Shown here one piece after another: positions 1-47,418 of a stretch of DNA of 47,418 nucleotides. The translations under genes were made by a program, and so were the position numbers. Within the stretch, counting starts at the first letter, position 1, and each line of letters starts with the position of its first letter. The notes below the pieces were generated by a model that made no database searches, had not been told where the DNA came from, and saw only the letters and a program-made list of their open reading frames with translations. This DNA is from a virus, in IMG/VR virus record IMGVR_UViG_3300036790_000457, positions 1 through 47,418 of that record. One strand, written 5' to 3'.

Positions 1-1728
1 GTCCACCCACACTGCAGTACACACAGTGGAGTCGTGCGTCTTGGCCACGTCGATACCGATCACGATGGGCGAGGCCGTGTAGATGGGCTGGGTAATCATC
101 GTCTTGTCGCCCAGCTCTTCGACCTGCTCTTCGGTAATGAACATGCCTCGATCGAGCATCCACTTGAGGCAGTTGTGTGAAGCAAGCCCTTCAGCAATGT
201 AGGTGCGGGTCGATGTGCGAATGGCCACAACTTTGCGAGTGCCGAGGAACTCCAAGCTCTTTACGTGAGGGTGCCGGAATCCATTACGTTCATGCTGACC
301 AATCGAACCAAATCGATCAAGGTCAAGGTTCTCCAACAATCGCACAGGACGAATCTGTCCCAGGAATCGAAGAAGCTCCTTACGCCCACCAGCGATGTTT
401 GTTTTGATTACCCCGTGATCTTCGGTCTCCCAATATCTAAACCCGAACTCGCCAAGATGCTGACGAACTTTGTTGAGCATTGCATTGGGTTTTTGAGCGA
501 ACCCAAGCTGAACGAAACCAGCTGCCGAAGTCAGATGTGAAAGCCAACCTTCTCCATCAAAAGCTGCGGCAAGATAACCTTGCTCGTGAGACTCCTCATC
601 GTCCCAAACATCAGTAATCCTGATTATTTGGTCTGTGTTAACGAGATCTTCGGTCTTCTTCCAGATCGTGCGGCGCCCAGCAGTGAGCACCAACCATTGA
701 TGTTCTGCCGAACATGTAATCGATGTTCCATCATCAAGAGTCAATCGATAGCAAGGGCGGAAGATTTGCCCAACATCTTCAACCACAGCTTCTCGGAACC
801 GACGATGTAGGCCCTTGGCCGGTCGTTCTTCATCGAAACCAGCGAGGCGCATTCCTACTGTCACCTTATCGGCTCGGATGTGCCGCAAGTCTGCGGTCAA
901 GATCCGAGTTTCACCCGATTGGCAATAGCTCATCTGGAACTCATCGGAGTCTTCGCCGAGCCGTTCCTTCTCTCGTCTAATCGACTGGGCGTAGAAGCGG
1001 TTCTCTCTGGCCGCCCTCTTCCAGTCGTAAGCAAAATGATTCTTCTTGCCGTAGGTGGTGCCCCGGTGCTTATTACGTTGGATGGCCTCGTAATAGTCAC
1101 TCTTGAAGGCCGCTGGAGTGCCCACCTTGACGATGGTGCCAGCAGTGGCCACGGTCATCGGGTGGATCGACTTACGCACCTTGGTCGAGTCAGCTTCTTG
1201 GGCCTCATCGATCATTACGAAGTGATAGGTCTTGGACTCGATCTTTGCTTTGGCGTGCGCAGTCTGTCGGCGGCAAATAGAGCCTGAACGAGTCTTCAGC
1301 TCATTACCACTCTGGTGTGCTGCATCATTCATCTCGGGATCAGAGAGAAATCGTTTCGCTGTCTCTGATGTCAAACGCTCAACGATGCGGCCAAAGATGG
1401 TGTCGGCCTGATCATCAATCGGAGCGAAGCAGCCGATTTGAATCCCGTTCTTGAACTTCTTGAGAGTCTCGTCCTCGGGATAGATCGCAGCGAGCTTGGG
1501 GAACACCACCATTGCTGTGGCCGAGACGTCAGCAAGGGTCTCACTCTTGCCCGACTGTCGAGCACACTCAATGGTTATTTCTTCAGCGTCTCCGATGAGG
1601 AGCGAAAAAAAGATACGATCCGCCATCTCAAGTTCGTAAGAATAGAGCTTCATCCCCGTTAACTCGGGAAGAACTGCGAGGCACCCATTGACGAGCGTCT
1701 GCACAAAGTTGATACGTTCATTTGCCAC
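1..1728 (-). CDS. terL: Terminase large subunit, intein-containing, 3' end cut by window edge
   Basis: This is the ATP-driven DNA packaging motor. The frame stays open from a GTG at 1728 to the window edge (576 codons), so the nuclease end is missing. An in-frame TGA lies 16 codons upstream of the GTG and no ATG lies between them; no good Shine-Dalgarno is visible. Residues about 55-62 (CARQSGKSE) are the Walker A of phage terminases. Residues about 170-176 (VMIDEAQ) are Walker B, followed by a TAGT coupling motif. A 251-residue intein interrupts the protein after EFQMSY. The extein resumes with CLKWMLDRGMF and reaches VIGIDVAKTHD, the first acidic motif of the RNase H-like nuclease. Upstream (1729-2012) is a divergent intergenic region facing the Rpf-like gene. 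Sure of family; exact start is uncertain. Confidence 0.93.
   Translation of the reverse strand, partial: MANERINFVQTLVNGCLAVLPELTGMKLYSYELEMADRIFFSLLIGDAEEITIECARQSGKSETLADVSATAMVVFPKLAAIYPEDETLKKFKNGIQIGCFAPIDDQADTIFGRIVERLTSETAKRFLSDPEMNDAAHQSGNELKTRSGSICRRQTAHAKAKIESKTYHFVMIDEAQEADSTKVRKSIHPMTVATAGTIVKVGTPAAFKSDYYEAIQRNKHRGTTYGKKNHFAYDWKRAARENRFYAQSIRREKERLGEDSDEFQMSYCQSGETRILTADLRHIRADKVTVGMRLAGFDEERPAKGLHRRFREAVVEDVGQIFRPCYRLTLDDGTSITCSAEHQWLVLTAGRRTIWKKTEDLVNTDQIIRITDVWDDEESHEQGYLAAAFDGEGWLSHLTSAAGFVQLGFAQKPNAMLNKVRQHLGEFGFRYWETEDHGVIKTNIAGGRKELLRFLGQIRPVRLLENLDLDRFGSIGQHERNGFRHPHVKSLEFLGTRKVVAIRTSTRTYIAEGLASHNCLKWMLDRGMFITEEQVEELGDKTMITQPIYTASPIVIGIDVAKTHDSTVCTAVWVD
172..924 (-). mobile_element. 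Intein with LAGLIDADG-type endonuclease motif inside terminase
   Basis: This self-splicing protein insert is in frame with terminase (residues 269-519, 251 aa). Block A starts at Cys1 with CQSGETRILTADL. Block B reads GTSITCSAEHQWLV, with the expected T-x-x-H type histidine. A LAGLIDADG-like helix, GYLAAAFDGEGWLS, sits in the middle. Block F reads VVAIRTSTRTYIAEG and block G ends SHN before the C-extein cysteine. It therefore keeps Cys1, the block B His, terminal His-Asn and Cys+1, so it should splice. Only one clear LAGLIDADG motif is seen and the element is short for an endonuclease-bearing intein, so endonuclease activity is uncertain. The insertion point lies between the ATPase and nuclease domains. 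Confidence 0.93.
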
Positions 1729-2012
1729 GAGGCGAGCGTACGGCCTGGTCGCACCACCATTTCAGTCACCGTGTCCACCTATCACCTAAGCTTTGAGTCG
1801 ATGACCAAGAGGAGGCTCGTAACGAGCTAATCCAGGGCTGATTACACATCGCCCAGCACCTGATAGCGCCCCGAGCGCTGGCACAACGATGTGCCTGTCA
1901 GGCCAGCAGCTAATGACTGCATGCGACGGTTGGCGGTGCGCCCGCACAGAGACACCAAGTCAGAGAAGAGACGTCGTCTGCGAAGGCGTTCAAATCCGAG
2001 AGGAGGTGCGAC
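1729..2012. other. Divergent intergenic region
   Basis: About 280 nt lie between leftward terminase and the rightward Rpf-like gene. I see no credible coding frame. Short perfect hairpins are present (GCTCG-TAA-CGAGC near 1815; AGCGC-CCCGA-GCGCT near 1866). Promoters for both directions are expected here, but I could not pick convincing -35/-10 pairs. Confidence 0.45.
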
Positions 2013-2642
2013 TTGCGGAAACACCGCTGCGCACTAGCTATTACGGCTTTCGCCGTTCCTTTAACCGTCCTGTCTATAACCGGTGCCCTTAATCAGGCTT
2101 CTGCAAACCAGGAGATTCCATGGAAATCATCAGCCCCATCCCCAACGACCCCATTACCGGCAAAGTTGCTGCAGTTCGATCCAAAGCTGGCGAGCTTCCA
2201 AGCCGACGTCGGCGGTCAGTTCGTGCAACCTCAGGTTTACCTGCAGAAGGAGGAAACGTTCTCCCAAGCCGTTGTGAATCAGGAGGAGCAGACTTATTTG
2301 GCTGCAGTAAACCAACAGAATGCACAAGAGCAATATGCTTCCCAGACGAAAAGTGGGTCGACGTCACAAGCCAATACTACGACCGCCGTACCGGTGCCCT
2401 CCGAGGGTGATGGATTACTGAGCTGCATTGCTCAGGCCGAAAGTGGCGGGGATCCAACCATCTACAACGAGTCGGGCTCTGGAGCTTCTGGTCTCTATCA
2501 GTTCATGCCCGGCACGTGGGACGATTACGACGGCTATGCCAATGCCGCCGATGCACCTGCGGCCGTGCAAACACAAAAGGCTGAAGAGGTCGTCGCCGAA
2601 GATGGCTACTCGCCCTGGACAGGAGATCCCTGCGTGGGATAA
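2013..2642 (+). CDS. Secreted Rpf-like transglycosylase
   Basis: This is a predicted exported peptidoglycan-cleaving enzyme of 209 aa. It starts at TTG 2013 with AGGAGG at 2001-2006, a strong site that decides the start. Residues 1-30 look like a signal peptide (MRKHR followed by a hydrophobic stretch ending near ASA). The middle is Gln/Ser/Thr-rich. The C-terminal 75 residues form a resuscitation-promoting-factor-type lysozyme fold: CIAQAESGGDP with the catalytic Glu, then GLYQFMPGTWDDY, and a final WTGDPCVG whose cysteine could pair with the first. It opens a short rightward cassette opposite to the main operons. It may act in lysis or in penetrating the mycolate or peptidoglycan layer. Family call is good; role in the cycle is inferred. 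Confidence 0.85.
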   Translation: MRKHRCALAITAFAVPLTVLSITGALNQASANQEIPWKSSAPSPTTPLPAKLLQFDPKLASFQADVGGQFVQPQVYLQKEETFSQAVVNQEEQTYLAAVNQQNAQEQYASQTKSGSTSQANTTTAVPVPSEGDGLLSCIAQAESGGDPTIYNESGSGASGLYQFMPGTWDDYDGYANAADAPAAVQTQKAEEVVAEDGYSPWTGDPCVG

Positions 2643-2826
2643 GCTGCTCAGCGCAGTCGGGGCCGGGATGAACTGTGCTGGCGTGCTCACGTATCGATGC
2701 ACCTGGAATGCTCGCTCCCTGTTGAAGGTTGGGCTTGGCCGTGGAACACGACAGTCCTTGTACACCCTCCAGCAAACCGAGAGGCTCTGAGCACCGGCCC
2801 CGACTGCACTTGACGAAAGGATGCCA
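2643..2826. other. Spacer between Rpf-like gene and next plus-strand gene
   Basis: A 40-codon plus-strand frame (ATG 2668 to 2790) exists but has no ribosome binding site and no recognisable product. I see nothing else here. Confidence 0.3.
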
Positions 2827-3189
2827 ATGCCAATGAGTAAGAAAGAAGTACTCCACTCATTAGCCCCTGAGTCCGAATACGACATGGATTTCCTACAAGG
2901 CATGCTCGATCGAATGACGGTCTCATTCTTTAAGTACGGAGCTGTCAAAGATGGTTACCCCAGTCGTCTTGATGCACTCAAGTCATTACAACAGCGCATC
3001 GAAAAATATCAACAGACAGGTAACACAGAGTTTCTCGTTGATGTCGCCAACTTCGCCATGATCGAGTTCATGCGCCCCAGCATTCCTGGCGCTCACTTTG
3101 AAGCGACCGACTCTGATCAAAGCTCTGGACGTACCTCCCGATCAGGGAAAATAAGCAATGAGAAAAATGAGAACTTGACACGATGGTGA
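2827..3189 (+). CDS. Conserved small phage protein, function unknown
   Basis: This is a 120-residue soluble protein. Three in-frame ATGs stand in a row (2821, 2827, 2833); the second is chosen because GAAAGG lies about 6 nt before it. The core has DFLQGMLDRM, then a YPSRLDALKSLQQRI helix and TGNTEFLVDVANFAMIEFM. The tail HFEATDSDQSSGRTS is hydrophilic. The wording resembles small proteins I associate with actinophage genomes, but I know no function. It sits between the Rpf-like gene and the peptidyl-tRNA hydrolase frame on the same strand, so the three are probably co-transcribed. Confidence 0.75.
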   Translation: MPMSKKEVLHSLAPESEYDMDFLQGMLDRMTVSFFKYGAVKDGYPSRLDALKSLQQRIEKYQQTGNTEFLVDVANFAMIEFMRPSIPGAHFEATDSDQSSGRTSRSGKISNEKNENLTRW

Positions 3190-3225
3190 GAAAGGATTAA
3201 GAATCTCTCCATGACACTTACATAG

Positions 3226-3561
3226 ATCCCACCGACCAAGCTGTTCGTTGTTGTTCGTTCCGATCTCTCACCCGGCCTGCAGTGTGCGCAAGTTCTCCAC
3301 GCAGGCCTCTCCTTCGCCTTTGAGCATCCTGAAGACGCTCAGGCATGGCATGACTCGACTCCTTGGGTCGTCGTGCTCTCTGTTCCCGATGAAAGGGCCC
3401 TCCTTGCTGCGTGGCAGCGTGTGAACGACGTCCAACACCGTGCCCTCGTACGTGAACCTGACCTCGGTAATGCCGCCACAGCCTTTGCTGCACTCGGTCA
3501 CGAGGCTGCACGTGTGCTCTCCGATTTGCCGTTGGCGTTGAAGGAGAACGCCATGTCGTAA
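3226..3561 (+). CDS. PTH2-type peptidyl-tRNA hydrolase, no canonical start
   Basis: This enzyme would release peptides from stalled peptidyl-tRNA. The frame reads KLFVVVRSDLSPGLQCAQVLHA, the first strand and helix of the PTH2 fold. Later come VVVLSVPDERALL, REPDLGNAATAFAAL and SDLPLALKE. The frame opens right after a TAG (3223-3225). The first possible standard start codons come only after the core has begun; a CTG at 3241 would give an intact core but has no Shine-Dalgarno. In phase upstream is ATG-ACA-CTT-ACA-TAG (3211-3225), which would give a sensible N-terminus if the amber were sense. Options are a nonsense-mutated gene, a rare start, or amber read-through. It ends 7 nt before tRNA 1, fitting a translation-support cassette. 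Confidence 0.72.
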   Translation: MPPTKLFVVVRSDLSPGLQCAQVLHAGLSFAFEHPEDAQAWHDSTPWVVVLSVPDERALLAAWQRVNDVQHRALVREPDLGNAATAFAALGHEAARVLSDLPLALKENAMS

Positions 3562-3568
3562 TCACCAC

Positions 3569-3645
3569 ACGGGTGTAGCTCAGCGATCAGAGCTGCGGGG
3601 TTCTAACCTCGTGAGTCGGGGGTTTGAATCCCTCCACCCGTACCA
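3569..3645 (+). tRNA. tRNA, anticodon uncertain (TCT-Arg or CTA)
   Basis: The acceptor ACGGGTG pairs with CACCCGT, followed by A and an encoded CCA. The D arm is GCTC/GAGC. The T arm is GGGGG-TTTGAAT-CCCTC. The anticodon arm is irregular. Standard spacing gives loop GTTCTAA (anticodon TCT) with only three stem pairs. A perfect stem CGGGG/CCTCG leaves a 6-nt loop TTCTAA. A shifted 7-nt loop TTCTAAC would give CTA. It is a tRNA by overall fold; its identity is not settled. Confidence 0.85.
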
Positions 3646-3646
3646 T

Positions 3647-3680
3647 GGGGCGGTAGCTTTCACCGGCTGCTGCCCCACCA
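3647..3680 (+). other. 11-bp hairpin ending in ACCA, minihelix-like
   Basis: 3647-3657 (GGGGCGGTAGC) pairs fully, with two G-U pairs, with 3666-3676 (GCTGCTGCCCC) across an 8-nt loop, and is followed directly by ACCA. It begins 1 nt after tRNA 1. It may be a tRNA-acceptor-like minihelix, a remnant of a third tRNA, or a processing or termination hairpin. Confidence 0.55.
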
Positions 3681-3712
3681 GGCCCTGGGTCGTGGACCTA
3701 ATCGAAAGATGA

Positions 3713-3730
3713 AGGAGCATCAAGGCTCCT
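3713..3730 (+). other. Small hairpin before tRNA 2
   Basis: AGGAGC (3713-3718) and GCTCCT (3725-3730) form a 6-bp stem with a 6-nt loop, 12 nt before tRNA 2. It may be a processing element or a weak terminator. No T-run follows. Confidence 0.4.
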
Positions 3731-3742
3731 CGGGGCGCTTTA

Positions 3743-3813
3743 GCCCTCGTGGTGTAAAGGCAACACACAGGCTTCTAAACCATGGGTTGCGAGTTCGACT
3801 CTCGCCGAGGGCG
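3743..3813 (+). tRNA. tRNA, anticodon uncertain (CTA or TCT-Arg)
   Basis: The acceptor GCCCTCG pairs with CGAGGGC. The D arm is GTGT/ACAC. The T arm is GCGAG-TTCGACT-CTCGC. CCA is not encoded. Under standard spacing the loop is TTCTAAA (anticodon CTA) with three of five stem pairs. The TCT-Arg reading leaves almost no stem. With a bulged A the stem is CAGG/CC(a)TG and the loop has 8 nt (CTTCTAAA). Acceptor, D and T arms are convincing; anticodon identity is not. Confidence 0.83.
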
Positions 3814-3883
3814 CTGTTATGATGATCCCGAGCCCCGATGCGGAGTCATGACCAGAAGCATTGAAATCGGGAACAGCTAGCAA

Positions 3884-3954
3884 GTCGGAAGGAAGGCGTC
3901 ATGACCCTTCGGGAGTTCCCTGGTATGGGTATCCCGTTGGCAGCCCCTTCCGAC
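3884..3954 (+). ncRNA. Possible structured RNA, strand uncertain
   Basis: A 9-bp closing helix (GTCGGAAGG 3884-3892 with CCTTCCGAC 3946-3954) encloses 53 nt containing a CC-TTCG-GG tetraloop hairpin and a GGG-TAT-CCC hairpin, a three-way-junction-like layout. There is no T-loop, so it is not a tRNA. It lies downstream of tRNA 2 in the convergent gap (3814-4076), where no coding frame is seen. Confidence 0.4.
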
Positions 3955-3977
3955 ATACCTAAATGGAGATGCGAGTG

Positions 3978-4015
3978 AACGGGGTCTGGCCTCACTCCTT
4001 GGACCAAACCCCGTT
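3978..4015. terminator. Hairpin between convergent operons
   Basis: AACGGGGT (3978-3985) pairs with ACCCCGTT (4008-4015), 8 bp. There is no T-run on either side, so intrinsic termination is inferred from position between converging transcripts. Confidence 0.5.
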
Positions 4016-4021
4016 CCCCGC

Positions 4022-4072
4022 TAGGAGTCCCAGCGACGAGCGGTCTCTCATGCCGCTGCCCGGGTGCTCCTA
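4022..4072 (-). terminator. Hairpin just after the last leftward gene
   Basis: TAGGAG (4022-4027) pairs with CTCCTA (4067-4072). An inner AGCGG/CCGCT stem lies at 4039-4057. It begins about 5 nt past the stop codon of the last minus-strand gene, where the end of a 20-kb-plus leftward transcript is expected. Confidence 0.5.
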
Positions 4073-4076
4073 AACC

Positions 4077-4301
4077 TTAGGCGCCTCGGATGTACCCGTG
4101 GACGTAGTCACGCTTGTTCCCGTCAATCGGGCTCCAGTCGTAACCGCCCTCGACATGCGAGAGCACTCCACGAGCATCGTCAGTGGCGTCGGCGACCCGG
4201 TTCGACCAGTCCGGCCGAGACTTTTTGACAGCGCCATCAGAGGCACCGTCGATCAGCTCAGTCGTCAAGTTGCGCCGAATGCGCCCGAACGGATCAGGCA
4301 C
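4077..4301 (-). CDS. Hypothetical protein
   Basis: This 74-residue hydrophilic protein is the last leftward gene before the convergence. It begins at a GTG overlapping the end of the gene at 4294. Sequence features are MPDPFGRIRRNLTTELIDG and a tail rich in Asp, Gly and Tyr ending HGYIRGA. I recognise no family. It could be a small virion-associated protein like its neighbours; that is only inference from position. Confidence 0.6.
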   Translation of the reverse strand: MPDPFGRIRRNLTTELIDGASDGAVKKSRPDWSNRVADATDDARGVLSHVEGGYDWSPIDGNKRDYVHGYIRGA

Positions 4302-4968
4302 CGGGCTCTTCAGTGACCGAGCCCGTGGTGGCCTGTCCGGCGGCCACGGTGACCGGCGTGGTGGCAGGCTGCACGAAGGCAGTCACACCATCATCGTCCA
4401 GAAGGTCGGCACCAGAGGTGTTGGCCACAGTGGCCCCTCCGTTGAAGGTGCCGTCGACACCAAAGGTAAGCGGAGCACCGTACTGAGCGTTGCCATTGGC
4501 GTCGGTGCCCGAACTCGTGACACCAACAGTGGCAACGGCCGGATTGTCCGACGTCAGGGTTACAACGAGACCCGAACCGTCACCGGCAGGCGGGGCAGCG
4601 ATGTCACCATGGTCGTCATCGAACTGGAAGAGGAGCTGCTGCCCCGTGCTGTCAACAGTGATTGCCATGTTCTTTTCTCCTTGTGGTCCTTGGACGAACA
4701 CAGTGCCCGTCGTTGCTTGATTTGGAGGCGGCGGTTGTTCCTGTGCCGCAAGCCAGTCTGCCAGGAATGTGGACACAGTGCTAGACACCGTCTCCAACGT
4801 GGATTCGATTAGAGACAACTCAACGAGAGGTGCAAGCTGATTACTGATTCCTTCCAGCAGTTGAATCTGCGTTCTGCCGATTTCAACGAGATCACGAAGC
4901 AGATCGATCTCAGTATTTGAAGCCGGTGTCGGAGGCGTTGGTGGATGAAACGGCTCGGGGATGGTCAC
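4294..4968 (-). CDS. Two-part protein: helical N-terminus plus Ig-like C-terminus
   Basis: This 224-residue protein starts at GTG 4968, overlapping the upstream stop (GTGA). Residues 1-80 are Pro-rich and then helical (NTEIDLLRDLVEIGRTQIQLLEGI). From MAITVDSTGQQ (residue 101) onward is a separate beta-rich unit, with LVVTLTSDNPAVATVGVTSSG and a Thr/Val/Gly-rich tail, which looks like a bacterial Ig-like fold. AAGGAGA lies 7 nt before that internal ATG (4668), so the C-terminal 124 residues may also be made alone. It may be a decoration or other virion surface protein. Confidence 0.65.
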   Translation of the reverse strand: MTIPEPFHPPTPPTPASNTEIDLLRDLVEIGRTQIQLLEGISNQLAPLVELSLIESTLETVSSTVSTFLADWLAAQEQPPPPNQATTGTVFVQGPQGEKNMAITVDSTGQQLLFQFDDDHGDIAAPPAGDGSGLVVTLTSDNPAVATVGVTSSGTDANGNAQYGAPLTFGVDGTFNGGATVANTSGADLLDDDGVTAFVQPATTPVTVAAGQATTGSVTEEPGA

Positions 4969-5240
4969 TCTTCGGTCTCCGCTTCTTCTGGACTGCTGAA
5001 CGAAGCTACTGACTTTGCGTGGCCGCCGCCGAACTGGCCCCCTGACATGGAAGCATTGGGGTTGAACGACACCGGAGCGGGGAACACCTTCTGCAATCCC
5101 TTACCCAATGCAGCACCCGTTGAGACAGTGTTTCCCTTGAACGAGTTGTACTGAAGTCCCGCCGCTGAGCGATCGATGGGCTCTTGGCCGGGGAAGGTAC
5201 CAGAACTAAGCACTCCGTTTTCGTTCGGTTCCATCGCCAT
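4965..5240 (-). CDS. Hypothetical small protein
   Basis: This 91-residue protein is low in hydrophobic segments, with several Gly/Ser runs and an acidic end (SSPEEAETEE). Its ATG overlaps the upstream stop as TAATG, so it is translationally coupled. I do not recognise it. It belongs to the array of small overlapped genes and is probably virion-associated by context. Confidence 0.65.
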   Translation of the reverse strand: MAMEPNENGVLSSGTFPGQEPIDRSAAGLQYNSFKGNTVSTGAALGKGLQKVFPAPVSFNPNASMSGGQFGGGHAKSVASFSSPEEAETEE

Positions 5241-5512
5241 TAAATGCCGTCCTTCCCCATTGTTGGTGCATTCGCTCCGGCATTGATTACTTCAGAGGCG
5301 TGCTCAAGAGAACTCTGCTGGGCGGGCTGCGCCGAAGACTTGTAGTTATTCGTGCGCCGGAAACGTCCTAGTGCTTGATCGACTTCATAGGCCGGGTGCG
5401 TAGGATCAGTGCCATGTGCAGTTCCAAAGGCCGAGCCCCATTCTTGCCCGAGGCCGCCCATTTGATGAGCATTGAGCATGCCCATCATTGGATGCTCTTC
5501 TGTGTCGGCCAT
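5240..5512 (-). CDS. Hypothetical small protein
   Basis: This 90-residue protein has a Met/His/Gly-rich start (MADTEEHPMMGMLNAHQ), then YEVDQALGRFRRTNNYK and SSLEHASEVINAGAN. It ends at a TAATG coupling with the next gene. There is no known family and no membrane segment. It may be a minor structural protein, by context only. Confidence 0.62.
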   Translation of the reverse strand: MADTEEHPMMGMLNAHQMGGLGQEWGSAFGTAHGTDPTHPAYEVDQALGRFRRTNNYKSSAQPAQQSSLEHASEVINAGANAPTMGKDGI

Positions 5513-5528
5513 GGCAGGCAGGTTAGCT

Positions 5529-5921
5529 CTAAGAAGGCAGTGGAGTGCAGCCGGTTATATGGAAGTTACTGCAAATCAAAAGCTGATTAGCGTTATTGAT
5601 CTCAGTGGCCTTCTGAAGCTTTTGTTCTTCTGAACTGGCTTCCTTCAAAATAGATCCCACTGTCGTATCCCCTCTTGCGAGGTTCTGCGACACGGTGTTA
5701 ATGCTCTTGAGGGTATCTGAATGATTCGTCTGTGCGTTTTGCACGTCGCCGACGATGACGTCGACATGCAAGAGAGTGAGAAACCCAATCACTGCAACGA
5801 AGACGATAATGGCAACACTGAGACCGATGCCGACACCCTTAACGAGTGCCGCTTTGCTCTCCCCGATCCTGCGAACGAGGAGACCCTTTTTCGCCTGGGG
5901 GATGGAAGGTGTGGGTATCAA
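5529..5921 (-). CDS. Single-span membrane protein
   Basis: This is a 130-residue protein. It is chosen from a longer frame because only the part after TTG 5921 (preceded by AGGGAG) looks like protein, and it follows the gene at 5839. One membrane segment, VGIGLSVAIIVFVAVIGFL, is near residue 40. It is followed by a polar, helical stretch (NHSDTLKSINTVSQNLARG) and a C-terminal CSNFHITGC pair of cysteines. The layout resembles spanin- or holin-associated proteins, but no lipobox is visible. Start and role are uncertain. Confidence 0.55.
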   Translation of the reverse strand: MIPTPSIPQAKKGLLVRRIGESKAALVKGVGIGLSVAIIVFVAVIGFLTLLHVDVIVGDVQNAQTNHSDTLKSINTVSQNLARGDTTVGSILKEASSEEQKLQKATEINNANQLLICSNFHITGCTPLPS

Positions 5922-6156
5922 ACTCTCCCTCAAGTCTGAGGAGGCGCTGGACGAGGCCGTCCCTTGCCGGGGCGATGACATTTCCGTCGCTGTCCGTCTT
6001 GGCGGCAGCTCCAAAGACAACAGTCCATCGGGATTCATTGTCATTGACTTTAGTGCTGCGACTCTTGAAATACCGCCTCGCATAACGGGCGGTGAGAACA
6101 CCTGCTGTAGCAGCGGATATACCGGCGCCGATCCAATCTGGGTTGATGGATCCCAT
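5839..6156 (-). CDS. Hypothetical protein with N-terminal hydrophobic segment
   Basis: This is a 105-residue protein. The N-terminal stretch WIGAGISAATAGVLTARYARR is a possible membrane or amphipathic helix, followed by soluble sequence including WTVVFGAAAKTDSDGNV and LVQRLLRLEGEFDTH. It starts right after the stop of the 6157 gene. Its end overlaps the next gene by about 80 nt in another frame, so the last residues (after HPPGEKG) may be unconserved. Confidence 0.6.
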   Translation of the reverse strand: MGSINPDWIGAGISAATAGVLTARYARRYFKSRSTKVNDNESRWTVVFGAAAKTDSDGNVIAPARDGLVQRLLRLEGEFDTHTFHPPGEKGSPRSQDRGEQSGTR

Positions 6157-6510
6157 TCACATCCCGGCCCCGCCGAGACCAAGAGGGTCACCGCTATTGG
6201 TATTACGATCCGACCCTTGATAGCCCCCCTGATTCCTTGAGTAATCGACTCGGTCTTCACCGTGCATCTGTGGAAGACCCGGAATACGTCCCGAAGGAAG
6301 TCGTGTAATACCGAATACCTGCATGATGTTCCACTGCCGCTCGTCGTATGTTGGGTAACCGAAACGAGGAGGATCCCAAATGATTTGGGGAAGCGGCGGG
6401 CGCAGGGCTCGCAACTGATCAGCCGACATTGACTCGGCCGCAGCAAATGCATCGTCAGACTGACGTTGATAGTTAGTCTCCCATGGCTGATCAAACGGAC
6501 GGACTAACAC
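6157..6510 (-). CDS. Small protein carrying the internal AAAESMSADQL motif
   Basis: This is a 117-residue protein with a GTG start. Residues about 23-33 read AAAESMSADQL, matching the N-terminal motif of genes at 10.0-11.2 kb. It then has PPLPQIIWDPPRFGYPTYDERQWNIMQVFGI and a Gly/Asn-rich tail. The proline- and aromatic-rich middle suggests a structural or adaptor protein. No family is recognised. Confidence 0.65.
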   Translation of the reverse strand: MLVRPFDQPWETNYQRQSDDAFAAAESMSADQLRALRPPLPQIIWDPPRFGYPTYDERQWNIMQVFGITRLPSGRIPGLPQMHGEDRVDYSRNQGGYQGSDRNTNSGDPLGLGGAGM

Positions 6511-6519
6511 GCCCGAAGG

Positions 6520-7815
6520 TTAGCCCTTTTGCAGTTTGAACTGAGAGTCAGAGATAAGCTGTCGCTGTTTACCCTGGCTCTTTACAGCTCCTCGTGGCGC
6601 AAAGAGCGGCTGCATTTGAGCTTGCACTGCGCTACGGCCACCACGTTGTGTTTTGTGTTCGTGCCATACAACGCTTTGAAACTCAGCGGGATGCACTCCA
6701 ACCTCACGAGCGACGTCAGAGGTAACACCTTCAGCCCACTCGTGCACACCGCTCTTGGACAACAACTGTTCTGCCGGAGTCTTAGGGATGTAACGCCCAA
6801 CTTCTTTTGAGTTCTTACCATATTGCTCTACGAGTGCATCTTTATGGGCCGTCTCTTCAGGCGTCATTTCAGAGCGCACCTTAGGGCCAAACAAAACACG
6901 AGAGTGCTGGATGTCAGTCGGCGACGAAGAGGGATCAATGTAAGAGCGGTAATACTGCTCGACCTTGGGGCCCGAGAGGAGGTGGTGTCCTGTCTCGTCA
7001 GTGGCATCGAGGGGATGGGTACCGCTGGCCAAGTGCTGACGCACGATGTCAGCCGCCTTGGCTGCATTAGCCCGCAGTCCCCGGCCGCCGGTATTAGGAT
7101 CTCCCGGGGCTCCTGACATTACGTGGCGCATGACCATGTGAGCAGCTTCTCGGTTGGTCTGCAGGCCGCTGGGTGTGGCCAGGGCCGTCTTGGGGCTCAT
7201 AACAGCGTTGACGGCCAGAGCAACGTGATAGGGCACCCCAAAATGCTTGGCGTCGTCTTCAAAGCGATCAGACTGGTCCTTGGCGTAGAAGGCCTGGCCC
7301 TCAGGCATGGAGCCCCCGGCCCGCTCCTGGGCGCTCTGCCAGTGGCTCCTGAGCCGGGCCTTGGCGCCCCTGGTAGTCACGCCCTCGCCGCCAAGCACAC
7401 CTCTCACCGATTCCTGCGAAACGCCCTGACGGCGGCCCTCAGCGTTGGGTGTGGCATCGGTCGCCCTCATCCCGGCCCAAGAGCGTGGGGGTGTAGGGAT
7501 GCGCTCTGTGCGGGCCCTCTTGGCCCACTTGGTCTCAAAGGCCTCGGGCTCGTGCTCGGGAGAGAACAGGCGCCCCTGGCCGCCGGGGCCTCTCTCGGGG
7601 GTGCCCTGGAACATCGAGTGCTCTCGGGGCTCGGGGACCGGCCCGGTGCCCTGACGTCGAGAAGCTGCAGCGACATTGTTGCGCTGACGGATCCGAGCAT
7701 TATTGTCTTGGCGCCGCTGAACACCGGCCACCTCATCGGTGTGCTCTTGGGGAGTCCAGTCGTCAAAGCCTCCGGCGTAACTACGCTGTGCCACTCGACT
7801 CCTTGCCAGAGACAA
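6520..7815 (-). CDS. Large accessory protein, possibly DNA-glycosylase-like or minor capsid domain
   Basis: This is a 431-residue basic, largely hydrophilic protein, the biggest in the small-gene array. Residues about 78-92 (GGQGRLFSPEHEPEAF) share a G-Q-x-LF motif with neighbours. The middle contains HVALAVNAVMSPKTALATPSG, then LLSGPKVEQYYRSYIDP, DIQHSRVLFGPK, and near the end VHPAEFQSVVWHEH. The GPKV-x-x-YY pattern with a later D-x-H and W resembles a helical domain I recall from phage MuF-type or glycosylase-like proteins, but this is recollection, not a search. It ends PLFAPRG. Function unknown. Confidence 0.78.
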   Translation of the reverse strand: MSLARSRVAQRSYAGGFDDWTPQEHTDEVAGVQRRQDNNARIRQRNNVAAASRRQGTGPVPEPREHSMFQGTPERGPGGQGRLFSPEHEPEAFETKWAKRARTERIPTPPRSWAGMRATDATPNAEGRRQGVSQESVRGVLGGEGVTTRGAKARLRSHWQSAQERAGGSMPEGQAFYAKDQSDRFEDDAKHFGVPYHVALAVNAVMSPKTALATPSGLQTNREAAHMVMRHVMSGAPGDPNTGGRGLRANAAKAADIVRQHLASGTHPLDATDETGHHLLSGPKVEQYYRSYIDPSSSPTDIQHSRVLFGPKVRSEMTPEETAHKDALVEQYGKNSKEVGRYIPKTPAEQLLSKSGVHEWAEGVTSDVAREVGVHPAEFQSVVWHEHKTQRGGRSAVQAQMQPLFAPRGAVKSQGKQRQLISDSQFKLQKG

Positions 7816-8137
7816 ACGTGCTTAACTTATGACCGCACACACCTTTGCCGTACTTCCTAATCGCACCATTAGGCATTGTGTCTTCGCCCTCAACTTGAAA
7901 GCTCTTCTTCTCTTTACAGCTATGACAATGCGCTTCACGAAGCTCGGGGGCCTCTGCTCCAGCGGCGGCCGGTTGAGGAGCCAACGCAGCAAGAGGACCG
8001 GCCGACATGGGAGCGGCCTTGAGCACCTCTTGTTGAAGGGCCATTACACCTTTGGCTCCTTCGGCCATGTGGTGTGCATGAAACAAACGACCGGGTGATT
8101 TCACGATTTCCTTAAGGCGCTGGATTCGGTTCGCCAT
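7781..8137 (-). CDS. Zinc-ribbon protein, DUF5679-like
   Basis: This is a 118-residue protein. The start at ATG 8137 is chosen because GGAG sits 6 nt upstream. The N-terminus is a basic helix (NRIQRLKEIVKSPGRLFHAHH), the middle Ala/Pro-rich. The C-terminal 45 residues, HCHSCKEKKSFQVEG then PNGAIRKYGKGVCGHK, resemble the phage zinc ribbon DUF5679, although the last knuckle is C-x-H rather than C-x-x-C. It probably binds a metal; partner unknown. Confidence 0.68.
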   Translation of the reverse strand: MANRIQRLKEIVKSPGRLFHAHHMAEGAKGVMALQQEVLKAAPMSAGPLAALAPQPAAAGAEAPELREAHCHSCKEKKSFQVEGEDTMPNGAIRKYGKGVCGHKLSTFVSGKESSGTA

Positions 8138-8525
8138 CTTTAGCTCCGTTGGCCCAAGAAGCAAGGGGTTCATCACGACGCATGTCGCCCATCATTGCGC
8201 TCCACTGAGCAGCCCGCCCACTAGTAGCGGGCCCATGGCTCGGAGAATCACCAGGAGTGGTGGGGTCGATGAGCTGATCGCTTTCGTTCTCCGGATTAGT
8301 ATCCGTTCCCGACATAGCTACTGAAGACTCGCCGCCACCAAGAGTGTGGTTGGTGATCTCATTGTAATCTTGCCAAAGTCCTTGCGTTGCTTGGGCCGCA
8401 ATCCCATCGGGCCCGTCACGCCACACCTGTGGTGTCCACGGCGGCATGGGATTACCTGAAGGGATCCCGTCGAACTGTTGATTAGGAAGCACGCCCAGGC
8501 CCTCTCTTTGTCTGTCCTTGCACAT
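8112..8525 (-). CDS. Hypothetical acidic, disordered protein
   Basis: This is a 137-residue protein starting with MCKDRQREG and overlapping the preceding zinc-ribbon gene by 44 nt. The sequence is rich in Gly, Pro, Thr and Asp (PPWTPQVWRDGPDG; TDTNPENESDQ), with RAAQWSAMMGDMRRDEP near the end. No domain is recognised. The start is uncertain because AAAGGA lies rather far upstream. Confidence 0.55.
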   Translation of the reverse strand: MCKDRQREGLGVLPNQQFDGIPSGNPMPPWTPQVWRDGPDGIAAQATQGLWQDYNEITNHTLGGGESSVAMSGTDTNPENESDQLIDPTTPGDSPSHGPATSGRAAQWSAMMGDMRRDEPLASWANGAKDGEPNPAP

Positions 8526-8682
8526 TCACGTAAGAGGAGTCCTTTGTTTTTCTCCATTCTGGATCATCGTTCTTTGGGTGCCGGTCCATTACAGAGAGAG
8601 TGGGATGACCGCAGTTAGGGCAACCCTCGCCGTGGAGCCCACGTCCATGAATATTTCCGCATCCTGGGCAGCTGCTCGACAT
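8482..8682 (-). CDS. Small zinc-ribbon protein
   Basis: This is a 66-residue protein. The start is the ATG of a TAATG coupling at 8682, with GAGGA upstream. It has two CxxC knuckles, SCPGCGNIHG and GCPNCGHPTL, a classic rubredoxin-type ribbon. The C-terminus is basic. It is one of several tiny ribbons in this array, probably an adaptor or nucleic acid binder. Confidence 0.7.
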   Translation of the reverse strand: MSSSCPGCGNIHGRGLHGEGCPNCGHPTLSVMDRHPKNDDPEWRKTKDSSYVNVQGQTKRGPGRAS

Positions 8683-8903
8683 TACGTGTTCCTCATCCAA
8701 GGCATCGTGGGCGGATTGTCATGCTTGGGCGCAGCTGCAGCGGCCATGGCGAAATGAGACTGATTTGCCGCCTGGCACTCCATTTGCATCTGCATCGGAG
8801 ACTTCATCCAAGCTTCGGGGCACCAGCTCGTGTCGTCGGCGCCGTCCCAAAGAGGAGCTGCAGCGTTGTCATCCATGTCGTTGTCGCCACCGGCCATGTT
8901 CAT
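8682..8903 (-). CDS. Hypothetical Met/Gln/Ala-rich small protein
   Basis: This is a 73-residue protein, starting at an ATGA overlap and ending at TAATG. It contains DMDDNAAAPLWDG, a Met/Gln run (KSPMQMQMECQAANQ) and an alanine run. It is probably disordered. No family is recognised. Confidence 0.58.
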   Translation of the reverse strand: MNMAGGDNDMDDNAAAPLWDGADDTSWCPEAWMKSPMQMQMECQAANQSHFAMAAAAAPKHDNPPTMPWMRNT

Positions 8904-9064
8904 TGCGTGCTCCTCGCTTCGTGAAAGATCTGTCGCCTAGTTTGCTTCACTTCAGGCCGCTGGCCGTAGTCGGTAAAGGAATGGTTAGCGCCCTCCTGGG
9001 CGCCAGAGGGTTCGACGTAGTTATTAGGGTCTTGAACAGTCATACCGCCTTCGCCGTCAGCCAT
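8900..9064 (-). CDS. Small protein ending in RRQIFHEARSTQ
   Basis: This is a 54-residue protein beginning MADGEGGMTVQDPNN, starting inside the end of the metalloprotease gene. The C-terminus RRQIFHEARS is a variant of the FHDRR motif shared by the array. An upstream TTG/GTG extension is possible but would lie inside the metalloprotease frame. Confidence 0.55.
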   Translation of the reverse strand: MADGEGGMTVQDPNNYVEPSGAQEGANHSFTDYGQRPEVKQTRRQIFHEARSTQ

Positions 9065-9860
9065 CGAACTGTTTACCGTTAAAGAGAGAACTCTGAATAT
9101 TCCACGACGTCCCGTGCCCACCAGCGTGCGTTACACGATCACCTTCATCGGAAACGAAATCGGTGGAGTCATAGCGACTAGAAGCATCAGCTGATCGTCT
9201 GGCTTTCGCTTCTCTATTAAGTTTCGCCCAGCCTCTATATCCTTTCATTTTGGAGTCCTGGGCCGGATAACTGTGATCTTCAGCATGTGCTTCAGTGCCT
9301 CGTCGCACTTCTCGTGGATCAGGTCGATAATGTTCAGTAGCGAATGCATCAGCTACTTCTTCTCGATGCCCGGGAGATTTAAGGAAATCATCCACATCAC
9401 TGTGGGCGTGATGTGCGTGACCAAGCTCGTGGATGGCCGTTGCTCCCATCACCTCTGATTTAGAAGCATTCTTGTCGGTGGAGTGAGTAATACCTCCTGC
9501 ACCGTGATAGATGCTGAGTTTTGAACCTCCTAATCCAGTAAAGAGGCCCATGGATGTTTCATGCTGACCGAGAACATGGTGACCCTTTTCATGTCCATGA
9601 CTAAGTTGAACTTCTGACACCTGTCCACGCATCGCATCAAGAGGAGCAGTGGATCGTGCCAAAGATTGCTTGAAATGAGCCTGCAACTGGCCAGAGCCAT
9701 GCAAGGTATTCCAAGAGGCGTCTTCAACATCAGCCATTCGCTCGGGCGTGTAACCACGCTGATAACGATGCTCATCGATTGGCTTTGGATCATGAAAGAG
9801 CTTGCCTTGGCCGCCCTTAGGAAAATAGGGAGATCCGAACTGGCTAGAAAGTTCAACCAT
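9057..9860 (-). CDS. Zinc metalloprotease (HELGH zincin)
   Basis: This is a 267-residue protein. The ATG at 9860 is preferred: AAGGA lies 8 nt upstream and it overlaps the stop of the small zinc-ribbon gene; a start at 9980 would overlap that gene throughout. Residues about 144-148 are HELGH inside GATAIHELGHAHHAH. The downstream EEVADAFA (about 167-173) supplies the likely third ligand Glu, the gluzincin pattern. Near residue 16, GGQGKLFHDPKPID carries the array's LFHD motif. It may mature virion proteins or act inside the host after ejection. Catalytic residues look intact. Confidence 0.8.
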   Translation of the reverse strand: MVELSSQFGSPYFPKGGQGKLFHDPKPIDEHRYQRGYTPERMADVEDASWNTLHGSGQLQAHFKQSLARSTAPLDAMRGQVSEVQLSHGHEKGHHVLGQHETSMGLFTGLGGSKLSIYHGAGGITHSTDKNASKSEVMGATAIHELGHAHHAHSDVDDFLKSPGHREEVADAFATEHYRPDPREVRRGTEAHAEDHSYPAQDSKMKGYRGWAKLNREAKARRSADASSRYDSTDFVSDEGDRVTHAGGHGTSWNIQSSLFNGKQFDG

Positions 9861-10008
9861 CTCGTCGGTCCTTAAAGACGTCGGCCCATGCACCTGATGT
9901 ACCGGCTGGCGCCTTGTAAACCCATCCTCGGCCCCCACAGTCGCTGCAGCGCTCGCCTTTGGCTTCGTGGCCCACGCCACCGCACTTCTTGCACGTGGCC
10001 TCAGCCAT
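9853..10008 (-). CDS. 51-residue zinc ribbon ending VFKDRRDG
   Basis: This short gene begins ATG GCT GAG at 10008, overlapping the upstream gene's stop by 8 nt. CKKCGGVGHEAKG and RCSDCGGRGW form a DnaJ-like CxxCGGxG pair. The C-terminus ADVFKDRRDG repeats the FHDRR-type tail. It was found by reading the 3-frame translation between neighbours, being under 60 codons. Its coupling on both sides and the shared tail argue that it is real. Confidence 0.72.
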   Translation of the reverse strand: MAEATCKKCGGVGHEAKGERCSDCGGRGWVYKAPAGTSGAWADVFKDRRDG

Positions 10009-10417
10009 TAGCCTCGTCGTCCTTTATCTTGCGAACAAGACCCATCCAGGTGCGATTGGTTTGCACACTGTCTTGTGAAAGAGGTTGGTGCGATATGTCA
10101 TCGAGAACACCATGCACTGCTTCAGGAGTCTGGAGATTCTTCCCCTGAGGGTGGGTGTCAAAGAGATGACGCATGTTTGGATTACCACCAACACCAAGTT
10201 GATGACGAGGAGCATTAACCGTAAACCCTTCTGCATGATGCTCCACGTTGGCAAGGCTGCCGTTTTCCATTGGAATCATTGAAGAGCGCATCCACGTACG
10301 TCCACTGTTTTTAAACTCGCCATTATCAATGGAAGGAAACGTGCGCTCACCAATGCGCACACCACGATCACCGAGGTGCTCAAACTGATCGCTGGAGAGT
10401 GAATCGTGAGCGGCCAT
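10001..10417 (-). CDS. Accessory protein with N-terminal AAHDSLSSDQF motif
   Basis: This is a 138-residue protein starting at a TAATG coupling. The N-terminus MAAHDSLSSDQF matches three neighbours. It then has GVRIGERTFPSIDNGEF, RHLFDTHPQGKNLQTPEAVHGVLDDI and TNRTWMGLVRKIKDDE. The middle 'LFDTHPQGKNLQTPEAVHGVLD' region may be a small enzymatic or binding domain, but I cannot name it. Confidence 0.7.
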   Translation of the reverse strand: MAAHDSLSSDQFEHLGDRGVRIGERTFPSIDNGEFKNSGRTWMRSSMIPMENGSLANVEHHAEGFTVNAPRHQLGVGGNPNMRHLFDTHPQGKNLQTPEAVHGVLDDISHQPLSQDSVQTNRTWMGLVRKIKDDEANG

Positions 10418-10650
10418 TAGTGGAAGTGAATCCTCTCAGGAGAGTGATGATGCGGCACTTGATTAGAGCCCCAATGTTCATCATTGGTGTCAGCCATTAC
10501 TTCATGCTCAGCATCGTGCCAGTAGTTGTTGGACTCATTAGATGTCTGAGAAGGATCAGGATGTGTATGCACCCTCCCATACTCACCACCATGATGCTCA
10601 ACAAGATGACGATCGAGGAACTGACGTCCGAGACTCTCTCCGGCGGCCAT
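10417..10650 (-). CDS. Small His-rich protein with N-terminal AAGESLGRQF motif
   Basis: This is a 77-residue protein with TAATG couplings at both ends. It begins MAAGESLGRQFLDRHL, like its neighbours. It is unusually rich in His (VEHHGGEYGRVHTHPDP; VPHHHSPERIHFH), so metal binding is plausible. No family is recognised. Confidence 0.68.
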   Translation of the reverse strand: MAAGESLGRQFLDRHLVEHHGGEYGRVHTHPDPSQTSNESNNYWHDAEHEVMADTNDEHWGSNQVPHHHSPERIHFH

Positions 10651-10970
10651 TAGTAACTTCCCCGCTCTTCTGGATCCTCGTCGCTCACCGGAATGAACAT
10701 GCGTCCTCTGTCCATTGCATCGATAGCTCTGTGATGGCCGTTAAGAACGGCACGAGGAGATCCATCATCGTGAAAGGAAACAGTGAGCGCAGGATCCTTT
10801 TTGTCGACGTGCTTTTGCAAGCCCTTCCAATCATATTTGCGATACTTGGGCATTCTTCGATTAAGAGTGCCTATCTTGCGGCCAGCACCAAAATCACCAG
10901 CCTCCATGTTCTTCAGCTCGTGGATCGTAATGAACTGCTGCCCCTGTCCAAGCTGATCACTGGCGGCCAA
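10650..10970 (-). CDS. ParB/sulfiredoxin-like domain protein
   Basis: This is a 106-residue protein. The TTG at 10970 is preferred over ATG 10991 because it yields MAASDQLGQGQQF, aligned with neighbouring N-termini. ITIHELKNMEAGDFGAG begins the ParB-like fold. KGLQKHVDKKDPALTVSF follows, and VLNGHHRAIDAMDRG is the GxHR nucleotide-binding signature. ParB-N domains bind CTP or act as nucleases in phages. Here no DNA-binding half is present, so it may be a small nuclease or modifier. Family likely; activity unknown. Confidence 0.75.
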   Translation of the reverse strand: MAASDQLGQGQQFITIHELKNMEAGDFGAGRKIGTLNRRMPKYRKYDWKGLQKHVDKKDPALTVSFHDDGSPRAVLNGHHRAIDAMDRGRMFIPVSDEDPEERGSY

Positions 10971-11247
10971 CAGAACCGCCCCGCTTCGCAATGCTGCCCA
11001 CTCGGTAATCCATCATCAGGACGTGGGGATGCTCGTGTCCTTGCGCACCGCCGCAGTTGATTCCACCTTCACCAGCGCTGCACTGAGGCGTTGAAACTTG
11101 ATCAGGAGGAACAGCCTTAATCCGCCAGCCCTCTTTGTGCTCAGACGTGTAACCGCCTTCTGGATGACGTTCGATTGTCTTGGCAGGACCATAAATCCAG
11201 GGCACCTTCCCGAACTGATCGTGCGACATACTCTCTTCGGCGGCCAT
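10957..11247 (-). CDS. Small protein with N-terminal AAEESMSHDQF motif
   Basis: This is a 96-residue protein, coupled to its neighbours. The N-terminus MAAEESMSHDQFGKVPWIYG shares the array motif. It has two Cys near the middle (QCSAGEGGINCGGAQGHEH) and a C-terminus HVLMMDYRVGSIAKRGG. No family is recognised. Confidence 0.68.
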   Translation of the reverse strand: MAAEESMSHDQFGKVPWIYGPAKTIERHPEGGYTSEHKEGWRIKAVPPDQVSTPQCSAGEGGINCGGAQGHEHPHVLMMDYRVGSIAKRGGSVGRQ

Positions 11248-11253
11248 AACAAA

Positions 11254-11790
11254 TCAACCCATCATCGGATTACGACGAGAAGGAAGACCATACTTCGGCC
11301 GCAGCATGGCGAGCTGAGAGGCCCGATGGATGTCCATGGTGAGTACTGACGTCGCACCACGAGGAGCGAGCTGTCCATCGATCGTGGGCTGAGGCATGAA
11401 ATACTCAAGAGCCGGTGCGTAGCGCTGTCCCGTTGTTGCTTGGCGCTCAATGCCATCGAGGGGAGTGACACCTTCGGGCCACAGGTAATCCCCTGGGTCT
11501 ATGCGTTCGCCGAGGTGTACGCCACGCTGATAGGAGCGTTGGTTTACCCGAGCCTTGAGGCTGTCGAGGATGCGATCGCCACGACGTGACGTAATGGTCC
11601 CGAGGTAACCATCGGGATACTCACTTTGCGGCGTGGAGTCGTACATCATGCGCCGACGATCGAGCACACTCCTAACCCAAGGTTGAGGGGGCATCGATCC
11701 GACCGGCCCAGCCGGGTTTTGTTGGCCAACAGAGTTCCCGGCGTATGTCTGACTGAACTGAACGCCCCCGCCGTAGTTACTTCCAGCCAT
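11254..11790 (-). CDS. Hypothetical virion-type protein
   Basis: This is a 178-residue protein. The N-terminus is Gly/Gln/Ser-rich (GSNYGGGVQFSQTYAGN). The middle has PWVRSVLDRRRMMYD and ARVNQRSYQRGVHLGE, the latter echoing RVAQRSYAGGF near the start of the 6520 gene. The end is SVLTMDIHRASQLAMLRPKYG. It is probably structural; no known family. Confidence 0.68.
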   Translation of the reverse strand: MAGSNYGGGVQFSQTYAGNSVGQQNPAGPVGSMPPQPWVRSVLDRRRMMYDSTPQSEYPDGYLGTITSRRGDRILDSLKARVNQRSYQRGVHLGERIDPGDYLWPEGVTPLDGIERQATTGQRYAPALEYFMPQPTIDGQLAPRGATSVLTMDIHRASQLAMLRPKYGLPSRRNPMMG

Positions 11791-12338
11791 CAGACCAGCA
11801 CCTCCTCTGTGTGCTCAACTCTTTCCACAGAGGCCATGATCTCATGAATGCGTTGCCTTCTCCGAGCCATCATGTGGGGCTCCAATACCCGCATTAGCTC
11901 AAGTGCATCAAGGAACCTCTGAACATTCCAAATCCAACACTGCTTGTGATGGACCTTCTGTTTCTTAATCTCTGAAATGGTCCCTACACCTGTAATGACT
12001 TGAACTCGTTCTAATGTGTCCCTGTCAGTAGAGGCACCTGAGATCCTTGGGAAGGGATATCCACGTTTGGTGTTGATCCCGAAACAACCCTCACCTTCAA
12101 GCCAGCCGACGAGCCATGCCAAATCATTTGCACTGATCTCTTTCAGCGCACAAGGAAACAGGAAGGAGTGAATAGATGAGCCCTGGACTCGTACAGTCTT
12201 CCTGCGTAGCTTCTTACGACAGTTCACGCAAATAGACTGTCGTCCCTGGCTCTTAGTCTTGTCTCGATTAAACGCACCGAGGAGCTTTAGCTCACCGCAG
12301 ATATTGCAACGCTTCCGAGGTTTCACATAAACCGTCAT
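11790..12338 (-). CDS. Free-standing LAGLIDADG homing endonuclease
   Basis: This is a 182-residue protein. Residues 11-45 form a CxxC...CxxC ribbon (CNICGELKLLGAF; ICVNCRKKL) typical of the N-terminal module of phage homing endonucleases. LAWLVGWLEGEGCFGI (about 74-89) is the LAGLIDADG helix. The rest, VQVITGVGTIS and CWIWNVQRFLDALELM, fits a single-motif enzyme acting as a dimer. GCAGGA lies just before ATG. It sits between two small genes with a TAATG coupling and interrupts no visible gene. Confidence 0.88.
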   Translation of the reverse strand: MTVYVKPRKRCNICGELKLLGAFNRDKTKSQGRQSICVNCRKKLRRKTVRVQGSSIHSFLFPCALKEISANDLAWLVGWLEGEGCFGINTKRGYPFPRISGASTDRDTLERVQVITGVGTISEIKKQKVHHKQCWIWNVQRFLDALELMRVLEPHMMARRRQRIHEIMASVERVEHTEEVLV

Positions 12339-12393
12339 TCCTGCAGTTTAGCTTCTTATCAAAGCTTTCGCCGCTGGACAATAATGGTCATTA

Positions 12394-12906
12394 CTATTTT
12401 GATTGGCCGCCCTTGAAAGGAAAGCGTTCGACTGTATCGCCTCGATGCAGCGACAGATGTGAGAAGGCCACATCTGTGGGCTCGACCGGGTCAGGCAAAT
12501 CATTCTTGCTATCAGCATATTTGAGTGTAATGTGCGGATGGAATCCATGTTCTGAATCAGAGAGATCAGCGAACTGCTTTTGCAACTTGTTAATGCCGGG
12601 GATCTTAGGGCGAGCGTAGACAGGCGTCATGTTGTCAGAGGACTCCGAAGGAGCAAATGTTCCTCGGCCGCTCACTGTTCCTCGCAACGGAGGAGTCGAC
12701 GCTGCTATTTGAGCCGCACGAGAGGAGATCTCATCAAGACGTTTCTTAGGAACATTCTTGCCAAGATAAACCAAGGTGATGTGATGATCATCTACGCCGC
12801 CAGGAGACTGCGGGATTACACCCCGAGGCAGATCCAAAGACAGCATCGATCCTGAGGTGTGCTCGTCCCGATTGGGGTCGGAAGGAAACTGATCAGGATT
12901 GAGCAT
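12394..12906 (-). CDS. 2H phosphoesterase (LigT/2'-5' RNA ligase-like)
   Basis: This is a 170-residue protein with both catalytic H-x-T motifs: HITLVYLG (about 42-49) and HPHITLKYAD (about 133-142). The fold between them, KRLDEISSRAAQIAAS then FADLSDSEHG, fits the two-lobed family. These enzymes hydrolyse cyclic phosphodiesters or 2'-5' oligoadenylates; in phages some counter OAS-like or CBASS/Thoeris-type signalling, but the substrate here is unknown. The N-terminus MLNPDQFPSD shares the DQF element. 12339-12393 is a short spacer. Confidence 0.85.
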   Translation of the reverse strand: MLNPDQFPSDPNRDEHTSGSMLSLDLPRGVIPQSPGGVDDHHITLVYLGKNVPKKRLDEISSRAAQIAASTPPLRGTVSGRGTFAPSESSDNMTPVYARPKIPGINKLQKQFADLSDSEHGFHPHITLKYADSKNDLPDPVEPTDVAFSHLSLHRGDTVERFPFKGGQSK

Positions 12907-12912
12907 TAGCCC

Positions 12913-13131
12913 TCAAGAGGGAGTCGTTCGTTGGAAGGGTGCACCTTCAGGGTTGTATCGATGCGGCTGTTGGCCATCGCCAATGGAAGCCTCACCGGGC
13001 TTGTGCCATTTATGGCCTTCATTACGGCCGCAGTCCTTACAGTCCCCTAGTTCGTGCAGGGCTCGGAACTCAGGATCACGCATGTTGCGCTCCGAAGGAG
13101 TAAGACGACGATCGTTAAAAAGATCACTCAT
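12913..13131 (-). CDS. Small zinc-binding protein starting MSDLFNDRR
   Basis: This is a 72-residue protein. The N-terminus MSDLFNDRRLTPSERN places the FHDRR-type motif at the start. LHELGDCKDCGRNEGHKWHKPGE then supplies CxxC and two His, a likely zinc site. It overlaps the upstream gene by 4 nt. Confidence 0.68.
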   Translation of the reverse strand: MSDLFNDRRLTPSERNMRDPEFRALHELGDCKDCGRNEGHKWHKPGEASIGDGQQPHRYNPEGAPFQRTTPS

Positions 13132-13364
13132 TTTTGCCGCCGATCATTAAGGGCAACTTCATTACTGCAATGCGGACAGGACGAAGACAGTGCACCGCCA
13201 GCTCCGACGTACGCACCGTGAGAGCAAAAGAGATTCGACTGTTCTGGATGAAGCTCTAAATGTCTTTTTACGCCACCCTGCACGATTTTCAGTCGAGCGT
13301 CAGGATCCTTTCCGGCATTGCCGAAGAACCGAGGATCACGATCATCACCAAACCGAGAAGTCAT
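13128..13364 (-). CDS. Small zinc-binding protein ending LNDRRQK
   Basis: This is a 78-residue protein. SNLFCSHGAYVG and SSCPHCSNEVALNDRRQK supply C-x-H and CxxC ligands. The C-terminus is another DRR tail. The N-terminus is charged (MTSRFGDDRDPRFFG). It is coupled to both neighbours. Confidence 0.67.
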   Translation of the reverse strand: MTSRFGDDRDPRFFGNAGKDPDARLKIVQGGVKRHLELHPEQSNLFCSHGAYVGAGGALSSSCPHCSNEVALNDRRQK

Positions 13365-13555
13365 TTGATTCGCCGATCATGAAAGAGAAGTTGACCATGT
13401 GCATCGTGAGAGTGGTCGAGCTGCTCTGCGTATTCGTCGTGCAAGTGCGAGTGGTAATCAGCCAAAGAAATCCCCTCTCGTTCAAAGTGGGAACGCTCCC
13501 GAGTCGAGTCGGTCGGATGAGACTCCTTGTCCAGATGCTTCGTCCAGCTAGCCAT
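13361..13555 (-). CDS. Small His/Asp-rich protein ending GQLLFHDRRIK
   Basis: This is a 64-residue, strongly hydrophilic protein with many His (YHSHLHDEYAEQLDHSHDAHG). The last eleven residues, GQLLFHDRRIK, are the clearest copy of the shared motif. TAATG couples it to the upstream gene. No family is recognised. Confidence 0.67.
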   Translation of the reverse strand: MASWTKHLDKESHPTDSTRERSHFEREGISLADYHSHLHDEYAEQLDHSHDAHGQLLFHDRRIK

Positions 13556-13776
13556 TACAGGCTCGTCAACCCCGGCTCACCCGTTACCTGATCTGAGGTG
13601 TCTTCGGGCTTGGGTGTTGAACTGTTGTCTGAGCGCCGGTCATGAAAGATGGCGTCCATACGCCTTTGCTTGGCCGCTGCCACGTTGGGATTACTCGATC
13701 GCATTGAATCCTCCACTCCATGTTCGTCCACGGTAACGATACTCGTCCCGCTTCCTCTGAAAGTTCTTATCGTCAT
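13555..13776 (-). CDS. Small protein with internal IFHDRR motif
   Basis: This is a 73-residue protein. AAAGGGAG upstream and an ATGA overlap support ATG 13776. KQRRMDAIFHDRRSDN is near residue 45, followed by an acidic Ser/Thr/Pro tail. It is probably largely disordered apart from the motif. Confidence 0.65.
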   Translation of the reverse strand: MTIRTFRGSGTSIVTVDEHGVEDSMRSSNPNVAAAKQRRMDAIFHDRRSDNSSTPKPEDTSDQVTGEPGLTSL

Positions 13777-14222
13777 CGCCGCTTGCTCCCTTTAGCCATG
13801 CGTGCGAGTTTGCCGAGAGTCTGAGCTTTGCCCACGAGCGCTTGACGTTGTTGTCTCGCCGTTGGTGGCCGGGGAGGACGGGGCTCTTTCTGGGGCTTGA
13901 CGTAGCTGGGATCATTACGCTTCAAGAAACGTTCGTCTCGCCGTCCCCGTGCATACTCCTCGTCAGGATTAGTCGAGGGCCGCTCCTGCTTATCGAAGAG
14001 CTTGGGATTAGCAGCGACGGTCGTGTTCGCTTCAACCTTGTGCTGCACCCGCTCGGTGTTATGCGCATCGAGGGCCCGCAAAGAAAGACGCAGCTTATCT
14101 TCGGTGGCCATCGAAGGAGGAAGTTGTCCATGGGTAGCATGGATCTCGTCGTCGGAGTAACCGAGATCGTGCAGTGTCGAGGACGCCTCATCGCCGAACT
14201 GTTGAGGATTAAGATTAGACAT
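13773..14222 (-). CDS. Basic helical protein with NLNPQQF N-terminus
   Basis: This is a 149-residue protein. It starts MSNLNPQQFGDEASS, a relative of the DQF motif. STLHDLGYSDDEIHATHG looks like a small UBA/three-helix unit. AANPKLFDKQERP contains LFD. The C-terminal 40 residues are very basic (PRPPRPPTARQQRQ; LARMAKGSKRR) and may bind nucleic acid. Its start overlaps the upstream stop as TGATG. Confidence 0.68.
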   Translation of the reverse strand: MSNLNPQQFGDEASSTLHDLGYSDDEIHATHGQLPPSMATEDKLRLSLRALDAHNTERVQHKVEANTTVAANPKLFDKQERPSTNPDEEYARGRRDERFLKRNDPSYVKPQKEPRPPRPPTARQQRQALVGKAQTLGKLARMAKGSKRR

Positions 14223-14395
14223 CAGTCTTCCCGCCGGTCATGAAAGAGATTACCATGTCGAGCCTCATTACGAGCCCGTACACGCTCTAGCTGGGCGTTT
14301 CTCATGCCCACCTTGATCTCCTCTAATCGAGCATTGCTCTCCTCTTTGGAGAAGGCATGAGGAGGGTTCTCGGGATCGAAGAGTTGGCCCTGCAC
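14222..14395 (-). CDS. 57-residue protein with LFDPENP start and LFHDRRED end
   Basis: It starts at GTG 14395, with AGGAAGG about 6 nt upstream. It begins MQGQLFDPENPPHAF and ends HGNLFHDRRED, so it carries the motif at both ends. Between them is a charged helix (ESNARLEEIKVGMRNAQLERVR). It is too short for most gene callers; coupling, the ribosome site and the motif support it. Confidence 0.72.
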   Translation of the reverse strand: MQGQLFDPENPPHAFSKEESNARLEEIKVGMRNAQLERVRARNEARHGNLFHDRRED

Positions 14396-14409
14396 TTGGG
14401 CCTTCCTGA

Positions 14410-14715
14410 TTAGACCGCTGCAGCTTGAGGATTTGGAGGGCCCGTTGGTGCAGGCTGATTGCGCAGTTTGATCATCTCAGCTTCTTGAGCAACTGCAACC
14501 TTGGCAGCGTGTGACTCCTTGGCATTGGTGGCTGCCACCGAAGTGACATGCCATGTCGGGATAACCAGCAATAGAGCACTGAGGCCCTGAAGGATCCCCG
14601 TAATATCAGTGGCCAGAGTAGTTCCGAAGATGGGTGTAATGATCGTGCCTGCTGCACCAGCTAAAGCGGCCACGGTTGCTCCAACGGTTGCCCAGTTGAT
14701 ATTCACGGTGGTCAT
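14410..14715 (-). CDS. Holin-like two-span membrane protein
   Basis: This is a 101-residue protein. Hydrophobic segments are at about 8-30 (ATVGATVAALAGAAGTIITPIF) and 38-55 (ITGILQGLSALLLVIP). They are followed by a charged, Ala-rich cytoplasmic-type tail ending NQPAPTGPPNPQ. Size and layout match class II holins of actinophages. The lysis role is inferred; no endolysin gene is adjacent. Confidence 0.62.
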   Translation of the reverse strand: MTTVNINWATVGATVAALAGAAGTIITPIFGTTLATDITGILQGLSALLLVIPTWHVTSVAATNAKESHAAKVAVAQEAEMIKLRNQPAPTGPPNPQAAAV

Positions 14716-15077
14716 TTGCTCCTCACGGGAACGGGTGGCCCCTCAGGCCAACCGTCGATGATGCCACTTTGAAACTGACCGTTGTCCTCATTGAGCGGGA
14801 ACGCTCCCATGTGACCATCGATCTGAGGAGCTGGCATACCGGGCCGGGGCATGAGGCCGCCGAGCGGGGTGAGCGTGATCGAGGGCTGCACTCTCTCCAT
14901 CGATCCCCGGCGGCCGTGCCACACAGGCATGAGGTAGGGCTCGGGCGGGATGGGTTCGCCCCGGCCGGGCCCCGGCAGCGTGACGTCATTGATCCCGTAA
15001 CGAGCACCCATGGTCTCGATCGGCGGCGCACCAGCGCCTGCAGCGTCAGACTCACCCGCAGCAAAGTTGTCGGCCAT
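14712..15077 (-). CDS. Pro/Gly-rich virion-type protein
   Basis: This is a 121-residue protein. The N-terminus MADNFAAGESDAAG contains the AAGES part of the shared motif. The rest is Pro/Gly-rich, with VTLPGPGRGEPIPPEPYLMPVWHG and SITLTPLGGLMPRPGMP. It is probably extended or structural. It overlaps the holin-like gene by 4 nt. Confidence 0.63.
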   Translation of the reverse strand: MADNFAAGESDAAGAGAPPIETMGARYGINDVTLPGPGRGEPIPPEPYLMPVWHGRRGSMERVQPSITLTPLGGLMPRPGMPAPQIDGHMGAFPLNEDNGQFQSGIIDGWPEGPPVPVRSK

Positions 15078-15583
15078 TACCGGCCACCTCCAGAAGTTTG
15101 GAACTTCTTCATGTTACGAGGAAGGGCTAACCTTTTTTGAGGCACGACTCTTGGGACACGTTTCGGTCCGGTTGCTTCTTTCTCTTCCCACCGCTTGATT
15201 TGATTGCAGTTGGAGCAGAGCAGTTGATATCGATCGGGATCAGCAAGCACTTTGTCGTAATAAGCTTTAGTATCATGTTCTCGATACGTTCTGCCATTAC
15301 TTTCGCCTTGTCGCTCCGTCCAACCATCACCATTTACATGGTCAATCTGAAGAGCCCGAGGATCATCAAATCCACAACGAAGACATTTACCGCCCATGGC
15401 CTCTACAGCCTTTGCTCGACGTCTCCTGAAGGATTCTCTAGTGTTCTCACGAATATGAAAAGCGCAATAGCCGGACAACCCATCTCTCGATGTGCTGCAA
15501 GAGTAGAACTCACTCACAGGAAGATTCTCCTGACACCTATTACACCACTTTGTCTGCAGGCTTGAGGACGGATCATTTGGCAT
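15077..15583 (-). CDS. HNH homing endonuclease
   Basis: This is a 168-residue protein from ATG 15583. KWCNRCQENLPVSEFY is an N-terminal CxxC ribbon, with YCAFH downstream. KCLRCGFDDP and LQIDHVNGDG then give the HNH core, and YQLLCSNCNQIKR completes the zinc-bracketed motif. Basic C-terminus. It sits between two small genes and is probably a selfish free-standing endonuclease. The ORF extends upstream but that part lies in the preceding gene. Confidence 0.9.
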   Translation of the reverse strand: MPNDPSSSLQTKWCNRCQENLPVSEFYSCSTSRDGLSGYCAFHIRENTRESFRRRRAKAVEAMGGKCLRCGFDDPRALQIDHVNGDGWTERQGESNGRTYREHDTKAYYDKVLADPDRYQLLCSNCNQIKRWEEKEATGPKRVPRVVPQKRLALPRNMKKFQTSGGGR

Positions 15584-15866
15584 AAGGCACAGTATCGCTA
15601 TCAGATACAGGGTCCAAGTACGAAGGACCATGTGCTTGAAAACTGTAACTCTTGTTCCAAACAATCCGACCCCTGGCCTGTGTGGGCTGCGCATCGGGAA
15701 TGTACGCAGGGACAGAACTGACGATTTTGTGCTGACTGCCCAGCATTTCGTTGAGCTTGTACGAGTGTGGCGTAATCAACTCATCGACCAAATCCTTTTG
15801 GTTCTGATCGAGGTAGTTGTCCAACTCGGGATCGTACTTAGTGCCGACTCTTTGCGAGCGCCTCAT
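15573..15866 (-). CDS. Hypothetical small protein
   Basis: This is a 97-residue protein, MRRSQRVGTKYDPELDNYLDQNQKDLVDELITPHS, then SSVPAYIPDAQPTQARGRIVWNKSYSFQAHG. Soluble and charged. It overlaps the upstream gene by 4 nt and the HNH gene by 11 nt. No family is recognised. Confidence 0.65.
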   Translation of the reverse strand: MRRSQRVGTKYDPELDNYLDQNQKDLVDELITPHSYKLNEMLGSQHKIVSSVPAYIPDAQPTQARGRIVWNKSYSFQAHGPSYLDPVSDSDTVPYAK

Positions 15867-16153
15867 GTCGCTTCCTCCATGCCCATTTCAAATGGCTTCA
15901 GCTCACCAGAAAGGTGCACAGTCTCACGGCCGCCCTTGCCGCCCTGGACCACGTAACCATGACCGTCGCTACCGAGACCGGGCTGAACGAGATTAGGAAT
16001 GACACCGGTCACGGTCTGCACGCCGTAACGACCGGGAGCCTTGACGGTGTCGCCGGGCCCATGAGTAGGTGGCTTGAGGGTATCGGCGTACATGTTCGAT
16101 GAGGCACCGATCCGGCGCCGCTGTGCGTGACCTACCCTCCGACCATCAGCCAT
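15863..16153 (-). CDS. Hypothetical small protein, beta-rich
   Basis: This is a 96-residue protein. ATG 16153 is chosen over the longer frame because it overlaps the SpoVS-like stop in a typical coupling. GDTVKAPGRYGVQTVTGVIPN and YVVQGGKGGRETVHLSGELKPF suggest a small beta-barrel-like fold. Unknown function. Confidence 0.62.
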   Translation of the reverse strand: MADGRRVGHAQRRRIGASSNMYADTLKPPTHGPGDTVKAPGRYGVQTVTGVIPNLVQPGLGSDGHGYVVQGGKGGRETVHLSGELKPFEMGMEEAT

Positions 16154-16463
16154 GGTGATCCAGCGTACAGTGCAAGACGACTGCAGTGATGTCAGATCCA
16201 TCATTGCCCTTGATGGTCTTAAATCCTGGCCGCAACACGAGGTCTTCGCCTTGGCCAGCGAGATACTGGCGGGCCTGGATGGTGCCCTTAAGTGCTTGGT
16301 TGAGAGCCCCAGCGCCGATTGCTCGCAGAGTAATGCGGTGATCTTCAAATATCGAAGAGGTAATCAGATTGGCAATACCCTGCACACTTGAATCAGGACG
16401 AATCTTGATGTCAGGCTTTTGCTGGCCCGCAGCTGTCCCGTTAAGTTGAGCCCCTTCTACCAT
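16146..16463 (-). CDS. SpoVS-like protein (Alba-like fold)
   Basis: This is a 105-residue protein from ATG 16463. IKIRPDSSVQGIANLIT is the first half of the SpoVS fold. LRAIGAGALNQALKGTIQARQYLAG is the family signature (AIGAGAVNQAVKA-like). It ends FKTIKGNDGSDITAVVLHC. SpoVS proteins act in Bacillus sporulation and are small nucleic-acid-binding-type folds. In a phage this could regulate transcripts or the host developmental programme; that is inference. It overlaps the degenerate resolvase gene by 23 nt. Confidence 0.85.
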   Translation of the reverse strand: MVEGAQLNGTAAGQQKPDIKIRPDSSVQGIANLITSSIFEDHRITLRAIGAGALNQALKGTIQARQYLAGQGEDLVLRPGFKTIKGNDGSDITAVVLHCTLDHHG

Positions 16464-16851
16464 TGCCACGGGAAGACATCTTGCTCGACTTCGCAGCTCG
16501 TGTCGAGGCAAGCCCTAACCTCGCATATTTGAGCATCTTGACGAACTGTTCGGGACTCATTACAACAACGTATTTGCCACCGACACGTCGAATGAAAAGC
16601 ACACCAAATGGTTTACGTGCATTGAGACGTTGCTGCTCTACCTCCGGCAGCTTGGTGTCGATGGCGACCAAGGGACGTGCCCAATCAGCGACTTGGACCA
16701 CCGTAGAAGGGACGCCATCGATATCGCCAACATCATCACGGCGACCAGCACCAAGAGCACGACGAATACGAGGCAGAACAAGCAAACGTCTAAGAAGGTT
16801 TTGAACTTCACGCTCTGCATTATCGCCTTTTGCTTTGGACTTGTTGGTCAT
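16441..16851 (-). CDS. Holliday-junction-resolvase-like protein with altered ExK
   Basis: This is a 136-residue protein. KAKGDNAEREVQNLLRRL carries the N-terminal Glu of PD-(D/E)xK resolvase-like nucleases. RRDDVGDIDGVPSTVVQVADWARP carries the Asp, but the following ExK position reads Q-V-A. KPFGVLFIRRVGGKYVVVMSPEQF completes the fold. A loss of Glu and Lys would normally abolish cleavage, so it may be a DNA-binding remnant or a diverged enzyme. No clear ribosome site precedes ATG 16851. Confidence 0.72.
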   Translation of the reverse strand: MTNKSKAKGDNAEREVQNLLRRLLVLPRIRRALGAGRRDDVGDIDGVPSTVVQVADWARPLVAIDTKLPEVEQQRLNARKPFGVLFIRRVGGKYVVVMSPEQFVKMLKYARLGLASTRAAKSSKMSSRGNGRRGST

Positions 16852-16873
16852 AAAGGAATATCGGGGATTTCAC

Positions 16874-17068
16874 TCATTGGAATATCGCCCGCTCTTCGTA
16901 TCGGCACTCTCGATGCAAGGTGCGACCATCACTGTCCGTCGTCACTCGTCCGTCATCTGTTTGCATCTCAGAACATTCAAAGGTGCAACTCCCACATTTC
17001 TGGCAAACGAGGTGTCCACGAGCGCAACGCCGACGAGCATCCGTCCGAAAGTTCTCGGTTTCCTCCAT
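16874..17068 (-). CDS. Small zinc-finger protein
   Basis: This is a 64-residue protein. RRCARGHLVCQKCGSCTFECSE gives five closely spaced Cys and a His, and RTLHREC adds a late His/Cys pair, so one or two zinc sites. TAATG couples it to the membrane protein upstream. It may bind nucleic acid or protein. Confidence 0.66.
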   Translation of the reverse strand: MEETENFRTDARRRCARGHLVCQKCGSCTFECSEMQTDDGRVTTDSDGRTLHRECRYEERAIFQ

Positions 17069-17271
17069 TACCGCACCCGTTGCTCAGTGCCGTACCATGC
17101 TCTTTTACGTGGCGGAAAGAGAACCGTGGTAATAATCCGCACCACGACGAAAGCAAAAAGAATGGTGCCTCCTACAGCGATCGTGGCGTAACCGGTTCTC
17201 CAGTCGCTCGTAGCCCAGCTCACTGGAAGGGCCGCCGCCAGGGCAATGACGAAACAAATACCGCCTCGCAT
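17068..17271 (-). CDS. Small two-span membrane protein
   Basis: This is a 67-residue protein with AAGGAG 6 nt before ATG. Hydrophobic segments are at about 5-22 (ICFVIALAAALPVSWA) and 29-50 (ATIAVGGTILFAFVVVRIITTVLF), followed by a basic tail. It may be a holin, antiholin or inner-membrane effector. Confidence 0.62.
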   Translation of the reverse strand: MRGGICFVIALAAALPVSWATSDWRTGYATIAVGGTILFAFVVVRIITTVLFPPRKRAWYGTEQRVR

Positions 17272-17322
17272 GTTGTTCTCCTTCTTCGCAGGTTTGTGCA
17301 GAATACCAGTTGCGAAGACAGA

Positions 17323-17820
17323 TTACGAGTATTTCGATGAATGCCCTGAGGTGCGCCGGGTCAACTCCCGAGAAACCACAGCAGCTCGACGTCCCACCGA
17401 TTCGACCAAGACATTGTAAAGCTTTCGCTGCGCTCGGGCCTTTTCCAAAGCGCTCTGAATGTTTTGGACCTCAGGATCCATTAGGGCCTCAGCCTTTTGC
17501 ACGGCCACTCGATCTCCTGAGCCACCGGTCCACGTCGAAGCAAGATGCTTGGCCTTGGCCAGCTCCAACTCTGTGTTGGCCGCCGTCTCATCGATCTCGC
17601 AAATGGCGAGTAATCCCGCAAGATGATCTTGGTAGTTGGAGAGTTTGACGCTGAGCTTCATAAGCCCACGGTCGTCTACATCAGTAATGTCCAGCCGCAG
17701 GTGTGGCAAAGCGTATGTTGGCCGCTCGGGCAGAGACAGGTTCTCCTTGTCGAGCCTCGCCTTCGCTCGGATCCCTTGGAGGGCGATTTTCTTCCCGAGG
17801 TCGACTGTTACGGTTGCCAT
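17323..17820 (-). CDS. Hypothetical helical protein beside recombination nuclease
   Basis: This is a 165-residue protein. ATG 17820 follows AGGAG by 8 nt, so the longer upstream frame is rejected. It starts ATVTVDLGKKIALQGIRAKARLD, then LPHLRLDITDVDDRGLMKLSVKLSNYQ. The second half is a long helix bundle (TELELAKAKHLASTW; VQNIQSALEKARAQRKLYNVL). The start lies 140 nt inside the end of the nuclease frame. It probably works with the nuclease and RecA, by neighbourhood only. Confidence 0.7.
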   Translation of the reverse strand: MATVTVDLGKKIALQGIRAKARLDKENLSLPERPTYALPHLRLDITDVDDRGLMKLSVKLSNYQDHLAGLLAICEIDETAANTELELAKAKHLASTWTGGSGDRVAVQKAEALMDPEVQNIQSALEKARAQRKLYNVLVESVGRRAAVVSRELTRRTSGHSSKYS

Positions 17821-18718
17821 AGCACGTACTCCTGAACGGGCACTCCTTACATGAAGGGTGCGTTTGCTTTGCCCAAATGGGACGTTTTGGTGGCCGTCCC
17901 TTCTCCAATGCTTTTCTAATCGTAATGCACTGATCGAGTGTGTCCTCAATGAGATCCTTACGGAACTTGACCTCAAACTCTTTTGGCCATGCCGTAAGGA
18001 ACTTGGGATCGTAAATGAAAGTCATTGATTTCCACCCAGCGCAGAAGCAGTAGATCATACCTTGACGAATATGAGAAGGCCACGGGCGTCTGATTCCTTG
18101 CCAGAGTTGGTACCAATCTGTGCCTGTGTGCTTCTTTCCTTCGTCGTCGGTGTGCTCGTAACTGTATTTCTTGAGAAGAGCTGGTGCCTCGATCCTCACT
18201 GTGCCGGGCCCAATCGATTTGACCTCGATGGGGCGATCTATGAGGCCGTCAGCTTGTCCGGCTAAAAGATATTCCTCATTAGAAACAGGCACCTCTCGAT
18301 AACGAATACGTTTACGTCCCGACTCACAGCGTGGACATTCATACGGACTCTTGTCCCACCAATAGAGATCGCAGTAAAGACATTCCCACATGCCCCAGAG
18401 GAGATCCATCTCCCAGAGCCACGTCTGCCATTTGTTGTGTGCGTCGTGGCCACGTTCAAAAACCATTTCAAATGCCAGTTTGCGAGGAGAAGGATCGAAC
18501 GGTGCATCGGTCATCCTGTAATAGGTGGCACGAGTACACCATGCATCACCTTTAGCCGCCTCCGAGGGATGAATGCAGTAAGGATTACGATCCTCATCAT
18601 TTGGATCAGGTGCGTGCTGAAGGTGTCGAGTAATCTGAGAAACGAAGGTGTCTTTGTCTCTAAATCCTCTCCCAAGAATCTTAGCGAGATCCTCAGGCAC
18701 TGAGTGCTTGATCCACAA
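17681..18718 (-). CDS. Cas4/RecB-like PD-(D/E)xK nuclease with Fe-S cluster cysteines
   Basis: This is a 345-residue exonuclease-type protein. GDAWCTRATYYRM gives the first cluster Cys and HPSCKECPFRSTCYG the last three (CxxCx5C), the 4Fe-4S set of Cas4/AddB-like nucleases. ERGHDAHNKWQ is the His motif. LAGQADGLIDRPIEVKSIG contains the D and E-x-K residues. RQGMIYCFCAG is the Q-x-x-x-Y motif. A zinc-like insert, CLYCDLYWWDKSPYECPRC, is present. The start is TTG 18718, with AAGGAG only 2 nt before it. The last 45 residues overlap the next gene and are Pro/Arg-rich, probably unconserved. Role: DNA end processing with RecA. Confidence 0.85.
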   Translation of the reverse strand: MWIKHSVPEDLAKILGRGFRDKDTFVSQITRHLQHAPDPNDEDRNPYCIHPSEAAKGDAWCTRATYYRMTDAPFDPSPRKLAFEMVFERGHDAHNKWQTWLWEMDLLWGMWECLYCDLYWWDKSPYECPRCESGRKRIRYREVPVSNEEYLLAGQADGLIDRPIEVKSIGPGTVRIEAPALLKKYSYEHTDDEGKKHTGTDWYQLWQGIRRPWPSHIRQGMIYCFCAGWKSMTFIYDPKFLTAWPKEFEVKFRKDLIEDTLDQCITIRKALEKGRPPKRPIWAKQTHPSCKECPFRSTCYGNRNSRPREENRPPRDPSEGEARQGEPVSARAANIRFATPAAGHY

Positions 18719-19136
18719 CTCTCCTTTTGATCAGCACGACATTGGAGAAGAGCACATCCTCTTGACGCTTCCTCACCAAAACGATCTGAGGGAAGCGCAC
18801 ATCTTCAAGCGAATAGATGTGAGGATTCTTGTGCTTGTTTCGTGCCCGTTGAATCTTACGCCGATCACGCTCCGATGTGCCACCCCAAACTCCGTAGGGC
18901 TCGTGATTATCAATGGCATGCATCAAGCAGATCTTGCGCATTGGGCACGCTGGTTCCACTTTTATCTTGCCGTCCTCGTCTGTATAGGTATAGCCGTTGC
19001 AGAGGGCCTTCGCCTGAGCCACTTGTGAAGATGGTTGATTGGGATACATGTACTCCCCAATCCCTTTGCACTTCACTCGGCGATCGCTCATCCACGGCGG
19101 CAAATGGGCAAAAAGCGCTGCTACCAAATCGGTCAT
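18693..19136 (-). CDS. WhiB-family transcription factor
   Basis: This is a 147-residue iron-sulfur regulator. Cysteines are at about 23, 46, 64 and 70. The CPMRKIC pair is followed by LMHAIDNHEPYGVWGGTSERDRR, containing the GVWGG turn and basic DNA-binding tail of WhiB/Wbl proteins. Usually Cys2 and Cys3 are spaced CxxC; here about 17 residues lie between them, an inserted YTYTDEDGKIKVEP loop. Phage WhiB proteins bind the host primary sigma factor and redirect transcription. The family is confined to Actinobacteria and their phages, which fixes the host phylum. The C-terminal 50 residues are an extra extension. Confidence 0.9.
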   Translation of the reverse strand: MTDLVAALFAHLPPWMSDRRVKCKGIGEYMYPNQPSSQVAQAKALCNGYTYTDEDGKIKVEPACPMRKICLMHAIDNHEPYGVWGGTSERDRRKIQRARNKHKNPHIYSLEDVRFPQIVLVRKRQEDVLFSNVVLIKRRVVDQALSA

Positions 19137-19207
19137 TCTGGGTCATTCCCCTCAATCCTTTCGCCTCTTCGACCAACATCAGGTCGACACAGAACAACTC
19201 TCTACGA

Positions 19208-19528
19208 TTACTCCGGCACGACTTCTTTGTATTCACCTTCGGGAAGAAGGATCCACCGCTGCGGCGGATTAGAACCAAGCTCAACATGCAACTCTGGACG
19301 TCGATCTTGAATGGCTGCCCGGTAACTGAGTGCTTTCAAATCGTCCTCTTTAATGGTGATCTGTCGTTTACCGGGGAGCACAGTCTTGCACTCAATGAGA
19401 GAACCCTCAGTGTGCATATCATTTCCCTTGTTTCCCGATCCCGACCCGGCGTGGAGTTGGGCTCCCCGCTTTCTTGCCAGTCGCCGCTCTTGACTTTGCG
19501 ACACTTTTTGTCGTGGATCCTTTGGCAC
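19208..19528 (-). CDS. Holliday-junction resolvase-like nuclease overlapping recA
   Basis: This is a 106-residue protein from GTG 19528, preceded by AAGGAAG at 8 nt. Residues before the first ATG (19417) are needed for the active site. SQSQERRLARKRG carries the N-terminal Glu, HAGSGSGNKGND the Asp, and SLIECKTV the E-x-K. The C-terminus, LSYRAAIQDRRPELHVELG, completes the fold. Starting at ATG 19417 would delete the Glu and Asp. The first 110 nt are therefore read in a second frame within the end of recA. Role: cutting recombination intermediates. Confidence 0.82.
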   Translation of the reverse strand: MPKDPRQKVSQSQERRLARKRGAQLHAGSGSGNKGNDMHTEGSLIECKTVLPGKRQITIKEDDLKALSYRAAIQDRRPELHVELGSNPPQRWILLPEGEYKEVVPE

Positions 19529-20579
19529 GTGGGGGCTTCCTTTGCATTGTGGGAGGAAGGGGAGCAGCTGCAGCCTTGAGCACCTCTCTACGAAGCCGAG
19601 CCCGTAACTGAGGGTCACTCTGTGCGGCCTCTTCAAGCTTGGGCTTGCCATACCACTCCTCTTCACCGAAGAAATACCAAGTCTTGTCTTTCTTTACAAC
19701 GTCGTAAGCAATCGCTGCAGAGACAACATCTTTACCGGAATCAAAAGAGCCCGCCTTGTGTCCTTTGTAATCAGCGACGTATGCATCAACTTCGCCGATG
19801 AGACGTGGGCGAGCAATCTTGTTTTTAATGTTTCGCAGCTGCATGGTCTGACCAACAGGCCGCTTACGTGAATCTGTAATCCATTCAGTGCGAGAGAGGT
19901 CGACTCGTTGATAAAAGACGAAGTTCTTTCCCTTGCCGCCAGGAGCAACACGAGGATCTCCATACTTTGCAAAGGTGTCACGCCACCCGTTAATGATGAG
20001 TCCTGTACACGTACGCTCTTCTTCTAGATCGAGACGCCGCTTAATCTTGCCCTGCGACTTACGAAAGAACTTACCGGTGAGGATGGCTGCAGCTCCTGGC
20101 TGAAACTCATCCATGCCGCCCTCGTCTTCACGCTCTGAAACGAGGAAGGGAAGAGAGTCAATCACCATGCAGTCGACTGCCTTGGTCTGCAGCAAATCGT
20201 GCGCTGACTGGAACACCCGTTCCATCAGGACTTCATTCTGAATGATCACTCGATCGACATCGACCCCGAGCAGCTCGGCATATTCGACAGAAAAATCCTC
20301 AGTGGCATACCAAACGGTGGTGAAGTTAGGGTCGATATTTTGATTAGCTGCAATCGCTTTGAGGACGATGAAGGTCTTGCCGACTGACTCATGACCAATG
20401 ATCTCGGCCCAATGACCACAGGCCCATCCTCCACCAAGAGCAGCGTCAAAACTGAGAGAGCCTGATGTAATCGTGGTGCGCAAAGGCTTGACGATTTGAG
20501 AGCCAGTGATTATGGAGCCGGGCCCATAGCTCTTGTTTATTTTGCTCATTACGGCCCTTACGGCCGGATCTAATGCCAA
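19419..20579 (-). CDS. recA: RecA recombinase
   Basis: This is a 386-residue strand-exchange ATPase. TTG 20579 is preferred: AAGGGG lies 6 nt upstream and it keeps the N-terminal helix ALDPAVRAVMSKINKSYG. ATG 20549 is an alternative. IIGHESVGKTF (about 61-70) is the Walker A, and VDCMVIDSLPFLV the Walker B. TGLIINGWRDTF and RVAPGGKGKNF are the loop regions. The C-terminus is a basic Lys/Pro/Ala tail (PPTMQRKPPRAKGS) rather than the acidic tail of host RecA. The last 110 nt overlap the resolvase-like gene, so tail composition may be constrained by overprinting. Confidence 0.93.
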   Translation of the reverse strand: MALDPAVRAVMSKINKSYGPGSIITGSQIVKPLRTTITSGSLSFDAALGGGWACGHWAEIIGHESVGKTFIVLKAIAANQNIDPNFTTVWYATEDFSVEYAELLGVDVDRVIIQNEVLMERVFQSAHDLLQTKAVDCMVIDSLPFLVSEREDEGGMDEFQPGAAAILTGKFFRKSQGKIKRRLDLEEERTCTGLIINGWRDTFAKYGDPRVAPGGKGKNFVFYQRVDLSRTEWITDSRKRPVGQTMQLRNIKNKIARPRLIGEVDAYVADYKGHKAGSFDSGKDVVSAAIAYDVVKKDKTWYFFGEEEWYGKPKLEEAAQSDPQLRARLRREVLKAAAAPLPPTMQRKPPRAKGSTTKSVAKSRAATGKKAGSPTPRRVGIGKQGK

Positions 20580-20614
20580 CGCACGCCCCTTCAAATGGAG
20601 AAGTGGGCGGGAGA

Positions 20615-21118
20615 CTACACCTTTGCTTGAGGAGTGTCGATAGCGAGGGGCATCATTGCACCTTGACGAGCCGGGGCTGCCGCACCGATTGTCTTAGCAC
20701 CAACACCGAGCGTCCCTTGCTGACGAGGATAACCGCACTCAAAGCACTCAGGAGTCGGCGACACCATGGCACCGACACTCTGGGAGTACTTGGCTTCTGA
20801 CGAGCGGGAGAAGAAACGAGGCGAGCCGCACTGAGGACACGAGCCCAACGTGTCAGTCTCTTTGGCACCACCCATCGGGTCGCCTCTCCATGAGCGCATG
20901 GCCACGCCCGCCGGGATGTTGACATTGGGGTCATAGCCCAGCTCTTCAGTGGTGGGAATGTAACCGCCAGGCACCTGCTGAGGAGCAGCGTACGGAGCCT
21001 GAGCGGGTGCGTAGGGTGCTTGGGCGGGCGGGGCCTGCACACCAACCCCCCGAGGGAGCAGCGGAGACTGTACCGGGGCGGCCGGGCCCCTCCCGAGCTT
21101 TGAATCCCACCATCCCAT
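20615..21118 (-). CDS. Pro/Ala-rich protein with zinc ribbon
   Basis: This is a 167-residue protein. Residues 10-60 are Pro/Ala/Gln repeats (APPAQAPYAPAQAPYAAPQ). LGSCPQCGSPRFFS and ECFECGYPRQ form a CxxC/CxxC ribbon. It lies between the polymerase and recA, so a replication accessory or ssDNA-related role is possible. No known family. Confidence 0.7.
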   Translation of the reverse strand: MGWWDSKLGRGPAAPVQSPLLPRGVGVQAPPAQAPYAPAQAPYAAPQQVPGGYIPTTEELGYDPNVNIPAGVAMRSWRGDPMGGAKETDTLGSCPQCGSPRFFSRSSEAKYSQSVGAMVSPTPECFECGYPRQQGTLGVGAKTIGAAAPARQGAMMPLAIDTPQAKV

Positions 21119-21124
21119 GGCTAC

Positions 21125-21871
21125 CTACTTTCCTTCGCTCCAACGCTTCACAATCTTTGCCTCTGCCACGATTGGAATAGACAAGATAGGCTTTCCCGTA
21201 AGCGGATTCTTAACCTGCTCCATGGAGGACTTTACAAGCTCCAGGCCCTCATCAGCGTGGCGCTCAGGAACCTCGACCACCATCTCATCGTGGACCATCA
21301 TTAGGAGGTGACCCTCCCAGCTCACTTCTTGAAGCTTGTTGTGTGCGTCGATCATACCGAGTTTGAAGAGATCCGCAGCCGAGCCTTGGATGATTGAGGA
21401 TATGGCTTGGCGTTCTGCACCAGTACGAACGGAGCGCACCGATGACATCAGTTCAGGAAGTCTTCTTTTTCGACCGAGAATAGTCTCTGTGTAAGGAGGG
21501 CTCTTACGTCTTTTGTAACGATTCCTCGCATCGATCAATGTCTCTTGCTTCCATGGAGTCACTGCTCGATAGGTTGAGTAAAAACCATCGATCACCTTTT
21601 CGGCCATCTTGATGCTGGGGAACTGATACTTACGAACAAGCACACCGGGAGATCCACCGAAGAGACAACTAAAGTTTCCATTCTTTGCCAAGAGGTATTG
21701 GGTGTCGGTGTAATCAGGACCAAAAACACGCTCAGCCAAGAGCTTGTGCAAAGAGAGTCCATTCTTGTACGCCCGCAGGAGTTCTTTATCCCGAGTGAAG
21801 TGTGCCAAGACACGCAGCTCAATCTGCGAGAGGTCAGAGACGATCAGGACATTCCCCTTAACGGGACGCAA
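21125..21871 (-). CDS. polA: DNA polymerase family A, C-terminal (palm/fingers) part in +1 frame
   Basis: This part encodes the catalytic half: motif A VSDLSQIELRVLAHFT, motif B LLAKNGNFSCLFGG and motif C MMVHDEMVVEVPE. It lies in the frame +1 to the N-terminal part. The open frame begins upstream at 21997, but sequence before about 21871 is not polymerase-like. TTG 21871 is the only nearby start and lacks a well-spaced Shine-Dalgarno. Joined at the UAA of the first part (21858-21860), the fusion gives a protein of about 644 residues, normal for phage PolA. Options are a programmed +1 frameshift, a two-subunit polymerase, or a one-base sequence error. Confidence 0.88.
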   Translation of the reverse strand: MRPVKGNVLIVSDLSQIELRVLAHFTRDKELLRAYKNGLSLHKLLAERVFGPDYTDTQYLLAKNGNFSCLFGGSPGVLVRKYQFPSIKMAEKVIDGFYSTYRAVTPWKQETLIDARNRYKRRKSPPYTETILGRKRRLPELMSSVRSVRTGAERQAISSIIQGSAADLFKLGMIDAHNKLQEVSWEGHLLMMVHDEMVVEVPERHADEGLELVKSSMEQVKNPLTGKPILSIPIVAEAKIVKRWSEGK

Positions 21872-21875
21872 TGAA
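21855..21875 (-). other. Candidate +1 frameshift site in DNA polymerase
   Basis: Zero frame reads GCG TCC CGT TAA; the +1 frame continues AAG GGG AAT GTC into motif A. A stop in the A site with a following G is a classic context for +1 slippage. AGAGGG lies about 24 nt upstream, rather far for RF2-type stimulation. Confidence 0.55.
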
Positions 21876-23060
21876 GAGTTCTCGGACCCTCTTGCCTCTT
21901 TCCGAACGAGACGGGATTTGCTGGATGTTGGGCTCACTGCAGCTGGCACGACCTGTCCTTGCCTGCATCTGGTTGAAGGTCGGATGCACTCGACCATCTA
22001 TCGTACGCTCTCTGATGCCATTGATAAAGGTGCCCTGAAGCTTGGCCAGCTTCTTGTAATCGAGGATCTTGGCCACAATAGGATCCTTGATGTAATGCTC
22101 TAGATCCTCGGCGGCCGTTGAAGGCTTCCCAGTCTTCTCGGTGTAGTTACGAGGTGTGTGTTTACGGATGCCGTAGATGACGTCGATCAGCTGTGCTGCA
22201 GCGTTGATATTCACATCATAACCAGCGACCTTATTGACAGCCTCTTGATGCCGGGCCATCTCTAATGCGAACTCTTTACCCAACTCCTCTAATACAGTGG
22301 AGTCGATAGCAATCCCGGCCATCTCCATATCAATGATGGCCGGAGCAAGCTCCATCTCCATGTCGAAAATGTGGCGCTGGCTTTCACGCTCTAACAGTTC
22401 TTTATGCAGAATCCAGAGAAGCCATGTGTACTTAGCATCGAGGTACGAGTAGTAATACGCCTCCGAGTATGGGTAGTTCTCGACACCCTTCTTTCCGAGC
22501 TTGGCATATTCAAAGTGGAAGAAGCGTTTTGCTTGTGTGCCGAGATCGTAAGCAAACTCGTTCTCGTTGATTAGCCGCCCCGAGATGATGATGTCAGCAA
22601 ATGGGCCCGGCGGCATAGCACCGAAATATTTGGCCAAGGACTGAATGTCAAACTTGACGTTCGCTCCGATCTTGCGCCGGGGCGAGAAGAACAGAGGACG
22701 TAATGCCTCAATGATCTCAGTGATCCAGAGCTGTTTGGGTGGATCGTAAAACGGTTCAGGGACCATCACCCATTTGGGCCGTCCTGACGTCTCGTTGATT
22801 CGATGCTCTTGGTGCTTGCCGTCCTTGATCCGATAAAAGTCGTCATTGGGGTCACGCTCGATGCGCTCACCTAATGGATGGCCACAAGGAATGGCATCAG
22901 CTCGACCAGGGCCCGCCAGGCTGATCCAGAACACATCATTGCGTCTTGGATCGAGCCCGTACGGGTGCTTAGTCTCGACGTCGACTACGAACTCATCAAA
23001 GTCAGAGTAAGTGCTAACCAGCTCCTCTAATGCTTCGTGAGTCCGTACACCTGGTGGCAT
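21858..23060 (-). CDS. polA: DNA polymerase family A, N-terminal (exonuclease/thumb) part
   Basis: This 400-residue part has 3'-5' exonuclease motifs: FVVDVETKHP (Exo I), GANVKFDIQSLAKYFG (Exo II) and YYSYLDAKYTWLL (Exo III). The polymerase region follows, with RTGRASCSEPNIQQIPSRSERGKRVRELF, the conserved run just before motif A. It ends four residues later at UAA (21858-21860), so it stops before the first catalytic aspartate and cannot polymerise alone. TAATG couples its start to the upstream stop. Confidence 0.9.
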   Translation of the reverse strand: MPPGVRTHEALEELVSTYSDFDEFVVDVETKHPYGLDPRRNDVFWISLAGPGRADAIPCGHPLGERIERDPNDDFYRIKDGKHQEHRINETSGRPKWVMVPEPFYDPPKQLWITEIIEALRPLFFSPRRKIGANVKFDIQSLAKYFGAMPPGPFADIIISGRLINENEFAYDLGTQAKRFFHFEYAKLGKKGVENYPYSEAYYYSYLDAKYTWLLWILHKELLERESQRHIFDMEMELAPAIIDMEMAGIAIDSTVLEELGKEFALEMARHQEAVNKVAGYDVNINAAAQLIDVIYGIRKHTPRNYTEKTGKPSTAAEDLEHYIKDPIVAKILDYKKLAKLQGTFINGIRERTIDGRVHPTFNQMQARTGRASCSEPNIQQIPSRSERGKRVRELFIASR

Positions 23061-23245
23061 TACTTGTGACTGGCAAACTCATTGATGTTGTAACTATTGG
23101 ACATGGGAGCGGCACTCGTGCTGGTAACCATCACTGCTCCGGCAGAACCAAGAGGCTGGCTTGATGTCCAACCTCGCTCCGCAGAACCCGCAACAAAAGA
23201 ATCCAACACAGAAGAGCCGTAAGCTCCCTGAGCATTTCCACCCAC
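23060..23245 (-). CDS. Small Ser/Gly/Ala-rich protein
   Basis: This is a 61-residue protein with a GTG start and weak ribosome site; it ends in a TAATG coupling with the polymerase. SSVLDSFVAGSAERGW and MSNSYNINEFASHK are the recognisable stretches. No family. Coupling to the polymerase argues for expression. Confidence 0.5.
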   Translation of the reverse strand: MGGNAQGAYGSSVLDSFVAGSAERGWTSSQPLGSAGAVMVTSTSAAPMSNSYNINEFASHK

Positions 23246-23271
23246 TGCCTCATTAGACAGCGAGTGAGAAG

Positions 23272-23475
23272 CTAGAAAGGGCGGATCACCACCTGGATGC
23301 GATCCAGATCCTTCATGTGCTCCTCATCGAGGGACCGAGCGGCGAGCATCCCGACGTGTTGCTCCGACTCAGCCAGAATGATCTGAGGAGCGGTCAACAC
23401 GATGGCCTTCTCGACCACCTCGCCGTCCTTGTCCCGCTTCTCGTCCTTCCACACTGCGTACTCAAATAACTGCAT
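23272..23475 (-). CDS. Small conserved-looking phage protein
   Basis: This is a 67-residue protein: MQLFEYAVWKDEKRDKDGE, then KAIVLTAPQIILAESEQHVGMLAARSL and IQVVIRPF. The alternating strands and helix suggest a compact fold. The leader reads AGGAGCAGTAA directly before ATG, the same module as at 24772 and 26362. I believe similar small proteins are common near phage replication genes, but know no function. Confidence 0.72.
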   Translation of the reverse strand: MQLFEYAVWKDEKRDKDGEVVEKAIVLTAPQIILAESEQHVGMLAARSLDEEHMKDLDRIQVVIRPF

Positions 23476-23709
23476 TTACTGCTCCTGTTCTATTGATGGT
23501 TCTTCGTCATATACGAAACGAAGATGACTATTGTCCACCGTGCCGCCCGCATGTTCAACAGCCTCGGTCATATAACCGACAGCTTTTGCCACCACATCAG
23601 GTCGATTGACGTGAGGAACTTCTCTGACAAGTAACCCGGTATCCATCGGCTGCACCGTGACGGTCTCACCAATAATGATGAACCCTCCGTCGTTTGGTTC
23701 AGTCGTCAT
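23476..23709 (-). CDS. Hypothetical protein
   Basis: This is a 77-residue protein from ATG 23709, overlapping the end of the acidic protein's frame. TTEPNDGGFIIIGETVTVQPMD, then LLVREVPHVNRPDVVAKAVGYMTEAVEHAG. The C-terminus is acidic. Its stop touches the ATG of the next gene. Unknown family. Confidence 0.66.
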   Translation of the reverse strand: MTTEPNDGGFIIIGETVTVQPMDTGLLVREVPHVNRPDVVAKAVGYMTEAVEHAGGTVDNSHLRFVYDEEPSIEQEQ

Positions 23710-24772
23710 CCTCGTCCTCATCTTCATCATCGTCCTCAGAGAGGTGACGAGCGATGTCACGCAACTGCTTCGCTGTCTTCACCTCGATGATGGAGTAATC
23801 GAAAAGATCCTCTTCGGCCTCGGCGATGATATCGGGCAGCTCCTCGATGGTGAAGAGTTCAAATATCTCCTCCCAATCCTCTTCCAAATCCCGCTCCTTG
23901 AGCGGAGTGAAGTTGGTCTGAGACTTGTTCCCCTTACCTGACCGGGTGATGGTCCAGTAATCCTTGTTGAAAAGCGGCTTATCTTTGCCACGAGGAGTGG
24001 CGGCGGCCTTAAAGGACTCATAAGCCTTTACACCGAGCTGAAGGATCTTGTTAGTGGGCTCGCCGTCGTCGGTCGACAAATGCAAGATATTGAAAACAAA
24101 CACCTTGCCAGAACGATCCCCGCTATCACAAAGAGGACAGTCCTTTTCCAAACAGGTGAAGGGTCGATCTCCTTGTCCGCCGCCCTGAGGGATCCAGTGC
24201 TGACGGAAGGAAACAAACGGAGCGTCCTCCAAGGCCTTAAACAGCTCAGGCTCCTTGGTCGGGGTGAGACGGACAACACCACCTCCACCTGATTTGGTGA
24301 CGGCCTCAGCACCAGCGAGACCGGTGTGAAGCCCTGGAGGAAGACCGCCCTTGCGCTTCTTGGTTACGCCGCTGGCTTTCTTGGCGGCGGTACGGGAGCG
24401 TCGGGAAGGAGCGGGCTCTTCTTCCTCTTCGTCTTCATCATCTTCGACAGGACGACGGCGAGTTGTGCGCTTAGGGGCAGCCTTCTTAGTGGCGGCTGCC
24501 TTCTTACGGCGTGGGGGCGGTGGCTCTTCGTCTTCTTCCTCCTCTTCGGCGTCCTCGTCCTCTTCGTAATCGTCCTCGTCTTCTTCATCCTCTTCGGGAT
24601 CGGGGCGCCGACGACGAGTGGTTGCCTTCTTCGTGGCCTTGGTCGCTTTACGAGCCCGACGAGGCGGTGGCTCTTCTTCGTCCTCTTCGTCCTCATCGAC
24701 TTCTTCTGCACGAGCACGATCCCGGGGACGGGTAACCTTTTCAGCCACCCGGCGACGACGAACTTCAGGCAT
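23699..24772 (-). CDS. ssDNA-binding-like protein with H1-like acidic/basic N-terminus
   Basis: This is a 357-residue protein. Residues 1-145 alternate blocks of Glu/Asp and Lys/Arg/Ala/Pro (RKATKATKKATTRRRR; DEDDYEEDEDAEEEEEDEE; KKAAATKKAAPKRTTRRR). From about 165 a folded domain follows: FVSFRQHWIPQGGGQG, CLEKDCPLCDSGDRSGKVFVFNI, KDYWTITRSGKGNKSQTNF. It ends in a polyacidic tail. The CxxxxCxxC element and aromatic strands recall phage ssDNA-binding proteins of gp32 type, and the acidic tail is typical of SSBs. Repetitive codons make this prone to slippage. The leader is AGGAGCAGTAA-ATG. Confidence 0.75.
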   Translation of the reverse strand: MPEVRRRRVAEKVTRPRDRARAEEVDEDEEDEEEPPPRRARKATKATKKATTRRRRPDPEEDEEDEDDYEEDEDAEEEEEDEEPPPPRRKKAAATKKAAPKRTTRRRPVEDDEDEEEEEPAPSRRSRTAAKKASGVTKKRKGGLPPGLHTGLAGAEAVTKSGGGGVVRLTPTKEPELFKALEDAPFVSFRQHWIPQGGGQGDRPFTCLEKDCPLCDSGDRSGKVFVFNILHLSTDDGEPTNKILQLGVKAYESFKAAATPRGKDKPLFNKDYWTITRSGKGNKSQTNFTPLKERDLEEDWEEIFELFTIEELPDIIAEAEEDLFDYSIIEVKTAKQLRDIARHLSEDDDEDEDEDDD

Positions 24773-24784
24773 TTACTGCTCCTC

Positions 24785-25102
24785 TCATGGCTCTCTCTTC
24801 AAGATCCTTGCGGCCTCTCGGATAAACCGTTCACTAAATGGGTTCCGATAACGAGGGTCTAATACCCCCTCTTCTCGTGCAAGCTCAACGAGTGACTCTA
24901 TCTGTTCACGGGTGTAGAGCCAATGGCCTTGATGATTCCTGACGAGAGGATGGCACAGTACACCGTTCAGCTCCATGTGGCGAATAGTCGATGGCTCTCT
25001 CTTCAACGCCATAGCAAGTGCAGTGCGGGTGTAGAACTGAGTTGTCACACCCTTGTAGTAGAGGGCCTTGGACTTTTCGTCCCACGTCTTAGGTCTTGCC
25101 AT
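24785..25102 (-). CDS. MerR-like winged helix DNA-binding protein
   Basis: This is a 105-residue protein. FYTRTALAMALKREPSTIRHMELNG is a helix-turn-helix of MerR/excisionase type. HWLYTREQIESLVELAREEG follows as wing and next helix. Basic N-terminus and C-terminus (ERFIREAARILKREP). It is probably a small phage regulator or architectural factor. ATGG overlaps the stop of the upstream gene. Confidence 0.8.
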   Translation of the reverse strand: MARPKTWDEKSKALYYKGVTTQFYTRTALAMALKREPSTIRHMELNGVLCHPLVRNHQGHWLYTREQIESLVELAREEGVLDPRYRNPFSERFIREAARILKREP

Positions 25103-25407
25103 CAGCGCAGAAGATACTCCCGTCGCAACTTCTTTCGGATGCCCGCTCCGTTACCACCCTTAATGCTGTAGTCGTACGGATACAGCATGTCAGAAGCCAA
25201 GATATCACCCGTGACGCTGTTCCACGCCTCGTAATGAATGACGTCACAACGTTCACACGCTTGCACGAGACGAGTAACGGTGTTGGAGTTCTGCCACTTA
25301 CGCAGACGCCGTCCATCATCCTCAACATCGAAATACCGATGCCGACGATTACGGCACTCAAGGTAAGGATCTTCGTATTTGGCGATGCGTTCTGAAAGAG
25401 TAGTCAT
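25102..25407 (-). CDS. Hypothetical charged protein
   Basis: This is a 101-residue protein: MTTLSERIAKYEDPYLECRNRRHRYF, VTRLVQACERCDVIHYEAWN, then a Tyr/Gly-rich part ending RKKLRREYLLR. The scattered C and CxxC may bind zinc. It overlaps its neighbours by 4-6 nt. Unknown function; perhaps nucleic-acid-associated. Confidence 0.7.
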   Translation of the reverse strand: MTTLSERIAKYEDPYLECRNRRHRYFDVEDDGRRLRKWQNSNTVTRLVQACERCDVIHYEAWNSVTGDILASDMLYPYDYSIKGGNGAGIRKKLRREYLLR

Positions 25408-25727
25408 CTAGCTGCCCTCACTCGACTCCTCTTCGATACACCTTTGACACGGTGAATCTTGGCCTTGTGCACACCAAGAGCCTGAGCGCTGTCAAACCCT
25501 TTCTTGCCCGTCCGAGCACAACCGTTGCCGAAATCACACGGGAAGGGCTTGTCCTCTCCGACGTCTTCTTCATGACCGTGACCATTTGTCGTCTCAGCAC
25601 CGGCCGCAGCAATGAGATGATTAAGAGGAGCGAGCAGCAACTTCAATCGCTTCTTCTCCTCATCGATTTTGACGATCCTATTTTGGATCGACTTCCTTTC
25701 TTTGATGTAATCCTCTGCCCGCAACAT
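25404..25727 (-). CDS. Coiled-coil protein with C2H2-like zinc finger
   Basis: This is a 107-residue protein. Residues 5-40 form a coiled coil (YIKERKSIQNRIVKIDEEKKRLKLLL). FPCDFGNGCARTGKKGF and ALGVHKAKIHRVKG form a C2H2-like finger, then a basic tail (SKRSRVRAAR). AAAGGA lies 8 nt before ATG 25727. It is the first gene after the terminator at 25758. A DNA-binding role is likely. Confidence 0.76.
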   Translation of the reverse strand: MLRAEDYIKERKSIQNRIVKIDEEKKRLKLLLAPLNHLIAAAGAETTNGHGHEEDVGEDKPFPCDFGNGCARTGKKGFDSAQALGVHKAKIHRVKGVSKRSRVRAAR

Positions 25728-25757
25728 TCATTGATTCCTTTCATTTGTGAGAGAACA

Positions 25758-25803
25758 AACGGAGAGGGGTTGAAAGATCCCCCGATCCCAACCCCTCTCC
25801 GTT
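25758..25803 (-). terminator. Strong rho-independent-type terminator
   Basis: A perfect 15-bp stem (25758-25772 with 25789-25803; core GGAGAGGGG) has a 16-nt loop. On the minus strand it is followed by TTGTTCT. It sits 7 nt after the stop of the 25811 gene. Confidence 0.85.
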
Positions 25804-25810
25804 CGATTTG

Positions 25811-26362
25811 TTACGATTCGCTGGGGATGAAGGCGTACGTCTCGGTCTGCTCGACCAGAGTGTCCTCGTACTCCTCCTCACTCAGCACGTCCTTGTAATA
25901 GAGGGACGCAAATGCATTGACATCGACCTCGACCGAGATCGTGGCGTTGGGAACTGCAGTCTGCAAATCCCTAATCGCCTTCTCCTGGGCCTTGGTGAGC
26001 CACAGTCCCTTGGCCCGCAAGACATCCTCTGCCTTTTCAGGATCCGGTGTTGGTGTCGACGGAGAGAGACGACGCTCAGCCTTGAGGGTGGTGTACTGCA
26101 GCACCTTGGTATTGCCCTTGTTGTCGACGGTGATGTGCTCCACCGCATCAGGCAAATCGAACCAGAAGTTCCCCTTCTCGTCCTTCTCCCCAAGCTTCGG
26201 CAGCTCTTCCTTAAGCCGATCCTTTCGGATGGTTGCTTCTTTGCCGTCAGATTTGGAAGCCTCGTTGAATGCGAGGTATTCCCTAAACCAACTGACGATG
26301 TCGCTAACTGTTACCTTTGGGCTCGGCCGACGAGTCCCCGTCCTGCGGGTTGTGGCTGGCAT
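25811..26362 (-). CDS. Hypothetical replication-region protein
   Basis: This is a 183-residue soluble protein. TVSDIVSWFREYLAFNEASK, then KEELPKLGEKDEKGNFWFDLPDAVEHI and KAERRLSPSTPTPDPEKAEDVL, YYKDVLSEEEYEDTL. The arrangement resembles a small conserved phage protein near replication genes, but I cannot name it. AAGGAGCAGTA-ATG leader. It has its own candidate promoter and is closed by the strong terminator, so it may be separately and highly expressed. Confidence 0.75.
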   Translation of the reverse strand: MPATTRRTGTRRPSPKVTVSDIVSWFREYLAFNEASKSDGKEATIRKDRLKEELPKLGEKDEKGNFWFDLPDAVEHITVDNKGNTKVLQYTTLKAERRLSPSTPTPDPEKAEDVLRAKGLWLTKAQEKAIRDLQTAVPNATISVEVDVNAFASLYYKDVLSEEEYEDTLVEQTETYAFIPSES

Positions 26363-26390
26363 TACTGCTCCTTTTCTTTGAGAGGCCGCT

Positions 26391-26419
26391 AAGTTAGCAG
26401 CCCCGATTGGTTAAGGCAA
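26391..26419 (-). promoter_or_regulatory. Candidate promoter for the 25811-26362 gene
   Basis: On the minus strand: TTGCCT (26414-26419), 17 nt, TAACTT (26391-26396). The -10 matches the actinobacterial TANNNT pattern. It lies about 30 nt before the start codon. Confidence 0.5.
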
Positions 26420-26432
26420 CAACCTAACTTTT

Positions 26433-26445
26433 AGTTGTGACAACT
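26433..26445. promoter_or_regulatory. 13-bp palindrome, possible operator
   Basis: AGTTGT-G-ACAACT is a perfect inverted repeat 14 nt upstream of the candidate -35 box at 26414-26419. Its position suits an activator or repressor site. Confidence 0.45.
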
Positions 26446-26459
26446 TCCCCTGAGCTGGG

Positions 26460-27995
26460 CTAATGCCTCTCTTCAAGGAAGTCGGCCAGAGTCCCTAATG
26501 TGAGAGTGAACGTTCCTTGTTTGTCGACGCCCTTTCCGTCGAGCCATGCCGCCGCTATTGCACTCTTCTGTTCAAGCATGTCGAGCATTCGCTCTTCGAT
26601 CGAGTCTCGCATTACCATGGAGACAAGAGTGACTTCCGGCCACTTAGAGCTAATGCGAATGATGCGCCCATTACGTTGTTCAAACTTGCCCGCCGACCAT
26701 GGGAGGTCGTACGAAATGAGAAAGTTGGCAACAGGGAGGTCGACCCCAATGCCTCCAGCGTCAGAGGAAAGCAATACTCGGCAACTCCTTTGCTTTGTGA
26801 ACCTCTCCACAGCTGCATCACGTTCTCTTGGTGTGAAGTCACCCGTAAAGAGTTCATGGTCCACCTTAAGATGACGGCCGATAATATCGAGCATGGGTTT
26901 GAAAAAGGAGAACAAGACGACCTTGTTCTTTGGATCAGCGTCGAGGATCTCATCGATCAAATCGAGCGTGGTATCGAGCTTCGGCGAACCCTTGAGTTGA
27001 GCAAACTTGCCAAGCTTGCGCTGCTCGGAAATGTACATCGATCCAGCAGCCGAGTCTGGATCATCGAACTTGTCCGCTGAGTAATCAAGAAGCTCTGGAT
27101 GATCACAAAGCATGCGCAGCGTCATTAACCGAGGCATGATGTCCCCAGCGATTCCTCCATCTTCTGCCCCGGCGTAATGGTCCAAGATGTTGAAGTTGCC
27201 GTAATGCGCAGCAGTCCTGATCAACTCGGCCAGTTCTCTTGCCACTCGTCGGTACGTGCGCAATGTGGCCGGATCGAAATCAATGATATAGCTCTTCTCC
27301 ACCACCGCTGGCATCTGATCGGCCACGTCATGTCGAGTGCGACGGTGCATAACGTCTTCCATCCTTTTGCGCAGCAGTGGGAGCTTCTTGTAGAGCTTCA
27401 CTCCTCCATAACTATTACGCACCACAAAGGTCTGATCGAAAATCTTGGCCGGGCCCAACACGTCACGGTCCACCCACTCCATGATCGAGAAGAGTTCCTC
27501 GGGCTTGTTCTCGATCGGCTGGCCAGTAAGAGCAAATCGATACTTGGGCTGCAGGCGCTTAATGTGACGAGACCTCTTAGAGGCTGGTGACTTAATCGCT
27601 GTCGCCTCATCGCACACCACAGCGTCAAAAGGAAGATGACGCACAACGTCCCAGTCGTTGACCACCTGCTCATAGTTCATGATGGCGTACTCGATATTGC
27701 CCTTCTTGAGCTGACGGTACTGAGCCATCCGCTCAGGCTTAGCTCCCTCGATTACCTTTACAAGGGCGCCGTCAGTGAACTTGTCAATCTGGTGTTTCCA
27801 CTGCCATTTGATCGAGGCTGGACAGATGACAAGCACAGACTCGATCGTGCCATCATCAATGAGAGCTTCGATTACAGCGATGGAAGTGACAGTCTTACCG
27901 AGCCCCATCTCGTGGGCGAGAAGAAGAGAGCCTCGATCGAGCATCATGTCGATGGCGTCCTCCTGAAATGGCCGAGGCGTGCCTTTGAAGGTCAT
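26460..27995 (-). CDS. SNF2-type DEAD/DEAH helicase
   Basis: This is a 511-residue helicase. ATG 27995 is preferred to TTG 28001. RPFQEDAIDMML is the Q-like motif, LLAHEMGLGKTVTSIA the Walker A, and VVCDEATAIK (DEAT) motif II. ALTGQPIENKPEE is motif III. VVLFSFFKPML and LLSSDAGGIGVDLPVANFLISYD are motifs IV-V, and QRNGRIIRISS motif VI. Both RecA-like lobes are complete. It ends with TAG, so TAG acts as a normal stop at least here. Its 5' end overlaps the primase tail by about 100 nt. Role: remodelling at forks or recombination. Confidence 0.92.
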   Translation of the reverse strand: MTFKGTPRPFQEDAIDMMLDRGSLLLAHEMGLGKTVTSIAVIEALIDDGTIESVLVICPASIKWQWKHQIDKFTDGALVKVIEGAKPERMAQYRQLKKGNIEYAIMNYEQVVNDWDVVRHLPFDAVVCDEATAIKSPASKRSRHIKRLQPKYRFALTGQPIENKPEELFSIMEWVDRDVLGPAKIFDQTFVVRNSYGGVKLYKKLPLLRKRMEDVMHRRTRHDVADQMPAVVEKSYIIDFDPATLRTYRRVARELAELIRTAAHYGNFNILDHYAGAEDGGIAGDIMPRLMTLRMLCDHPELLDYSADKFDDPDSAAGSMYISEQRKLGKFAQLKGSPKLDTTLDLIDEILDADPKNKVVLFSFFKPMLDIIGRHLKVDHELFTGDFTPRERDAAVERFTKQRSCRVLLSSDAGGIGVDLPVANFLISYDLPWSAGKFEQRNGRIIRISSKWPEVTLVSMVMRDSIEERMLDMLEQKSAIAAAWLDGKGVDKQGTFTLTLGTLADFLEERH

Positions 27996-28836
27996 TACCA
28001 AATACTCTTTCTACTGTTTGGTCATCCATGTCACCGGGGTCTTTAATCCCTGCAGGAAACTTAGCTGTCGTGGTCGTTATACGCCTAACCAAATGCTTGT
28101 GAATCTTCTCGCTCTGACGTTCCCCTTCTTCGTCAGCATCGAGAGCCAAGATCACCTTGTCGGCATAATCAACAAGAAGCTCCAGCTGTACATTTGACAC
28201 CATGGCCCCATAAGAGGACACCGCTGTCACTCCTACCGAAGCGAGACGCACGACATCAAGGGGAGACTCCACAAGCGCCACATGACCAGTCCCAATCCAA
28301 TCAAGACCAAAGAGCGTGAGCGACTTCTTCACTGTCGTGGGGAAGTTGTAAACGACTTCCTCTCTCTTCCACTGCCAGCCCCATAGATCTTCGGTGTCCG
28401 GAGCGATGATGGGGACTACCCATCCCTTGTCCCATTTGAGTCCGTACTGTTCAGCCGCTGCCTGACTGATCATGCGCTTTTTAAGGGCCCATTTCGGAGG
28501 AGGCCCGAAGTTCTCGTAACGCACCTGAATGATGTCGAAATCGAGTACAGGCTCTGGGACCGATTCCTCTTTAGGTGGATCCTTCTTCTTAACCTTCTTA
28601 GCTTTGCTCTCTCGCAGGAAAGCCTTGACGTCGATGGTGCCACCGATCTTCTCAACCAACATGTTGAGCGTGCCGCTCTCACCGCACTGATAACAAATCC
28701 ACAGTCCTGAGTCAGCGTTAATCGAAAATGATGGATGCGAGTCAGTGTGAAAAGGACAATGTGCAGAGATCTCCTTGCCACCAGCATTAGAAACTGTAAT
28801 CTGCAGCTCGGCTAGAACATCGAGGACGTCAGCCAT
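27895..28836 (-). CDS. DNA primase (zinc-binding plus TOPRIM)
   Basis: This is a 313-residue primase. HCPFHTDSHPSFSINADSG and CYQCGESGTLN form the CHC2 zinc finger. ALVESPLDVVRLASVG and VILALDADEEGERQ are the TOPRIM Glu and DxD motifs. KDPGDMDDQTVERVFGN normally marks the end of such proteins. The last 35 residues (after about 28000) are read in another frame across the start of the helicase and look unconserved. AGGAGTACG lies before the ATG. It works with the DnaB-like helicase upstream. Confidence 0.9.
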   Translation of the reverse strand: MADVLDVLAELQITVSNAGGKEISAHCPFHTDSHPSFSINADSGLWICYQCGESGTLNMLVEKIGGTIDVKAFLRESKAKKVKKKDPPKEESVPEPVLDFDIIQVRYENFGPPPKWALKKRMISQAAAEQYGLKWDKGWVVPIIAPDTEDLWGWQWKREEVVYNFPTTVKKSLTLFGLDWIGTGHVALVESPLDVVRLASVGVTAVSSYGAMVSNVQLELLVDYADKVILALDADEEGERQSEKIHKHLVRRITTTTAKFPAGIKDPGDMDDQTVERVFGNDLQRHASAISGGRHRHDARSRLSSSRPRDGAR

Positions 28837-28984
28837 TGGTCGTACTCCTCAAATACGTCTCGCAGCGAACGTCCCACTCGCTCCACGTCTCTGCTTTAGG
28901 GTCATCCCTTGGGGCCCCGGGTGGTCGCTCCCCATACATCCGAAGAAACAGTGCATCTTTCAAAAGTTGCTCAGCCTCAGTCAT
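28829..28984 (-). CDS. 51-residue protein between helicase and primase
   Basis: It fills a gap of about 140 nt. ATG 28984 overlaps the DnaB-like stop by 8 nt, and its TGA overlaps the primase start. MTEAEQLLKDALFLRMYGERPPGAP, then KAETWSEWDVRCETYLRS. The helical start and coupled position at both ends support a real gene. It may be a helicase-primase adaptor. Confidence 0.62.
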   Translation of the reverse strand: MTEAEQLLKDALFLRMYGERPPGAPRDDPKAETWSEWDVRCETYLRSTTNG

Positions 28985-30215
28985 CTTCTTCTCCTATCTC
29001 GACCTCTTCAAAACAGGACTCTTCCCAGTTACACGACACAGAGACTTCAGCGATGGGCACATTCCTACCGCCAGCGATGCGCACGGTCAACAGATTGGCG
29101 CCGGGCGTCTTCTCGACGCCGTAAAGAAGGTCGGCATCTTGGGCCCACGCACTCGTCCATCCAAAACTGTGCATGTTTACTTCGCCTCCCTTTCCCATCT
29201 TGGAGCTGAGTGCTTGAGTAGTGCCGACGAGTGGGATCTCGACACGCTGCGTCAATCGCTTGAGTCCACGAGAGATCGACGTAAACGCCTGAGTCGAAAA
29301 TGGATCAGCTCCCACCTCGTTGTCCATCAGGTAAACACCATCGACATATACGACGTCAGGGCGATGTTCCTCAATCTTGGCCGAAAGAGCTGAGATCGTT
29401 GTCATAGCCGAAATGTCAGAGGAGATGATGAAGTCCTCCATATTTTTACGGGCGGCCATGCCCTTTTTGAGCCGGAGCATGCTCTTGTCTTCCAAGCGGC
29501 CACGTAAAAGGTGAGAGGCGTTAATGCCTGTCGTCATAGCGTCATAACGTGAGGTCTGCTCCTCCTCGGACATCTCAAAGGACAAGAAGAGAACCTTGTG
29601 TCCGTACGACTGTGCAGCAATCGCTGACTTCATCAGCATGAAGGATTTGCCCTGCTTTTGAGCGCCACCGAAGAGAATGAACTGCTGCGCTGTGTAACCG
29701 CCCGTAATCTCGTCAAAAGTAGTAAAGCCTGTAGGAACCCCGATTAGCTCACCTGAACTCTTACGCCGATCCTCATAGCGGCTGTAGCGGCTTTTGATGT
29801 GCTCGTGATGGACAACGTTTACATCAGAGAGGATGCCTGTTTCTCGACCGAGGGCCAGGAGAACTTCAGAGAGCTTGCCTTGAGCAGCTTTGGTATCGCC
29901 ATGTTTCTCGATCTCTTCGTTGGCGTCGATGATCGAATCGATGAGGATGGCACGTTTACGGATCTCTCGGAACTGATCGGTGTAATAGTCATACGGTTCA
30001 TCGGCGTAGACCATTTTGAAGTTGGGGAACTCATTTTTAAGCGCAACCTCAGTGGGCACCTCGCTGTAGCGCTGGTAATAGTCCAACATCCACTTGTAAA
30101 CGGCACGATGGTCCTTGTCCTCAAACCAATCCACACGTATGCCGCTGCGCATGGCCGTGGTGAGATCGTTATCGTCAATGATTTTGCAAATGAGTGCCCG
30201 AGCAATGTCAGCCAT
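28977..30215 (-). CDS. DnaB-like replicative helicase
   Basis: This is a 412-residue protein from ATG 30215 (TAATG coupling). The N-terminal domain is about 1-150. GVPTGFTTFDEITGGYTAQQ leads to FGGAQKQGKSFMLMK, the Walker A. VLFLSFEMSEEEQ and PDVVYVDGVYLMDNE are the H1a and Walker B regions, and GTTQALSSK the H3/sensor region. An acidic C-terminus follows. The invariant GKT/S reads GKS. Adjacent genes give the loader, primase and a small adaptor. Confidence 0.9.
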   Translation of the reverse strand: MADIARALICKIIDDNDLTTAMRSGIRVDWFEDKDHRAVYKWMLDYYQRYSEVPTEVALKNEFPNFKMVYADEPYDYYTDQFREIRKRAILIDSIIDANEEIEKHGDTKAAQGKLSEVLLALGRETGILSDVNVVHHEHIKSRYSRYEDRRKSSGELIGVPTGFTTFDEITGGYTAQQFILFGGAQKQGKSFMLMKSAIAAQSYGHKVLFLSFEMSEEEQTSRYDAMTTGINASHLLRGRLEDKSMLRLKKGMAARKNMEDFIISSDISAMTTISALSAKIEEHRPDVVYVDGVYLMDNEVGADPFSTQAFTSISRGLKRLTQRVEIPLVGTTQALSSKMGKGGEVNMHSFGWTSAWAQDADLLYGVEKTPGANLLTVRIAGGRNVPIAEVSVSCNWEESCFEEVEIGEEDD

Positions 30216-30634
30216 TACCACTGACCCTTGTTGAACTCCCGACACTTCCAGCCGTAGCCATTACGGTGTGCCGGATCAGGATCGAAGACGGCGCTCACTT
30301 CTGTATCTATAGCAATGTGCTGTGACAGACCCTGGTACGTTCCTCGTCGGATTCCTCGCACAGGAATGTCGAAGTTCCACAGCTCATCGAGAAGGACGTC
30401 AGCAAATCCTTTGGGCCGCCACGTAATGACGTCAATCGGCACATCTCGACCCATGAGCTGCACCATATAATCGCACACAGTGATGTCCATGGACCAGGCT
30501 GAAAGGGCGGTCTCCCACTGGTGGAGACGCAGCGCAAGGCTCTCAGCCCGTTTACGTTGGAGCTGCCCGATTAATCCTTCAAAGACGAAGCAGGTAGCCG
30601 TTCTGTTCTCAATGCCCAGTTCCCCCCGCTCCAT
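30215..30634 (-). CDS. Conserved-looking phage protein, function unknown
   Basis: This is a 139-residue protein. ATCFVFEGLIGQLQRKRAESLALRLHQWETAL, then DVITWRPKGFADVLLDELWNFDIPVRGI and ISQHIA-like/VSAVFDPDPAHRNGYGWKCREF. The mix of a helical half and a DxD-containing end is seen in small phage proteins next to replicative helicases. No catalytic motif is certain. It lies between loader and helicase. Confidence 0.7.
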   Translation of the reverse strand: MERGELGIENRTATCFVFEGLIGQLQRKRAESLALRLHQWETALSAWSMDITVCDYMVQLMGRDVPIDVITWRPKGFADVLLDELWNFDIPVRGIRRGTYQGLSQHIAIDTEVSAVFDPDPAHRNGYGWKCREFNKGQW

Positions 30635-30640
30635 GGGGGC

Positions 30641-31291
30641 TCAGAAGAAGCTAAGGACGAGTGACGACCGTTCGATAATGGATCGCATGGAGTCTGAGTA
30701 CTGTTTTCCCCAGCGGTTAATCGGTACATTTGAAGTGTAAATAGTTGCAAGGCCGTTGTTGTGCCGAGTGCGGACCAGGAGATCGAACACATCCTCGGCG
30801 AAGTTTGATAATGTGCGATGCTCTTTACCCACATCATCGATTACGAGAGTTTTCACACGGGTCTTCAAATCCTGCAAGAACTGATCAAGCTCCAAATACT
30901 CTTCTGGCTCAACAAGCCCCTTCATCACCAGCTCGTGAAGTTTAAAAGATCTGATCTGCATCTCGATCAGCTCGGCGAGTTGGATGAAGTAAACCGGCCA
31001 TTTCCGTTGGAGGAGCACTGTCATTGCTGAGGGCTCGACTCTGTCTGGATCTCCTCGTGTCAGCCCCAGACTCTTCTGTTCCTCATTAAGAAGAGCCGAA
31101 GCCAGCATGGTCTTGCCAATGCCGGGGATGCCTTCAAGGAGGAGTCCCGGCCGTCGTGCACTTGGATACCAGTTCTCGATCTGATGGAGGATCTTCTTAT
31201 TACCCCGCCGCCGGGTTATGTCGTAATCCTCAAGGAGAGTGTCTTGGAATGATGCAGGAATATTCGTGTTGATCAGAACGAGATCAGCCAC
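30641..31291 (-). CDS. DnaC-like AAA+ helicase loader
   Basis: This is a 216-residue AAA+ ATPase. RPGLLLEGIPGIGKTMLASALL is the Walker A region, TLVIDDVGKEH the Walker B. YTSNVPINRWG is the sensor 1 and DSMRSIIERSS the arginine-finger/sensor 2 part. Size and fold match phage helicase loaders of DnaC/DnaI type. First gene after the regulatory region at 31292-31509. Confidence 0.87.
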   Translation of the reverse strand: MADLVLINTNIPASFQDTLLEDYDITRRRGNKKILHQIENWYPSARRPGLLLEGIPGIGKTMLASALLNEEQKSLGLTRGDPDRVEPSAMTVLLQRKWPVYFIQLAELIEMQIRSFKLHELVMKGLVEPEEYLELDQFLQDLKTRVKTLVIDDVGKEHRTLSNFAEDVFDLLVRTRHNNGLATIYTSNVPINRWGKQYSDSMRSIIERSSLVLSFF

Positions 31292-31509
31292 TAAGTCGCC
31301 TCACTTAAAAATGGGCGCAAGAGTTACAGGCCTAGGCCATGTAGCAGTTGTGCAGGGATTCGATTTTCACGGTGAAAGGTTCACCGAAGAGTCACGACCG
31401 TAGTGCTGTTGTGACTACGCCGTCAAGGCGTTTGAGAGTGGAGAGTGCCGGTCACGGGTGCGCAACCCCACCGGCTCTGCACAAGGGTGCAGCTTCGCCT
31501 GCAGCTGCT
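31292..31509 (-). promoter_or_regulatory. Regulatory intergenic region with hairpins and a candidate promoter
   Basis: No coding frame is seen. Hairpins: GGTGAA-AGG-TTCACC (about 31369-31383), AGTCACGAC/GTTGTGACT (31390-31416), ACGCC-GTCAA-GGCGT (31417-31431). A minus-strand promoter candidate is TTGACG (31421-31426), 18 nt, TACGGT (31397-31402), leaving a leader of about 100 nt to the loader gene. The hairpins overlap the promoter, so termination of the upstream gene and initiation may be interlocked. Confidence 0.55.
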
Positions 31510-32946
31510 CTACAGCAGCGACTCAGCGAGTTCAGTGAAGGCCTTGGACGACTTGAGGGCCGCCCGCAGCAGAGCCTTGTCGACGTGTCCATTAGAGGAC
31601 GCTGCGGTACGAGCGGGCACACGAGTGGTCGTTGCCTTCTTCGCAGCAGGCGCCTTCTTGGCGGCCGTGCTCTTCTTTGCCGGAGCCTTCTTGGCGGTGG
31701 CCGTGCGCTTCGCAGGCGCTGCCTTCTTGGTCGTCTTCTTCGCTGCAGGCTTCTTGACCCGAGCGCTCTTGACGAGCCCGCCTTCGATGGCCTCCATCAC
31801 CTTGCGTGCCATGATGGGCACCTTTTGACCACGCCCGGGGTAAACGTCGTACTCAGCACACGTCTCGTAAAACGCATCCTTGTCTCTTTCGCCGAGCTTG
31901 ATAAGGCTCTCCTCTGTCAACTTCTTATTTGCAGGCACTGTTGTTCTCTCCTCTTCGGCATCGGACTCTTCGTCGTCAACCTCGTCACTGTCGTCGCCGA
32001 CCTCTTCGGCGTCGTCCCCCTCTTCTTCCTCGGTGTCGTCGTCCTCTTCGTCAACGACCTCCTCGGTAAGATCCTCTTCGTCGGCTTCCTCTTCGTCACC
32101 CTCTTCAAGAGTGGTGTCAAAGAAACCGTCCTCATCTTCTGCGCCGCCGGACTCCTCTTCGCCGGACTCCTCTTCGTCGTCATACTCTTGACTCTCGTCA
32201 ACAGGTGCCAGCAAATCAGCGACTTCAGCCCAAGTACCATACGCATCAGGATCGATACCTTCAGCCTTGGCTAGATCAACCAGTTCGACTTGAGCATCCT
32301 CATCGCCGCCATCAGCTGCAGTTCCCAAAGCGACGTAATCGATCTCATCCTCTTCCTCGCCGTCCTCATCGATGGGCTCCTCTTCCAGTTCCTCGTCCTC
32401 GGACTCCTCATCGAACTCTTCGTTCTCTTCGTCTTCGACCACATGCATGTCGGGCTGTTCCTCCTCGTCGGGGTTTTCCATTAGTACTTCATCGAGACCA
32501 TGAAGCAGGGAGCGTACCTTAATCCCCATTCCGACCGCTGTCACTAATGCCGTGTATGCAGCATCATCGGTAGCCGGATCAGCGACGAGGATTAGACGAG
32601 TGTCATCCCAAACAGAAAGAGCGCTGATCATCCCCTTTGCCAAAGAGGAGCCAGCGCTCAATGAATAGAGATTTCCTTCAGCATCTGCACGATAAGGCGC
32701 AATCTCAGGGCCAGAAAAATCTGGTCCTACAAAGCCGATTTGATAGCCCGACGTTGCGCAGTAATCAGCAAGGTCAGACATCGTTTCAGTGAAGGGTTCA
32801 GTGGGAAGGATAAAGCGGATCTTGGCAGTCTTGTTGTCTCGCTTGTAAGCCGCTATGAGATCTGCCAAAAGGGCCCGAGCATTGTCACGGTGCACTGGCT
32901 CATTTCCAATGAACCCAAGTGCAAAAGACATTCCTGCATCGGCCAT
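31510..32946 (-). CDS. Rossmann-like protein with long acidic region and H1-like basic tail
   Basis: This is a 478-residue protein. Residues 1-165 form an alpha/beta domain (SFALGFIGNEPVHRDNARALL; IRFILPTEPFTETM; DDTRLILVADPATDDAAYTAL), reminiscent of SLOG/Rossmann nucleotide-binding folds. Residues about 170-330 are mostly Glu and Asp. KKLTEESLIKLGERDKDAFYETC follows as a short helical unit. VKKPAAKKTTKKAAPAKR-type repeats then form a histone H1-like tail before a final helix. The design mirrors the 23699 protein. It could bind nucleoid DNA or host proteins. Function unknown. Confidence 0.78.
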   Translation of the reverse strand: MADAGMSFALGFIGNEPVHRDNARALLADLIAAYKRDNKTAKIRFILPTEPFTETMSDLADYCATSGYQIGFVGPDFSGPEIAPYRADAEGNLYSLSAGSSLAKGMISALSVWDDTRLILVADPATDDAAYTALVTAVGMGIKVRSLLHGLDEVLMENPDEEEQPDMHVVEDEENEEFDEESEDEELEEEPIDEDGEEEDEIDYVALGTAADGGDEDAQVELVDLAKAEGIDPDAYGTWAEVADLLAPVDESQEYDDEEESGEEESGGAEDEDGFFDTTLEEGDEEEADEEDLTEEVVDEEDDDTEEEEGDDAEEVGDDSDEVDDEESDAEEERTTVPANKKLTEESLIKLGERDKDAFYETCAEYDVYPGRGQKVPIMARKVMEAIEGGLVKSARVKKPAAKKTTKKAAPAKRTATAKKAPAKKSTAAKKAPAAKKATTTRVPARTAASSNGHVDKALLRAALKSSKAFTELAESLL

Positions 32947-32980
32947 TACGTCAGTTCCCTCTTTCCTCTCGATCTTGAGC

Positions 32981-33026
32981 GAGGCCGGGGAGAGGGCTCC
33001 ACTACTTCCCTCTCCCCACTGGCCTC
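32981..33026 (-). terminator. Terminator-like hairpin after the tail operon
   Basis: GAGGCC (32981-32986) pairs with GGCCTC (33021-33026), and GGGGAGAGGG (32987-32996) with CCCTCTCCCC (33008-33017), about 16 bp with a small bulge. It lies in the 175-nt gap between tail and replication modules. No clean T-run. The core GGAGAGGG repeats that of the 25758 terminator. Confidence 0.6.
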
Positions 33027-33121
33027 ATCTCCACCTCTGATCTGGTGCAGTTGAATCCCTGCGAAGGCCCGATCCACCCAGATGCAGCGGCACTCACCCT
33101 AATACCCAAAAACCCAGCCAG

Positions 33122-33403
33122 TCAACGTCGGGGCCTCTTGATGACCACCCAAAGGGCACAAACATCTCCGGCCGCTCTGAGAAGCTTGGCAAATCGATGC
33201 ACCAGAATGGAGAGCCCAGCCCCAGCTAAACCGTAAACACCCAGGTCAATGGGATGTTTAGGAGCATAGAGGGCGGCAGCCACTCCAAATGAGCCCAAAA
33301 CAGCCAGCCAAAGCTTTAGACCAGCCGTGCCGGGGCGCACGAGAACCAGCCTCACAAGATAGGAGAAGACAAAACCACCAAAACCACAGAGCAACAGCGA
33401 CAT
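33122..33403 (-). CDS. Small membrane protein, holin-like
   Basis: This is a 93-residue protein with two to three membrane segments: SLLLCGFGGFVFSYLVRLVL, LWLAVLGSFGVAAALYA and VYGLAGAGLSILVH. It ends in a basic tail (VIKRPRR). Last gene of the tail operon, a common place for a holin. Lysis role inferred. Confidence 0.66.
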   Translation of the reverse strand: MSLLLCGFGGFVFSYLVRLVLVRPGTAGLKLWLAVLGSFGVAAALYAPKHPIDLGVYGLAGAGLSILVHRFAKLLRAAGDVCALWVVIKRPRR

Positions 33404-33417
33404 GGCGGCTTACCCTA

Positions 33418-36417
33418 TCAAAGGATGTCGCTCACATTGCTGAAGGCCGAGGGCCCCGTAACCAGGCTGAAGGTGCTTCCGATCGGGATATATTCAGGCA
33501 TTGCCTCGACCAGTCGAGCCAACTTTATTTCCAGGTTCGGATAGTAATCCGAAGCGGACTCATTAGGTGTCCCTTCCCAGAAGTAATCGGTCGTATCTTC
33601 GCCGTTGGCATCGAAATAGGGCCCTAGAGCAGGGGAAGACTCAATCAAATATCCGGTGACATAGTGCTTTTCGCCCGTAGTGAGTGCTGAAGCAAATACA
33701 CCCACATTCATTGTCGTCGCACCAACAGGAGCGGCAATATCTATAATAGAGCCACGATTGAACTGACCGAGAGTTTCAGTAAGCGAACCAATGAACTGTG
33801 TGCCGTTATTGAACGTGACCTCAAACTCAAAAGTTCTCGCTGAAGCGCCGGTACCGGGCATCATGTAAACAGAGACGGTATAGAACGCTGTCGTCGTTGC
33901 TGTGCTCACAGCTTCTAAAGCAATGGGAGTATTGAAATCAAACCCAAAGTTTCCAGAAGTGGTGTTCGCACCCACCAACCACCCTGCTGAAATCCCCGAA
34001 GGCCAAGGAAGAGTAAGAGACGTCGACACTGACAGTGTGCCACCGCCACCACTTTGAGTGTTAACGACCCCGTACGTTCCTCCTAGAGCACCAGGATTAG
34101 GCATCAGATTCTGTCGCAACGGAAACAGATTGATCTTAATGTCCCTCGGAGGTTCCCATGCAATAAGGCTGGCGTTGATCTGTACAAGCTCAGCATCCAT
34201 AAGATGAAGATCACCACTCAACGCTCCCGTTGATTTCACAGTGCGCCCAAAAGTGTATGCCCCCGCCGGAGGTGTTCCTGTTACATATGCTCTTACCCAT
34301 GTATCAGCGATTTCTGTAACTGAAGATCCGGTTGTCGATGAAATAAAGTTCCCACTAAGGCCGTACCAGTCCATCTGCATCTCAAAAGATCGAAGCGTTG
34401 GTGTGGTCTGCTGAACAGGCATGAAATAAGCCGAAACTGTGTAATCATTAGTAAGTGGCACAACAGGGATGCCGAGATTTTGAGCATTGGCCGCCGTGCA
34501 AGTCGTAATCTGAACTGGCACCGTACCAACAGAGCCCCAGAACCAGCTGGAGTAGCCGATTTGAAAATAGAAAATGCCAGACTCAGAAGCCAAATAAGCC
34601 ATGAGAACCCAAGGGCTCGCTGGAGGGTTCACAGAATAAGTAAGTTCAGTCCACGTTGTGCCATTCCACGACCAAGTGTCATCCCAAAGAGTGTTGGGCG
34701 TTCCCAGGGTGAACCCACCGAAAAGGAGCATTACTCCGGCGGAAGCATCGTAAACAATGGGAGCCTCGGTTTGCCAATATCTCGCTGGTGGACTTGTCGC
34801 AGGGAAGAGTTCAGTCCACGTTGTGCCATTCCACGACCAAGTGTCACCGTAGTTGGTGAAGGTGCCATTTATGTCGGTATACCCACCGAACATAATGATG
34901 GTTCCTGTAGCGCCGTCATAGCCCATTGCGCAGCCATATCTCCCTGGTGGACTTGTCGCAGGGAAGAGTTCAGTCCACGTTGTGCCATTCCACGACCAAG
35001 TGTCATTACCGAACGAGTTTGTATTCCACAAAATCATGACATTGTTTGCAGAGTCATAAACCATTCCACCAGGCTGTCCTGCTGGTGGACTTGTCGCAGG
35101 GAAGAGTTCAGTCCACGTTGTGCCATTCCACGACCAAGTGTCATTCAGCACCGATGTTGCATTAGACCCTGACTGAAGAATCCAGGTCGAACTCGCTGGA
35201 TCATAGGCCAAAACTGGATCCAATCGACCAGGAGGACTCGTCGCAGGAGAGTGTTGAGTCCAACTCGTGCCGTTAAACGTCCAAGTTTGTGAGCTGTAAG
35301 ACCCCAACGAATAGCCTGAGTAAAGAAGAATCGTAGTCGGTGAAGAAGCGATAAACGTTTGAACACCGGTCTCAGGACTGGTTGCTGGAAAAGTTTGTGT
35401 CCATTCCAGTGCGGTGGAGAGAGATGTAAACTCCAACACATTTTCGTTGTTTACAGGCAAATACCCTTCGACATCGAGAGCCGTGTTTAAAGATGTTGCC
35501 GTCGGATTTCCCTGAATCGGCTGATAAGCAGTATGGGGTGGTGTTACTCCATACATACTTGCCGGAATGGTCTTTAGAGAAGTAGCCGTATTACCTGGCA
35601 CCCAATGTCCAACTGACAAATCAAATGCAGAATCATCGAGCTGAATCTCAAGATTATTACCAAACGACGTCTTGGCTCCAAACCCCGAGAAGGCAGATGC
35701 AGCCGCTGCAATGCCACCAGGAGTGCCTCGTTGCTTATAGAGAGCCACGGCGTTCTTCACAAGCACACGAGAACGGGTCATGCCCAGCTCGGGCTCGTAC
35801 GTCACTCCATACGTTGCACCGAGATCGGGGAGAAGAGCACCCGAAATGTAATCAGCGCTCGTGAGTGTCGTCATGGTCTCAATCTCAGAACGCATCCAAT
35901 CCATCTCATAGCCGAGGAGGTTTAGGAATCGCTCCAAAGGCCCTTCAGGTTGCGCCGTCGTCGCAAGGTCACCATCGAGCCACATGTAAAAATCAGGAGT
36001 CCATGATTGAAAGGTCTGACCAAATCCCCAATCAGTGAGCACGAGCCCCTGTGCTGAGCCCGCCAATGTGGATGCCAGGATTTGCGGCGTTGCCTGTTCG
36101 ACCAATGTAACGAAGAGGGCATAGTAATAAAACCGCCCAGCTTGGAGATCGGTATCAACGTACTGAGCAGAAAAATACGGTGTCGCAGATTCCCCTTCAC
36201 TCAACAACACTGTTCCATCAGTTTCGCTAACAGGGATCCCATATGCTGATCGAACAAGCACCTGTCCGATTACTCCGGGGACAGGCGTCCAGTTAACCTC
36301 CAATGCGTTGTAATCGATGGGAGTGACGCTGATATTCGTGTACGCCGAAACAATGGGTGGAGTCCCAAAAACCGTTATCCCAAATACAGCATTACCTAGT
36401 GGCGCATAGTTAGCCAT
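33418..36417 (-). CDS. gpI-like tail fibre with Kelch-type propeller
   Basis: This is a 999-residue receptor-binding-type protein. Residues 1-120 include a fibronectin-III-like part (TPIDYNALEVNWTPVPG). Residues about 150-260 (FLNLLGYEMDWMRSEIETM; LVKNAVALYKQRGTPGGI) match the phage tail protein I/gpI family that docks fibres on the baseplate. Residues about 325-630 hold Kelch-like blades, each with DTWSWNGTTWTELFPATSPP. Two jelly-roll-like domains follow (TVSAYFMPVQQT; YTVSVYMMPGTGASARTF), then a C-terminal WEGTPNESASDYYPN end. The blades are near-identical in DNA (see repeat). It probably decides host range. Confidence 0.85.
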   Translation of the reverse strand: MANYAPLGNAVFGITVFGTPPIVSAYTNISVTPIDYNALEVNWTPVPGVIGQVLVRSAYGIPVSETDGTVLLSEGESATPYFSAQYVDTDLQAGRFYYYALFVTLVEQATPQILASTLAGSAQGLVLTDWGFGQTFQSWTPDFYMWLDGDLATTAQPEGPLERFLNLLGYEMDWMRSEIETMTTLTSADYISGALLPDLGATYGVTYEPELGMTRSRVLVKNAVALYKQRGTPGGIAAAASAFSGFGAKTSFGNNLEIQLDDSAFDLSVGHWVPGNTATSLKTIPASMYGVTPPHTAYQPIQGNPTATSLNTALDVEGYLPVNNENVLEFTSLSTALEWTQTFPATSPETGVQTFIASSPTTILLYSGYSLGSYSSQTWTFNGTSWTQHSPATSPPGRLDPVLAYDPASSTWILQSGSNATSVLNDTWSWNGTTWTELFPATSPPAGQPGGMVYDSANNVMILWNTNSFGNDTWSWNGTTWTELFPATSPPGRYGCAMGYDGATGTIIMFGGYTDINGTFTNYGDTWSWNGTTWTELFPATSPPARYWQTEAPIVYDASAGVMLLFGGFTLGTPNTLWDDTWSWNGTTWTELTYSVNPPASPWVLMAYLASESGIFYFQIGYSSWFWGSVGTVPVQITTCTAANAQNLGIPVVPLTNDYTVSAYFMPVQQTTPTLRSFEMQMDWYGLSGNFISSTTGSSVTEIADTWVRAYVTGTPPAGAYTFGRTVKSTGALSGDLHLMDAELVQINASLIAWEPPRDIKINLFPLRQNLMPNPGALGGTYGVVNTQSGGGGTLSVSTSLTLPWPSGISAGWLVGANTTSGNFGFDFNTPIALEAVSTATTTAFYTVSVYMMPGTGASARTFEFEVTFNNGTQFIGSLTETLGQFNRGSIIDIAAPVGATTMNVGVFASALTTGEKHYVTGYLIESSPALGPYFDANGEDTTDYFWEGTPNESASDYYPNLEIKLARLVEAMPEYIPIGSTFSLVTGPSAFSNVSDIL
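34643..35142 (-). repeat. Four near-identical Kelch-blade DNA repeats
   Basis: The plus-strand block beginning near GTTCAGTCCACGTTGTGCC recurs at about 34643-34680, 34786-34845, 34944-35004 and 35081-35142, the last three extended by an identical GGTGGACTTGTCGCAGGGAA lead-in. Diverged copies follow near 35230 and 35376. Spacing is about 140-160 nt, one per propeller blade. Confidence 0.88.
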
Positions 36418-36423
36418 GAGCGT

Positions 36424-37746
36424 TTAGATGTGGATCCACCACTGACCGCCAACAAACGGGGGCATGTTATTATGGGCCGAACCGCTTCCACTTGAAGCAA
36501 TCTGGGCATTGCCAGTGCCAGTATTCAAGACGGCATCTGTATTCAGCCCCAACCCTGTGGGCCCATACTGACTACCATTAGCAGCAGCCGCCCACGTACC
36601 GGTAAACCCTTCTTGACCGATTACTGGTTGGAACCCACCACTTTGTCCAGCGACAGGATGGGTATGTCCAGTATCTGTGTGAGCGTGAGTGGCATTCTCT
36701 CCAACCGAAAGAGAGTGCTCAGCCTCACCGGGGATTCCCCCATCCCACAATGTTGAACCCATTCCAACCAATGGTTGACTATTCGTTCCAGGGCCAAATG
36801 CACCAACCGGCATGCGGCCTCGCATATCAGGAACGTTAAACGTAGAGGATCCGTCACCATTACCGCCTTGAAGAAACACTCTAAATGCCCCAGCTCCTGC
36901 TGTTGGAGCGTTTGAAACGGTGATTGAGGTCGCACCCACGCCTGTGATGTACGAGGAAGTTCCAAGTCCCGGGCCCTCGATGATGTAGTTGAGCCCGACC
37001 ACTCCACTCACAATGAGAGAAGTAATACTGCTTGAGATCCCTGTAATCGTAGTTCCACTCGCTGTCCCACTAAAGGAGAGAGTCACAGCATTGAAGAGCG
37101 ATGATTGGGACGTTCTTGAAACAGCTGAACCATTAGCCAAGATCCATAGATTGCCCATGCTTGTCGCTGCGGAGAACTTGTAATCTCCTGAAACCCACTC
37201 AGCGGCCTGCCATTGAAGCCCTGAAGGATCCGCACCTCCAACAGTGAGATGAGAGCCTGTAGCACCGACAGGAAGAATCTCCGAAGTGCCGTTACCCGTA
37301 CCAGCGATAAGACCACCGGACGCCGTAAACATTCCACCGAAGTCGCCACCAGTGAGGGTAATCGCCCCATAACGAGGAGGAGAACCAAACGACGTAACAC
37401 CCTTGTGCGTATGTCCGGCATCTGCAGCTGATCCATTTGATCCAGCCTGATTAACCGAGCCAACGCTTTGAATATTATTGGAGTTGCTATTAATAACAAC
37501 ACCGCTGGCAGCCGAAGACTCAACATTAGCAATACGAGCAGTAATAGTAGCGAAGGACTGATTGTACGCCACCGAATAAAGCGGATTGGCTGCCACTGAG
37601 CCGGTGCCATATCCAATGCCTGTCTCCAGTGCCTGAATAGCTTGCACCCATGAGTTTGCGTAAGCCGCCAGCACATACTCAGTGCTATTGACATATGGAT
37701 ACCCAGGAAACGAATAGTCATAAGCTGCAGGCCAAGAAGACGCCAT
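36424..37746 (-). CDS. Tail fibre with C-terminal tail-collar domain
   Basis: This is a 440-residue protein. The N-terminus ANSWVQAIQALETGIGYG and ATITARIANVESSA is helical, possibly for trimerisation. AGSNGSAADAGHTHKGVTSFG is a repeat typical of fibre shafts. The C-terminal third, STFNVPDMRGRMPVGAF, HSLSVGENATHAHTDTGHTH and AHNNMPPFVGGQWWI, is the phage tail-collar (T4 gp12-like) domain with its HxH metal-binding region. TAAGGAG lies upstream of the ATG. Confidence 0.88.
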   Translation of the reverse strand: MASSWPAAYDYSFPGYPYVNSTEYVLAAYANSWVQAIQALETGIGYGTGSVAANPLYSVAYNQSFATITARIANVESSAASGVVINSNSNNIQSVGSVNQAGSNGSAADAGHTHKGVTSFGSPPRYGAITLTGGDFGGMFTASGGLIAGTGNGTSEILPVGATGSHLTVGGADPSGLQWQAAEWVSGDYKFSAATSMGNLWILANGSAVSRTSQSSLFNAVTLSFSGTASGTTITGISSSITSLIVSGVVGLNYIIEGPGLGTSSYITGVGATSITVSNAPTAGAGAFRVFLQGGNGDGSSTFNVPDMRGRMPVGAFGPGTNSQPLVGMGSTLWDGGIPGEAEHSLSVGENATHAHTDTGHTHPVAGQSGGFQPVIGQEGFTGTWAAAANGSQYGPTGLGLNTDAVLNTGTGNAQIASSGSGSAHNNMPPFVGGQWWIHI

Positions 37747-37756
37747 CGATTACTCC

Positions 37757-39532
37757 TTACGATCCCTGTAGGCCGCCGCTGACATTCAACGTGAATGTGC
37801 CAGCAATCGGGATCTCGTTATTGAGCGTTACCACGTCATAGGTCTCATTGAGATCTTGCACACCCGTCCCTGATGGAAAAGTTGTAATCGGAGTAAACGA
37901 GTTTGTAGAAATAGAAGTTGACCCCACGACCGCCGTTTGAGAAACAGTCACTTGCAGTGTCGTTGTTTCCCCAGGATTCAACACGAGGATGTCCCCGATA
38001 TTTATCTGCACCGAAAGGGGCTCAGTAATCGAAATGGACGTATAAGCAGTTGTGCTCAAAAGAGCAGAAGAAGTGATAATGCGAGTCAAGGAGTTGACGA
38101 TTGCATAGTTGACACCCGATTGCTCAAGAATCGTTGTGTACACATCACCGAGGGCGACTCTAAAACCAAATCCGGTATTAGAGAGTGCCAAAAGATTTGC
38201 AAGCGCAGTAGCCACCAAGGTCTCAGTCGAAGAGTTTCCAAAGGTTGGCAATACAACAACTTCAACCGTAATATTGATCGGAACATACGTTGGAGAAAGA
38301 ATAGTCACAGTCGTATTCGCCATGGACAATGGGACGATGTAATCAAGCACTTGATCCATCAACAACGTACTGGGAGCGCCACCACCAAAAGGAGCGATGT
38401 AGAGGTTTACGAGTTGATAAGTCTCTTCAATAGCCGCCGCCCACTGCACCCCAGCAACTTGGATGCCCAAGGTTGACCAGTCGCTAATGGTGACTGCACG
38501 ATTAAGTGTCTTCAATGAAGCCGGAGCGTTCGTCTGAATGGAAGCGATCGATTCCGCTGCAGTGCCCCCACTCGCTGAAGCCGGATTGGTCACAGCAACA
38601 ATGCCCGGGAAAGCATTCACTGTTGAGGTAATCGTCCCAGCTCCAACATTTCCTGTGGCGCCAACATTCGTGTTGTAAGTAACGTAAATGGGACTCCCAA
38701 GCGGAGGTACAAGTCCGTTAACCCCATCACCAAACTGAATGTAAAAAATGCCGTTAGCATCCACATAGTTGGTATAAACCTGATCATCAGGACCATAATC
38801 AATAAGACTCTGTGCATACGTCCACTGATTTGGGCCCGTCCCGAGGTCCACATAAACAGTGAAGCTGTCTGCACTCACAGGCGTGTACTGGAGCCCATAA
38901 GACTGATTCACTGTCCCATTTGAGATAGCCGTCGTAGGGATGATGGTGGCCGTCGAAGGAATACCAAACTCGGTCCAAAGATTGATTGCGTTGTAAAACT
39001 GAGGAAGGCTCGTATACGTCGTTCCTTGCACAGCCGAGACCGAACCCGTGTAAGACGGCGTTGCCAAGTTAGGCCCAATAATGGTCAAACTTTCAGTTGT
39101 CTGAAAAACGATAGGTGCCTGCGTCGAAGACCCCGGTGTTGAGAAGAGCGTGCCCTGCGGAATCGTAAAAGGATAAGAGCCCCCCGACAAGGCCGAAGAA
39201 ATCAGAATCTGCAGTGTCACTGTCGACCCTGTCGACAAAGTGGGTGTGTAGTCAAGCATGGCCGCTAGATTGAGAATCGAAGATGGCTGCGTGGCTGTTT
39301 GAATAAAAGCTTCGCCAGCAAGTCGGTCAAGGTAATAGCTGAGGATGTCCACCGAATAAGCGAACATCTGAAGCATTACAATGCCAAAATCAGAAGCCGA
39401 CTGCGACGTCCATTCGGGCAAATAGACAGGGATCCTCGCAACAAGATCCGTAAGAACCGAAGCGTAATCTCGGCTTGAATAATCAAAGACGGGGTTGCCT
39501 GATCCAGTGCTAGAAGAGTTGACAAAGGTCAC
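37757..39532 (-). CDS. Baseplate J-like protein
   Basis: This is a 591-residue protein. DFGIVMLQMFAYSVDILSYYLDRLAGEAFIQTAT is the gpJ/gp6 N-terminal signature, and AAMLDYTPTLSTGSTVTLQI follows. VYTNYVDANGIFYIQFGDGVNGLVPP with YVTYNTNVGATGNVG is the central baseplate J core. AVTISDWSTLGIQVAGVQWA and a C-terminal wedge domain follow. It forms the baseplate wedge ring with the gp25-like protein. It overlaps that gene by 4 nt. Confidence 0.9.
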   Translation of the reverse strand: MTFVNSSSTGSGNPVFDYSSRDYASVLTDLVARIPVYLPEWTSQSASDFGIVMLQMFAYSVDILSYYLDRLAGEAFIQTATQPSSILNLAAMLDYTPTLSTGSTVTLQILISSALSGGSYPFTIPQGTLFSTPGSSTQAPIVFQTTESLTIIGPNLATPSYTGSVSAVQGTTYTSLPQFYNAINLWTEFGIPSTATIIPTTAISNGTVNQSYGLQYTPVSADSFTVYVDLGTGPNQWTYAQSLIDYGPDDQVYTNYVDANGIFYIQFGDGVNGLVPPLGSPIYVTYNTNVGATGNVGAGTITSTVNAFPGIVAVTNPASASGGTAAESIASIQTNAPASLKTLNRAVTISDWSTLGIQVAGVQWAAAIEETYQLVNLYIAPFGGGAPSTLLMDQVLDYIVPLSMANTTVTILSPTYVPINITVEVVVLPTFGNSSTETLVATALANLLALSNTGFGFRVALGDVYTTILEQSGVNYAIVNSLTRIITSSALLSTTAYTSISITEPLSVQINIGDILVLNPGETTTLQVTVSQTAVVGSTSISTNSFTPITTFPSGTGVQDLNETYDVVTLNNEIPIAGTFTLNVSGGLQGS

Positions 39533-40245
39533 GACGGAGCCGTCACTTGCACCACTGAGCCGCCCGTCGAAACTGTAACCGTATTCACGTTTGCATACGG
39601 TACTACAGTGAACTGAATATCTATAGTTAGTGTCGACGGTGCTTGCGTAATATTATACGAAGGCGTCACACTAACAACTTGAACACTCGGTTCCCATGTC
39701 TGAATAGCCGTCGTAATATCACTGGGAAGAAGAGCGATGAGCCGAGAGTTAATCGAAGCAAACAAAGAACCTTCAACCGGCGAACCGTATTGAGGCATCA
39801 TCACTCTTTCACCAAGCATTGTCAGCACGATGGTCTCAATATGTTGAGCCAAAATACTGACAGCATCGGTAAGAACAGCCACACCACCGGTCGAAGGATC
39901 AATCTGAAAGGGAACTGCCATTTCGATTCCCGTTGGCGAAGGAGGAAGCGCCGGAGTAATCGTCGTGATGGGCGAAGATGAGCCTACGACAGTGAGCGTA
40001 AAGACCCACGTGCCTGTGTCGTTAACAGTATCCTTTACGGTACCCGAGACAATGTATGAACCAACCCCAAGAACTCCAGTAGCTGTGATGGCCCCGCCAG
40101 AAGAGACAATCAATGCATTAGAGGCATCAGTCGTCGTGTATGTAACAACTCCTGAGTTCCCGCTCACACTGAGTTGGTTCGTGTACACACTGACCTGATT
40201 AGGAGCAATGGTGTCAAACAATGGAAGTGTTTGAGTAAGTGCCAT
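39529..40245 (-). CDS. gp25-like baseplate wedge protein with N-terminal Ig-like domain
   Basis: This is a 238-residue protein. Residues 1-95 form a cadherin/Ig-like domain (VSGNSGVVTYTTTDASNALIV; YIVSGTVKDTVNDTGTWVFTLTV). Residues about 105-205 are the gpW/gp25 fold: GIEMAVPFQIDP, VSILAQHIETIVLTMLGERVMMPQYGSPV and TAIQTWEPSVQV. Most gp25 proteins are only the second part (about 110-140 aa), so the Ig-like extension is unusual. TAATG coupling upstream. Confidence 0.87.
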   Translation of the reverse strand: MALTQTLPLFDTIAPNQVSVYTNQLSVSGNSGVVTYTTTDASNALIVSSGGAITATGVLGVGSYIVSGTVKDTVNDTGTWVFTLTVVGSSSPITTITPALPPSPTGIEMAVPFQIDPSTGGVAVLTDAVSILAQHIETIVLTMLGERVMMPQYGSPVEGSLFASINSRLIALLPSDITTAIQTWEPSVQVVSVTPSYNITQAPSTLTIDIQFTVVPYANVNTVTVSTGGSVVQVTAPS

Positions 40246-41351
40246 TAGACCGTCGAATACGTCCCACTGATAGAGATATTTGATCCAGCAGTAAACGAAT
40301 AGTTACCTGACACTAGAGGAACTCCTGTTCCGACCCCAGACGAACTATCACAGTTCTGCACAGCTTCTAAGTACGCTGAAGTCCTGCTCGCAGAGAGGTA
40401 GGTAATCAGGTTATTATCATTTGCTGGTACATATGCAAACCCAACCCAGTTGAGGCCATCAGAGGTATCTCCCTTACAGAAGAAATCACGCTCAGGTGGA
40501 GAAGACCCGTTATTTATTGGCAAAGTAAAGAGCCAATACTCAGTCCCTCCCGAGGTCGTTGAGCCAAACTCTAACTCGATATACAGCTGTATCGTTATCC
40601 CAGTCTGTCTAAAGATAGAACTAAGAGAACCGTTCCCAAGAACAGGAGCACCTCCATTAGCACTCCACTCACACGGATACGATGTCCAAATGCTCGGGAT
40701 CTCCGAGAGCGTCAGCCAGTTAGTGCCATCACAAATAAAGACCATTCCTGCGCCCTCACCATAAAGCTTGAGTGAAGACTGACCATTCCAAGTCCCTGAT
40801 GCAAAGGTAATCGTGACAGGGTTGGTAGAAACAGCATCAGTCTTGATTGCACCAAATACCGTGTTTTTTACAGCCGTAGGAGACGTGACGCCAAAGGTTC
40901 CGCTAGTGGCATTCACTTCAAATAGTTGACCATTTGCCGCCACATGATTAGGTGTAGTTGCTGGTTGTGAAACAACAGTAAGTCGAGCCAGTCCAGACAA
41001 AAAACCGATTTGAGAGTTCGTATAGGTTTCAGAAGTGGCTATGGCCGCTGCTTCAGCCGCCGCTGCAGACCCAGCAGGATCATAGGGTCCAGTCGTATCG
41101 GTACTATTGATCCACGTTCCAGACCAATACGGATATTGAGTGTCACCGCCCTCAAAACCGATCCACACACCTGAGTTAGGTGCAGGGGGAGCGATATAAA
41201 TCCCCGAAGGGAACATTGGCCATGCCCAATCCGTTGCGATGGTCGAATCAATAAACACTGTGGGAACCGAGGCAGTAATCCGACCCAATCCCTCAGGATC
41301 ATCACTGTTCACACAAATGCCTCGATAGAGACCGTAATAGAGATCATTCAT
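40245..41351 (-). CDS. Baseplate spike protein, gp5/gpV-like
   Basis: This is a 368-residue protein. Residues 1-90 are an OB-fold (YRGICVNSDDPEGLGRITASVP; PAPNSGVWIGFEGGDTQYPYWSGTW), the core of gp5/VgrG/gpV spikes. A short Ala-rich helix (AAAEAAAIATSETYTNSQIG) links to a beta-rich C-terminal domain with LYIELEFGSTTSGGTEYWLF. The C-terminal part could be a needle or binding module. Overlaps the hub gene by 4 nt. Confidence 0.78.
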   Translation of the reverse strand: MNDLYYGLYRGICVNSDDPEGLGRITASVPTVFIDSTIATDWAWPMFPSGIYIAPPAPNSGVWIGFEGGDTQYPYWSGTWINSTDTTGPYDPAGSAAAAEAAAIATSETYTNSQIGFLSGLARLTVVSQPATTPNHVAANGQLFEVNATSGTFGVTSPTAVKNTVFGAIKTDAVSTNPVTITFASGTWNGQSSLKLYGEGAGMVFICDGTNWLTLSEIPSIWTSYPCEWSANGGAPVLGNGSLSSIFRQTGITIQLYIELEFGSTTSGGTEYWLFTLPINNGSSPPERDFFCKGDTSDGLNWVGFAYVPANDNNLITYLSASRTSAYLEAVQNCDSSSGVGTGVPLVSGNYSFTAGSNISISGTYSTV

Positions 41352-42484
41352 GACATCGACACCCAGATTTGATTATTGAGTGTACCGTTCGGAGTTGTCT
41401 GCGTCTGAGGAATGGCATTGATGGAGTTAGCTGCCCCGAGGCTGTCACGGCCGACACAGAAGTACGTGGTGTACGTCTTCTTGTTCTGCACGTGTTTTGC
41501 TTGTTCGACCCACCACAGTCCATTTTGTGAGCCGTTGGCATTAGCGACATAAATCAGTGACCCCTGCGAAATGAGAGGATTACCCCCAGCCGTCGCCGTC
41601 GCCGTCAGATAGAGCTGATTAAGTGTCCCCTCTCCTTGCACACGAGACGTTGCCTCGGTCTGATTCTGCACAACACAGTGCATCGACTCATTGAAGAGAG
41701 GCTCATTAACAACAGAGCCCATAATCGTCGGCGTTGCACTGCCTGACTGCTGCACATAGATTGACTGGAGGGTCCGAGGATCAACACCACCGAGTTGTCT
41801 ATTCGTGAGTTTGCCGCCCAGAGGAGAGGTCACACCCAATGTCGGACTGAATACCGGAAGAGCTGCTGGGTTGCTCCTGTAATCGTAAGAAGCAACGAGT
41901 CCAGAAATGTTCTGAGGATCAGTCTGACGAGGCTTAAACACGAGCTGCACCCCACTGCAGTAAAAGGTGTAACCAATCTCCTTTGCCAATGCCACACAGA
42001 ACTGCCAGTACGACATCCCGAGCTGAGGACGTGGCGGCCACACCGTTGCGTGAGGAACGATATCAGCGGAGAGACCAAAGAAATTAGCGATGGTCTGGAC
42101 GATTTGAGAGTTCGTTTGTGAGGGCCACATCGTATTGGCCGTCTGCTTCATCTGAAATGACGCCCCTACACATGTAACAGTCAAAGAGTTCCGCTCGACC
42201 AGAGACATGCCCGCCAATGAGTTGTTACCCCTCGTCGGGTGATTGACATAACCGTAAAAAGCCCTCTTGGTCAAAGCAGTACCAAAAGTCAGAACCATGG
42301 GCGTGCCCGAAGGGAGAGAATCAGAATCAACATTGCCGCCCCAATACCGCATTACAGCAACATCGTGCTTGTACTCCTCTTGGATGATCTCAAGCTCATC
42401 AGGTCCGGCCATCGGGGACTGCACTCCAGTCCCATAGAACTGAACACTAGAGGAATAGGACAAGGCAGCGTTAGGAGAACTCAT
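41348..42484 (-). CDS. Baseplate hub protein, gpD/gp27-like
   Basis: This is a 378-residue protein. DELEIIQEEYKHDVAVMRY and PMVLTFGTALTKRAFYGYVNHPT fit the first domain of late-control-D proteins. LSADIVPHATVWPPRPQLGMSYWQFCVALAKEIGYTFYCSG is the characteristic second domain. IYVANANGSQNGLWWVEQAKH and TYTTYFCVGRD complete the fold. It pairs with the spike and LysM protein. Confidence 0.84.
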   Translation of the reverse strand: MSSPNAALSYSSSVQFYGTGVQSPMAGPDELEIIQEEYKHDVAVMRYWGGNVDSDSLPSGTPMVLTFGTALTKRAFYGYVNHPTRGNNSLAGMSLVERNSLTVTCVGASFQMKQTANTMWPSQTNSQIVQTIANFFGLSADIVPHATVWPPRPQLGMSYWQFCVALAKEIGYTFYCSGVQLVFKPRQTDPQNISGLVASYDYRSNPAALPVFSPTLGVTSPLGGKLTNRQLGGVDPRTLQSIYVQQSGSATPTIMGSVVNEPLFNESMHCVVQNQTEATSRVQGEGTLNQLYLTATATAGGNPLISQGSLIYVANANGSQNGLWWVEQAKHVQNKKTYTTYFCVGRDSLGAANSINAIPQTQTTPNGTLNNQIWVSMS

Positions 42485-42786
42485 TGCACCAACGTTCCTT
42501 GACCCATTACCGGATTAATCGGGATTTTCATTGCTGTGCCCACCGGAATATTGAGCGGATAAATGAGTGAAGGATTGATATCGAAGATCGCCCACCACAA
42601 CTGCGGATTACCCAACAACCGAGCAGCCACAGTATCGGGCCGATCAGCAGGCTGCCAGATGTAAAGGGTGAACGGAGACGATGACGCAGGGACGTCACGA
42701 AGCACCGAAATGTTGTACGTGCCGCTGGAATCAGGCATCCGAGCGACAGTCCCTTGAACATAACGTGATTGCTGTTGAATACTCAT
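42481..42786 (-). CDS. LysM-type baseplate protein
   Basis: This is a 101-residue protein. RPDTVAARLLGNPQLWWAIFDINPSLIYPLNIPVGTAMKIP is the LysM-like/gp53 fold that caps tube initiators in phages and contractile injection systems. N-terminal strands, TYNISVLRDVPASSS. It directly follows the CIS-tube protein; in Afp7-like proteins the two are one polypeptide. Confidence 0.83.
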   Translation of the reverse strand: MSIQQQSRYVQGTVARMPDSSGTYNISVLRDVPASSSPFTLYIWQPADRPDTVAARLLGNPQLWWAIFDINPSLIYPLNIPVGTAMKIPINPVMGQGTLVQ

Positions 42787-42804
42787 GCGCTCGGTCCTCC
42801 TCTC

Positions 42805-43737
42805 TTAGTTCCCATGCAAAAACCCTGATGTTGCTCCGGCCCCGCCACTAGTGCTCACTGGAGGTGGACCATTTACTGTAGAAGTCGAGTTGGCGCCTGT
42901 TACAAGAGCAGTATTATTCGTGCCCGCACCAGTTGGTGCCTGCGCTGCCACATAGGTAGTCACCATCTGCAAATCAATCTCACAACGAGAAGGAATCATG
43001 TTGTGTCGAAAGATTCCATAAGTGATGTTGACTGAAGAAATGTAACCAGTAAATCCCCACACCTGTCCCGAAGCTGTTATCCCAAACACGACCTGCATAG
43101 GCGTCGAAACCGGAACGGCACCACTCGACTCAAACGTACCCATGAGAGAGTAAAGCGCTGCAGTATCCTTAAGCACTCCTCTGTTCTCATTAGGATTCTG
43201 GTCGTACATCATGTCGTATGTGCGATCAAAAATCAGAGACCACGACACCGTCTGACTATTTGTCAGGTTAGGTACAGAAGTTGAGTTACTCAATGTATTC
43301 AGCGCATTTCCGGTTGTGTCCTGAGCAGCAGTCACATTACTTTGAGATGTGCTGTTGTAAAGATATGCAGGAGGAACCGAACCCATATTGGTCTGAAACG
43401 ACGCCACAATCTGATTAGGATTATAAATAAAGTAGAGATAGCTCACTTCATCGATATTGGTCAAAGATCCTGGGAGATTTCGCATAACACCAATCCGTTG
43501 TATTGGCCAGTTCGGATCACCGCCGTACGGATTTATAGGAGCGCCTGTATTGTTCGTAATCGGAAGAGGAGGATTAGAGTAACTTTCGATTCCAAAAAGA
43601 GCACCCGCACCGAGACCCGCTGTCATACCATTAGCTAATGTTAACGCTGTAGATCCTGCTCCAAAAAAAGTTGAACCAACATCCCCGGTACCCGCAGCCA
43701 CAACAGCGGCATTAGTTATAGGAGTCGACGTTGTCAT
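42805..43737 (-). CDS. CIS-tube-like tail tube initiator
   Basis: This is a 310-residue protein. SYLYFIYNPNQIVASFQTN is the strand that opens the tube fold. VSWSLIFDRTYDMMYDQ, MQVVFGITASGQVWGFTGYISSVNITYGIF and MIPSRCEIDLQMVTTY match the tube-type domain of Afp7/CIS initiators. Both ends are disordered, Ala/Gly/Ser/Thr-rich. It connects tube and hub. Confidence 0.75.
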   Translation of the reverse strand: MTTSTPITNAAVVAAGTGDVGSTFFGAGSTALTLANGMTAGLGAGALFGIESYSNPPLPITNNTGAPINPYGGDPNWPIQRIGVMRNLPGSLTNIDEVSYLYFIYNPNQIVASFQTNMGSVPPAYLYNSTSQSNVTAAQDTTGNALNTLSNSTSVPNLTNSQTVSWSLIFDRTYDMMYDQNPNENRGVLKDTAALYSLMGTFESSGAVPVSTPMQVVFGITASGQVWGFTGYISSVNITYGIFRHNMIPSRCEIDLQMVTTYVAAQAPTGAGTNNTALVTGANSTSTVNGPPPVSTSGGAGATSGFLHGN

Positions 43738-46700
43738 GAGTCCTGCACCACCTTCATTCCGGTACGCCGCTCGATAGCGTCGATCACCATGTTTGCGAAC
43801 TGACTAGCCTCACCTGGAGTTCCACCACTCATTTGAATAGGCATCGTGACGTAAATGTTGCCACCCGTGTGGCCCCCACTCATGGAGAAAGCTGCAGAGC
43901 CACCCATCCCACTGCCCGAAGGTGTAAAGCTCGTGCCAGGATCACCCACGGCGTATTGACCGGAAGGTGAAGCAAACGCAGCACCACCGTATGCTGACTG
44001 AGCCCAACCTGTCGACTCCAAAGCCTTGGAAAACACCGACAGTGAAGCGTTCGATTTGAGGGCCGAAAGAATAGGTGCCATGTTGCCCTGCTTGATTGTG
44101 GACACTGTGGCCGCAACACCTTCAGCCCAGCTCGGGTAAGAGTTGGTGAGGCCGCCCAGCGAGGACGAGCCCGGCTCAGGAAGCTTCGTGTTGAGCGGAT
44201 CGTGCATTACCTTTGCGTTATAAGCGCCTGAAGCACCCCACTGTCCTTCGTGTTGCTGCCACGCATTGATATCAGTAATGGCACCAACAGCATCACCGAT
44301 ACCGAGTCCGGCCAGCACAGCTTGAGAGAACTGTGTCGGTGTTGAAATACTGCCCCCCGATGACGAGAGGATCGCTGAAGAGCCCGTTGCGGATCCGCCC
44401 GCCCCAGCCGAAGGAGACGTAGAAGCGGTGCCAGAAGAGCTGCTACCTCCCGCCACGCCACCGCCTGCTGCAGCACCTTCCATGCCACCAAGACCACTCA
44501 CCATTGAAAGGAAGCTGTTACCGGTGCCAACGTTCATGCCGCCGCCAGAGTGAGAATCATTAGCAGGTTGTCCAACCGATGCTTGCGCAGCCTGAACAAC
44601 ACCTTGTCCAGCCCCACCACTGACGACACGACGGATAGTTGAGAGGTGCGCAGTATCGACAGCCTGGATTTGCACAACCGTGCCCGTGTGCGGGGCAGCG
44701 ATTTGCTTGCCGCCACCAATGTAAATGGCGACGTGAGAGTTGGGGCCCTCCCCTGGCTCGTTGTAAAGAATCAGGTCTCCCGGCTGTGCAGCACTGAGAC
44801 CACTTACTGCTTTACCCACCGTCGCTTGTTGCTGCGAAGTACGAGGCAGGCTAATGCCAACTTGAGCGAAAACGTATTGCACGAGACCCGAACAGTCGAA
44901 AGCCTTCCCTGCAGTCTCACCACCATACACATAGGGAGTGCCGAGCTGTCCAGATGCGATACTCACAACGGACGATCCAGTTGCACCACTGGCTCCTCCC
45001 GCCGTCGTTGGATCACCCATGGCCTGAAGATGCCAAGGCTCGCTCTTAGGCGCAGGCGTATAAAGACCAAACTTCTGAGCATTTGCTGCAATCCATTTGA
45101 ACTGCGAAGGCGGCCCAACGTCAGCAGCCTTACCGGCTTGGTGTGCAGAGTGCCCGGGGGCAGCCACACCCTGACCACCCTTGAGAGCGTAAAGATTCGC
45201 TTGCTGTTGTGACGTCCGATGTCCAGACGAAATCTGGACAGCAGGATTAGCCTTCATCATCGCACTCATGCGGCCTGCCAACGTTGGAGTCATTCCTTTT
45301 GTGGTGGTCGCACCCGTCGAGGGGTCACCCATAGGAATATCTTCAGGCTCACCACCGCCACCGGTACCCGGGGGATTATGACTAGACATGTACTTGAGAA
45401 CTTTTTCAATAGCTGCACCACTCACTACTGCCTTAATCCCATTCTCAAGATCACCAAGGAGGCCGCCGCTACTACTCTTTTTCTTGGCCGTTGTTGTCGT
45501 GGTCGTTTTTTTAGAAGTAGTGCCACCACCTCCTAACAGATGACCCAAAGCCGTCAAACTTATTTGATCAAGCTGAACCGAAACTGGCCACGTGTTGCCT
45601 GTTTCATTACTTCCTCTTATGTAGAAAGGAGAAGACTGTGATCCGTCAGCTACTTGACCTCCCATTGGACCACCACCGCCTCTGCCACCTCCCATTACAG
45701 TACTGGCGGCACCAGAAACTCCACCAGCTCCAGCGCCAAACAGTGTTGATGCACCTTTAAGAAGGACAGCACCTCCCGCAATGTGTGAAGCAGCCCCAAG
45801 ACCTCGACTAAGCCCAGCGGCACCTCCCGCAACAATGCTCGGAATAGGGCCAAGATGCTGAGTAATATCTCGCTTCGTATCAGCCCACCACGTGTCAAGA
45901 TGAGCTATAAGACTCCGAGCACCCTTTGTGTGTTGGTACTGCGCTTCAGTATTAGACGTCTGTGCTGTAGCTACACCAAGCTGCTTTTCCCATTGAGTGC
46001 CCGACATGGCCTGTGACGCCTTAGGGAGATTTCCACCAGTTGATGCATATTGCATTAAGAACTGCATCATCCCAGTAGGAAGCTGAACTCCACGTTGTGC
46101 CAAGTTTCCTTGAATCTTTGTCCAGTTCTGTTCAGTCAGTTGAGCGTTACCACCCCCGAACGAGGTTCTCAAAGTAGCCCCTGACATCTTTCCCGAACCG
46201 GGATCAAGGGCTGCCATAATGTTCTTCATGACAGTATTAGTGCCGCCTACACCCAAAGTTTTCGGATTAATGAGTGCCCCTCGACCACCCGTAACTGTTT
46301 GAAGATACTGCAACAACGGGCCCGAAGTCAGACTATTGACCATCTGTGTTGATTGAGATGCAGTCATACCACCAACACTTGAGGCAGCATTCAAAAAAGA
46401 AAACATGTTCTTCTGGTTACGAGATCCTGCTTTCAACGAAGACATAACCAACGAGTTATTTTGAATCGTCCCCAGGGCAGTGTTTAAATCATTTGGACCA
46501 GCATTACGAAGTCCTGTAAAGGTGCTCACTGTCGTGGTGGTATTACCACTACCAGAACCACCCCAAATGTTGTTGGCCTGCCGGGCAATGAGATCAGTGG
46601 GCATCCCTCCAGCCTGATTAGCAGCCATAGCAGAGTTAATACCGCCTGCCATCTGAGCACCAACCTCACCCATGGCGCCCAAAGCAATCATACGAGTAGC

Positions 46701-47111
46701 GTTTCCACCAAATGCGGAAACCGGAGCCGTCGTATTTAAACCGCCTCCTGCACCTCCACCCGCACCCATAATCGGAGTAGTGGCTTTCGCTCCCCCAAAG
46801 GTTATGGGTGTACCAAATGAAGCGGTCGAAAGGTTAGCGCCCCCTGCAGTGGCAATGCCGCCTTTACCTCCTCCAATCCCACCCCACGCTCCTGAAGCTG
46901 CACCAAGGCTCTTGGCCAACTTCTGGACAGCAGTGTCGAGCTTGCCGACGTCTGTAATGACAGTACCCAGTCGAGTGTGCAGCGTCTGGAGATCTGACGA
47001 GTCAATACCAAGGCTCCCGCCACCAGTAATGCCAGTGGGAGCACCTTGTGCGCCCGAACGAAGGTCAGCCCGAGATCCTCTTGGATCCCACATCCCTAGG
47101 CCTGCCATCAT
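43734..47111 (-). CDS. Tape measure protein with three cell-wall-degrading domains
   Basis: This is a 1125-residue protein that sets tail length. Residues 1-560 are Gly/Ala-rich and helical, with a membrane-like stretch near 420-445. About 608-698 is a VanY/M15-type peptidase (SAHQAGKAADVG; SEPWHLQ). About 712-820 is NlpC/P60 (AFDCSGLVQYVFAQVG with catalytic Cys; SHVAIYIGGG with His). About 920-1040 is a lysozyme-type domain of actinophage tape measures (INAWQQHEGQW; DPLNTKLPEPG; GVAATVSTI). Linkers are Ser/Gly-rich. The start is the first ATG of ATGATG, overlapping the upstream stop. Confidence 0.92.
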   Translation of the reverse strand: MMAGLGMWDPRGSRADLRSGAQGAPTGITGGGSLGIDSSDLQTLHTRLGTVITDVGKLDTAVQKLAKSLGAASGAWGGIGGGKGGIATAGGANLSTASFGTPITFGGAKATTPIMGAGGGAGGGLNTTAPVSAFGGNATRMIALGAMGEVGAQMAGGINSAMAANQAGGMPTDLIARQANNIWGGSGSGNTTTTVSTFTGLRNAGPNDLNTALGTIQNNSLVMSSLKAGSRNQKNMFSFLNAASSVGGMTASQSTQMVNSLTSGPLLQYLQTVTGGRGALINPKTLGVGGTNTVMKNIMAALDPGSGKMSGATLRTSFGGGNAQLTEQNWTKIQGNLAQRGVQLPTGMMQFLMQYASTGGNLPKASQAMSGTQWEKQLGVATAQTSNTEAQYQHTKGARSLIAHLDTWWADTKRDITQHLGPIPSIVAGGAAGLSRGLGAASHIAGGAVLLKGASTLFGAGAGGVSGAASTVMGGGRGGGGPMGGQVADGSQSSPFYIRGSNETGNTWPVSVQLDQISLTALGHLLGGGGTTSKKTTTTTTAKKKSSSGGLLGDLENGIKAVVSGAAIEKVLKYMSSHNPPGTGGGGEPEDIPMGDPSTGATTTKGMTPTLAGRMSAMMKANPAVQISSGHRTSQQQANLYALKGGQGVAAPGHSAHQAGKAADVGPPSQFKWIAANAQKFGLYTPAPKSEPWHLQAMGDPTTAGGASGATGSSVVSIASGQLGTPYVYGGETAGKAFDCSGLVQYVFAQVGISLPRTSQQQATVGKAVSGLSAAQPGDLILYNEPGEGPNSHVAIYIGGGKQIAAPHTGTVVQIQAVDTAHLSTIRRVVSGGAGQGVVQAAQASVGQPANDSHSGGGMNVGTGNSFLSMVSGLGGMEGAAAGGGVAGGSSSSGTASTSPSAGAGGSATGSSAILSSSGGSISTPTQFSQAVLAGLGIGDAVGAITDINAWQQHEGQWGASGAYNAKVMHDPLNTKLPEPGSSSLGGLTNSYPSWAEGVAATVSTIKQGNMAPILSALKSNASLSVFSKALESTGWAQSAYGGAAFASPSGQYAVGDPGTSFTPSGSGMGGSAAFSMSGGHTGGNIYVTMPIQMSGGTPGEASQFANMVIDAIERRTGMKVVQDS

Positions 47112-47280
47112 GCACCTCGATTACTAAGCGCTTTACGGCGCTCATTCATCCACTGAGCCAACTCCAACCAATACTTTCGTTCCCGAGGATGCATCTCCTT
47201 CACGTCAGGGATTCTCCAGTTCGGCCAGTAAATCAACAGCTCAGCAAACTCTTCGTATAGGACTTGCTCCTTAGAAGCGA
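47108..47280 (-). CDS. DUF6760-like tail assembly protein, reached only by +1 frameshift
   Basis: QVLYEEFAELLIYWPNWRIP and MHPRERKYWLELAQWMNERRK match the DUF6760-type protein found beside contractile tail genes. No ATG, GTG or TTG lies before the conserved LYEEF. The frame begins inside the end of the gp51-like gene, +1 to it. Skipping one base at TTC-TAA-G (stop at 47271-47273) fuses the two. An in-frame start at 47383 exists but would overlap the upstream gene for over 100 nt in an implausible frame. AAGGAG after the stop could also serve an unusual start. Confidence 0.72.
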
Positions 47281-47418
47281 AACATGGCGGGGAGGCCCAG
47301 CGTGAACGGGAACTCCTCTCCGCATGTGGCGCAGTTGACCAGTATGGGATCCGAAAGCTTTGGACCAGGCTGATGCTCAGCAAGAAAATCAGCGAGCGTT
47401 GCTCGATCCCCCGCAGAG
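47271..47418 (-). CDS. T4 gp51-like baseplate assembly protein, 5' end cut by window edge
   Basis: Only the last 48 codons are in the window. ATLADFLAEHQPGPKL, then ILVNCATCGEEFPFTLGLPAMFRF and UAA. The CxxC followed by a short acidic/hydrophobic tail is the mark of the T4-type baseplate hub assembly zinc ribbons that precede DUF6760-like genes. It probably gives both a short product and a frameshifted long product. Confidence 0.7.
   Translation of the reverse strand, partial: SAGDRATLADFLAEHQPGPKLSDPILVNCATCGEEFPFTLGLPAMFRF

Follow-up and report, generated by a model that had tools for sequence, protein, structure and literature searches.

The internal proteins of the T-even phages are highly diverse small proteins, otherwise unrelated, that carry a common targeting sequence and often play counter-host roles (PMC3012670). 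For most small phage genes no function can be assigned, as they have no domain in common with anything known, and a family-wide tag offers a common handle on them: identification of a single binding partner would account at once for dozens of orphan families. The capsid-targeting tag of phage T4 is N-terminal. Encapsulin cargo-loading peptides are short terminal peptides borne by diverse cargo and read by an HK97-fold shell, and the binding motif of the bacterial sliding clamp has the consensus QL[S/D]LF. In the Borockvirus-type Streptomyces phages, which are the nearest cultured relatives of the phage analyzed here, the gene located two downstream of gp48 ends in FKDRRVRSAGRPKKAS, FRDRRV or YRERRV, and this is a single syntenic copy per genome. 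The string FNDRR was not found in a phage context in the literature searched.

The window analyzed here, a virus record of 47.4 kb (47,418 nucleotides), belongs to an uncultured contractile-tail phage. Its baseplate protein shows 32% identity to that of BRock, and over the last 56 residues of the terminase query the identity to BRock and pSt2308 is 55-59%. Between 4 and 16 kb is a region of small proteins encoded on the strand that also bears the terminase and tail genes, and the motif carriers share their coding strand with the structural genes. FHDRR, FNDRR or FKDRR is found near or at a terminus in four small late proteins of the window, and internally in a fifth. The features involved are these:

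1-1728, minus strand, terminase gene, intein-bearing
6520-7815, minus strand, 431-aa protein with QGRLFSP at 7558-7578, which belongs to a separate QGxLF pattern
8900-9121, minus strand, small protein with C end QIFHEARSTQ (FHEAR at 8912-8926, a degenerate copy)
9057-9980, minus strand, putative zinc metalloprotease, probable start ATG 9860, with LSSQF at 9837-9851 and QGKLFHDPK at 9783-9809
9853-10008, minus strand, 51-aa zinc-ribbon protein (DnaJ-type CxxCxG) with C end VFKDRRDG (FKDRR at 9862-9876)
10001-10417, minus strand, 138-aa protein with N-terminal LSSDQF
10417-10650, minus strand, 77-aa protein with N-terminal LGRQF
10957-11247, minus strand, 96-aa protein with N-terminal MSHDQF
11254-11790, minus strand, gp48-type conserved protein, the late-module anchor beside which motif carriers cluster family-wide
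12394-12906, minus strand, 2'-5' RNA ligase/LigT-like phosphoesterase with N-terminal LNPDQF (companion QF motif)
12913-13131, minus strand, 72-aa Cys-containing protein with N end MSDLFNDRR (motif at 13105-13119)
13128-13364, minus strand, 78-aa CxxC protein with C end ALNDRRQK (weak variant LNDRR at 13137-13151)
13361-13555, minus strand, 64-aa His-rich protein with C end GQLLFHDRRIK (motif at 13370-13384)
13555-13776, minus strand, 73-aa protein with internal IFHDRRSD at residue 44 of 73 (motif at 13633-13647)
13773-14222, minus strand, 149-aa protein with a weak RuvA_C-like match and N-terminal LNPQQF; its homologue adjoins a carrier in contig L088
14222-14395, minus strand, 57-aa helical protein with N end MQGQLFDPE and C end GNLFHDRRED (motif at 14231-14245)

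Every copy listed in the initial annotation, variants included, was located in its gene among the window ORFs, and the recurring FHDRR-type peptide it described is real and far more widespread than the window. The strongest copies are FKDRR (9853), FNDRR (12913) and FHDRR (13361, 13555 and 14222); LNDRR, FHEAR and LFHDPK are weaker variants, and the LNDRR of 13128, which lacks the phenylalanine, is the weakest copy. The two variants originally proposed differ in their outcome. IFHEARSTQ, at the end of 8900, aligns with GFKDRRQKNV and VFKDRRVIS of relatives and is hence a decayed copy at their FKDRR site. LFHDPK (9057), on the other hand, is probably part of a QGxLFx[D/P] pattern, related to the motif yet separable from it, together with QGRLFSP (6520) and the QGQLFDP at the start of 14222. 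Most carriers had no match in Pfam and PHROGs, concatenated carriers had none among 50,697 phage records, and the metalloprotease (9057) and 13773 retrieved no relatives as single-sequence queries. Confidence is reduced around the tag of 14222 in single-sequence structure models, which are weak evidence.

F-[N/H/K/R]-D-R-R is a genuine protein-level short linear motif, mainly terminal, carried by many dissimilar small proteins and nearly absent outside one actinobacteriophage family. Among 2,491 low-redundancy ORFs of related phages (412,682 residues), F[NH]DRR occurs 23 times, against a mean of 0.22 and a best of 2 for the other 59 residue orders. The broader pattern F[NHKRTSQ]DRR occurs 31 times in the same set, a count that includes a few clearly different things (the HNH match L089:6377, the polymerase match in L095 and the S74-like site in L026, all unrelated to the tag), against a mean of 0.96 and a maximum of 5 in 200 within-protein shuffles. 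At the DNA level the 30 related records contained 27 matches, compared with 3 to the reversed pattern; some of these records are near relatives, so that the counts are not fully independent. Eight unrelated phage genomes gave 2 matches against 0. The motif is thus not found at similar frequency in shuffled or unrelated proteomes, which is where its initial description had placed the decisive comparison. Once the motif is masked, the 35 carriers fall into 29 BLAST clusters, and 23 of 33 copies lie eight residues or fewer from an end (8.1 expected; 0 in 20,000 random placements), as proposed for a linear motif sitting at the termini of otherwise unrelated zinc ribbons and disordered proteins. 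The preferred end is the C end in the window's group (7 of 13 copies) and the N end in the sister group (14 of 20), ORFs having been called mechanically, such that a few carriers may have wrong starts. Several carriers are Cys-rich. Basic charge was rejected as a trait common to carriers: it is common in the sister group and not seen in the window.

The constraint falls on the peptide and not on the DNA, since synonymous codons vary freely and some copies are far from the next start codon. Arginine is encoded by CGT, CGG, CGA, CGC, AGA and AGG, Phe, Asn and Asp are likewise written with varying codons, and usage is close to background. Several copies do directly precede the next start codon, as might be expected if a Shine-Dalgarno AGGAGG were being read as Arg-Arg before the following gene, or if the stretch were a promoter or recombination site. 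Such a nucleic-acid element is, nonetheless, extremely improbable, and we regard an artefact of this kind as already refuted by the codon variation and by the N-terminal and internal copies, which are common. Terminal placement would also suit a stability signal (degron) read by a host protease, and the initial annotation had spoken of a docking or degradation-type motif. Copies, however, are seen at either end and in the interior of proteins, a destruction signal would not be predicted to be broadly conserved on late proteins, and we know of no actinobacterial degron that resembles the tag. Degradation is thus without support and very unlikely, and we infer that docking, the favored half of that proposal, fits best.

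Conserved-gene searches identified contigs of three related uncultured phages (G001, with a terminase 72% identical, G002 and G003), and the motif is present on small proteins in each of them. The small protein L003:3926 carries SSLFNDRRSSDGG at its C end; L088 has QGQLFTDRRK and GFKDRRQKNV at C ends, as well as MVDFNDRRKE and GLFNDRRMR; L089 has RVFKDRRVI and a C-terminal KLFRDRRGTR. The copy in L093 (SLFHDRRQL) lies two genes downstream of the major capsid gene of G003, and the AlphaFold model of this carrier was too uncertain for use. The gp48-type protein (11254) occurs in six Streptomyces phage records, representing five phages, and in hundreds of uncultured contigs. Its homologues are also present in the genomes of Streptomyces, Actinomadura, Terracoccus and Nonomuraea, and the phage family therefore infects Actinobacteria. 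In the contigs of a large uncultured sister group, small genes that bear the motif lie downstream of gp48 at a distance of 1-3.2 kb, and a genome may have as many as three. Many of their proteins begin MxFNDRR, and the N ends include MMFNDRRG, MYFNDRRT, MQFNDRRR, MEFNDRRK, MLFRDRRV, MVDFHDRRD and MTQFNDRRP; another copy, HNLFNDRRIGG, is held within a small gene, and MIEFNDRRED and APIFNDRRTK are additional copies in other late clusters. The motif is almost absent from the flanks of relatives detected by TerL only, and the narrow-lineage reading drawn from those flanks was overturned by the gp48-anchored search, the relevant module having been missed. The TerL of Borockvirus ends NPFYDRRR, which had suggested a portal-docking peptide; the C end is NPFVQGHPLRAG in the nearest relative examined whose TerL is complete, and NPFFR or SPFFGR in others, and that reading was set aside as a weak lead only.

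The carriers themselves change from genome to genome. Upstream of the 13773 homologue, the carrier is the 57-aa protein in the window and a ParB-like protein (QGQLFTDRRK) in L088, and since both have the same tail the tag has moved between proteins. This turnover, along with the decay of an FKDRR site to FHEAR in the window, was counted in favor of the tag. Carriers do cluster near one anchor gene, with the single Borockvirus copy at a related position, and they could conceivably stem from duplications within a single ancestral gene family, or from a short cassette that recombination has spread, in which case only the peptide would still be recognizable and no common partner would exist. This origin seems quite improbable, as the peptide turns up at the N end, at the C end or in the interior of proteins as different as zinc ribbons and helical, ParB-like or disordered proteins, BLAST finds no other similarity between the 29 clusters, and the retention of exactly five residues needs selection, synonymous sites not being preserved. 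A docking motif is favored instead because a five-residue core, constrained as protein, is found terminally on dissimilar proteins and moves freely among them.

At the second position of the motif, 18 of the 20 sister copies have Asn, as opposed to 4 of 13 in the window's group, where the residue is His, Asn or Lys (Fisher p = 0.0007, for genomes that are related and not fully independent). This drift by lineage suggests that all the copies within one phage may be read by a single phage-encoded partner, which would most likely belong to the assembling head, be it scaffold, portal or capsid. The tag would then serve to load a varied set of accessory and effector proteins into the virion, in the way of the T4 capsid-targeting sequence. 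Virion loading is favored on account of the late-module location, the capsid-adjacent copy and the neighbors of the carriers, which resemble injected effectors: one is a clear LigT-type phosphoesterase, and there are weak matches to ADP-ribosyltransferase, GNAT and phosphatase proteins. Taken as a whole, a portable docking tag with a single phage-made partner, used to load accessory and effector proteins into the virion, is a tentative reading that we regard as quite possible, if short of probable. Its variable position (N-terminal, C-terminal or internal), the lack of basic charge in window carriers and the absence of the motif near gp48 in some family members count against it. No virion proteome of any carrier was found in the literature, and the BRock announcement mentions neither mass spectrometry nor the virion.

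The main rival to virion loading is docking on an intracellular hub, which could be the host's RNA polymerase or ribosome or a phage complex for replication or lysis, and on which small zinc ribbons and basic proteins would be hung late in infection. All the general evidence for the motif applies equally here, zinc ribbons and small basic proteins are what one typically sees among proteins that bind nucleic acids or polymerases, and several carriers are, as noted, Cys-rich. The lineage drift of the second position, however, is easier to reconcile with a partner encoded by the phage than with a conserved one from the host, and carriers group with late genes, one of them close to the capsid gene, leaving the hub as a possible but on balance doubtful destination.

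A second N-terminal motif, L[S/G/N]xxQF, marks neighboring effector-like proteins. It is found near the N end of 45 low-redundancy proteins and its reversed pattern in 4; an internal stretch of the same length gave 11 occurrences in 2,236 proteins. GNAT-like, Arr-like, ParB-like and LigT-like proteins are among its carriers. Some proteins have both kinds of motif, as do L088:5044 and, with the LFHDPK variant, 9057 of the window. One might envisage a two-label address code, with L[S/G/N]xxQF on effector-like enzymes and FNDRR on small zinc-ribbon or basic proteins, in which freely moving tags would sort many late proteins to distinct virion sites or delivery steps, although we consider it rather unlikely.

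Should the tag serve packaging, the capsid-targeting principle of T4 would apply to actinobacterial phages too, and the tag would provide a route to load chosen proteins into particles and mark unknown genes as delivered into host cells. The likeness to T4 lies in one short conserved tag on diverse small phage proteins. The sequences, however, are unrelated, and the tag here can be N-terminal (14 of 20 sister copies), C-terminal (7 of 13 in the window's group) or internal. No prohead protease of the S78 family (Peptidase_S78) was found in eight records, so T4-like removal of the tag is unsupported. Encapsulin peptides are also short terminal peptides on diverse proteins, but they are usually C-terminal, longer and found in cellular compartments. 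Some copies do look like the QxxLF of the sliding-clamp motif (QGQLFTDRRK in L088; QGKLFHDPK, QGRLFSP and QGQLFDPE in the window), yet most FxDRR copies lack a Gln three residues before Leu, the phenylalanine is preceded by M, L, E, Q and others with no constant upstream Gln, and the conserved part follows it. In Borockvirus, BRock gp46 and its orthologues, encoded by a small gene beside the gp48-type gene, carry FKDRRVRSAGRPK, FRDRRV or YRERRV close to their C end, and both neighborhood and peptide are the same as in L089:895. Borockvirus, nonetheless, has one copy per genome near gp48, unlike the window's group and the sister group, in which the tag has multiplied.

Streptomyces, Actinomadura, Terracoccus and Nonomuraea genomes (loci L238-L243) contain late modules of the gp48 type, named for the conserved protein near which FxDRR carriers tend to cluster in the family as a whole; these modules are probably prophages of the same family as the window phage. 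In two further loci, L186 and L187, GNAT-like, ADP-ribosyltransferase-like and ParB-like genes recur, densely clustered, around the MIEFNDRRED carriers.

The C-terminal ends of TerL are kept as [N/S]PF[F/Y] plus a short tail (L001:20687-22261, L002:24528-26102 and L003-L082). The Borockvirus tail, NPFYDRRR, fits FxDRR, a match that is possibly due to chance. An intein splits the window's terminase large subunit (1-1728) at about residues 269-519, and related inteins are matched in genes of Mycobacterium cluster C and Gordonia phages. The portal gene of the close relative G001 appears to contain two inteins, and the relative's homologue of window gene 7781 carries one intein-like insert (L084:16416-19742 of G001, and L003:2764-3945). 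The 999-aa tail protein at 33418-36417 contains kelch-like units in repeats (DTWSWNGTTWTELFPATSPP).

Two other short patterns recur on late proteins: an N-terminal L[S/G/N]xxQF, on small and often enzyme-like products, with up to about ten copies per genome (record G025), and QGxLFx[D/P].

Sites of the two patterns
Window 10001-14222, minus strand: L[S/G/N]xxQF
L003:85, L003:468, L088:6496, L084:14968, L226:7079, L226:7447: L[S/G/N]xxQF
Window genes 9057, 6520 and 14222; L214:10616: QGxLFx[D/P]

The latter pattern, in the window and L214 proteins, is similar to the clamp-binding QxxLF motif.
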